From positions 1 to 37,876 of IMG/VR virus record IMGVR_UViG_3300028388_003946: a DNA stretch of 37,876 nucleotides; one strand, given 5' to 3'. Under the pieces are notes generated by a model. The model made no database searches and was not told where the DNA came from. It was given only the letters and a program-made list of their open reading frames with translations. The translations under genes were made by a program, and so were the position numbers. Origin of the DNA: a virus. Each line of letters opens with the position of its first letter. Positions within the stretch are counted from its first letter, which is position 1. Shown here in pieces: positions 1-37,876 of the stretch.

Positions 1-180
1 CATATGCATGTCATGTCTGGACGAGTGCGGGTTGAAAACCGTAGATGACGGCATCGGCCCGTATGAATACTGGGGCTGCCGGGGCGTACACCATGAGTAC
101 GTTGACGCGAGCGACTGCTGCGGTGGAGAGTTTGCCGAGGGCGCGATATTCCTGAACCGCGTCACATTTCCAACCGCACG
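1..180. other. GC-rich segment with discordant reading frame (possible contig-end join)
   Basis: By hand count this stretch is about 58% G+C (105 of 180), above the AT-leaning rest. The frame encoding the collagen-like protein from 181 onward is closed here by stops at 46, 64, 94 and 103. A different frame is open from an ATG at 8 and runs to a stop at 212. Its first ~55 residues are Cys/His/Trp-rich (motifs DECG, YWGC and DCCGG), resembling a small zinc-binding phage-type protein. Past about 180 that frame reads as a shadow of the collagen repeat. Either a small gene was fused or recombined onto the fibre gene, or two molecules were joined in assembly. I prefer the assembly artefact but cannot prove it. 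Confidence 0.45.
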
Positions 181-1566
181 CAAGGAGCACAAGGCGAAGC
201 TAATGACACTGTAGGACCTGACGGACCGGCAGGTTTTAAGGGCTATCGAGGTGAGCGTGGTGTACAGGGAAATGATATTTTCTACACCAAAGGACCCGAT
301 GGTTATGTTGGACCTGATGGTTATGATGGTCCTAGAGGTGAACCGGGTGATGATGGCGGCCCACCACTTTGTTCTATCGGAGACTTAGACGATGTAACTA
401 CTCAAAGTTTTTCGTTAGGAATCGGTGAAGACACTTTGATGCAAACTAATACACTTTCTGGCTACACGTTTGCAGTAGGAATTTGTGCTGGTGGATATAG
501 CGGAAGTGGTACGTATATAACTGAATTAGATGTACATCTTGGTTATTCTGCTGGTAGTATTCAAGGATCTTCTGGATCAGCGACTAGTTACTGCAACGTA
601 TACGCTGGTTCTTGCACTGGAATCAACAACTGTAGCTCTGGTATATGTGCCAATACTGTAGTTGGTGCTCGAAGCTTTACTGGTATAAAATTTCCAGCTT
701 GCGCAAATACTATCATAGGATCTTGTAACGCGCAAACTACAGCGTCAAGTACATGTTTTAGTTTTACTACTATTCTTGGACATAAAAATCAGTCAATATC
801 TGCAAATGCACCCGTAGAGCATTCTACTATTATAGGATCTTCTAACAGATACGATTGCACTACAAGTGGCGCAACTGTTATTGGGTTTGGAAATTGTTCT
901 TCTAGAATGATTAATGGTGTTGCAATTGGAAATCATATTGAAGCTGGTAACAATGATTATAATGTAACCATTGGACTTTGTGCAGGCGGTGGTGGATTTG
1001 GAACAAATTCTTCTAACTCAGTACTCATAGGACATTGCGCTGGCGTTGGAACAGGTGGATCTTTTCATGTTGGTATTGGAGAACGAGCGTTAACGAATCC
1101 ACCATTAAACTCAAACACAAGAGATGTATTTGCTATTGGTTGTAATTCTCAAGCATCATCAGCTGACGCTTGTCTTGAACTAGTCCTTGGTAACAATCAA
1201 CATAATTGTATCAGAGCTAATGTCACTACAATTTCTGGCGTGTCAGATTGTAGAGATAAATCTAACATAGCAAATATACCACACGGTATCGACTTTATAA
1301 AAGATTTGAGGCCTGTTACATTTGAGTGGACAAGAAGAGACTCTAGTTTTTCGGGTGTGTGCGATATTGGATTTATTGCTCAAGAACTTCAACAAGTTGA
1401 ATCAACTCACAACTCAACTCAGTATACTCGACTTGTCTCTACATCAAACCCAGATAAACTAGAAGCAACTCCGCATAGAACGTATCCAATCGTTGTAAAA
1501 GCAATTCAAGATCTTTCAAACAAAATTAATAGAATAAGAGAAAAGATAGATGGCGCAGCTAGTTAG
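181..1566 (+). CDS. Collagen-like fibre protein with beta-roll repeats and S74 self-cleaving chaperone (5' end missing)
   Basis: The frame is open from 106, and collagen-like G-x-y triplets are recognisable from 181 to about 360. No proper start is visible, so the gene is 5'-truncated; a TTG/ATG pair at 436-441 is internal. After the collagen stalk come many repeats of the form [VI]xIGxCAG, typical of YadA-head-like left-handed beta-rolls, with 17 cysteines downstream of 436. The last ~105 residues are a peptidase S74 intramolecular chaperone. Its SDCRDK motif at 1243 supplies the Ser and the Lys five residues later that form the dyad, followed by RPVTFEW and GFIAQE. In known S74 fibres this domain trimerises the fibre and then cuts itself off before the Ser-Asp pair. 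The gene overlaps the next by 17 bases, which suggests translational coupling. Receptor-binding or decoration role is inferred. Confidence 0.8.
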   Translation, partial: QGAQGEANDTVGPDGPAGFKGYRGERGVQGNDIFYTKGPDGYVGPDGYDGPRGEPGDDGGPPLCSIGDLDDVTTQSFSLGIGEDTLMQTNTLSGYTFAVGICAGGYSGSGTYITELDVHLGYSAGSIQGSSGSATSYCNVYAGSCTGINNCSSGICANTVVGARSFTGIKFPACANTIIGSCNAQTTASSTCFSFTTILGHKNQSISANAPVEHSTIIGSSNRYDCTTSGATVIGFGNCSSRMINGVAIGNHIEAGNNDYNVTIGLCAGGGGFGTNSSNSVLIGHCAGVGTGGSFHVGIGERALTNPPLNSNTRDVFAIGCNSQASSADACLELVLGNNQHNCIRANVTTISGVSDCRDKSNIANIPHGIDFIKDLRPVTFEWTRRDSSFSGVCDIGFIAQELQQVESTHNSTQYTRLVSTSNPDKLEATPHRTYPIVVKAIQDLSNKINRIREKIDGAAS

Positions 1567-3805
1567 CCCAAGACTATTAAAAGCTGAAGGAGAGCCTAAT
1601 CGCTACGTTGTACAAATTAGCGGTGATGAACTTGACTGGGCGTTTTCTGCAGATAATGTTGGAACTCTAGACTCTGCTTCACTAATAAAAGAAGTGCAGA
1701 GATATCTACAAAATTTAGAAGAAGATATAGTTTCTAGTCAGAACGATACATTTACTCTTGGAGACTCATCTTCAAGATTTCATAATGTTTATGTGAGCGA
1801 TCAAGGCATTCGTATTGGAACATCTAGAATATTACTAGTAGACGGCATCATACAAATTCAAAACGATGACAATTATACATTTAAGCTAACAGACTTTGAT
1901 AGTGCTAGAACTATTGAACTGATTGATTCTGACTATGTAATATTAAGACAACCAGACGTTGGTCCTCAAGGTCCTCAGGGAACTCAAGGCATTCAAGGAG
2001 ATTCTGGTCCTGATGGATTCGACGGTTTATCAGTACAAGGCACAGACGGAGAAAGAGGAGATCAAGGCTTACAAGGCCCACAAGGCTTGCCTGGTTTACA
2101 AGGAGAACGAGGTTTTTGTTGGCCGAACGGAGATGTCGGAGAGAAGGGCCTACAAGGAATTCAAGGAGACCCTGGTCCTGATGGTCTTTTAGGAAATCGT
2201 GGAACACAAGGAGCTGATGCTGCCGGAACACCAGGACCGACGGGTGATTCTGGCCCACAAGGAATTCAGGGACCACCGGGATTTGATAATGAAATCGCTT
2301 CTTCAAAAGGTCCGCAAGGAATTCAAGGAGATTCGGGACCACAAGGCTTTACTGGAGCTCAAGGCGCGCGAGGATGTAAAGGATGCCGAGGTGCTCAAGG
2401 TGTACAAGGGCCGCAAGGGTTTATAAGATCCGACGCACAAGGCACAAGAGGACCGCTTGGTCCTCGAGGAGCTCAAGGGCCTCCTGGCGAGAAAGGCGCA
2501 TGTGCAAGTGAAAATAATATTGTTAATGTAATAAACGAAGTAATCTATGCATGTGGTACAGCCACAACACTATTGATACCGGACCTTAACCACACATCAG
2601 CAGGGAATCGTGATACCTTTTTAGGCACATATGCTGGTGATGCATTCTGCGGAGGAGATAATACTTATATCGGTCGTGGAGTTCCAAAAAGTACTACAAA
2701 TACAAACATGAAATTTCTGACAGCATTAGGGACTAATTTATTCAATAATTCTTGTTTTGAACAATACAGTGTCGCTATTGGAACATGCTCTGGGTGTAAC
2801 ACAGTTGGTTGCACGATCGATCAAGGAGTCGGAGATATAGGTTGTGGAAATGTCTACATAGGATGCCGAGCTGGAAATCGTGCTACAGCTATAGGATCAG
2901 TTTTTGTTGGAACAACTTCTGGCCCAAATACAGGAGAGAGAGTTACTGAAATCGCATGCGCGGACGACCGCGGTCCGCGTTTAGAAACCGCTCCACCGTA
3001 TTATAGACATTATGTTGGAATTGGCTTTAGATCTGCAGGAGGTGACAATACTAAAGGTAGCATATCTATAGGCTTTTGTGCAAATAGTGGTACTCCAGCT
3101 GGCGGATACGGGAGTATTGCGATAGGGACGGCTGCAGGCTGGTACATGACAGCTTGTTTTCAAGTTGAAACACAAGCAAATGTGTATATTGGTAAACAAG
3201 CTGGATGGTACTCGTGCTTTACGTGTAGGAACATTTCTATTGGAAGCGAAAGTCTAGGGTGTCTTTACGATAATTGTCATAATATTTCGATTGGCCCGCT
3301 AAACGCTTTCGGAAGAAAGCTGTGTGATCCCGGCTCTGATAATAATATTTACATTGGATTAGGAGCTCGACCTACATCTCAAGGTGTTTCTAATGAAATA
3401 GTACTAGGTGGATCTGCGATCTGCGCTCTTCGTTCAGAAGTTACTTCGATCACTAGTTTATCAGATTGTAGAGATAAATCAAATATACAAAATCTGAACT
3501 GGGGTGCTGACTTTATTGATAAAATGAGACCTGTAAGATTTGAATGGGATCGAAGAGACAGCTCGTATAATGGATATAAAGATATTGGATTCATATCACA
3601 AGAACTAAGAGCAATTGAAAGCAACTTGAGTTCTTTTGATTTAACTAGACTTACTTCTGTAATACCACCAGTTGATAGCGACGAATATGAAAAAATAGAA
3701 GCTGATCCATTGAGAACGTATCCGATAATGATTCAAGCACTGATAGAGTTAAATAACGAGCTCGATCAGCTTGAAGCCGAAGTTGATGAGTACTTAGGAG
3801 TCTAA
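1550..3805 (+). CDS. Collagen-like fibre protein with Cys-rich beta-roll and S74 chaperone (paralogue 2)
   Basis: 751 residues. Residues 1-135 form an N-terminal module with a GDSSSRFHNVYV strand-like segment and the linker IDSDYVILR. Residues ~137-320 are collagen-like G-x-y triplets, mostly GPQ/GIQ, with a few interruptions. Residues ~330-630 carry about ten IGxxAG-type beta-roll repeats with many cysteines (about 22 in the whole protein). The S74 domain begins at Ser638 in SDCRDK, with Lys643 completing the dyad, then RPVRFEW and GFISQE. The C-terminus is a predicted coiled coil. It is flanked by a 17-base overlap upstream and one base downstream, so it is co-translated with its neighbours. 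The architecture matches genes on both sides, making these tandem paralogues. Trimeric virion fibre is inferred; the precise attachment site is unknown. Confidence 0.85.
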   Translation: MAQLVSPRLLKAEGEPNRYVVQISGDELDWAFSADNVGTLDSASLIKEVQRYLQNLEEDIVSSQNDTFTLGDSSSRFHNVYVSDQGIRIGTSRILLVDGIIQIQNDDNYTFKLTDFDSARTIELIDSDYVILRQPDVGPQGPQGTQGIQGDSGPDGFDGLSVQGTDGERGDQGLQGPQGLPGLQGERGFCWPNGDVGEKGLQGIQGDPGPDGLLGNRGTQGADAAGTPGPTGDSGPQGIQGPPGFDNEIASSKGPQGIQGDSGPQGFTGAQGARGCKGCRGAQGVQGPQGFIRSDAQGTRGPLGPRGAQGPPGEKGACASENNIVNVINEVIYACGTATTLLIPDLNHTSAGNRDTFLGTYAGDAFCGGDNTYIGRGVPKSTTNTNMKFLTALGTNLFNNSCFEQYSVAIGTCSGCNTVGCTIDQGVGDIGCGNVYIGCRAGNRATAIGSVFVGTTSGPNTGERVTEIACADDRGPRLETAPPYYRHYVGIGFRSAGGDNTKGSISIGFCANSGTPAGGYGSIAIGTAAGWYMTACFQVETQANVYIGKQAGWYSCFTCRNISIGSESLGCLYDNCHNISIGPLNAFGRKLCDPGSDNNIYIGLGARPTSQGVSNEIVLGGSAICALRSEVTSITSLSDCRDKSNIQNLNWGADFIDKMRPVRFEWDRRDSSYNGYKDIGFISQELRAIESNLSSFDLTRLTSVIPPVDSDEYEKIEADPLRTYPIMIQALIELNNELDQLEAEVDEYLGV

Positions 3806-3806
3806 T

Positions 3807-6029
3807 ATGTCGCAAAAAGTTGATATCGGTCGCATAAAAATTCCAGACTCTTCTGAAGGTTACGTTATTAGAGTAGTTGATGGTGTAGCGCAATGGCAGC
3901 CGGGAGGATCAAACCTGGGCGGCAGAATTGATTCTATAGCTCTGATTGATTTCATACAAGAAGAATATTCTGCGTACGATTCAAACATACTTCCTGATAG
4001 CGCAGACAATATAAGCATCGGCGACAGTAACAATAAAATAGAAGAAATATTTTTAGGTGAAGGCGGAGTGTTAATTAACTCTGTTAGAATCCATCAACAG
4101 GGCGGTAATCTGTACGCAAACAGCGAAGAGATTTGTTCTTTTACTCCAGATAAAATTTCAAGCATAATCGATTCAGCGTATATTGAAGACCGAGCTCCCA
4201 ATAGTGGTGTTCGAGGTGATTCCGGACCACAAGGGATTCCAGGAGATCTTGGAAAGAGAGGGCCTCAAGGAACTTGTGTACAAGGTATTCAGGGACTGAA
4301 AGGAATTCAAGGAGATGAAGGTCCTGGTTTATCTGGAACAACTCAAGGCGCGTGCGGGCCACAAGGTCTACAAGGATTCTGTGGTGATGGACTACAAGGA
4401 ATTTGTGGACCGCAAGGAGTTACAGGAATACAAGGTGATCGAGGAATTCCAGGAGAATGTGGACCGCAAGGACTTGCTGCAACTCCTGGAGCTCAGGGAC
4501 TTAAAGGAGATGATGGTGATCAAGGAGATGTCGGGCTGCGAGGAGACAGCGGTGAGCCAGGCGCACAAGGCCCGATAGGCTTTGTAGGTTATGACGGAAA
4601 TGTAAGAGGTTGTTGTGGTACTCAAGGACCTCAAGGAATTCAAGGTCCACAAGGAAGTGTTGGGGATGACGGCTACAGAGGATTTGACGGGCGCACATTT
4701 GGATCACTTACACAAGGAATTCAAGGTCCACAAGGAGCAGCCAACAACACTCAAGGGCCACAGGGTGAAACAGGAACTGGTGGGACAGTTCAAATTTCAC
4801 TAGATGAATTTTGTGATGTGCAATATCCTTACGCTGGCACACTACAGATAGGACTTCCAGATACTTGCTTTGCGAGTAATATAAACTCCACGTACTGTAA
4901 TGCACTCTTAGCTGGATGCACACGTAGAAGAACTAGTGGCCTAAGCTGCCAAGTTTCAATTATCGGCAGAGGCGCCGGAAATATTCAAGCTGTTCATGAG
5001 GAATATGTTTCAATCGGAGCTTGCGCTGGTCAATGTGCCTTTGGACAAAACTTAGCTGGGTGCACCAATGGTAATGTTGAAGTTGGTTATAGCGCAACTT
5101 CAAGTGATGGAGCTTGTGATAACATAACGGTTGGTGCAAGCTCTTTTAATCTTGTTGGTAATGAAAATTTTACAAGAAATATTTCAATTGGAGCGTGTAA
5201 TCAACTGTGCGGAACAAATGGCGCAGCTGGCTTAGAAGACAATATCGTCGTAGGTACGTGCAATAAAGTAGAATACCAAAAGCGCGGTGTGTATATCGGT
5301 GAATGCATATTTGGTGGAGAACTTTTCTGCACTAATATAGCTGACGACGTCTTTATTGGACTAGAAGCAGCAGGCAGGTGTTGTTCAACTAGATTTTGTA
5401 GTTTTAATAATGTAGCTATTGGATACAGATCTTTATTTGACGCTAGAGTTGCTGCATGTAACGTCGCATTAGGCTCGCTAGCACTTACAGATTGTAGTAT
5501 AAATGACAGAGCTAGAACCATAGAATTTTCTACAGGAATAGGCGCTTACGCTGGAAGAGCTGACATCTTCAATGGTAGAGTATGTAACAACAATTATCTC
5601 GGAAGAAGAATCGGAACGGCTGCAAGCTTGTGTAATAATTTCTACCTAGGTGCAAAAGGTGTACAAAGTATTCGAGCTAATGTAACCACGATTAGCTTTT
5701 TGTCTGATTGTAGAGATAAAAAAGATATTGAAGACATTCCGTATGGATTAGATTTTATTAACTGTATGAGACCAATTTCTTTTGATTGGTGTCATCGCGA
5801 TAGCATCATGGTTGGGCTTTCTGATATTGGATTTGTTGCTCAAGAATTACAAGCGCTTGAGAGTGACCAGGGATCTTCTCTGTGGACTCGTATTGTAGAT
5901 GGAACAGAAGACAGGTTAGAAGCTTCAGCTTTAAGAACTTATCCAATTGCAATAAAAGCGATTCAAGAGCTTAGAAAACAAATAAATAACTTGAAAGAAG
6001 ACTTTCAAATTTTAAAGGCTGACACATAA
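3807..6029 (+). CDS. Collagen-like fibre protein with Cys-rich beta-roll and S74 chaperone (paralogue 3)
   Basis: 740 residues. It starts [13 protein letters not shown], an N-terminal signature shared in spirit with the proteins at 20493 and 22658 (MSE-[KR]-ITIDQ), so probably a common anchor. Residues ~137-325 are collagen-like triplets, with cysteine repeatedly occupying a triplet position (for example GACGPQG, GFCGDG, GICGPQG). Residues ~345-620 are beta-roll IGxxAG repeats; the protein has about 32 cysteines overall, the most in the window. The S74 dyad is Ser633/Lys638 in SDCRDK, followed by a GFVAQE motif and a C-terminal helix. It follows the previous stop by one base and precedes the next start by two. 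Probably a homotrimeric fibre that is proteolytically matured; function inferred from architecture. Confidence 0.85.
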
Positions 6030-6031
6030 CA

Positions 6032-6946
6032 ATGGCCACTAATTATTCTACAGTCAAATATTCTAGCATACTGAGTCTAGTCGACTCAGCAATTGCTGCT
6101 GAGCTACTAACAATTGATTCAGATTACATTGAGTTGCACCGACCCGCTGAAGCAATATTTAATGTAGTCAACAATGATGCCACAGCATATTCATTCATTG
6201 GCGATGGGTTCTCGTCTACTCAAGATAATCCTACTCTTTATTTGCAGAGGGGGTTGACATATAAGTTTAACATTCAGGCTGAATCTCATCCACTTGAGAT
6301 CAGAGTTAGCGATGGAGACTCCGCTTACAGTACTGGAGTGATAAACAACGCTCAAAATGATGGTGAGTTGATTTTCAATGTTCCAATGGATGCACCAGAT
6401 ACTCTTGTGTATCAGTGCACAGTTCACTCGGGAATGGTTGGCAATATTGTAATACTCAGTGATACGTCTTCACTTGACTCTGCAGAAACAATCGATCTTA
6501 TAACTAGCACCATTGATTCTTCTTACATTGACTCTAAATTTAATGTTGCAGACGATTCTATAAATAGTGGAAATCTATTTTTATACATGCTAGACTCTAC
6601 AAGAAATCCTAGAGACGGCGTTATAACTTCTGATAAACTGTTTTTTAAGCCTTCTACTGGCCAGTTAACTGCAACCACGTATAACTCACTTTCTGATATC
6701 ACATATAAAGAAAACATACAAAACATCGATAATGTGTTTGATATTATCAATAATATTGACGCAGTTGAATTTAACTGGAAAGATACTGGTAAAAAAAGCT
6801 ATGGTGTAATTGCGCAGCAAATAGAAAACACTATACCAGATCTAGTTACAGAAAATAAAGGTATTAAAACCGTACAATATACACCACTTATTGCTATCTT
6901 GATTGAAGCTGTAAAGGAACTTAAGAAACAAATAGATAATAAATGA
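6032..6946 (+). CDS. Short fibre protein with cupredoxin-like domain and S74 chaperone
   Basis: 304 residues. After a short N-terminal linker (IDSDYIELHRP), residues ~40-145 form a cupredoxin-like beta-sandwich. His86 (SHPLEI), Cys129, His132 and Met135 (YQCTVHSGM) match the order of type 1 copper ligands, though the Cys-to-Met spacing is shorter than in plastocyanin. The C-terminal S74 domain has Ser221 and Lys226 in SDITYK, with GVIAQQ. The usual Arg between Ser and Lys is a Thr, so self-cleavage could be altered. The cupredoxin cassette is almost duplicated inside the 1477-residue fibre at 12520-12850. No collagen segment is present. It closes the first fibre operon. Whether metal is bound is unknown. 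Confidence 0.75.
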   Translation: MATNYSTVKYSSILSLVDSAIAAELLTIDSDYIELHRPAEAIFNVVNNDATAYSFIGDGFSSTQDNPTLYLQRGLTYKFNIQAESHPLEIRVSDGDSAYSTGVINNAQNDGELIFNVPMDAPDTLVYQCTVHSGMVGNIVILSDTSSLDSAETIDLITSTIDSSYIDSKFNVADDSINSGNLFLYMLDSTRNPRDGVITSDKLFFKPSTGQLTATTYNSLSDITYKENIQNIDNVFDIINNIDAVEFNWKDTGKKSYGVIAQQIENTIPDLVTENKGIKTVQYTPLIAILIEAVKELKKQIDNK

Positions 6947-6969
6947 TTACTTAATTATTAAGGAATGAA

Positions 6970-7953
6970 ATGAAAAGCCTTGTTCGATATGCGTTAGAAA
7001 ATGATGGAGATATTCAGCCTCTTATCATACCAGATAAAATGATGACACCTGGCGGACTGTTTAATCCGTCAGTTTTTTTAGATAATGATGGAAAATTATT
7101 ATGTAACATTCGTCACTGTCAGTACACTCTTTTTCATGCTGAGAAACTAAAGTACGAACATCATTATGGACCTCTAGTTTATCTTCATCCTGAAGATGAC
7201 GTCACTCTTACAACAACAAACTATATTGCAACGCTAGACTCAAGTTATAAAGTTGACAAAGTAATACGTGTTGACACATCAAATTTAGATGTAAAACCAA
7301 TATGGACGTTTGTCGGTCTAGAAGACGCAAGAGTTGTTCGCTGGGACAATAAGTTATATTACACTGGAGTGAGACGAGATACTACGAAAAATGGAAAAGG
7401 CAGAATGGAGTTATCAGAAATTGAGTTAACTCCTAAGCAAGCTGATGAGATCTCTAGAACACGTATTCCTACTCCAAATAATGTTGACACGTACTGTGAA
7501 AAAAACTGGATGCCAATTATTGATCAACCTTATCGATATGTGAAATGGTCTAATCCGACAGAAGTAGTAGAGTACGATCCAGAAAATCATGTTACGAATC
7601 AAGTGCACATCGGTGAGTACGTCAAGAAGCCAACAGACTATCGAGGCGGGTCACAAGTTATTCCTTTTGGTAAGTACTACATTGCCATTACACACAATGT
7701 TGTGATGCATCCGTCTGAAGCTGGCAGAAAAAATGCAACCTATCGCCATGCAGTTATCATATGGGATAAAAATTGGAATGTAGTCAAATATACTAAGTTC
7801 TTTTCTTTTATGGATAATTTGATTGAATTTTGTTGTGGAATAGCAATTGTGGATGATAACGTTCTTATTTCTTTTGGTGCACAAGATAATGCAGCGTATA
7901 TCGTAAAATTGCCAATTGATAATTTTAAAAAATATATTGAAGAGGTCGTATGA
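6970..7953 (+). CDS. Five-bladed beta-propeller, glycosidase/glycan phosphorylase-like (GH130/GH43-like)
   Basis: 327 residues, with an AAGGA ribosome site before the ATG. Blade motifs resemble GH130/GH43-type propellers: FNPSV at 31-35, GLEDAR at 116-121 (GH130 proteins usually read EDPR), EKNWMPI at 177-183, a GGS near 226 and FGAQD near 310. Relatives with these motifs occur in bacterial glycan gene clusters. The Pro to Ala change in EDPR means catalytic activity is not assured; a sugar-binding role is equally possible. No signal peptide is visible. The stop overlaps the next start (ATGA), pairing it with a methyltransferase. I read the pair as glycan handling, either of phage fibres or host surface. 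Moderately sure of the fold, unsure of substrate. Confidence 0.6.
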   Translation: MKSLVRYALENDGDIQPLIIPDKMMTPGGLFNPSVFLDNDGKLLCNIRHCQYTLFHAEKLKYEHHYGPLVYLHPEDDVTLTTTNYIATLDSSYKVDKVIRVDTSNLDVKPIWTFVGLEDARVVRWDNKLYYTGVRRDTTKNGKGRMELSEIELTPKQADEISRTRIPTPNNVDTYCEKNWMPIIDQPYRYVKWSNPTEVVEYDPENHVTNQVHIGEYVKKPTDYRGGSQVIPFGKYYIAITHNVVMHPSEAGRKNATYRHAVIIWDKNWNVVKYTKFFSFMDNLIEFCCGIAIVDDNVLISFGAQDNAAYIVKLPIDNFKKYIEEVV

Positions 7954-9203
7954 TTGATTTACGTGATGCTATTAAAGAATACGTATTTGATCCTGAAAAT
8001 GCTGAAAAAAACTTTGAATTAGCTTTAGCCTACGAAAGGTATAAACAATCGGCTTCAGCAATCGCATTCTTTTTAAGAGCAAGTGAAAGAACTGATGACG
8101 ACAACCTAGCTTACGAGTGTCTGTTAAAGATCGCTATTCACTTTGATCAACAGGGTAGAAGAAATGACACTGTAGAAGTGATGATCAAACACGCTATCAA
8201 CTTACTACCGAATAGACCAGAAGCTTATTTTTATCTTATTCAATTTTACCGATATTATAAAAAGTATTCTGACGGATACACGTACGCCAATTTTGCAATT
8301 CAGCTGGCTGACTTCAGTCTTCCTCTTTTAAGATCCGACGTTAAGTATCCTGGTTTATATGCGTTGCTTTTTGAAAAAGCTGTGTGTGCTTGGTGTACTG
8401 GAAAATCTAAAGAATGTAGAGAGATATTAACACATATTAAAGACTACCACCGATTTGATCTGAACGATTATTACTATGATCAATTACAAAATTGCTTAAT
8501 ATCCTGGATGAATGATGTTGGCTTAGTACTGTACGATAAAAACAAACATGATAGTCTAAGATTTAAATTTGAAGACTCTGAAAAAATAGAAAGAAATTAT
8601 TCAGAAGCTTTTCAAGACATGTTTGTTCTTTCTGCAACTAACGGCAAAAAGAATGGAACTTATTTGGAAATTGGAGCAGCTGATCCAACGTACGGAAGTA
8701 ATACTTATCTTTTAGAGACTGAGTATGGTTGGAAAGGAATCGGTATTGAGTACAGCGAAAAGTTAGTAAATAGACATAAAAAATCTAGAACTAACGTTGT
8801 CGAGTGTATTGATGCGCTTGAAGCAGACTATTCGTTTATTCTAAGATTTACTGATAGTTTTGTTATTGATTATCTTCAATTAGATTGTGAACCTGCCAAG
8901 ACAACTTATGACATCATGATGAAAATACCATTTGATGAATTTAAATTCAGAGTCATTACTTATGAGCACGATCATTTTATCGATTTAGAACAGATTTATA
9001 GAAAAAAATCTCGAGAGTTTTTGCAGTCAAAAGGCTATGAGCTAGTAGTAAGCGATGTTGCTCCAGACGGAAAAAGATCTTTCGAAGACTGGTGGATACA
9101 CCCAGGACTAGTTGACAGAGCAATTATTGATCAGCTAAAAGATGTATCTGAAAAACCAAAACATCCAGAAGAATATTTTTATACATCAAAAAACTTGGTA
9201 TAA
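7950..9203 (+). CDS. TPR-like N-terminus fused to FkbM-family SAM methyltransferase
   Basis: 417 residues. Residues ~15-165 are helical pairs with TPR-like spacing (ALAYERYKQSASAIAFFLRA and the following units). Residues ~218-400 are a Rossmann methyltransferase of the FkbM type: GTYLEIGAADP at 236-246 is the SAM glycine motif, GIGIEYS near 263 supplies the acidic residue after the second strand, and DYLQLDCEP near 307 and a WWIHP near the end complete the pattern. FkbM enzymes O-methylate sugars or polyketides in known cases. Start overlaps the preceding propeller gene by four bases with a GAGG ribosome site. A late promoter follows the gene at 9216. The probable target is a glycan, but this is inferred from family and neighbour only. 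Confidence 0.75.
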   Translation: MIDLRDAIKEYVFDPENAEKNFELALAYERYKQSASAIAFFLRASERTDDDNLAYECLLKIAIHFDQQGRRNDTVEVMIKHAINLLPNRPEAYFYLIQFYRYYKKYSDGYTYANFAIQLADFSLPLLRSDVKYPGLYALLFEKAVCAWCTGKSKECREILTHIKDYHRFDLNDYYYDQLQNCLISWMNDVGLVLYDKNKHDSLRFKFEDSEKIERNYSEAFQDMFVLSATNGKKNGTYLEIGAADPTYGSNTYLLETEYGWKGIGIEYSEKLVNRHKKSRTNVVECIDALEADYSFILRFTDSFVIDYLQLDCEPAKTTYDIMMKIPFDEFKFRVITYEHDHFIDLEQIYRKKSREFLQSKGYELVVSDVAPDGKRSFEDWWIHPGLVDRAIIDQLKDVSEKPKHPEEYFYTSKNLV

Positions 9204-9215
9204 GACCAAAAAACT

Positions 9216-9223
9216 TATAAATA
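9216..9223 (+). promoter_or_regulatory. T4-type late promoter
   Basis: Exact TATAAATA in the 51-base gap after the methyltransferase gene, 32 bases before the next ATG, followed by a strong GGGAGG ribosome site. In T4 this octamer is the -10 element read by the gp55 sigma factor. Confidence 0.75.
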
Positions 9224-9254
9224 AAAATGCCTAGTAATCCTCGGGAGGTCGAAG

Positions 9255-9563
9255 ATGGCGGTCAAAAAAACACTAGTTAAAGCCGTACCAACAATTAATA
9301 AAGATACACAATTTGTAAACTCATGGGAGTTGGCCGTTGAGTACGAAACTGAATCTGGTGACTTTGCAAATCAGTACACACATACTGTCGATATAGAAGC
9401 GTCCAAAAAAGTAAATCAATTTACTAAGTCTGAACTCATTTCTATGATGCCAAACGTTATTGAATCGAGCTTGTTTCAAACACACTACGACGTCTTTTTA
9501 AATCCTCCTGAAAAAGAAGAAGAAAAAATAACACAGTTCGATATTAGCGCATTAAGAAACTGA
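9255..9563 (+). CDS. Small structural-region protein, function unknown
   Basis: 102 residues, led by a late promoter and a strong GGGAGG ribosome site. The protein begins basic (MAVKKTLVKAV) and then alternates beta-like and helical stretches, ending in an acidic segment (PEKEEEKITQFD). No transmembrane segment, signal peptide or catalytic motif is visible. It lies directly upstream of the 1477-residue fibre (11-base gap) and shares its promoter. A role as fibre chaperone, attachment or hinge protein is a guess from position only. I do not recognise a family. Confidence 0.6.
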   Translation: MAVKKTLVKAVPTINKDTQFVNSWELAVEYETESGDFANQYTHTVDIEASKKVNQFTKSELISMMPNVIESSLFQTHYDVFLNPPEKEEEKITQFDISALRN

Positions 9564-9574
9564 GGGAGAGTTAA

Positions 9575-12500
9575 ATGGCTATCAAAATCCGAGGCATAAC
9601 CGTACTTGGTTATGGAGGCTTAAACGATTTAGATTCATCCAACATTGCGGTCGGTGCAAAAGCACTGTCAGCTGCTGATGCCGCAATTTGCTGTAACGTT
9701 GTTGTCGGAGCAGACGCTGGTACAAGCCTTAACATACTTGCAGACAATAATATAATCATTGGACACAACGCTCAAGCAAGTACGTCAGATGCTAATAACG
9801 AAATCACTCTCGGTAACGATAGTCACAGCAGATTAAGAATTCCAGGCCTGGGATTAGACACAAACAGCGCGTCAAGCGGGCAAGTTGTTTGCTGGACAGG
9901 ATCGCAATTTACATTTGCTAGTGCTTCTGATCCGAATAGAGGAGTTGACTCAGCTTATGTCTCAAGCGTAGTTACAACTGAAATAGGTAACTTAGTAGAT
10001 GCTGCGCCAATTCAGCTAGATACTCTTAATGAAATTGCTGCTGCAATTAACAATGATAGTAATTTTGCAGGAACAATCACAACTCTCATTGGCACAAAAG
10101 CAAACGCTTCAGACGTACTCGATTCTGCTGACGTATTATCAATTGCCAACGCGGCTGGATTAGATTCTACAGATGTCACAAATTTAATTGATGCATCTTA
10201 TATTCAAGCAAGACAAGACTTTGCTTACGGATCATTAGATGGTACTCCAAATGTTTTAGACTCAGCAGATGTTGTAAATCTTATTGATTCAGCCTACGTT
10301 CAGATAAGACAGTCCTTAGCTGCTAGTGGAGTCGACTCTGACGCAATTACAGCTTTAGTCGACTCAGCTTATGTTCAAGCTAGACAAGACTTTGCTTATG
10401 GATCGTTAACTGGTACACCAACACTCTTTCAGGGATCTTATGATTCACTAACTGGTATTCCAACACTCTTTCAGGGATCTTATGATTCACTAAGTGGTAC
10501 TCCGACACTCTTTCAGGGATCTTACGATTCACTAAGTGGTGCACCAAATATTCTAGATTCTGCTGATGTAGCTATAATAGCCGGTAGTATTAGTGGATTG
10601 GATTCTACTGGAGTAGCTAATCTTGTAGATTCGGCTTACGTTCAGGCCAGACAAGACTTTGCTTATGGATCGTTAACTGGTACACCTAATCTTTTCCAAG
10701 GATCTTATGATTCGCTGAGCGGTACTCCAACACTCTTTCAAGGATCTTATGATTCACTAAGTGGTACTCCAAATATTCTAGATTCTGCTGATGTTTCTGC
10801 CATTGCTGGTAGTATTAGTGGATTGGATTCTACTGGCGTAAAAACTTTACTTACTGATGGCGTAAGCCATATTAAATTTACTGGAGCTCATCCTTCTTAT
10901 TCTGAAGGTACGATTTTCTATGATTCAGCAAACGGAACATTTGGTCTATATGGCGATGAGGCAGATGTAACTCTTCAAATAGGCCAAGAAGAATGGGTAA
11001 GAGTCTACAATAACACTGGCACAGCGATACAGAATGGAACACCTGTTTACATTTCTGGTGAGCAGAACGATCTTCCTACAGTTGCTCCTGCCGCGGCAGA
11101 TCAAGACGCTACAGTTCATGCAATCGGTCTTGCTACTCACACAATTGAAAACTCAACAATTGGTTATGTCACTACGCGTGGTGTTGTAAATGGCGTCAAC
11201 ACAACCGGATTTGCTGCAGGCGCTAAAATTCATGTAGGGATTACACCAGGAACTTTATCGACAACTGCACCAACATATCCAAACTATGCAGTGGATATTG
11301 GTTACGCACTGAATATTGATTCGAATGGTTCAATGTATGTTGACGTCATTGACCATGTGTTTGAAGTTGCTCGAGTTACAGGTGATGCAAGAATCGACGG
11401 TGATTTGACAGTCGCAGGTAACTTTAATCTACTCGGCTCTGAAACAGTTACTCAAGTTGCTAATCTACAAGTTGCAGATAACTTTGTCTATATCGGAGCT
11501 GGTGATACAGTCATTACTAATTTTGCTGGATCTGGTACGAATGATGCAACTATCAAAGACTACTATGAAGGCGATTCAAGTGTTGTCTATAACGTAGAAA
11601 TTATTGGAACAGATTCTACAGGCGATACGATTAAGTGGTATTTTGGAACTGACTCGGCTGGACTGGGATTTGATTCGGCAAATGGCCCGACATCTTGGAA
11701 TCTTGGTACTGATGGTAATACTGATATTCCACTTCGATATAATGTCACGGTTGATTTTGTTGCTGCATCTGGTCACGACAGCGGAGATCGCTGGTTTGGT
11801 GATGCTGCTCCAGTCAACGTTGATCTTGGTTTAGTCGGTAATTACAACACGCCTGACGCGCCATATACGCATGCTGGTGTTTTCCGAGATGCTTCAGATC
11901 AGAAATTTAAGTTTTTTAATAGATATGATCCTGAAGTTGAAGGAGACGTTAATGTCTCAGATACGTCTTTTGAGCTTGCAACTGTTGTAGTCAATCATCT
12001 AGAAGTATCAGCTGGACCTAATCAATCAGCAGGTCGCGTCGTCGCTAACGTGACTGGAAACGTTATTGGAAACGTTACTGGTGATCTTACTGGATCCTAT
12101 TTAGGATTTGACTCTGACGCAATTGGCTTCATTGATTCAGCTTACGTTCAGGCCAGACAAGACTTTGCTTATGGATCATTGACTGGTACACCGAGTATTC
12201 TAGACTCTGCTGATGTTTCGGCTATTGCTGGTAGTATTAGTGGATTAGATTCTACGGGTGTCACCAGCTTAGTCGATGCTGCTTATGTTCAAGCTAGACA
12301 AGATTTTGCATACGGATCACTGACTGGTACACCTAATCTTTTCCAAGGATCTTATGATTCGCTGAGTGGTGTACCTAATCTTTTCCAAGGATCTTATGAT
12401 TCACTAACTGGTACACCGAGCATTCTAGACTCTGCTGATGTTTCTGCCATCGCTGGTAGTATCAGCGGATTGGATTCTACGGGTGTAACAACTCTTATTG

Positions 12501-14008
12501 ATTCTGATTATATTGAAACTCGACGGCCCGCAGAAGCTATATTTAGTGTAACTAATAATGGTTTCTCAGCGTACTCGTTTACTGGCGATGGATTTGCTTC
12601 AAGCCAAGATAACCCTACGATTTATTTGCAGAGAGGCCTGACTTACAAATTTGAAGTAAACGCATCAGGGCACCCATTTGAGATCAGAGTAAGTGACGGT
12701 GGATCAGCGTATAGTAGTGGTGTAACAAATAATGCTGCTCAAGTTGGAAACGTAATATTTACTGTTCCAATGAATGCTCCGAACACTCTTGTGTATCAGT
12801 GCACATTTCATTCGGGAATGATTGGTGACATTGTTATACTTAGTGATACGTCATATCTTGATTCTGGAAATATCGTTGATCTAATCGATTCAGCTTATAT
12901 TCAAGCAAGATCAGCTTCAAGTAATGGTGGTGGTGGTGCTGGCACTGATTCAGCCACAGTGACCACAATTGCTGCAGCTTTGATCGACTCAGCAGTTGAT
13001 CCAATTGATCTTAGATACGATTCATTTAGTGGCGACAGCTCTACTTTAGCATTTACACTGACTGATTCATCAACGTCAGAAGCTACGTTAGTCACGATCA
13101 ACGGTATCATTCAAAGACCAACTGTCGACTACTCTGTCTCTGGCAATACGTTGACAATGGTAGAAACTCCTTTCTCTGGAGACATTATTGGCGCTAGAAC
13201 GATTAGAGGTGTTAACCGATATGTAACTGTTGACGGAATAGACTCAACTTACGTAGTGTCTTTAATCGATTCGGCTTATATTCAAGCAAGATCAGCAGCA
13301 GGTGGTGTAGATTCTGCCGCAATCACCGCTTTAATCGATTCGGCTTATGTTCAAGCAAGGTCAGGTGGTGGTGGTGGTGGTGGTGTAGATTCTGCCGCGA
13401 TTACTGCCTTGATTGACTCAGCGTACGTGAGCTCTAGGTTGATAACCGTAGGTAATGACGTAGATATGTTATACGATTCATTCTACGTCGACAGCAATCA
13501 ACCAACAGTCTTTACACTTTCAGAATCATCTGAAATTAATGATTTGTTAATTACAATTAATGGTTTGATTCAAAGACCATTTGTTGATTATACACTAGAT
13601 TCTAGTATAATTACTTTGAGTGAAGCCGCGACGGCCGGATCAACAATTGGTGCTAGAAAACTAAAGACTGAAACACAGACAGTTATACAACAAACAGTTA
13701 ACAATCTAACTGGAATTTCGTATTTTGAAGCTACAACAAACACACAAGCGATATCTGACGCAAGCTATTTGGTAGATTGCTCGAGCAACGTAGTTCAAAT
13801 TACTTTACCGGCTAGTCCTACTCTAGGAGATGTAGTAGAAGTTATTGATGCAACTGGATCGTCTGAGACGTACACCATTACTGTTGCTAGAAATGGTAAT
13901 AACATTCTTGGAGCAGCCGAAAACTTTACAATTTCTACAAATAGAGCAGCTGTTAAATTTGTGTATTATAATGCATCACAAGGTTGGGTAATTGGTGGAG
14001 CAACTTAA
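9575..14008 (+). CDS. Giant repetitive tail fibre (1477 residues) with embedded cupredoxin-like domain
   Basis: The largest gene in the window. Residues 1-110 hold four beta-roll-type strands (NIAVGAKAL, NVVVGADAG, NIIIGHNAQ, EITLGNDS). Residues ~120-430 and ~840-980 are built from two recurring units, DSADVxxIAGSISGLDSTGV and LVDSAYVQARQDFAYGSL, plus tandem 14-residue units reading LFQGSYDSLSGTP. Residues ~435-840 are unique beta-rich sequence. Residues ~982-1092 are a cupredoxin-like domain nearly identical to that of the protein at 6032, with His near 1032 and YQCTFHSGM near 1075. Later segments contain poly-glycine hinges and two copies of a domain with motif L[VI]TINGxIQRPxVDY. The end is a beta domain (ITLPASPTLGDVVEVID). 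A GGGAGAG ribosome site precedes the ATG. Long trimeric tail fibre is inferred. Confidence 0.85.
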   Translation: MAIKIRGITVLGYGGLNDLDSSNIAVGAKALSAADAAICCNVVVGADAGTSLNILADNNIIIGHNAQASTSDANNEITLGNDSHSRLRIPGLGLDTNSASSGQVVCWTGSQFTFASASDPNRGVDSAYVSSVVTTEIGNLVDAAPIQLDTLNEIAAAINNDSNFAGTITTLIGTKANASDVLDSADVLSIANAAGLDSTDVTNLIDASYIQARQDFAYGSLDGTPNVLDSADVVNLIDSAYVQIRQSLAASGVDSDAITALVDSAYVQARQDFAYGSLTGTPTLFQGSYDSLTGIPTLFQGSYDSLSGTPTLFQGSYDSLSGAPNILDSADVAIIAGSISGLDSTGVANLVDSAYVQARQDFAYGSLTGTPNLFQGSYDSLSGTPTLFQGSYDSLSGTPNILDSADVSAIAGSISGLDSTGVKTLLTDGVSHIKFTGAHPSYSEGTIFYDSANGTFGLYGDEADVTLQIGQEEWVRVYNNTGTAIQNGTPVYISGEQNDLPTVAPAAADQDATVHAIGLATHTIENSTIGYVTTRGVVNGVNTTGFAAGAKIHVGITPGTLSTTAPTYPNYAVDIGYALNIDSNGSMYVDVIDHVFEVARVTGDARIDGDLTVAGNFNLLGSETVTQVANLQVADNFVYIGAGDTVITNFAGSGTNDATIKDYYEGDSSVVYNVEIIGTDSTGDTIKWYFGTDSAGLGFDSANGPTSWNLGTDGNTDIPLRYNVTVDFVAASGHDSGDRWFGDAAPVNVDLGLVGNYNTPDAPYTHAGVFRDASDQKFKFFNRYDPEVEGDVNVSDTSFELATVVVNHLEVSAGPNQSAGRVVANVTGNVIGNVTGDLTGSYLGFDSDAIGFIDSAYVQARQDFAYGSLTGTPSILDSADVSAIAGSISGLDSTGVTSLVDAAYVQARQDFAYGSLTGTPNLFQGSYDSLSGVPNLFQGSYDSLTGTPSILDSADVSAIAGSISGLDSTGVTTLIDSDYIETRRPAEAIFSVTNNGFSAYSFTGDGFASSQDNPTIYLQRGLTYKFEVNASGHPFEIRVSDGGSAYSSGVTNNAAQVGNVIFTVPMNAPNTLVYQCTFHSGMIGDIVILSDTSYLDSGNIVDLIDSAYIQARSASSNGGGGAGTDSATVTTIAAALIDSAVDPIDLRYDSFSGDSSTLAFTLTDSSTSEATLVTINGIIQRPTVDYSVSGNTLTMVETPFSGDIIGARTIRGVNRYVTVDGIDSTYVVSLIDSAYIQARSAAGGVDSAAITALIDSAYVQARSGGGGGGGVDSAAITALIDSAYVSSRLITVGNDVDMLYDSFYVDSNQPTVFTLSESSEINDLLITINGLIQRPFVDYTLDSSIITLSEAATAGSTIGARKLKTETQTVIQQTVNNLTGISYFEATTNTQAISDASYLVDCSSNVVQITLPASPTLGDVVEVIDATGSSETYTITVARNGNNILGAAENFTISTNRAAVKFVYYNASQGWVIGGAT
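10421..10546 (+). repeat. Tandem 42-bp repeat, three units
   Basis: Three near-identical 42-base units start at 10421, 10463 and 10505, each encoding 14 residues of the form TLFQGSYDSL[TS]G[TIA]P. The differences are few and mostly synonymous, which suggests recent slippage or unequal recombination within the fibre gene. Confidence 0.9.
10688..10771 (+). repeat. Tandem 42-bp repeat, two units (second cluster)
   Basis: Two copies of the same 14-codon unit at 10688 and 10730, flanked on both sides by the DSADV and SAYVQAR modules, as in the first cluster. Confidence 0.85.
12335..12418 (+). repeat. Tandem 42-bp repeat, two units (third cluster)
   Basis: Two units at 12335 and 12377, about 1.6 kb beyond the second cluster and in the same module context. 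This indicates that larger blocks as well as single units have been duplicated. Confidence 0.85.
13364..13384 (+). repeat. GGT trinucleotide run (poly-glycine hinge)
   Basis: Seven consecutive GGT codons encode a glycine hinge between two SAAITALIDSAYV modules. A shorter GGT run occurs near 12925. Such runs are slippage-prone and change hinge length without shifting frame. Confidence 0.85.
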
Positions 14009-14985
14009 TGTCATCATTTAGAGAATATAAAGATGATATAGCAAGCAGAGCACATCTCGTAAAAGATACGGTGACTCAACTTCCAAGAATTGGAATTGTT
14101 GTTGGCACAACTGTTTATGTAAAAGAAAATGATACTGTATACATCTGGAATGGAGCTGGTTGGTATAGCATCGTTGAAGTTGAAGTTGTCGTGCCAGGGT
14201 GGATTGTTGATGTGACTCAGATTACTTATGACAGCGTAAGTTTTAGAGTTATATCACAAGATTCTTTCCCATATGATTTAACATTTAATTCTGACGGAAC
14301 AAAGATGTATATAGTCGGCGCGGGCACCGACACTATTTACCAATACACTCTCTCAACAGGATTTGATATATCAACCGCTTCTTATAATAGTGTAAGTTTT
14401 GATGTATCACCTCAAGATATTACACCCATGGGTATGAGATTTAATTCTGACGGGACAAAGATGTATATAATCGGCATGGCCACCGACGAAATTCATCAGT
14501 ACAGTCTTTCTACCGCATTCGATTTATCAACTGCTTCTTATGACAGCGTAAGTTTTAGTATATCATCTCAAGACGGTACACCAAGCGGTATAGAATTTAA
14601 TCCTGACGGAACAAAGATGTATATAGTCGGTTTAAGCGGCGACAGTATTTACCAATACACTCTCTCAACAGCTTATGATGTCTCGACCGCTTCTTATGAT
14701 AGCGTAAGTTTTAGTGTGAGTTCAGAGGACGCAGCTCCTTATGGAATAATATTTAACGAGAATGGTAAAAAGATGTATATGACCGGCCTATCCAGCGAAA
14801 CTATTTACCAATACAGTCTCTCAACAGCTTATGATGTCTCGACCGCTTCTTATGATAGCGTAAGTTTTAGTGTATCATCTCAAGACAATGGACCAAGCGG
14901 TATAGCATTTAATCCTGACGGAACAAAGATGTATATAGTCGGGTACGGCGACGAGGCTGTCTACCAATATTCAACCGGATTGTAA
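14008..14985 (+). CDS. Beta-propeller adhesin built of 52-residue repeats
   Basis: 325 residues from the ATG at 14008, whose A is shared with the TAA of the upstream fibre; an upstream TTG at 13984 is less likely. Residues 1-60 are a short anchor with KDTVTQLPRIGIVVGTTVYV and YIWNGAGWYS. A similar anchor occurs at the N-terminus of the next two proteins. The rest is five repeats, each containing FNxDGTKMYIVG, [TAD]xIYQYxLST and ASYDSVSFSVSSQD, which fit blades of a lactonase/NHL-like propeller. The period is exactly 52 residues. No enzyme residues are recognisable. Likely a virion adhesin tip carried on a fibre anchor; the binding target is unknown. Confidence 0.75.
   Translation: MSSFREYKDDIASRAHLVKDTVTQLPRIGIVVGTTVYVKENDTVYIWNGAGWYSIVEVEVVVPGWIVDVTQITYDSVSFRVISQDSFPYDLTFNSDGTKMYIVGAGTDTIYQYTLSTGFDISTASYNSVSFDVSPQDITPMGMRFNSDGTKMYIIGMATDEIHQYSLSTAFDLSTASYDSVSFSISSQDGTPSGIEFNPDGTKMYIVGLSGDSIYQYTLSTAYDVSTASYDSVSFSVSSEDAAPYGIIFNENGKKMYMTGLSSETIYQYSLSTAYDVSTASYDSVSFSVSSQDNGPSGIAFNPDGTKMYIVGYGDEAVYQYSTGL
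14377..14985 (+). repeat. 156-bp coding repeats of the propeller protein
   Basis: Blade boundaries encoding ASYxSVSF recur at 14377, 14533, 14689 and 14845, spaced exactly 156 bases apart, with long stretches conserved at the DNA level. This implies recent blade duplication or gene conversion. Confidence 0.85.
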
Positions 14986-15014
14986 CTCAGGCGAAGTAAT
15001 TTAAAAGAGAATCT

Positions 15015-16460
15015 ATGACTACATACGAAGGATTTAAATCGGGACTACTGCTAAGTGACACTGTCGAAGGTGATAGCTTGGGCCTGTTACCAACAAATGG
15101 TATAGTTGAAGGTACACTTGGAATAGCAAGCGAGACAAAAAAATACTACGTATGGGATGGATCCGCTTGGTTAGAAAGTTTTGAAAATGTTAACAATCCA
15201 CCTGTAATTTCTGGAGAAGACTCAGACAGAACTCTTGGTCTTGCGCAGTCGATAAGCTTAGAATTTACCGCGTCTGACTCAGAAGGGTTTCCTGTTGACT
15301 GGAGCTTTTCTATAGACAGTAATTTAAATCAAGTAGTGCGATCTATTACTAACGACTCAGATGGATCATTTAACATAAATCGTGATTCAAACGCTGGCAG
15401 CGGACCTAACGGTGTATTTACGGCTAAAGCATCTGATGGTGTTAATATTGCAACTAAAAATGTAACAATTATTATTCCTGCAGATGCTGGCACTATTACT
15501 GGTTTTCCGGCTAGCTATAGTGCTATTACTGAAGAATGTACTTTTGGAGGAGTTGATTATTGGTTACTAAAATTCACTGACGGCTCTTATTGTCCAGCAA
15601 TAGTCGGCAATATTAGTGGAGTGACAATGGCTGTCATCGGCGGTGGTGGAAGTGGAGCTCCAACTTATTATGGTGGTGGATCTGGAGCAGGATCAGTGCT
15701 GTATGGAACTAATGTCACTCTTACAGCAGAAACGTATTGCTTTACGATAGGAGCTGGTGGTGTTGGAATACCGTTTGACGCTGGCGGAACAGCAAAAGGG
15801 AACGATGGGCAACCAACGTATGTTAAAACATCCGGCAATGTGAATTTTGCTATAGCTGACGGTGGTATGGCAGGTACACAAGGCTGGAGTAGCAGCATCA
15901 AATATAATTGTGATGTTGCGTCAATTGGAGGCTCCGGAGCTGGCGGAACTGATAATAACAATACCTGGGCGTGTGGACAATCACAAACGCCAGTTGATCT
16001 AATTCCTGGCATTAATTGTACTCCGAGTGGATTAACTTTATATAGGAATAAAGGTGGATTTGGATGTACAGACGGCGGTTCCGGTTCTGGCGGTGGCGGT
16101 GGTGCTGGAGGAGTTGGAGGATCTACTGGACAGGTAGGCTGCCATAATGGTGGAGGCGGAACTGGTGGCCGTGGACTACAAATGCCAATATTTGAATCCT
16201 TTGAAGCATGTCCTGGGTGTTCAGACGGTGGATACTTTGCGGCAGGATCAGCGGGTTATGATTATCCCAGTGGCATAGGTCCAAAGGCATGTGGTGGACC
16301 CGGTACACCAGGTCCAGGCAACGGTGCTGCAACATCAGCTGAAAATTATGGATCAGCCGGAGGTGGCTCAGCACACTCTGGAGGTGGTACTTCTGGAGAT
16401 GGTTATCAAGGTGCTGTATTCTTAGCAATATGTAAAGACTGTATTAATGCGGGGTCATAA
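15015..16460 (+). CDS. Glycine-rich adhesin with Ig/cadherin-like domain
   Basis: 481 residues. Residues 1-58 are the anchor (GIVEGTLGIAS, YYVWDGSAW). Residues ~60-155 are an Ig/cadherin-like domain (PPVISG, LEFTASDSEG, GVFTAKASDG). Residues ~165-475 are extremely glycine-rich, with blocks such as GGGSGAGSVLYG, GGGGGAGGVGG and GGGGTGG, separated by short polar or cysteine-containing loops. In T4-like phages, glycine-rich adhesins such as gp38 of T2/S16-like phages fold as packed polyglycine-II helices whose loops choose the receptor. By analogy this is a receptor-binding tip. It lies 30 bases after the propeller gene, with an AGAGA-type ribosome site, and is followed six bases later by a paralogue. 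Confidence 0.75.
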   Translation: MTTYEGFKSGLLLSDTVEGDSLGLLPTNGIVEGTLGIASETKKYYVWDGSAWLESFENVNNPPVISGEDSDRTLGLAQSISLEFTASDSEGFPVDWSFSIDSNLNQVVRSITNDSDGSFNINRDSNAGSGPNGVFTAKASDGVNIATKNVTIIIPADAGTITGFPASYSAITEECTFGGVDYWLLKFTDGSYCPAIVGNISGVTMAVIGGGGSGAPTYYGGGSGAGSVLYGTNVTLTAETYCFTIGAGGVGIPFDAGGTAKGNDGQPTYVKTSGNVNFAIADGGMAGTQGWSSSIKYNCDVASIGGSGAGGTDNNNTWACGQSQTPVDLIPGINCTPSGLTLYRNKGGFGCTDGGSGSGGGGGAGGVGGSTGQVGCHNGGGGTGGRGLQMPIFESFEACPGCSDGGYFAAGSAGYDYPSGIGPKACGGPGTPGPGNGAATSAENYGSAGGGSAHSGGGTSGDGYQGAVFLAICKDCINAGS

Positions 16461-16466
16461 GTAAAT

Positions 16467-17828
16467 ATGGATTTTGATACGTTTAAAAAAATAGCGAATA
16501 AAAAATCTAGATTTAACGTCACAACAGTAGCTACTATTAATGACTTGCCTTCTACAAATTTAGCTGTGGGCGAAAGAGCGTACGTCACAAGCAACAACAA
16601 TTTTTATGTTTCAAATGGAGCTGGCTGGTTTTTACTTACAACTGTGAACTCTACTCCAAGTGTAACTGAACAAACTGGTGGAGCAGTCGGTGGTATACTA
16701 GAACTTTCTGCAGATTCTATTCAACCGGTTTTGTCGTTCACCGCCAATGACGCAGATCCTCAAGACAGTATTTCATGGTCATTTAGCTTAGACTCAAATG
16801 CTAGTGTTATGTTTGCATCAATTGCAAATAACAGTGATGGAACTTTTACAGCGCTGTGGGATTCTTCTTCTGTAGGGCAAGAAGAAGGTGATGGAATTTT
16901 TACAGCAATTGCTTCAGACGGAAAAAATCAAGGTACTGCAAACTTAACTATTAAGCAGGTGGTACTTGGCTTAGGAGTTACAAGCGTAACGGGTGCAGCT
17001 GGATGTTCTGCACAACAAGCGGATGGTGGAATTGGATATTGCTGGACTAGTAGTGGAACAATTACTTTCGACGGCGATGGCACCATTGAGTTTGTATCTG
17101 TCGCCGGTGGTGGTGGTGGTGGAAGTAACTACTACTCTGGTGGTGGAGGTGCTGGAGGGTATAGACACGGTTGTACGTCTGTTTTAGGTGGCCAAACGTA
17201 TTGTATCACCATCGGTGCTGGAGGTGCTAGTAATAGTCCCGGTGGAGCAACTTGTTTTTTCCGCGGAGGCGTGACGTGTACTGAGGCGACTGTCTGTGGT
17301 GGAGAACATGGTGCTGGCTATACAACCAATGCACCAAATAACACTTTCCCTTGTGGAGGATCTGGCGGAGGCGGAGGCGGAGCTAGCGCATCTGGTGGCA
17401 GCGGTGGGCCGTTTGGTAATGACGGCGGGAACGGAACAAGTCCTCATGGCGGTGGCGGCGGTGGTGCTGGAGGAGTTGGACGTGTCTATCAATCGGCATG
17501 CGCAAGCGGTGGACCGGGAGGATCGATCGTATCTAATGGTGGCGCTGGATGTTGTACCGACTTAATGGGCGATTGTAGACCTCATGCCGCTGGTGGTGGT
17601 GGATTTTACTTTGCTGGCACTTATGCATGCTATGGCTGTCTTTCAAGAGCTTCTGGAATCGGTGGATCGTCTAACACTGGATACAACTGTGGTTATAGCC
17701 AATCAGTTGTAAATGCATGTCCTGGCACTGGATCTGGTGGAGCAGGCAGCGACATACGTCAGAGCGGTTACAACGGTGGAGGTGTAGGTTCTGGCGGAGC
17801 ATTTATAATTAAAATTGGACACATATAG
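16467..17828 (+). CDS. Glycine-rich adhesin with Ig/cadherin-like domain (paralogue)
   Basis: 453 residues, with the same three-part plan as its upstream neighbour. The anchor is residues 1-60 (LAVGERAYV, FYVSNGAGW). An Ig/cadherin-like domain follows at ~70-165 (SFTANDADPQD, DGIFTAIASDG). Then comes a C-terminal glycine-rich region with SVAGGGGGG, GGGGAGGY and many GG-bracketed loops, rich in cysteine (for example CYGC, CCTD and TCFF). It ends GSGGAFIIKIGHI, a beta strand that may close the stack. The two proteins differ most in the loops, as expected if the loops determine receptor specificity. Function is inferred by analogy to glycine-rich phage adhesins. Confidence 0.75.
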   Translation: MDFDTFKKIANKKSRFNVTTVATINDLPSTNLAVGERAYVTSNNNFYVSNGAGWFLLTTVNSTPSVTEQTGGAVGGILELSADSIQPVLSFTANDADPQDSISWSFSLDSNASVMFASIANNSDGTFTALWDSSSVGQEEGDGIFTAIASDGKNQGTANLTIKQVVLGLGVTSVTGAAGCSAQQADGGIGYCWTSSGTITFDGDGTIEFVSVAGGGGGGSNYYSGGGGAGGYRHGCTSVLGGQTYCITIGAGGASNSPGGATCFFRGGVTCTEATVCGGEHGAGYTTNAPNNTFPCGGSGGGGGGASASGGSGGPFGNDGGNGTSPHGGGGGGAGGVGRVYQSACASGGPGGSIVSNGGAGCCTDLMGDCRPHAAGGGGFYFAGTYACYGCLSRASGIGGSSNTGYNCGYSQSVVNACPGTGSGGAGSDIRQSGYNGGGVGSGGAFIIKIGHI

Positions 17829-17856
17829 ATAATTCCATATCATAAAAGGAAAAATT

Positions 17857-18780
17857 ATGACTGATAAAAATGAAGTAGCGATCTTTGAAGAAATCCGAAA
17901 AGAAATGTCGGTAACTGATAAGTTTGAGTATAGAGTGCCGATCTCAATGGTTCTTGGTAGAGGTCTGTGTTCTAAGACCGAAAGCTTTGGTGGTAAGACA
18001 CTACAAGAAAACGCTGAAAGAGTCGACCACGCTTTGAAAGCTGCTGATGAGCTACAAAGTGTTTGGAATAGATCACACACTCAATGGACATGGCGCCATC
18101 TTAATCTTTCTTATCATAACCCGTGGAAAAACATTAGACAAATTTCAGCTGAGCTGTCTGCAAAGAAAGGCGCGATGAATAGTGCTAAGTGGGGGCAGTT
18201 AAAAAGTGAGATTAAAATTAAAAAAATCGAAGAAGAACTTGCTTCTCCAGATTGCACCTATTGGCGAGAAGTTGAGCTAAAAGTAAAACTCGCTGAGTTA
18301 AAAGAAGGCATGGCTGAAGGTATTGTCTATATTGAAGGCGCAATGAAAGATATATTAGCTTTAGACAATTTGTATCAGCAAATGAAAAAACAACTTTCTG
18401 ACTTCGATGAAGAAGATATGGAAAAGTCTGAAAGCAAAGCGCATCTTTCAAGATCGCTTGTGCAATGTATACGAGATGTTCGGCAGACTGGATCTATTAC
18501 AAAAGGCGAGCAAGAATACATGGAGCAAATTGGAGTAAACCCAAGTAAAATTCAGCAGCTGATACGAGGATACGTAGAAAAAGAAGCGCAGTCTGAAAAT
18601 TGGGACACTCGAGATCTTCATGAATTCGTGCAAGTTGTAGTTGATGATTTGATTGACAACTTTAAAGTAGATGTAAATAGAATGGCAATGATGGGATTTG
18701 AGCCTAATTACATGGAAGGTATTTCTCATGATAAAAAGATTGCCAAGCTAGAAAAAATTGATTTAGAAACTGACGTTTAA
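17857..18780 (+). CDS. Alpha-helical protein of unknown function
   Basis: 307 residues, preceded by AAGGA eight bases before the ATG. The protein is charged and largely helical. Residues ~120-200 have heptad-like Leu/Ile/Lys/Glu patterning that suggests a coiled coil (LKSEIKIKKIEEEL and LKVKLAELKEGMAEG). An aromatic stretch, HTQWTWRHLNLSYHNPW, sits near residue 75. It has no signal peptide or membrane span, and I do not recognise the family. Unlike the neighbours it is not beta-repetitive and is not glycine- or cysteine-rich, so it is probably not a fibre. It may act inside the cell or in assembly. It precedes the dioxygenase gene by 13 bases and is probably co-transcribed with it. Confidence 0.6.
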   Translation: MTDKNEVAIFEEIRKEMSVTDKFEYRVPISMVLGRGLCSKTESFGGKTLQENAERVDHALKAADELQSVWNRSHTQWTWRHLNLSYHNPWKNIRQISAELSAKKGAMNSAKWGQLKSEIKIKKIEEELASPDCTYWREVELKVKLAELKEGMAEGIVYIEGAMKDILALDNLYQQMKKQLSDFDEEDMEKSESKAHLSRSLVQCIRDVRQTGSITKGEQEYMEQIGVNPSKIQQLIRGYVEKEAQSENWDTRDLHEFVQVVVDDLIDNFKVDVNRMAMMGFEPNYMEGISHDKKIAKLEKIDLETDV

Positions 18781-18793
18781 ACTGGAAATTGTT

Positions 18794-20002
18794 ATGACAT
18801 CACCAAAAGATTATTTTGAAAAGAACAAATATGTTTATTTAACAAATGCTATTGATCAGAATGCTTGCAAAGAGCTTACACAATATATGTTTAAGCTCAA
18901 AGAGGAAGGAAAGCTTACACAAGACGATCAGTGTCCGTTGTCATGGTCGATCTATGGTGATCCAGTTTTAGAGCATATTCAAGATCAGCTTCTTAATGGC
19001 TTTTCTCAAGCAGCGGGTAAAGATCTAATTCCCACGTATACGTATGCTAGGATATACGAAACTGGTGAAGAATTAAAGAAGCACTCTGACAGGCCTTCAT
19101 GCGAAATTTCTGCAACAATGACTGTTGGGTTTGATCCAGACTCTCAGATATGGCCAATCTTTTTCAGAGAAAAAGAATCAGATCCTGGATTTCCAGTTGT
19201 CATTGAAGCTGGCGACGCTGTGCTGTATCGCGGAACAGAGTTAGAACATTGGAGACCTGTTTACAAAGGGAAGTGGCAAGTACAGGTATTTTTCCATTAT
19301 GTAGATGCTGACGGGCCGCATAAAGAGTGGGCGCACGACAAAAGAAGATCGACAGACCACGATACACAAGTTGACTCTAAAAACTCTTATCTCTTAAATC
19401 CGATTAGCGACGGTGACTTTCCGTTATATTGTGTGTATAATGATTCAAAGCATCCAGAAAAAATGTTCACAAAAGAACAATGCGAAAAGATTGTTTCTCT
19501 TGCCAGTGAAAGATACGCTACTCCAGCTACCGTCGGTGGATCAGTACTTAACACACCAGTTTATAACAAAAACATTCGAGAGGTAGAAGTCTACGATATA
19601 CAATTAAGTCAAGAAACTGAGTGGATTTATCAAGAGATTGCAAGCAGAGTATCTTTTGCTAATAAAAAATATTATAATTTCGATCTGACTGGTATTTTAC
19701 ACAGCTTACAACTTCTTCACTACAAATCAAATGATCAAGGGCATTATGACTGGCATATGGACTGCGGTAGTGGCGAAAGCGCTACAAGAAAGCTCAGCCT
19801 TTCTATTGAACTTTCAGACGAAAAAGATTATACTGGTGGAGATCTTGAGGTACATATCGGTGGAGATATTATAAATACATCTAAAGGACAAGGTGTAGTT
19901 CACATGTTTCCAAGCTTTTGCCCCCATAGAGTAACTCCGGTTACATACGGAGAAAGATGGGCTTTAGTTGTGTGGGTACACGGCCCGAACAGGTTTAGGT
20001 AG
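18794..20002 (+). CDS. Tandem two-domain 2-oxoglutarate/Fe(II) dioxygenase (prolyl-hydroxylase-like)
   Basis: 402 residues carrying two separate double-stranded beta-helix domains. Domain 1 (about 1-180) has the Fe(II) triad His97-x-Asp99 (KKHSDRP) and His152 (ELEHWRP). Domain 2 (about 210-402) has His321-x-Asp323 (YDWHMD) and His378, with Arg388 ten residues later in the GERWALVVW strand to bind 2-oxoglutarate. Domain 2 is the more typical PKHD/prolyl-4-hydroxylase-like unit. These enzymes hydroxylate protein side chains or small molecules using O2 and 2-oxoglutarate and release succinate and CO2. Both triads look intact. It sits among fibre genes, four of them collagen-like, so phage fibres are a natural candidate substrate; that link is inference. 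Nucleotide, host-protein or glycan substrates remain possible. Confidence 0.8.
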   Translation: MTSPKDYFEKNKYVYLTNAIDQNACKELTQYMFKLKEEGKLTQDDQCPLSWSIYGDPVLEHIQDQLLNGFSQAAGKDLIPTYTYARIYETGEELKKHSDRPSCEISATMTVGFDPDSQIWPIFFREKESDPGFPVVIEAGDAVLYRGTELEHWRPVYKGKWQVQVFFHYVDADGPHKEWAHDKRRSTDHDTQVDSKNSYLLNPISDGDFPLYCVYNDSKHPEKMFTKEQCEKIVSLASERYATPATVGGSVLNTPVYNKNIREVEVYDIQLSQETEWIYQEIASRVSFANKKYYNFDLTGILHSLQLLHYKSNDQGHYDWHMDCGSGESATRKLSLSIELSDEKDYTGGDLEVHIGGDIINTSKGQGVVHMFPSFCPHRVTPVTYGERWALVVWVHGPNRFR

Positions 20003-20012
20003 AGGTAAGCAC

Positions 20013-20354
20013 ATGCCCGTAGCAGAATATAAACTTCATCGTACGCTTCAAAAGCATATAACCATTCCACCGTTTATTAATAACGGAGGTTACTGGTACA
20101 GCATTCTTGACCATACGTATATCGGATGGGTCGATTCAAACGCTGAGTACTACGTACCCGATACTATTCTTACTTTAAACAAACAACAATTTATTGAAAG
20201 ACAACTAGAAATTCATCGCGATCAACCTTGGGCAAAAAGAGAGTTGAGTGTAGATTCTAATGGTGGGCCAGTAGAAGGAGCGTACGACAGCTCAGAAGTT
20301 CCCACTGTTTTTGGGGCATGGTACGATGAATTTGTAACACAGAATCAGGGATAG
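20013..20354 (+). CDS. Small hypothetical protein downstream of the dioxygenase
   Basis: 113 residues from the ATG at 20013, chosen because AGAGGTAAG lies just upstream and the alternative start at 19968 would overlap the dioxygenase deeply. It is soluble and aromatic-rich (YWYSILDHTYIGWVD, HRDQPWAKREL), with no membrane span or known catalytic motif. It lies 10 bases after the dioxygenase and is likely translated with it. It may be an accessory or substrate-presenting protein, but nothing in the sequence shows this. Confidence 0.6.
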   Translation: MPVAEYKLHRTLQKHITIPPFINNGGYWYSILDHTYIGWVDSNAEYYVPDTILTLNKQQFIERQLEIHRDQPWAKRELSVDSNGGPVEGAYDSSEVPTVFGAWYDEFVTQNQG

Positions 20355-20355
20355 C

Positions 20356-20493
20356 ATGAATAAGTTCGAAGAATTGACAGAAAAAATGAGAAAAATGACT
20401 GATGAAGATGTCGAGTTAGTTTTTTCAAAGATACATGAATGGGATGAAGAGCTTTTTGAAGAGATATATGATATCATAACAGAGAGCATCTAA
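20356..20493 (+). CDS. Small acidic helical protein (45 residues)
   Basis: An ATG at 20356, one base after the previous stop, opens 45 codons ending at the TAA of 20491-20493. The last base of that stop is the A of the next ATG. The peptide starts MNKFEELTEKMRKM and is acidic and amphipathic, probably one or two helices. The tight coupling on both sides and full use of the space support a real gene. Function unknown. Confidence 0.6.
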   Translation: MNKFEELTEKMRKMTDEDVELVFSKIHEWDEELFEEIYDIITESI

Positions 20494-21581
20494 TGTCAGA
20501 AAGAATCACTATTGATCAAATATTTTCACCAGATGCTGTCGACAGCAACTATGGAATTGTCGCGCAAGGAGACGGGACCGTTAGGTTTCAAATTCCTTCG
20601 AACGGAGCGGCTTGGACTGGTGCTTTATTGTTTGGCGAAACTAGTGGTTTTTTTAGCGGCGGAAAAAACGTGGGAGCCTCGCCTGTTAACACAATACGAG
20701 AACTGCAGTTCGCGAGTGATACTACGCTATTAAATACTTCGATCTTATCAAATCATCATATGTGTTGTGGATCAGGACACTCTACTCCGTCAGATATATT
20801 TGTTGCAGGTGGGATGAACGACCCGGCAAACATAGCTTATAGTACAGCCATTGATAAAATGTCTACTGCATCGTGCGCTGCGTCAACTTGTATTGGAGAT
20901 GTTGCTGAAGGATTTTTTCGGAGTGATGGTGGTGGACAATCTACTACTACTGGATATATCATAAGTGGAGCGTGTCCTACATCTCCATTTACAAATGACA
21001 CAACACAAAAATATCCGTTTGCAAACGCAGCATTGGCGCAGGTCTTAGGCGACATTGGCCAATGTTCAGGCAATCCTCTTATATCATCGGTCAACACTCA
21101 TAAAACTGTAAGCAGCGATACTGGAGCCTATATGTTAGCGGCAGATCCGTCGCCAGTTCACTGCTGTGTCTTTAAATTACCTTTTGCAAATGAAAATAGT
21201 ATTTCGTGCATAGCTTCTATACCAGAATTGTTTGTAGGAGGAGTTGGTTTTAATTTTGGCGATCAAGCCAATATAGTAGGTGGCGTTGGGTCTGCAGATA
21301 ACTGTAGATCTATTAAATACACATTTGCATCAGACACCACTACTGTAAAAGGATACATGTGTGCGGGTCTTTCGTTCGATCCAGCTGTAGCGGCGACATA
21401 TTGTGACGCGGCCGGAGTTTCTTCGTCAGCGTGTAATGGATATGTTTTTGGTAATTTTCGCTGTAGTGGGCGCTGTGACATTGTAAAATGGCAATTTGCT
21501 AGCGATTTTCCAGGAGAAGTTTTGGGGCAAGCACCATCTCCGTTAAGGGGCGGGTATATGATAGGATGGACTGTTAAATGA
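20493..21581 (+). CDS. Propeller-like distal fibre protein (family copy 1)
   Basis: 362 residues. It starts MSERITIDQIFSP, an anchor shared with the protein at 22658 and resembling that of the collagen fibre at 3807. The body repeats a blade-like unit in which a strand of the form K[FYL]xFA[SN] is followed by a Gly-rich turn and a Gly-Tyr strand (for example IRELQFASDTT, QKYPFANAA, FKLPFANE, IKYTFASDTT, VKWQFASDF). This is a Kelch-like propeller pattern. Cysteines are frequent (HHMCCGSG, HCCVFK and CSGRC). The start overlaps the preceding stop by one base, and the stop overlaps the next start. Likely a virion adhesin; ligand unknown. Confidence 0.7.
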   Translation: MSERITIDQIFSPDAVDSNYGIVAQGDGTVRFQIPSNGAAWTGALLFGETSGFFSGGKNVGASPVNTIRELQFASDTTLLNTSILSNHHMCCGSGHSTPSDIFVAGGMNDPANIAYSTAIDKMSTASCAASTCIGDVAEGFFRSDGGGQSTTTGYIISGACPTSPFTNDTTQKYPFANAALAQVLGDIGQCSGNPLISSVNTHKTVSSDTGAYMLAADPSPVHCCVFKLPFANENSISCIASIPELFVGGVGFNFGDQANIVGGVGSADNCRSIKYTFASDTTTVKGYMCAGLSFDPAVAATYCDAAGVSSSACNGYVFGNFRCSGRCDIVKWQFASDFPGEVLGQAPSPLRGGYMIGWTVK

Positions 21582-22654
21582 AGACAAAAGTATTCTTAGA
21601 ACAGCTCGAACCTATTGAATGCGCTGAGACGGTTGAGATTAGGCCGATTAACGGAGAAACAATTGGTCGAACAATTACTAGTGGCGGTGGTGCTTCAGCT
21701 GTGCCACTTAGCACTCAAGGACAAACGTACGGGTATATAGAAGGCGGAGGGACGCCCGGAGTAAGCACTCAGCGAGCAAGAACAGCTTTTGCAACTGACA
21801 CATTTTCGTGTAACGTTGGATCTTTGGCCGTCGCTCGTGCACGTGGAGGCGGTGCATCAAGCGCAACATGTGGAATTACATTTGGCGGAGATCCGGGACC
21901 AGCTAGTGATATTCAAGTATTTCCATACGCTAGTGACACAACAACTAGTACAGACGTAGGAAATTTGGTATCAGCTAAGTCCTATACAGAACAAGCGAGT
22001 CAGACTACCACAGATGCGTATGTTTACGGCGGGTATCTCGGCAATGATGAAAGTATAGATAAATTTAATTTTGCATCTGGCGGAAATTCTTCTTGTGTCG
22101 GATCTGTTTATGGCGCTAACACGCCATTAGAAACTGGACCAACTGCTAGATACTATGGTGGAGCGTCTTTCAGTGCTCCTACTGGAATGTATATATTAGG
22201 TGGTCTTCAACCAGGTGTTCCGACGATTGGCTTTTTTTCAGTAGTCAAATTATCAGCGGCCCTTGGAGCTGTGTCGGTTACAAGTCTTGGAGATATCTTA
22301 TGTCACGGCCGTTATGTGCAAGGGACATTTTCTACAGAAGATTATGGAATACATCACGGCGGTATCGTAAGTACTCTTAACCCTGCAGGAGTACTCGACA
22401 CGGAGGGTATTGATAAATTTCCGTGGGCAAGTGAAACGGCCTGTGTTACGTCTTATACTGCTTCATACCATCCGTCACCCGCTTCAAATAGTTATCCAGC
22501 ACCAATTGCTTCATACACAGCCGGATACTCCATAGGCGGACCAGCCACTGGCACAAGTACCGGAGACAAATACTCTTTTGCTAGTGAAAGCCAAGCTACA
22601 ACTATTACAACTACTGGGCGTGCAACTCTTGCTATGGGAAAAAAGGTAGTCTAA
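21578..22654 (+). CDS. Propeller-like distal fibre protein (family copy 2)
   Basis: 358 residues, with ATGA overlap to the upstream gene. Its N-terminus (MKTKVFLEQLEPIECAETVE) departs from the MSE-ITIDQ form but occupies the same place. The body has the same blade signature: RTAFATDT, QVFPYASDTT, DKFNFASGG, DKFPWASET and DKYSFASES, each preceded by a glycine-rich strand such as YGYIEGGG or YVYGGY. It is low in cysteine compared with its neighbours. It is four bases from the next paralogue. Likely an adhesin from a small gene family that diversifies by blade sequence. Confidence 0.7.
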   Translation: MKTKVFLEQLEPIECAETVEIRPINGETIGRTITSGGGASAVPLSTQGQTYGYIEGGGTPGVSTQRARTAFATDTFSCNVGSLAVARARGGGASSATCGITFGGDPGPASDIQVFPYASDTTTSTDVGNLVSAKSYTEQASQTTTDAYVYGGYLGNDESIDKFNFASGGNSSCVGSVYGANTPLETGPTARYYGGASFSAPTGMYILGGLQPGVPTIGFFSVVKLSAALGAVSVTSLGDILCHGRYVQGTFSTEDYGIHHGGIVSTLNPAGVLDTEGIDKFPWASETACVTSYTASYHPSPASNSYPAPIASYTAGYSIGGPATGTSTGDKYSFASESQATTITTTGRATLAMGKKVV

Positions 22655-22657
22655 CAC

Positions 22658-23791
22658 ATGTCAGAAAAAATAACAATTGATCAGTTAAGAATACCTTTAA
22701 ACGTCACTCAAGGGCATTCTCTAAGACAGGAAAACGGATCTTTTACGTTTGCTCAAGATAGTAAAGTAAATCTTCCATGCTACGTCGGATGCGTTGCTGG
22801 ATACACCGCAGGAGGAACTAGCACAGCCGGCTGTTATACGTCAAAATTTCCTCTTGCAAGTGGTGCACCAATTAATGTCAATTTCTCTGTATTTTATCAT
22901 CAATATTATCCACTTGCTCCCGGTGGATTACCGCAAGGGTCGGGAGTTTCTAGTGATGAAGCAGGTTATGCCGTTGGGCATAATCTTAACCCATCTCCAT
23001 TGTTTGGTACTGCGTGTTACATTAGAAAGTTTAACTTTGTATCTGAAGGTGAGGCTTGCGGCGTAGGTACATACTGCGGAGTACCTTATGTGAAATGCGT
23101 TGGAAGCGCCACAGCAAAAACTCCAGGATATGCATACTCGTACGGAGGCGTCCGGTCTCCTGGAGCTAATAATCCAATTTATTTCATTAGCTGTATATAC
23201 AAGTTGCAATATGCCGGTGATCAATATTTTAATAGTGTGGGTGATATGCAAACTAATAGAACAGACGGTGGATGCTATAATAGCCTTGATGATGGATATC
23301 AACTCGGTGGTCGTGGTACACCAGCACAGTTTCCGGGGCATCCGATTCAATATAATGATACACTAGAAAAAATACCATTTGCGAGTGATAACTGCGGAGT
23401 TTGTGTTGGATCTTTAAGTCTATCCTTTCCGACCGCGCTGTTTGAGCAAAAAGCTACACTGTCTGGGCCTGCAGGCGGATACGCTCTTACATGGGGAGAG
23501 CCATATGTTCCGAGCCCAGGCTATACAAGCTGCGCAAGTATATTCGGCTTCACATTCAGTAGCGGAAGCTCTTCTATAGTACAAACTGGAATATTGAATG
23601 GGAGTGGTAGAACCGCTTGCAGAGGAGCAGGAATCAGCAGTGAGACGTGTGCTTTTTATGCTCGGTTCCTGGGTCCTGCTATTGGATCAATTTACGGATT
23701 TCCATTTGCTAGTCATGGCGATGCTACAATTGTGGGTTGTTATCAGCCGAATGCGCGCGCAGGGTGTGCCTCATTCGGCTGGCAGGTATAA
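22658..23791 (+). CDS. Propeller-like distal fibre protein (family copy 3)
   Basis: 377 residues. The N-terminal anchor MSEKITIDQLRIP matches the protein at 20493 and the [13 protein letters not shown] start of the collagen fibre at 3807. The body repeats the blade unit (SKFPLASG, RKFNFVSEG, YKLQYAGDQ, EKIPFASDN, YGFPFASHG) with glycine- and cysteine-containing turns (CYVGCVAGYTAGG). It is the last gene of the fibre block; a promoter-like region follows. The function is inferred to be a host-binding virion protein. Confidence 0.7.
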   Translation: MSEKITIDQLRIPLNVTQGHSLRQENGSFTFAQDSKVNLPCYVGCVAGYTAGGTSTAGCYTSKFPLASGAPINVNFSVFYHQYYPLAPGGLPQGSGVSSDEAGYAVGHNLNPSPLFGTACYIRKFNFVSEGEACGVGTYCGVPYVKCVGSATAKTPGYAYSYGGVRSPGANNPIYFISCIYKLQYAGDQYFNSVGDMQTNRTDGGCYNSLDDGYQLGGRGTPAQFPGHPIQYNDTLEKIPFASDNCGVCVGSLSLSFPTALFEQKATLSGPAGGYALTWGEPYVPSPGYTSCASIFGFTFSSGSSSIVQTGILNGSGRTACRGAGISSETCAFYARFLGPAIGSIYGFPFASHGDATIVGCYQPNARAGCASFGWQV

Positions 23792-23796
23792 ATCTG

Positions 23797-23825
23797 TTTA
23801 CATTTTATCTTACTTGATATATAAT
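23797..23825 (+). promoter_or_regulatory. Sigma70-like promoter for the sugar/bilin operon
   Basis: TTTACA at 23797-23802 and a perfect TATAAT at 23820-23825 are separated by exactly 17 bases, the optimal spacing. The site lies in the 60-base gap before the operon. A near-match to the late octamer (TATAAATC, one mismatch) overlaps the preceding stop at 23787. The operon may therefore be read by host polymerase early as well as late. Confidence 0.6.
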
Positions 23826-23851
23826 ATAACTTTACTATAGGGAAATACAAT

Positions 23852-24808
23852 ATGCACGTATATAATGGTGAAAGAAACACAGTGTTTCTTTTGAGTGGTG
23901 GAGCTGGACGAATCGTTACAGCAATTCCTGCACTTGAAAAATATCATCGATTAAATCCAGACGATGACTTTAAAGTTCTTATCTACGCTTGGGAAGAGCT
24001 TTACTGGAATCATCCAATTCTTCAAGAAAGAACCTTTAGCGCTAATCAGAAAGGTATCTTTGAGCTAATCATTAAGTCTCATAATCTTGTACAGCCAGAG
24101 CCGTATCACCGTTGGACATATTACAATCAAGAAAAATCTCTTGTAGAAGCTTTTGACGAAGAAATTAATAACACTGACGATCACTCTGATTTAGAAAAGC
24201 CAAATTTGTATTTGCATTCTAACGAAGTGATGGATGCGCAAAATTTTCTTACTAACTTACGTACAGAATTTAAACGAGAAAAAATTGTTGTCATTCAACC
24301 ATTTGGACAAGGTGGTAATATTGTTAACGAGCGCTTTGTTGATAATACGCAGAGATCTTTACGTAGAAGAATCTATCTAGATATTATCGAAGAGATGCCC
24401 GAAGATGTTGGTTTCTTATATTTCGGGCCGCGAAACTTTTTATCACAAGCTGATAAAACAAGTCTCGTTCCTCAAAATGATCTCAATCTAAGAGCTTGGA
24501 TGTCACTCATTAACGAAGCAGATTTCTTTGTTGGAGTTGATTCTGTGGGACAACACATAGCTCGAGCCTTTGATAAAAAAGGTTTGGTTGTAATGGGATC
24601 AACATTTGAAAAAAATGTTTCATACGAAGACTATGAAAACTTTACATTCTATCGCAATAATCGAGTAAAGACTAAATATAGTCCGATTCGAATCGGTGGA
24701 ATGGATGGTGAAATGGCAGATCGTCTAAATGAAGAAGTAATGAAATTTAATGAGACAGAGGTTCAAGAGATGAAAGAGATTATATTGAATGGTGTCAAAG
24801 ACTCTTAA
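23852..24808 (+). CDS. GT9-like glycosyltransferase (heptosyltransferase family)
   Basis: 318 residues with a GT-B two-domain plan. The N-terminal loop LLSGGAGRIVTAIPALEKY (about 13-31) corresponds to the GGIGD-x-ATP acceptor-side motif of ADP-heptose:LPS heptosyltransferases. In the C-terminal half, VVIQPFGQGG (near 145) and ADFFVGVDSVGQHIARAF (about 229-246) correspond to the GVDSG-x-HxA nucleotide-sugar site. An AGGGAA ribosome site precedes the ATG. The 3' end overlaps the heme oxygenase start by 20 bases. The last gene of the operon has an RfaE-like nucleotidyltransferase domain, which makes ADP-heptose in bacteria, so donor and transferase could be paired. The acceptor is unknown: phage fibre, host LPS or another glycan. 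Confidence 0.75.
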   Translation: MHVYNGERNTVFLLSGGAGRIVTAIPALEKYHRLNPDDDFKVLIYAWEELYWNHPILQERTFSANQKGIFELIIKSHNLVQPEPYHRWTYYNQEKSLVEAFDEEINNTDDHSDLEKPNLYLHSNEVMDAQNFLTNLRTEFKREKIVVIQPFGQGGNIVNERFVDNTQRSLRRRIYLDIIEEMPEDVGFLYFGPRNFLSQADKTSLVPQNDLNLRAWMSLINEADFFVGVDSVGQHIARAFDKKGLVVMGSTFEKNVSYEDYENFTFYRNNRVKTKYSPIRIGGMDGEMADRLNEEVMKFNETEVQEMKEIILNGVKDS

Positions 24809-25328
24809 AGAATATACAAAAGAAGTTCACACCGCAGCTGAGAAAACTGAGCTGTCAAAAGCAATGTTGTCTGGTGAGATCACCGACAAGCAGTGGGCTT
24901 ATGTGCTATATCAAAAGATGGACATCGCGATTGCAATCGAAAAAAAGATTTTTTTACCAGAAAATATCTCGATGGTTAGATCTATATCGAAAGATGCTTC
25001 TCACTATTTTGACACTTACGACTATAAAATATTTCCCAGTACAAAAATATACGCAGAGCGTATCGAACAAAGTTCTTTATTTGTTGTAGATGCTGATTTA
25101 TATGTCAACTATCTTGGTGACTTATACGGCGGACGATATATCTTCAGAGCTTTGAAACAAGAGCATAAATCGCATTTAGACTTAGACAATAGCGAAGAAA
25201 GAATTGACTTTATTCGTAATAAGATTAAAGGTCGAGATGAAGAGCTAAAAGATCAGTCATTAAAAGCTTTTCAATCTGTAAAGCAAATTTATGAAGAAAT
25301 ATTCGAGCAAACTAGAACTGATCTCTGA
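24789..25328 (+). CDS. Heme oxygenase
   Basis: 179 residues, all-helical. The start LKEYTKEVHTAAEKTEL carries the conserved proximal heme-ligand His (His14 in VHTAAE). YVNYLGDLYGGRYI at 105-118 matches the distal-helix signature YLGDLSGG, with Asp111 at the position of the catalytic Asp and a Tyr replacing the usual Ser. Heme oxygenases convert heme to biliverdin, CO and Fe(II) using O2 and reductant. At 179 residues it is shorter than cellular enzymes of about 210-240. It overlaps the glycosyltransferase by 20 bases and the bilin reductase by 38 bases, strongly suggesting coupled expression. Phage heme oxygenases are known from marine cyanophages (ho1). Family assignment is solid; activity is untested. 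Confidence 0.85.
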   Translation: MVSKTLKEYTKEVHTAAEKTELSKAMLSGEITDKQWAYVLYQKMDIAIAIEKKIFLPENISMVRSISKDASHYFDTYDYKIFPSTKIYAERIEQSSLFVVDADLYVNYLGDLYGGRYIFRALKQEHKSHLDLDNSEERIDFIRNKIKGRDEELKDQSLKAFQSVKQIYEEIFEQTRTDL

Positions 25329-25881
25329 TCAAATCTACGAGCTCTTAGAGAATAATAATAAAATACCAGTCGAAGACTTTGGATGGGAGAACCACGTGTG
25401 GCAATCCCAGATTTTTGCATGGGCGCATTTAGAAAAATTTTGCACAGACAAAGTCTCTGTTCTTCACTGTGTCGTAATGCCTCATAAGAACAGCTCAGCG
25501 CCGATCTATGGTTTTGACGTTATTGAGTTATCTGGGCAACTCACCGGAATGTTTTTAGATCTTACTCCAGTTGATGGCCGTACGTTTGATGTTCCAGTTG
25601 TAGGTCAAGCAAGACCTGTACCTGACTGGGCTGACTTTTTTAGCTCAAACTTTTTATGTTGTAAGCCAACAGAAAATGAGATACAATCTGGTGTAGAACT
25701 ACTTCGAAGTTATTTACCTACACTTCCTTCAGCATCGGATCACGATTATTCTTTTCAACAACAAAAATATATCAATGGTCAACGCAAAAATCCTCAAACA
25801 TTTAAGATGTTAAAATCTCATATTGGTGAGGCTAGATCAAAACAATTTATAGAAGAGATTCTTTTTCCAGACATCGTGTAA
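25291..25881 (+). CDS. pcyX: Ferredoxin-dependent bilin reductase (PcyX/PcyA-like)
   Basis: 196 residues. The core VLHCVVMPHKNSSAPIYGFD followed by LDLTPV matches the FDBR pattern VLHxVxxP...PIFGxDxV...DLSPV. His59 and Asp76 are 17 residues apart, the same spacing as the catalytic His88 and Asp105 of PcyA; PebS-type enzymes carry Asn at the His position. FDBRs reduce biliverdin, the product of the upstream heme oxygenase, with electrons from ferredoxin. The phage enzymes PebS and PcyX make phycoerythrobilin by a four-electron reduction. I lean to PcyX because of the PcyA-like residues and phage context, but the subfamily needs a tree. The ATG at 25291 overlaps the heme oxygenase gene by 38 bases. 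The protein is shorter than PcyA (about 240 residues). Confidence 0.8.
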   Translation: MKKYSSKLELISDQIYELLENNNKIPVEDFGWENHVWQSQIFAWAHLEKFCTDKVSVLHCVVMPHKNSSAPIYGFDVIELSGQLTGMFLDLTPVDGRTFDVPVVGQARPVPDWADFFSSNFLCCKPTENEIQSGVELLRSYLPTLPSASDHDYSFQQQKYINGQRKNPQTFKMLKSHIGEARSKQFIEEILFPDIV

Positions 25882-25894
25882 ATAAGGAAATACT

Positions 25895-26662
25895 ATGAAT
25901 ATCGTGATTGTATCAGGTGGATTTGACCCGCTGCATTCTGGGCATCTTCGCTATTTTCAAGAAGCTAAAGAACTTGGCGATCGCCTTATAGTCGGAGTGA
26001 ATAGCGATGCGTGGCTTACACGTAAAAAGGGTAGACCTTTCATGCCGATTAGTGAACGAGCTGAAATAATCAAAGCATTAGAAGTGGTAGATGCCGTCGT
26101 AGCATTTGATGACGATTACGATTTAGACAATAGTTGCAAAAAATTTGTAGAAGATACTTGCTATAACTATGAAGAAGACGAAGTCATATTTGCTAATGGT
26201 GGAGATAGAGATTCGTGCAATATACCTGAAATGGATATCAAAGCTCAAAATCTTTCGTTTGCATTTGGTGTAGGTGGAGAAGATAAAAAAAATTCAAGCT
26301 CTTGGATTTTAAAAGAATGGAAAAACCCAGTTGTTACACGCCAATGGGGGTCTTACACTGTCTTAGACGAAAATGGAACGTGGCGCGTCAAAGAGCTTTC
26401 GTTTGAAGTCGGAAAAGCTTTAAGTGACCAGCGTCATTTTCAAAGAAGCGAACATTGGCATGTTGTAAAAGGAAAAATTCGTATGGAGCTAGAATATCAG
26501 AACGGAAAAGTAGAAAGCGTCATATTACCTTCTGGCACAAGCATAGACATTCCGGTGAATACTTGGCACAAAGCAACAAATGTCGGGAATGAAGATGCTA
26601 AAGTAATTGAGGTGTGGCAAGGAAGCCAATTGTTAGAAGAAGATATTGAAAGAAGATCATAA
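25895..26662 (+). CDS. Nucleotidyltransferase (RfaE/TagD-like) fused to a mannose-6-phosphate isomerase-type cupin
   Basis: 255 residues, two domains. Residues 1-140 are a cytidylyltransferase-like fold: GGFDPLHSGH at 8-17 contains the HxGH motif, ISERAEI at 52-58 the second signature (ISxR), and ANGGDR at 100-105 a nucleotide-binding loop. This family activates heptose, glycerol or similar phosphates. Residues ~145-250 are a cupin of the type II mannose-6-phosphate isomerase/ManC C-terminal class, with metal-ligand candidates His181, His187 and His189 (RSEHWHVVKG) and His225 (NTWHKATN). The domain order joins sugar activation with isomerase-like chemistry. The gene closes the operon, 13 bases after the bilin reductase, with AAGGA before the ATG. 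It probably supplies an NDP-sugar to the GT9 gene; the exact sugar is unknown. Confidence 0.75.
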   Translation: MNIVIVSGGFDPLHSGHLRYFQEAKELGDRLIVGVNSDAWLTRKKGRPFMPISERAEIIKALEVVDAVVAFDDDYDLDNSCKKFVEDTCYNYEEDEVIFANGGDRDSCNIPEMDIKAQNLSFAFGVGGEDKKNSSSWILKEWKNPVVTRQWGSYTVLDENGTWRVKELSFEVGKALSDQRHFQRSEHWHVVKGKIRMELEYQNGKVESVILPSGTSIDIPVNTWHKATNVGNEDAKVIEVWQGSQLLEEDIERRS

Positions 26663-26683
26663 CATTTTCTCACAATGTTTTTT
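26661..26683 (+). terminator. Weak intrinsic terminator of the accessory operon
   Basis: AACATT (26661-26666) pairs with AATGTT (26674-26679) around a seven-base loop and is followed by a T run. The stem is short and AT-rich and overlaps the stop codon. Its position between the accessory operon and the gp13 promoter supports a modest terminator. Confidence 0.4.
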
Positions 26684-26690
26684 ATAAATA
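26683..26690 (+). promoter_or_regulatory. T4-type late promoter before gp13
   Basis: Exact TATAAATA in the gap upstream of the neck gene, 26 bases from its ATG, directly after the hairpin T run. An AGGAG-type ribosome site follows. Confidence 0.8.
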
Positions 26691-26715
26691 GTCATAAGGA
26701 ACTTAGGAGATCTTT

Positions 26716-27468
26716 ATGGCTGTTAATAGCAGAGACCAATTAATCGATTATTGCAAGAGAAAGCTCGGCGATCCTGTTATTGAAATCAACGTAGATTATC
26801 AGCAGTTTGAAGATCGAGTAGATGATGCTATTCAGTATTATCAAGAATATCATTCCGATGCCACAGTAAAAACTTATTTGAAGCACTTAGTAACAGAAGA
26901 TGATGTTACTAACGAATACATTCCGTTAAGTCAAGATATTATATTTGTCAGTAAGCTTTTTCCTCTCGCTTCTAATTTTAATCAAGGCCGTAACTTTTTT
27001 GATATCAAATACCAAATGATGTTAAATGACATGGCTGATCTTGTGAGCTTTGCGGGTGACCTAGCTTATTATGAGCAAATGCAACAGTACCTGTCATTGC
27101 TTGATATGAAATTAAACGGGCATCCTCAAGTTCAGTTTTCTCGTAGACAAAATCGACTTTACGTTTTTGGTGATTTTGCTGATGACGACATTAATGCTGG
27201 AGATTATCTTATAGCAGAAGTGTATCAGACAGTAGATCCAGAAACGCATACTTCTGTCTATGACGACATGTGGTTGAAAGAATATACAACCGCTCTGATC
27301 AAACAGCAGTGGGGAATGAACTTAATAAAGTTTGAAGGTATGCAATTGCCTGGTGGTGTCATGTTGAATGGCCGGCAGTTGTACGACGACGCAACTTCTG
27401 ATATAGAGAGATTAAGAGAAGTAATTCGCCTTGAGCACGAAATGCCTGTTGACTTTTTTGTTGGATAA
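26716..27468 (+). CDS. gp13: Neck protein gp13
   Basis: 250 residues. The N-terminal helix SRDQLIDYCKRKLGDPVIEI and following DDAIQYYQEYH are characteristic of T4-like gp13. The C-terminal part contains WLKEYTTALIKQQWGMNLIKF and GVMLNGRQLYDDA, conserved in marine T4-like neck proteins. gp13 and gp14 form the neck that seals the DNA-filled head and joins it to the tail. It is the first gene of the conserved block, reading straight into gp14 with four bases between them, under the late promoter at 26683. Length is somewhat below T4 gp13 (about 309). Confidence 0.92.
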   Translation: MAVNSRDQLIDYCKRKLGDPVIEINVDYQQFEDRVDDAIQYYQEYHSDATVKTYLKHLVTEDDVTNEYIPLSQDIIFVSKLFPLASNFNQGRNFFDIKYQMMLNDMADLVSFAGDLAYYEQMQQYLSLLDMKLNGHPQVQFSRRQNRLYVFGDFADDDINAGDYLIAEVYQTVDPETHTSVYDDMWLKEYTTALIKQQWGMNLIKFEGMQLPGGVMLNGRQLYDDATSDIERLREVIRLEHEMPVDFFVG

Positions 27469-27472
27469 ATAG

Positions 27473-28369
27473 ATGGCAACTAATCCTTATTTTAAACAAG
27501 GTGTGACAACAGAGCAAAGTCTCTATGAAAGCATCATAATAGAATCTTTGAAGATGTACGGGCAAGATCTTTTTTATCTGCCAAGAGACATTGTGAATGA
27601 AGACAGAGTGTTTGGTGATGACGTCCCCTCTCGCTTTAATAGTGCGTATAAAATTGAAATGTACATTGAAAACATAGAAGGATTTGACGGAGAAGGAGAT
27701 CTGTTTTCTCGATTCGGTGTTGAGATTAGAGACGAAGCAACTTTTATAGTTGCAAAGAAAAGATGGAGATCGACCATAGGTCGAATTGATAATGAGATCA
27801 ATAGTGATAGACCACGAGAAGGTGATCTCATATATGTTCCTCTATCAAAATCTATGTTTCAAATTATGCATGTTGAGCACGAGCAACCATTCTATCAATT
27901 AAATAATCTTCCAATCTATAAACTAAGATGTGCGCTGTTCGAATACAGCGACGAAGATCTAGATACTGGTGTAGATGAAATTGATGCTATAGAAGCTGAT
28001 GTTGCTCATCGCTGGGAAATTGTATTACGAAATTCTCCACCTCTTAGTGACGTAGAGGTTAATTCAGAAGTATATCAAAATGTAGACAGTGATGGCGATG
28101 GAACTGGCCTTAGAGTTACAGGCGAAGTTGTTAAATGGCAGCCAGTTAATAAAACGTTGTACTTATCTCATGTTGGTTCAAGCGACGGTACTTTCCAAGA
28201 ATTTAAATCGAGCAAGCAGCTAGTGATTGGTGGAACAGGATATAATATTGCGTCGGTACAAGAAGTAATGGCTGGATCGTCGAATACTCAGAACGACGAC
28301 TTTAATCAAGATGCTAATGACTTTTTAGATTTCACTGAAACAAATCCATTCGGCGAGCCGGAGCTTTAA
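27473..28369 (+). CDS. gp14: Neck protein gp14
   Basis: 298 residues. The start TNPYFKQGVTTEQSLYESII, then DLFYLPRD and the segment from FDGEGDLFSRFG to FIVAKKRW, are typical of T4-like gp14. The C-terminal half is beta-rich with a short VDSDGDGTGLRV loop. gp14 joins gp13 in the head completion/neck complex. Position between gp13 and gp15 supports the call. A GATAAATA at 27464 is too close to the ATG to be a usable promoter. Confidence 0.92.
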   Translation: MATNPYFKQGVTTEQSLYESIIIESLKMYGQDLFYLPRDIVNEDRVFGDDVPSRFNSAYKIEMYIENIEGFDGEGDLFSRFGVEIRDEATFIVAKKRWRSTIGRIDNEINSDRPREGDLIYVPLSKSMFQIMHVEHEQPFYQLNNLPIYKLRCALFEYSDEDLDTGVDEIDAIEADVAHRWEIVLRNSPPLSDVEVNSEVYQNVDSDGDGTGLRVTGEVVKWQPVNKTLYLSHVGSSDGTFQEFKSSKQLVIGGTGYNIASVQEVMAGSSNTQNDDFNQDANDFLDFTETNPFGEPEL

Positions 28370-28370
28370 T

Positions 28371-29159
28371 ATGTTTACGTATTTTTATCACGAAAAAATT
28401 AGAAAGTGTGTATCTTTATTCGGCACCCTGTTTAACAATATGTATGTTATCAGAAAGAATTCTGATGGATCAACTTTAAGCCAAATAAAAGTTCCTTTAG
28501 CATACGCGCCACGTAGAAAGTATTTAGACAGAATTCGTGAGATGCCAGATCTTACAGAAGATACTAAGGTCGCAGTTAAGCTACCAAGAATGTCTTTTGA
28601 AATTACTAATTTTGCGTATGACAATTCTAGACAATTATCAAAAACCAACTCATTTTCTAGATCAACTTCTTCAGGCGAAGTTCGAACTAAATTTACTGCT
28701 CCAGTTCCGTATTCGATTAACTTTCAGCTAAACATATATGCTAAGTCACAAGACGATGCTTTACAGATGGTTGAGCAGGTACTACCTTATTTTAATCCAC
28801 AATATTCTCTTACGATTAAGCCTTTTCCAGAAGACTATCCTGATATAAAAGAAGACATACCTATTATCATACAAGGAGTTTCTTTCTCTGATGATTTTGA
28901 AGGTCAACTAGAAACACGAAGAACAATTGTATATGCTCTTGACTTCGAGATGAAAGTTAATTTTTACGGACCGATTCTTGGATCTAAAGTTATTAGAGAG
29001 GTTACTTCTACTATCTTTGATATTGAAGGTGGCTTGAACGACTCTGATTTACCGGTTGAAAGATTAATTACTACACCGAATCCATTAAGTACGATTGGAT
29101 CCGAAGACAGCGATTACGGATTTAATACAGAAATAGATAGGATATATGACAGTGCCTAA
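28371..29159 (+). CDS. gp15: Tail sheath stabiliser and completion protein gp15
   Basis: 262 residues. The opening MFTYFYHEKIRKCVSLFGTL closely resembles T4 gp15, which begins MFGYFYNSSFRRY. Central motifs PVPYSINFQLNIYAKSQDDA and QMVEQVLPYFNPQYSLTI parallel T4 segments that end in QIVEQILPYFQPHFN. gp15 forms the terminator ring on the finished sheath and tube and docks to the neck. It begins one base after the gp14 stop and overlaps gp16 by 14 bases. Confidence 0.93.
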   Translation: MFTYFYHEKIRKCVSLFGTLFNNMYVIRKNSDGSTLSQIKVPLAYAPRRKYLDRIREMPDLTEDTKVAVKLPRMSFEITNFAYDNSRQLSKTNSFSRSTSSGEVRTKFTAPVPYSINFQLNIYAKSQDDALQMVEQVLPYFNPQYSLTIKPFPEDYPDIKEDIPIIIQGVSFSDDFEGQLETRRTIVYALDFEMKVNFYGPILGSKVIREVTSTIFDIEGGLNDSDLPVERLITTPNPLSTIGSEDSDYGFNTEIDRIYDSA

Positions 29160-29484
29160 AGATGATGATAACGTAAAAAGTGATTATGATTACTCTAGAG
29201 AAACGTACTATGACCTTTTAGAAAAAGGTCGAGAATCTTTAGATGACATGATCCACGTGGCTCGCGAGTCTGAACATCCGCGTGCTTATGAAGTGCTGTC
29301 TAACATGATAAAAAATTTATCAGACGTAAATGATAAATTAATGGATTTAAATAAGAAAAACATTCAAATCTCTCAACCAAAACAAGTTGAAAATCAGCAG
29401 AATAACTTCTTTGTCGGATCTACCGCAGATCTGCAGAAGATACTAAAGGATGAAAACGTGATTGAACATGATTCTAAAGAATGA
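29146..29484 (+). CDS. gp16: Small terminase subunit gp16
   Basis: 112 residues, shorter than T4 gp16 (164). It is acidic and almost entirely helical; the central segment (PRAYEVLSNMIKNLSDVNDK, then LMDLNKKN) has the heptad character of the oligomerising coiled coil of small terminases. Position between gp15 and gp17 and overlap with both fix the identity. It regulates the large subunit's ATPase and packaging initiation. Start ATG at 29146 overlaps the end of gp15; the stop lies inside gp17. Confidence 0.85.
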   Translation: MTVPKDDDNVKSDYDYSRETYYDLLEKGRESLDDMIHVARESEHPRAYEVLSNMIKNLSDVNDKLMDLNKKNIQISQPKQVENQQNNFFVGSTADLQKILKDENVIEHDSKE

Positions 29485-31066
29485 TTCTTACCTCGGCAAT
29501 CCTAATGTAAAACGAGACGGTGTTCAGCAAGAGTGGGATCATAGCTTAATTGCTGAATACTCAAAGTGCATGCACGATCCTGTGTACTTTTGCGAAAAAT
29601 ATGTTAAAGTAATTGCTCTTGATAAAGGTTTAGTTAACTTTAAACTTTACCCGTATCAAGAGAAAATGTTTGATCACTTTAACTCTAATCGATTCAACAT
29701 TGTTCTCGCTTGTCGACAATCAGGCAAATCAATTTCAGCGTGTGCGTATCTTCTATGGTATGCTTTGTTTAATCCTGAAAAAACTATTGCAGTAATGGCA
29801 AACAAGGGAGCTACTGCAAGAGAGATGTTGTCTCGAGTAACTTTAATGCTTGAGAACATTCCTTTCTTTTTACAGCCTGGATGCAAAGCTCTAAACAAAG
29901 GCTCGATCGAGTTTTCTAATAATTCGCGTATTATTGCAGCTGCTACTTCTGGATCATCCATTCGAGGAATGTCTGTTAACTTATTGTACCTTGATGAGTT
30001 TGCATTTGTAGAAAGAGCTTCTGAATTCTATACGTCAACTTATCCAGTTGTTTCAGCTGGTAAAGACACTAAAATCATTGTGACTTCTACTGCAAATGGT
30101 ATTGGTAATATTTTTCATAAGATATGGGAAGGCGCAGTTCAAGGCACTAATGAATTCAAACCTTTTAGAGTAGATTGGTGGGATGTTCCAGGGCGAGATG
30201 AAAATTGGAAAAAGCAAACTATTTCAAACACTAGTCAGTTACAGTTTGATCAAGAGTTTGGAAATACATTTTTTGGAACAGGCGATACTTTAATTGGTGC
30301 TGAGACGCTTATGAGTCTAAGAGCTTCAAATCCAATTAAAACACTTGAGGGTGGTGATTTACTAGTATACAAAGAGCCTCATAAAAAACATGAGTATATC
30401 ATGGTTGTAGACGTAAGTAAAGGAAGAGGACAGGACTATTCTACCTTTAATGTGATCGATGTTAGCGTATCCCCGTTCGAACAGGTTGCTGTATATCGCA
30501 ATAATACTATCTCGCCTATCCTCTTCCCTAATGTTATCTATAAGTACGCAAATCTTTATAACAGTGCTTGGATAGTCGTTGAGTCAAACGATCAAGGAGC
30601 AGTTGTATGTAATGGACTTTACTATGATTTAGAATACGAAAACTTATATGTAGAGTCTGCTATCAAATCAAATCGATTAGGCATCGAAATCAACCGGAAG
30701 ACAAAAAGATTAGGGTGCTCGTCTTTTAAAGATATTTTAGAAAACAATAAGATTACCATACACGATGAAAATACTATTCTTGAAATTTCCACTTTCGAAG
30801 CAAGGGGACAATCGTACGAAGCGTCAGACGGTAATCATGATGATCTTGTGATGAATTTAGTTTTGTTTGGTTACTTTGCTCTTTCTGAATTTTTCGCAGA
30901 CACAACAAATATTGATCTAAAACATATGCTACATGAAAAAAGAATTCGCGAAATCGAAGAAGACATTCCGCCATTTGGTTTTATTGATGACGGCTCTGAT
31001 CACATTGCTTCTATAGAATCTCAAGAAAATAGTGCTTGGGCTATAGAATACGACCCAAATTTGTAA
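29468..31066 (+). CDS. gp17: Large terminase subunit gp17 (packaging ATPase/nuclease)
   Basis: 532 residues from the ATG at 29468; a TTG two codons earlier is possible. The ATPase domain has Walker A CRQSGKS (82-88), Walker B LLYLDEF (172-178) with catalytic Glu177, and the VTSTANG coupling motif near 206. The RNase H-like nuclease domain has Asp315 (VVDVSKGRGQD), Glu372 (VVESNDQG) and Asp458/Asp459 (NHDDLV), matching the acidic triad of T4 gp17. It translocates DNA into the prohead and makes the headful cut. The ~55-residue extension at the T4 N-terminus is absent; similarity begins at T4's YMGLPNLKR-like segment. It overlaps gp16 by 17 bases. Confidence 0.96.
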   Translation: MILKNDSYLGNPNVKRDGVQQEWDHSLIAEYSKCMHDPVYFCEKYVKVIALDKGLVNFKLYPYQEKMFDHFNSNRFNIVLACRQSGKSISACAYLLWYALFNPEKTIAVMANKGATAREMLSRVTLMLENIPFFLQPGCKALNKGSIEFSNNSRIIAAATSGSSIRGMSVNLLYLDEFAFVERASEFYTSTYPVVSAGKDTKIIVTSTANGIGNIFHKIWEGAVQGTNEFKPFRVDWWDVPGRDENWKKQTISNTSQLQFDQEFGNTFFGTGDTLIGAETLMSLRASNPIKTLEGGDLLVYKEPHKKHEYIMVVDVSKGRGQDYSTFNVIDVSVSPFEQVAVYRNNTISPILFPNVIYKYANLYNSAWIVVESNDQGAVVCNGLYYDLEYENLYVESAIKSNRLGIEINRKTKRLGCSSFKDILENNKITIHDENTILEISTFEARGQSYEASDGNHDDLVMNLVLFGYFALSEFFADTTNIDLKHMLHEKRIREIEEDIPPFGFIDDGSDHIASIESQENSAWAIEYDPNL

Positions 31067-31069
31067 TGT

Positions 31070-31077
31070 TATAAATA
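31070..31077 (+). promoter_or_regulatory. T4-type late promoter before the sheath gene
   Basis: Exact TATAAATA three bases after the gp17 stop, 63 bases before the sheath ATG. It gives an independent late start for the abundantly needed gp18 and gp19. Confidence 0.8.
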
Positions 31078-31140
31078 CTAGTTGATATTGAAACACAACC
31101 GTATTATGAAATTACATATCATTTAAAGAGGACATCTTAT

Positions 31141-32994
31141 ATGGCACTTTTCACACCATCAGAATCTCCTGCGGTTGTCGTTAGAGAGATTGATTTGACC
31201 GGAGGCGTACCAAACGTCCAGTCAACAACGGGTGCGTATGTCGGTAATTTCAGATGGGGGCCTGTTCGCGAGCGTAGACTAATTGCAAACGAAACGGAAC
31301 TCGCTGAAACATTTGGCTCACCAGATGACGACAACGCAATTGACTTTATTTCAGCATCTCAGTTTTTGAGATATTCAAGCACATTACAAGTAGTTCGTAA
31401 TGTTGTCGATAGCGGCGAAGGAGCTGCTTGGAACGCTATGGCGCTGACTACGGCTGATTCTATTGGAGTAGTAAACTCTAACAATTTTACTAGACAGCTT
31501 GTACTAAACGAAAATGACTTCCAAGCTAGAGAAGGTACGATTTCAGCACTTAACGATGCTGACATTCTTGGAGACGGAGACAGCATTCTTGACTCTGGCT
31601 CAGGAGCTAAAATCCACTTCTTAGCTAAATATCCTGGTTCATTAGGTAATAGTCTTAAGGTTTCTTATTTGCCTGCATTTAAAGATTCTGGGTCTGGACT
31701 TACTTTTGGGGATTGGACTTATTCAACAAGTTTTGACGCGGCCCCAGACACATCAGTAACTGCAGCTGCAAAAGGTTCTACCAACGATGAAATGCATCTA
31801 GTAGTCGTTGACGAGAACGGAGCGATTTCTGGTACTAGAGGCACAGTACTTGAAACATTCGCAAATCTTTCTATTCTTAAAGATGCTAAGAATACAGAAG
31901 GACAAACTGTATACGCTAAAGAAATAATCAACAATAATTCTGAGTACGTATACTTAGTTAATTTTGATCCTGATTTAGTTGTTGCCGGTGCTGGTGCAAA
32001 CGCTGCGCTTAGTACTGAGTACGCTTGGGACAGAAGCACAGAAAATTTAAGCGTTGACAGATCATTTGCTTCTGGAGCAAACTCAGGCGATTTAAGCACT
32101 GGTGAATATCTTGAAGGCTTTGACTTGTTCGAAGACAAAGACCAAACAGAAGTCGACTTTTTGATTGCGCCTAGTTTAAATGCTAGAGTTGATCAAACAA
32201 CTGTTGTTAACGACTTGGTTGCAACAGCACAGCAAACACGTAAAGATTGTGTAGTTGTAACATCACCAGCAAGAAACGATATTGTTGGAGTTGTATCAGA
32301 AACTGATAAAGTAACTAATGCAGTTACTACAGCTGCTACATTTACACGCTCATCTTACTTAGTAGTTGATAATAACTTTGTTAAAGTATACGATAAATAT
32401 AATGACAAGTATGTAGACATTCCTGCTTCATCTACTGTTGCTGGTATTATGGCTGCAACGGACTTTAACAGAGCAGCATGGTTCTCGCCAGCTGGATCTA
32501 GAAGAGGTCAATTGCTTGGAATTACAGCTTTGAACTATAGTCCAACAAAAGGACAAAGAGATACTTTATATAAAGCTGGAATTAATCCTATTGCAAATAT
32601 TCCTGGTCAAGGCGCTTTACTCTTTGGAGACAAGACGTTTTTAGGAAGACCTTCAGCATTTGATAGAATTAACGTAAGACGTTTATTCTTGATTTTAGAG
32701 AGAGCAATTGGTAGAGCTGCTGAGCAAGTTTTGTTTGAATTCAACGATGAATTTACAAGAGCAGAATTTGTAAATATTGTAGAGCCAGTTCTTAGAGAGG
32801 TTCAAGGTCGACGTGGTATCACAGACTTTAGAGTTGTAGCAGACGAGACAAACAATACTGCTGAAGTGATTGATAGAAACGAATTTAAGGCAGATATTTT
32901 TATCAAGCCAGCACGTTCTATTAATTATGTAACTCTCAGTTTTGTTGCAGTACGAACTGGTGTCGACTTCGAAGAAGTAGTTGGAACGGTATAA
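31141..32994 (+). CDS. gp18: Tail sheath protein gp18
   Basis: 617 residues. The N-terminus PSESPAVVVREIDLTGGVPN, then TTGAYVGNFRWGPV, is diagnostic of T4-like sheath proteins. The C-terminal domain contains AAWFSPAGSRRG, NPIANIPGQGALLFGDKT and FDRINVRRLFLILERAI, the conserved sheath core. The subunit polymerises round the gp19 tube and contracts at infection. It has its own late promoter, an AAGAGGA ribosome site, and an 11-base gap to gp19. Length is near that of T4 (659), with differences in the protruding middle domain. Confidence 0.96.
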   Translation: MALFTPSESPAVVVREIDLTGGVPNVQSTTGAYVGNFRWGPVRERRLIANETELAETFGSPDDDNAIDFISASQFLRYSSTLQVVRNVVDSGEGAAWNAMALTTADSIGVVNSNNFTRQLVLNENDFQAREGTISALNDADILGDGDSILDSGSGAKIHFLAKYPGSLGNSLKVSYLPAFKDSGSGLTFGDWTYSTSFDAAPDTSVTAAAKGSTNDEMHLVVVDENGAISGTRGTVLETFANLSILKDAKNTEGQTVYAKEIINNNSEYVYLVNFDPDLVVAGAGANAALSTEYAWDRSTENLSVDRSFASGANSGDLSTGEYLEGFDLFEDKDQTEVDFLIAPSLNARVDQTTVVNDLVATAQQTRKDCVVVTSPARNDIVGVVSETDKVTNAVTTAATFTRSSYLVVDNNFVKVYDKYNDKYVDIPASSTVAGIMAATDFNRAAWFSPAGSRRGQLLGITALNYSPTKGQRDTLYKAGINPIANIPGQGALLFGDKTFLGRPSAFDRINVRRLFLILERAIGRAAEQVLFEFNDEFTRAEFVNIVEPVLREVQGRRGITDFRVVADETNNTAEVIDRNEFKADIFIKPARSINYVTLSFVAVRTGVDFEEVVGTV

Positions 32995-33005
32995 GGAGAA
33001 TATAG

Positions 33006-33542
33006 ATGGCTGTTTTAGGAGTCGATGACTTTAAGTCAAAGTTAAGAGGTGGTGGCGCTAGACCTAACCTCTTTAAAGTAACAATTAACTACCCAGCGTA
33101 TGTTAATGGAGATGCCGAGCTAACTAGTTTCTTATGCGAAGCTGCTCAGCTACCTGGATCAACATTTGGAATTATTCCAGTTCCTTTTAGAGGACGTCAG
33201 CTGAAAGTGGCTGGTGATCGCACATTCCCAGAGTGGACAGTGACAATCATTAACGACACTGATTTTGCGGTACGCAACTCTATGGAATCATGGATGAATG
33301 GTATGAATGCTCATTCAGCAAATACTGGACTCACAAGCCCTATTGCTTATGAAACAGATTTGTTTGTAGAGCAGTTAGATCGCGATGGAAGTTCTTTAAA
33401 GAAATATATTTTTAGAGGATCTTTCCCATCAGATCTTTCGCCGATTGAATTAAGCTATGGTTCTGTTGACGAAATCGAAAGATTCCAGGTAACATTTGCT
33501 TACCAATACTTCGACACAGAAAATCCACAGACTACAAGTTAA
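33006..33542 (+). CDS. gp19: Tail tube protein gp19
   Basis: 178 residues, close to T4 gp19 (163). Motifs FKSKLRGGGARPNLFKVTI, AAQLPGSTFG, PFRGRQLKVAGDRTF and the ending RFQVTFAYQYF are typical tube-protein strands. It stacks as hexamers to form the inner DNA channel. A strong AAGGAG precedes the ATG. It is followed by the best intrinsic terminator in the window, so sheath and tube form a two-gene transcription unit. Confidence 0.95.
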   Translation: MAVLGVDDFKSKLRGGGARPNLFKVTINYPAYVNGDAELTSFLCEAAQLPGSTFGIIPVPFRGRQLKVAGDRTFPEWTVTIINDTDFAVRNSMESWMNGMNAHSANTGLTSPIAYETDLFVEQLDRDGSSLKKYIFRGSFPSDLSPIELSYGSVDEIERFQVTFAYQYFDTENPQTTS

Positions 33543-33555
33543 ATACATAATAGAG

Positions 33556-33583
33556 AAGGGACTAGAGTTTCTAGTCCCTTTTT
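33556..33583 (+). terminator. Intrinsic terminator between gp19 and gp20
   Basis: A perfect stem GGGACTAGA (33558-33566) and TCTAGTCCC (33570-33578) closes a three-base loop and is followed by five T residues; two further A-T pairs extend the base. It separates abundant sheath/tube transcription from the portal gene. Confidence 0.92.
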
Positions 33584-33602
33584 CTAACTAGGATTTGAAA
33601 AA

Positions 33603-35222
33603 ATGGCTGACGAAAAAAGCATAAAATTATTTGGTTTTGAAATTAAAAAAGCGAAGGAAAAAGAGAGCGAGAAAAAGCTGTCCATCGTTCCTCCGCGCGA
33701 TGATGATGGTGCTGGTTACGTCACAGCTGCTGGTATGCACTATGGTCAATATCTTAATATTGACGGTGATGATGCAAAAGATAATCACCAGTTAATTATG
33801 AAATATCGTGGAATATCAATGCATCCAGAAGTTGATATGGCCATTGAAGACATTGTAAACGAAGCGATTACTGGTACTGATAAAGAACAATCGCTTAGTC
33901 TTAATTTAGATGATGTGAAAGTTTCTGAAGGTATAAAAAATAAGATCCGTGAAGAATTTGACAACATATATGGAATGCTCAATTTTGGAGAAATTGGCCA
34001 TGACATTTTTCGCAGATGGTATGTCGACGGTAGACTATACCACCATTTAGTTGTTGACGAATCTAAATTGAAAGAAGGCATTCAAGAAATTAGGCCGATA
34101 GATTCTTCGAAAATTCGTAAAGTAAAACAAGTAAAAACTAAAACTGATCAAGCTACAGGCGCAAAACTTGTAGAAAACGTTGATGAGTATTATGTTTATC
34201 AAGAAAAATACTCGGCTGCACCTGGTAGTAGTATGCAGACCAATGGAATTAAATTAACAGAAGATTCTGTTAGTTACGTAACGTCTGGTCTTTTAAGCGA
34301 AGATCGAAAAAAAGTTGTTTCTTTTTTGCACAAAGCCATTAAGCCAATCAATCAATTAAGAATGATGGAAGACTCGTTAGTCATTTATAGATTAGCTCGA
34401 GCGCCTGAAAGAAGAATATTCTATATTGATGTTGGTAACTTGCCTCGTGGCAAATCAGAACAATATATGAAAGACATTATGACTAAGTATCGTAATAAGC
34501 TAGTGTATGACGCAAAAACTGGCGAAATACGTGATGACAGAAAACATATGTCTATGTTAGAAGATTTCTGGTTGCCTCGTAGAGAAGGTGGAAAAGGTAC
34601 AGAAATTTCTACGCTTCCTGGCGGAGAAAATCTAGGTCAGATTGATGACATCATCTATTTTCAAAAGAGACTATACAGAGCCTTAAACGTTCCAATCAAT
34701 AGGCTGGAACAAGAGGCACAGTTCAGCCTAGGGCGATCAACCGAAGTTTCTAGAGACGAGCTTAAATTTCAAAAATTTATTGATCGGCTTCGTAAGCGAT
34801 TTGCGCATCTGTTTTATGGTATTCTTAAAAAACAACTTTTGCTTAAAGGAATTTGTACCGAAGAAGATTGGCAAAACTGGAAAAACTCTATCATATTAGA
34901 CTACGTTAATGATAATTATTTTTCAGAGCTAAAAGATAGCGAAATATTAAGAGAAAGACTACAAACACTTGACATGGTTCAAAATTATGTGGGCGAATTC
35001 TTCTCCAAAGAGTGGGTGCAAAGAAACGTTCTTCAATTTGATGATGACGATATTAAAGAGATTTCTGCTCAAATTCAAGGTGAAACTAGTGAAGAGCCTG
35101 AAGAAGAGCAACAAGAAGAGCAAGTCAACACATTTGAGTATCAAGAAACTCAACCAGATGTAGTGACAGAAAAAACAACAGCATTACTCAAGCAGTTGGT
35201 TGAAGATGAAAAAACCAATTAA
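33603..35222 (+). CDS. gp20: Portal vertex protein gp20
   Basis: 539 residues, as expected for T4-like portals (T4 gp20 is 524). Conserved segments include [86 protein letters not shown] and [13 protein letters not shown]. The dodecameric ring is the DNA entry gate, terminase docking site and neck attachment. The C-terminus is very acidic ([11 protein letters not shown]). It begins 20 bases after the terminator and its end overlaps the next gene by 17 bases. No clear late promoter is seen between the terminator and its start. Confidence 0.96.
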
Positions 35223-36831
35223 CGAAGCCTTAATAGCGCTAAATCTTAAAAGATTAAAAGAAGACATTGATCTTTTAAAAAATCAAGCACCGGTTCAGGG
35301 TCCTAAAGGTGATCGTGGAGAACAAGGACCTGATGGTCTGCCAGGAGCACGCGGTTTAAGTGGAGAGCAAGGTGAACCTGGTCTTCAAGGTCCGCAAGGT
35401 TTGTCTGGACCGCAAGGCCCGCTCGGGCCTCAAGGGCCTAAGGGTGATCAAGGAGAAATAGGTCCACAAGGATTGATTGGCCCTCAAGGTCCACAAGGGC
35501 CTAAAGGTGATCAAGGAGAAATAGGCCCTCAAGGACTAGTAGGACCAGCTGGAGCTCAAGGTCCTAAGGGAGACATCGGAAACACTGGACCTAAAGGCGA
35601 CAAAGGCGAGCGCGGAGATATTGGTCCTGAAGGTCCACAAGGAGAACAAGGCCCTCAAGGTATACAAGGAAAGACTGGTGTTCCTGGACCTAAAGGCGAA
35701 CGTGGAGTTCCAGGATTAAAAGGAGATACTGGACCAGCTGGGGCACCAGGACCTCAAGGACCTAAAGGCGAAAAAGGTGATCCTGGAAAGCAAGGTTTAC
35801 AAGGTCCAAAGGGAGATACTGGACCCGAAGGTCCAATGGGTCCTGCTGGACCAGCTGGACAAACCATCACGCTCGAAGATGTGCAGCCAATTCTAGAGCA
35901 GACCGTAGGTAAAGCACAAGACGACTTTAATCGTTGGAGAGATAACGTCACTAAATCTCTTTCTTCGATTGGTGGTGGTGGACTTGGTGAAAAAGATGTA
36001 ATTCAACTTGTTAGACAATATTCTTCAGGAAGTATTGCAAGTTCAGATTCAGGCGGAGCTAGTGGTAGTGGTTTAGACTCAGCAGATGTTATATTGATCG
36101 CTAATCAAATAGCATTAGATTCAGCTGATGTCATACAAATCATTAACAATACCGGTGGGTCAAACGCACTTACTTTAGATCAAGTACTTACTACTGGATC
36201 AACCAGCAATCAGACAATTACAACTGGACACCATTTACCTGCTGCAGATTCTTCGTATAATCTTGGTGATTCTGATAGAAGATGGAAAGATCTATACTTA
36301 TCTGGTAATACGATATTTATCGGAAATACAAAAATTTCTGCAGCCGACGGCACGCTTAACGTGTTATCAGTTAATGATTCTGTAGGAGCTGTGGCTCCGA
36401 CTCTTGTCACTAACGTTATTTTTAATAATAAATTTGATTCTGCGTCAACAAACGCTGGATTTATTGGAAAGTTGTTTAATGAAGTTGATGAGTTTAATGT
36501 ATACAACATTAAAACAGACTTAAACGTAGACGGATCTATAAACACCACATCTGACGAAAGACTAAAAACTAATATACAACCAATTGAAAATGCTATTGAT
36601 TTAGTTAATAACTTAAACGGTGTGTACTTTGATCGTACGTCAGATAACCATACTCATACTGAAATGGGTTTTATTGCCCAACAAGTAGAGCCTGTTGTAC
36701 CAGAACTTGTTACTCAAACGCCGGCTGGTATAAAAACTGTTGCTTACGGTAACATCACTGCACTGTTAGTAGAAGCAATAAAAGAACTTAAATTAGAAAT
36801 AAATGAGCTTAAAAGCCGATTAGGAGAATAG
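35206..36831 (+). CDS. Collagen-like fibre with S74 self-cleaving chaperone, inserted between gp20 and gp67
   Basis: 541 residues from the ATG at 35206; a TTG two codons earlier also opens the frame. After a 27-residue helix ([14 protein letters not shown]), residues ~28-223 are an essentially uninterrupted run of about 62 G-x-y triplets, rich in PKGD/PKGE. Such triplets stabilise bacterial collagens through Lys-Asp/Glu pairs. Next come a short helix, DSADV linkers, a [20 protein letters not shown] beta segment, and the S74 domain with Ser449 and Lys454 in SDERLK plus GFIAQQ. It overlaps gp20 by 17 bases. T4 has no fibre gene at this place, so it is an insertion into the capsid operon and may be a head decoration fibre; location on the virion is inferred from gene order only. 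Confidence 0.85.
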
Positions 36832-36832
36832 T

Positions 36833-37120
36833 ATGTCAACAATTGAAGATTTAGTGCAAGCATCTTTAAATCAAGATTATAATGGAGCAAATGAAATATT
36901 TGGAGATCTTATGAGTTCTAAAATTTCTGATGCGCTTGAACAAGAAAAAATTCAACTAGCTAACAATATTTACAATGGCGTCGAAGAAGAAGAAGAAGTA
37001 GAAGATTTTGATGTCGATGATTTAGAAGATGAAGATTTTAATGATGAAGAAGATCTTGAAGATGATGAAGAAGATCTTGAAGATGATGAAGAAGAAGATC
37101 TTGAAGACGAAGACGAATAG
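36833..37120 (+). CDS. gp67: Prohead core protein gp67
   Basis: 95 residues. The N-terminal half (IEDLVQASLNQDYNGANEIF, then DALEQEKIQLANNIY) parallels T4 gp67 (LIEAIKSNDLVAARKLF and KEEKIAIARNF). The C-terminal 45 residues are nearly all Asp and Glu with Leu, as in T4 gp67. It is an internal scaffold component degraded by gp21 during head maturation. Position upstream of gp21 agrees. It starts one base after the fibre stop. Confidence 0.88.
   Translation: MSTIEDLVQASLNQDYNGANEIFGDLMSSKISDALEQEKIQLANNIYNGVEEEEEVEDFDVDDLEDEDFNDEEDLEDDEEDLEDDEEEDLEDEDE
37046..37117 (+). repeat. 21-bp acidic codon repeat in gp67
   Basis: Two exact 21-base units (37046-37066 and 37067-37087) encode EEDLEDD, followed by a longer diverged third copy. 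This is slippage-prone, and the length of the acidic tail probably varies among relatives. Confidence 0.75.
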
Positions 37121-37143
37121 ATTTGAGTTAAGAAATTAATTAT

Positions 37144-37151
37144 TATAAATA
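37144..37151 (+). promoter_or_regulatory. T4-type late promoter before gp21 region
   Basis: Exact TATAAATA in the 45-base gap after gp67, 15 bases before the ATG at 37166 and shortly upstream of the protease gene. An AGGTAA ribosome site lies between. Confidence 0.75.
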
Positions 37152-37165
37152 ATTAGGTAAAAAAT

Positions 37166-37261
37166 ATGAAACAATTTAATGAACTTCGCCGAAAGATGCC
37201 TCCGGGCGAGCCAGAAAAAGCTGCCACTCAATTTGTGAAACAATACGGACAAATGAAATGA
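37166..37261 (+). CDS. Tiny protein in the gp68 slot, possibly an internally deleted core protein
   Basis: 31 residues, starting MKQFNELRRKMPPGEPEK and ending VKQYGQMK. It lies between gp67 and gp21, where T4 has the 141-residue core protein gp68. It has a late promoter and an AGGTAA ribosome site, and its stop overlaps the gp21 start (ATGA), so it is probably translated. Small marine phage proteins that begin with a KMPPGE motif and end in a QF-x-KQY-like helix are usually longer as I remember them, so this one may have lost its middle. The gp68 identity rests on position only. Confidence 0.5.
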   Translation: MKQFNELRRKMPPGEPEKAATQFVKQYGQMK

Positions 37262-37876
37262 AATTGATTGCTGAATACACCGATCAAAACCTCGAAGTTC
37301 TTACTGAGGATAAAAAGGATGGCGGAAAGAAGTACGTCATAGAAGGTGTATTTGCTCAAGCAGAACAAAAAAATAGAAATGGTCGTGTGTATCCAATGCC
37401 TGTTATGGAAAAGGCAGTTGGAAAGTACAACGACGAACAAGTTTCAAAAGGTAGAGCTGTTGGTGAGTTAAACCACCCTGATGGTCCAACAGTAAACCTA
37501 GATAAAGTTTCGCATAAGATCGAGTCCTTACAATTTAAAGGAAACGATGTTATCGGAAGAGCGCAAATTCTAAACACTCCTATGGGTAAGATTGTTGAAG
37601 GTCTTCTCGATGGTGGCGTTAGAGTCGGCGTTTCAACTCGTGGTATGGGAAGTTTGCAGCGAGGCGGAAGTGGTATGACAGTCGGACCTGACTTCATGCT
37701 CAATGCTATCGATATCGTTCAAGATCCATCTGCTCCGAATGCTTTTGTTAATGGTGTTATGGAAGGTGTAGAATGGATATGGAATAATGGTATCATCGAA
37801 GCTCAAACAATTGAAAGAATGGAGACTGAAATTAAGAAAGCTCCACGAAAAGATCTCTATGAGGTACAGGTTCGTG
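37258..37876 (+). CDS. gp21: Prohead core protease gp21 (3' end outside the window)
   Basis: 206 residues visible, frame open to the window end; T4 gp21 is 212 residues, so little is missing. Conserved S77-family features are FAQAEQKNRNGRVYP (32-46), the catalytic His73 in GELNHPDGPTV, and the catalytic Ser126 in VRVGVSTRGMGS. The segment DFMLNAIDIVQDPSAP fits the conserved third region. The enzyme matures the prohead by cutting gp23, the core proteins and itself. Its start overlaps the 31-codon gene by four bases, so translation is coupled. Confidence 0.93.
   Translation, partial: MKLIAEYTDQNLEVLTEDKKDGGKKYVIEGVFAQAEQKNRNGRVYPMPVMEKAVGKYNDEQVSKGRAVGELNHPDGPTVNLDKVSHKIESLQFKGNDVIGRAQILNTPMGKIVEGLLDGGVRVGVSTRGMGSLQRGGSGMTVGPDFMLNAIDIVQDPSAPNAFVNGVMEGVEWIWNNGIIEAQTIERMETEIKKAPRKDLYEVQVR

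Follow-up and report, generated by a model that had tools for sequence, protein, structure and literature searches.

The stretch of viral DNA analyzed here, hereafter the window (IMG/VR record IMGVR_UViG_3300028388_003946, positions 1 to 37,876; 37,876 nt, one strand), carries an overlapping gene pair that is a real, divergent form of the known cassette of heme oxygenase (HO) and ferredoxin-dependent bilin reductase (FDBR). Judging from sequences and structural models, the pair probably encodes a two-enzyme bilin pathway with phycocyanobilin (PCB) as the most likely product. HO would open heme to release biliverdin IX-alpha, iron and CO, and the compact PcyA-type FDBR would then reduce biliverdin, most likely to PCB, using electrons supplied by ferredoxin. 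Both folds, the main catalytic residues, the pairing and the gene order are supported by sequence and model. HO-FDBR cassettes were already known from aquatic phages (PMC11480375 and earlier work cited there).

The HO gene (24789..25328, plus strand; 179 aa) and the FDBR gene (25291..25881, plus strand; 196 aa) share 38 bases of reading frame (25291..25328, plus strand), exactly as a preliminary description of this DNA had stated. The 3′ end of the upstream gene, which is glycosyltransferase-9-like (23852..24808, plus strand; PF01075 barely above cut-off; phrog_8954, E 3e-81), overlaps the start of HO by 20 bases, and the same neighbor is found in the two closest relatives, L002 and L003. Directly after the cassette lies a gene for a cytidylyltransferase-like and cupin protein (25895..26662, plus strand; PF01467, PF01050), a neighbor whose link to bilins would be hypothetical. 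It is followed by TATAAATA, which by sequence match resembles a T4 late promoter (26683..26690, plus strand); this element sits 3′ of the cassette and directly 5′ of the neck gene, a position kept in L002 (3977) and L003 (8174). The neck or head-tail adaptor gene itself (26716..27468, plus strand; phrog_211, E 6e-40) marks the insertion slot, which is the same in the pelagiphage Mosig. A sigma-70-like promoter candidate at 23797-23825 (11/12) was rejected, being absent from L002 and L003, with a site count in the scan not above that of shuffled sequences. Recent acquisition of the cassette was likewise considered on base composition and set aside: its GC and GC3 equal those of the phage and thus give no sign of it. 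A 2OG-Fe(II) oxygenase gene occurs at 18794-20002 of the window, and in Mosig the cassette adjoins a ferrochelatase gene as well as several genes for 2OG-Fe(II) oxygenases.

The first protein belongs to the HO family by its profile score (PF01126, 39.9 bits against a curated Pfam cut-off of 23; E 5.5e-10), its HO-1 matches, its proximal histidine and its distal GD..GG helix. The VHTAAE and YLGDLYGG motifs reported earlier are both present: the former contains H14, which aligns with H25 of human HO-1, the proximal ligand position, and the relevant residues further include Y105, G110-D111 and G114-G115. The AlphaFold model (pLDDT 96.2) has the HO-1 fold, and the protein is predicted to convert heme to biliverdin. 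The closest HO relatives (L002:2889-3419 and L003:7095-7622) read YLADLYGG and YLADFYGG, with Ala at the first glycine of the distal motif, where the window has Gly; in human HO-1, mutation at this glycine of the GD motif is damaging. In the HO of L013, L016, L020, L025 and L092, the distal GD reads GW or GY (YLGWLYGG, YLGYLYGG and similar); the Asp of this motif matters for oxygen activation in human HO-1.

The second protein matches the FDBR profile well above the curated cut-off (PF05996, 70.3 bits against 31; E 2.5e-19). Its E48, H59 and D76 align with Glu76, His88 and Asp105 of PcyA, which bears out the His59 and Asp76 named in the preliminary description. An alignment of 54 FDBRs shows no variation at the His and Asp, and the Glu48 site is occupied by E in 29, D in 19, Q in five and S in one. 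The glutamate is PcyA-specific and needed for 18-vinyl reduction (PMC10151467), while the Asp55 found at this position in PcyX is PcyX-specific (PMC11480375). The protein thus has the residue set of PcyA and lacks the Asp55 of PcyX. Identity to any characterized FDBR is only ~22-29% and sizeable loops are absent; even so, the AlphaFold model (pLDDT 96.7) superimposes on the PcyA fold over 196 residues (Z 23.4, rmsd 2.2) and on PcyX with Z 18.9 across 164 aligned residues. Despite its small size, the protein is predicted to have the complete alpha/beta/alpha fold of PcyA, and it would reduce biliverdin in a ferredoxin-dependent manner. Plant-type ferredoxin was found neither in the window nor in its nearest relatives (among the phages searched, only Mosig had one), and a host ferredoxin is therefore assumed as electron donor.

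Two maximum-likelihood trees were built, the second without the long outgroup and the cyanophage rows because the tree program had warned of long branches, and the placement of the window FDBR was the same in both. It falls in a six-member clade (98/96 and 99/97 in the two trees) nested in a lineage that unites phage FDBRs with the PcyA of alphaproteobacteria (98/98; 100/99). Both trees exclude it from the PcyX clade (100/100; 98/99). It is also excluded from the clade of cyanobacterial and cyanophage PcyA, from which the 98/98 and 100/99 branches separate it, and two other Synechococcus WH7803 FDBRs, treated as PebA and PebB, branch off at 100/98; PebS was not among the tree sequences. The deeper branching order of the phage FDBR groups is not settled by these trees. 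From the equivalent of His74 to the C-terminal LF, the core measures 147-149 residues in the six-member clade and 154-180 in all other full-length FDBRs of the comparison, the shorter rows L194 and L209 having been set aside as incomplete matches. The alignment places most of the lost residues ahead of the R..PDWA motif and ahead of the final helices. The window FDBR is the shortest version among those compared, on its own branch. Elsewhere in the data set, the FDBR on a Nonlabens xiamenensis contig (L174) is nearly the same protein as the one in cyanophage P-TIM40, a hint that this flavobacterial assembly contains cyanophage sequence.

Among known systems, the AX-lineage PcyA of alphaproteobacteria (PMC10151467) shares the tree lineage and the Glu/His/Asp set of the window protein but is ~33% identical to it, and its core has 164-167 residues where that of the window protein has 147. 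The PcyA proteins of cyanobacteria and cyanophages have the same fold and three catalytic residues, yet they form a separate clade at 22-29% identity, and Synechocystis PcyA (248 aa) is ~50 residues longer. The HemO and PcyA* of the freshwater phage CB_2, which is thought not to infect cyanobacteria, compare by published description as another phage HO with an FDBR lacking Asp55; there, the HO is active and the FDBR makes PCB (PMC11480375). CB_2 differs in having alaS, which was found neither in the window nor in its near relatives, and a three-gene cassette including alaS was rejected for the window's group on this ground. The gene was found only in two other records, L110 and L122, where it is encoded away from the cassette and, in L122, in a frame with one TGA. 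Both records (L110:5195-6576 and L122:5896-7249) have a single HO followed by tandem FDBRs, the first with Asp (PcyX-type) and the second with Glu (PcyA-type).

Close relatives in IMG/VR are few: L002 and L003 (71-72%), L010 and L011 (55%), L012 (52%) and L004 (50%, best segment). Phage FDBRs as such are common, since two wider profile scans gave 559 and at least 592 viral stretches with an FDBR relative. HO lay within 600 bases at 148 of the 157 viral FDBR loci examined in IMG/VR, and the distances of the two proteins are correlated (r 0.74 over 22 loci, reached in 0 of 2000 permutations), to which shared phage ancestry contributes. The pair is not a chance arrangement, because the relatives at ~71% identity, L002 and L003, retain HO and FDBR in identical order and place; a pseudogene or frameshift artefact was dismissed, both frames being open in the relatives. 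Codon position 3 differs from the relatives about half the time and positions 1 and 2 are ~80% identical; dS is saturated between them, and hence no dN/dS is claimed. Among the exceptions to the pairing, one compact FDBR (L012:10004-10588) stands on a 38 kb contig on which HO was not found anywhere. At L035 and many other PcyX-type loci, Hsp20-like and ClpS-like genes often precede the cassette, and a DnaK-like gene lies close by, as judged from sequence.

As the preliminary description held, the cassette lies in a T4-like structural region, surrounded by neck, terminase, sheath, tube and portal genes, and the window gives no sign of a cyanobacterial host. The nearest named phage, C48C1 (no host given), matches at 68% in portal and 73% in terminase, followed by Mosig (SAR11), Melnitz (Methylophilales) and cyanophages at about 44-54%. 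A psbA-type gene (Photo_RC) was found neither in the window nor in three relatives of 141-147 kb or C48C1, the cyanophage control P-RSM4 giving a strong match, and the PHY domain of phytochromes was absent from the window and from every related phage record searched. With neither type of gene in the window or its near-complete relatives, nothing indicates a cyanobacterial host: the gene content argues against a cyanophage and names no host. A terminase search of 385 genomes from the class of one MAG, which is assigned to Rickettsiales and bears a fragment of PcyX type, gave no match, an empty result that weighs little, and AG-345-O18, the best glycosyltransferase match, was dropped as a host clue for want of a terminase or portal match.

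That the phage nonetheless infects cyanobacteria and makes the bilin for their phycobilisomes is highly improbable. Its structural genes are T4-like (Kyanoviridae-like), its terminase and portal are about 44-53% identical to cyanophage proteins, and cyanophages carry ho1 and pcyA; against this count the position of the FDBR outside their PcyA clade, the missing psbA and the identity of the nearest named relative, C48C1. A divergent PcyX making phycoerythrobilin (PEB), the reading raised in the preliminary description, is unlikely. The hemO-pcyX cassette of Mosig (PcyX_EBK42635, PDB 5OWG) resembles that of the window in its overlapping HO and FDBR genes just upstream of a T4-like neck gene. The GW.N, IYGFD and TG.F motifs are common to the window FDBR and PcyX, and Mosig and the sibling phages L275, L287 and L290 hold PcyX-type proteins at the same site. 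However, the Mosig protein, very close to the solved PcyX in the alignment, carries Asp55 at the Glu48 position, is 25% identical to the window FDBR and ~30 residues longer, and belongs to the strongly supported clade that excludes it. Of the mixed 'PcyX/PcyA-like' label first given to the reductase, then, the PcyX half falls with the trees and Glu48, and the PcyA half stands for the residue set but not for a grouping with cyanobacterial PcyA. We also consider improbable a product that is neither PCB nor PEB, such as phytochromobilin or a two-electron product of a pocket remodeled by deletions. The FDBR core is below that of every other full-length FDBR compared, and in L004, a member of its clade, Gln replaces the Glu, which means that the product may vary; on the other hand, the His, Asp and Glu of PcyA are all retained and the model spans the complete fold. 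PCB rather than PEB is expected because published work ties the glutamate equivalent to Glu48 to PcyA and PCB, and residues, tree position and the CB_2 precedent all point to PCB as the probable product.

The purpose of the pathway is the weakest step of the explanation. We lean towards heme breakdown with release of iron, the FDBR pulling biliverdin off HO, since the FDBR types in one slot vary. Among sibling phages of the same lineage (portal 69-78%), L275, L287 and L290 have HO and a PcyX-type FDBR with Asp at the site upstream of the neck gene; in L223, L239, L254, L270, L281 and others, the slot region is present with no FDBR on the record, and several further sibling records stop before the slot and were set aside as uninformative. 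That the sibling slot either lacks a cassette or is filled by a PcyX-type one suggests that the exact bilin is not decisive. The strict retention of an FDBR, in turn, favors a function for the bilin as such and argues against a pure iron role. The main alternative, possible rather than probable, is that the bilin is supplied as chromophore to a host phytochrome or bilin-binding globin, through which the phage would steer host light signaling. The PcyA of phage CB_2 has been shown in E. coli to supply a functional phytochrome (PMC11480375), and two of the alphaproteobacteria with the nearest bacterial FDBRs found also encode PHY-domain proteins; the lack of a PHY domain in the phage records and the differing FDBR types among siblings weigh against it.

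In the open-access literature, we found no description of the compact clade with PcyA residues, nor any mention that this slot is occupied in sibling phages by a PcyX-type cassette. Tentatively, the clade may represent a separate family of minimal FDBRs, carried by non-cyanobacterial phages, with PCB or some other bilin as product; among siblings it would be swapped in one slot with PEB-making PcyX, the bilin being tuned to host or light climate. A 196-residue reductase with the residues of PcyA, yet far from known PcyA, tests the minimal fold and the residues that set the product. Sibling phages whose shared slot contains either type of cassette, PcyA-like or PcyX-type, or lacks one altogether form a natural comparison set for the role of the bilin. 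Bilin synthesis by apparently non-cyanobacterial phages has been called enigmatic (PMC11480375), and the present cassette bears on why such phages make bilins.
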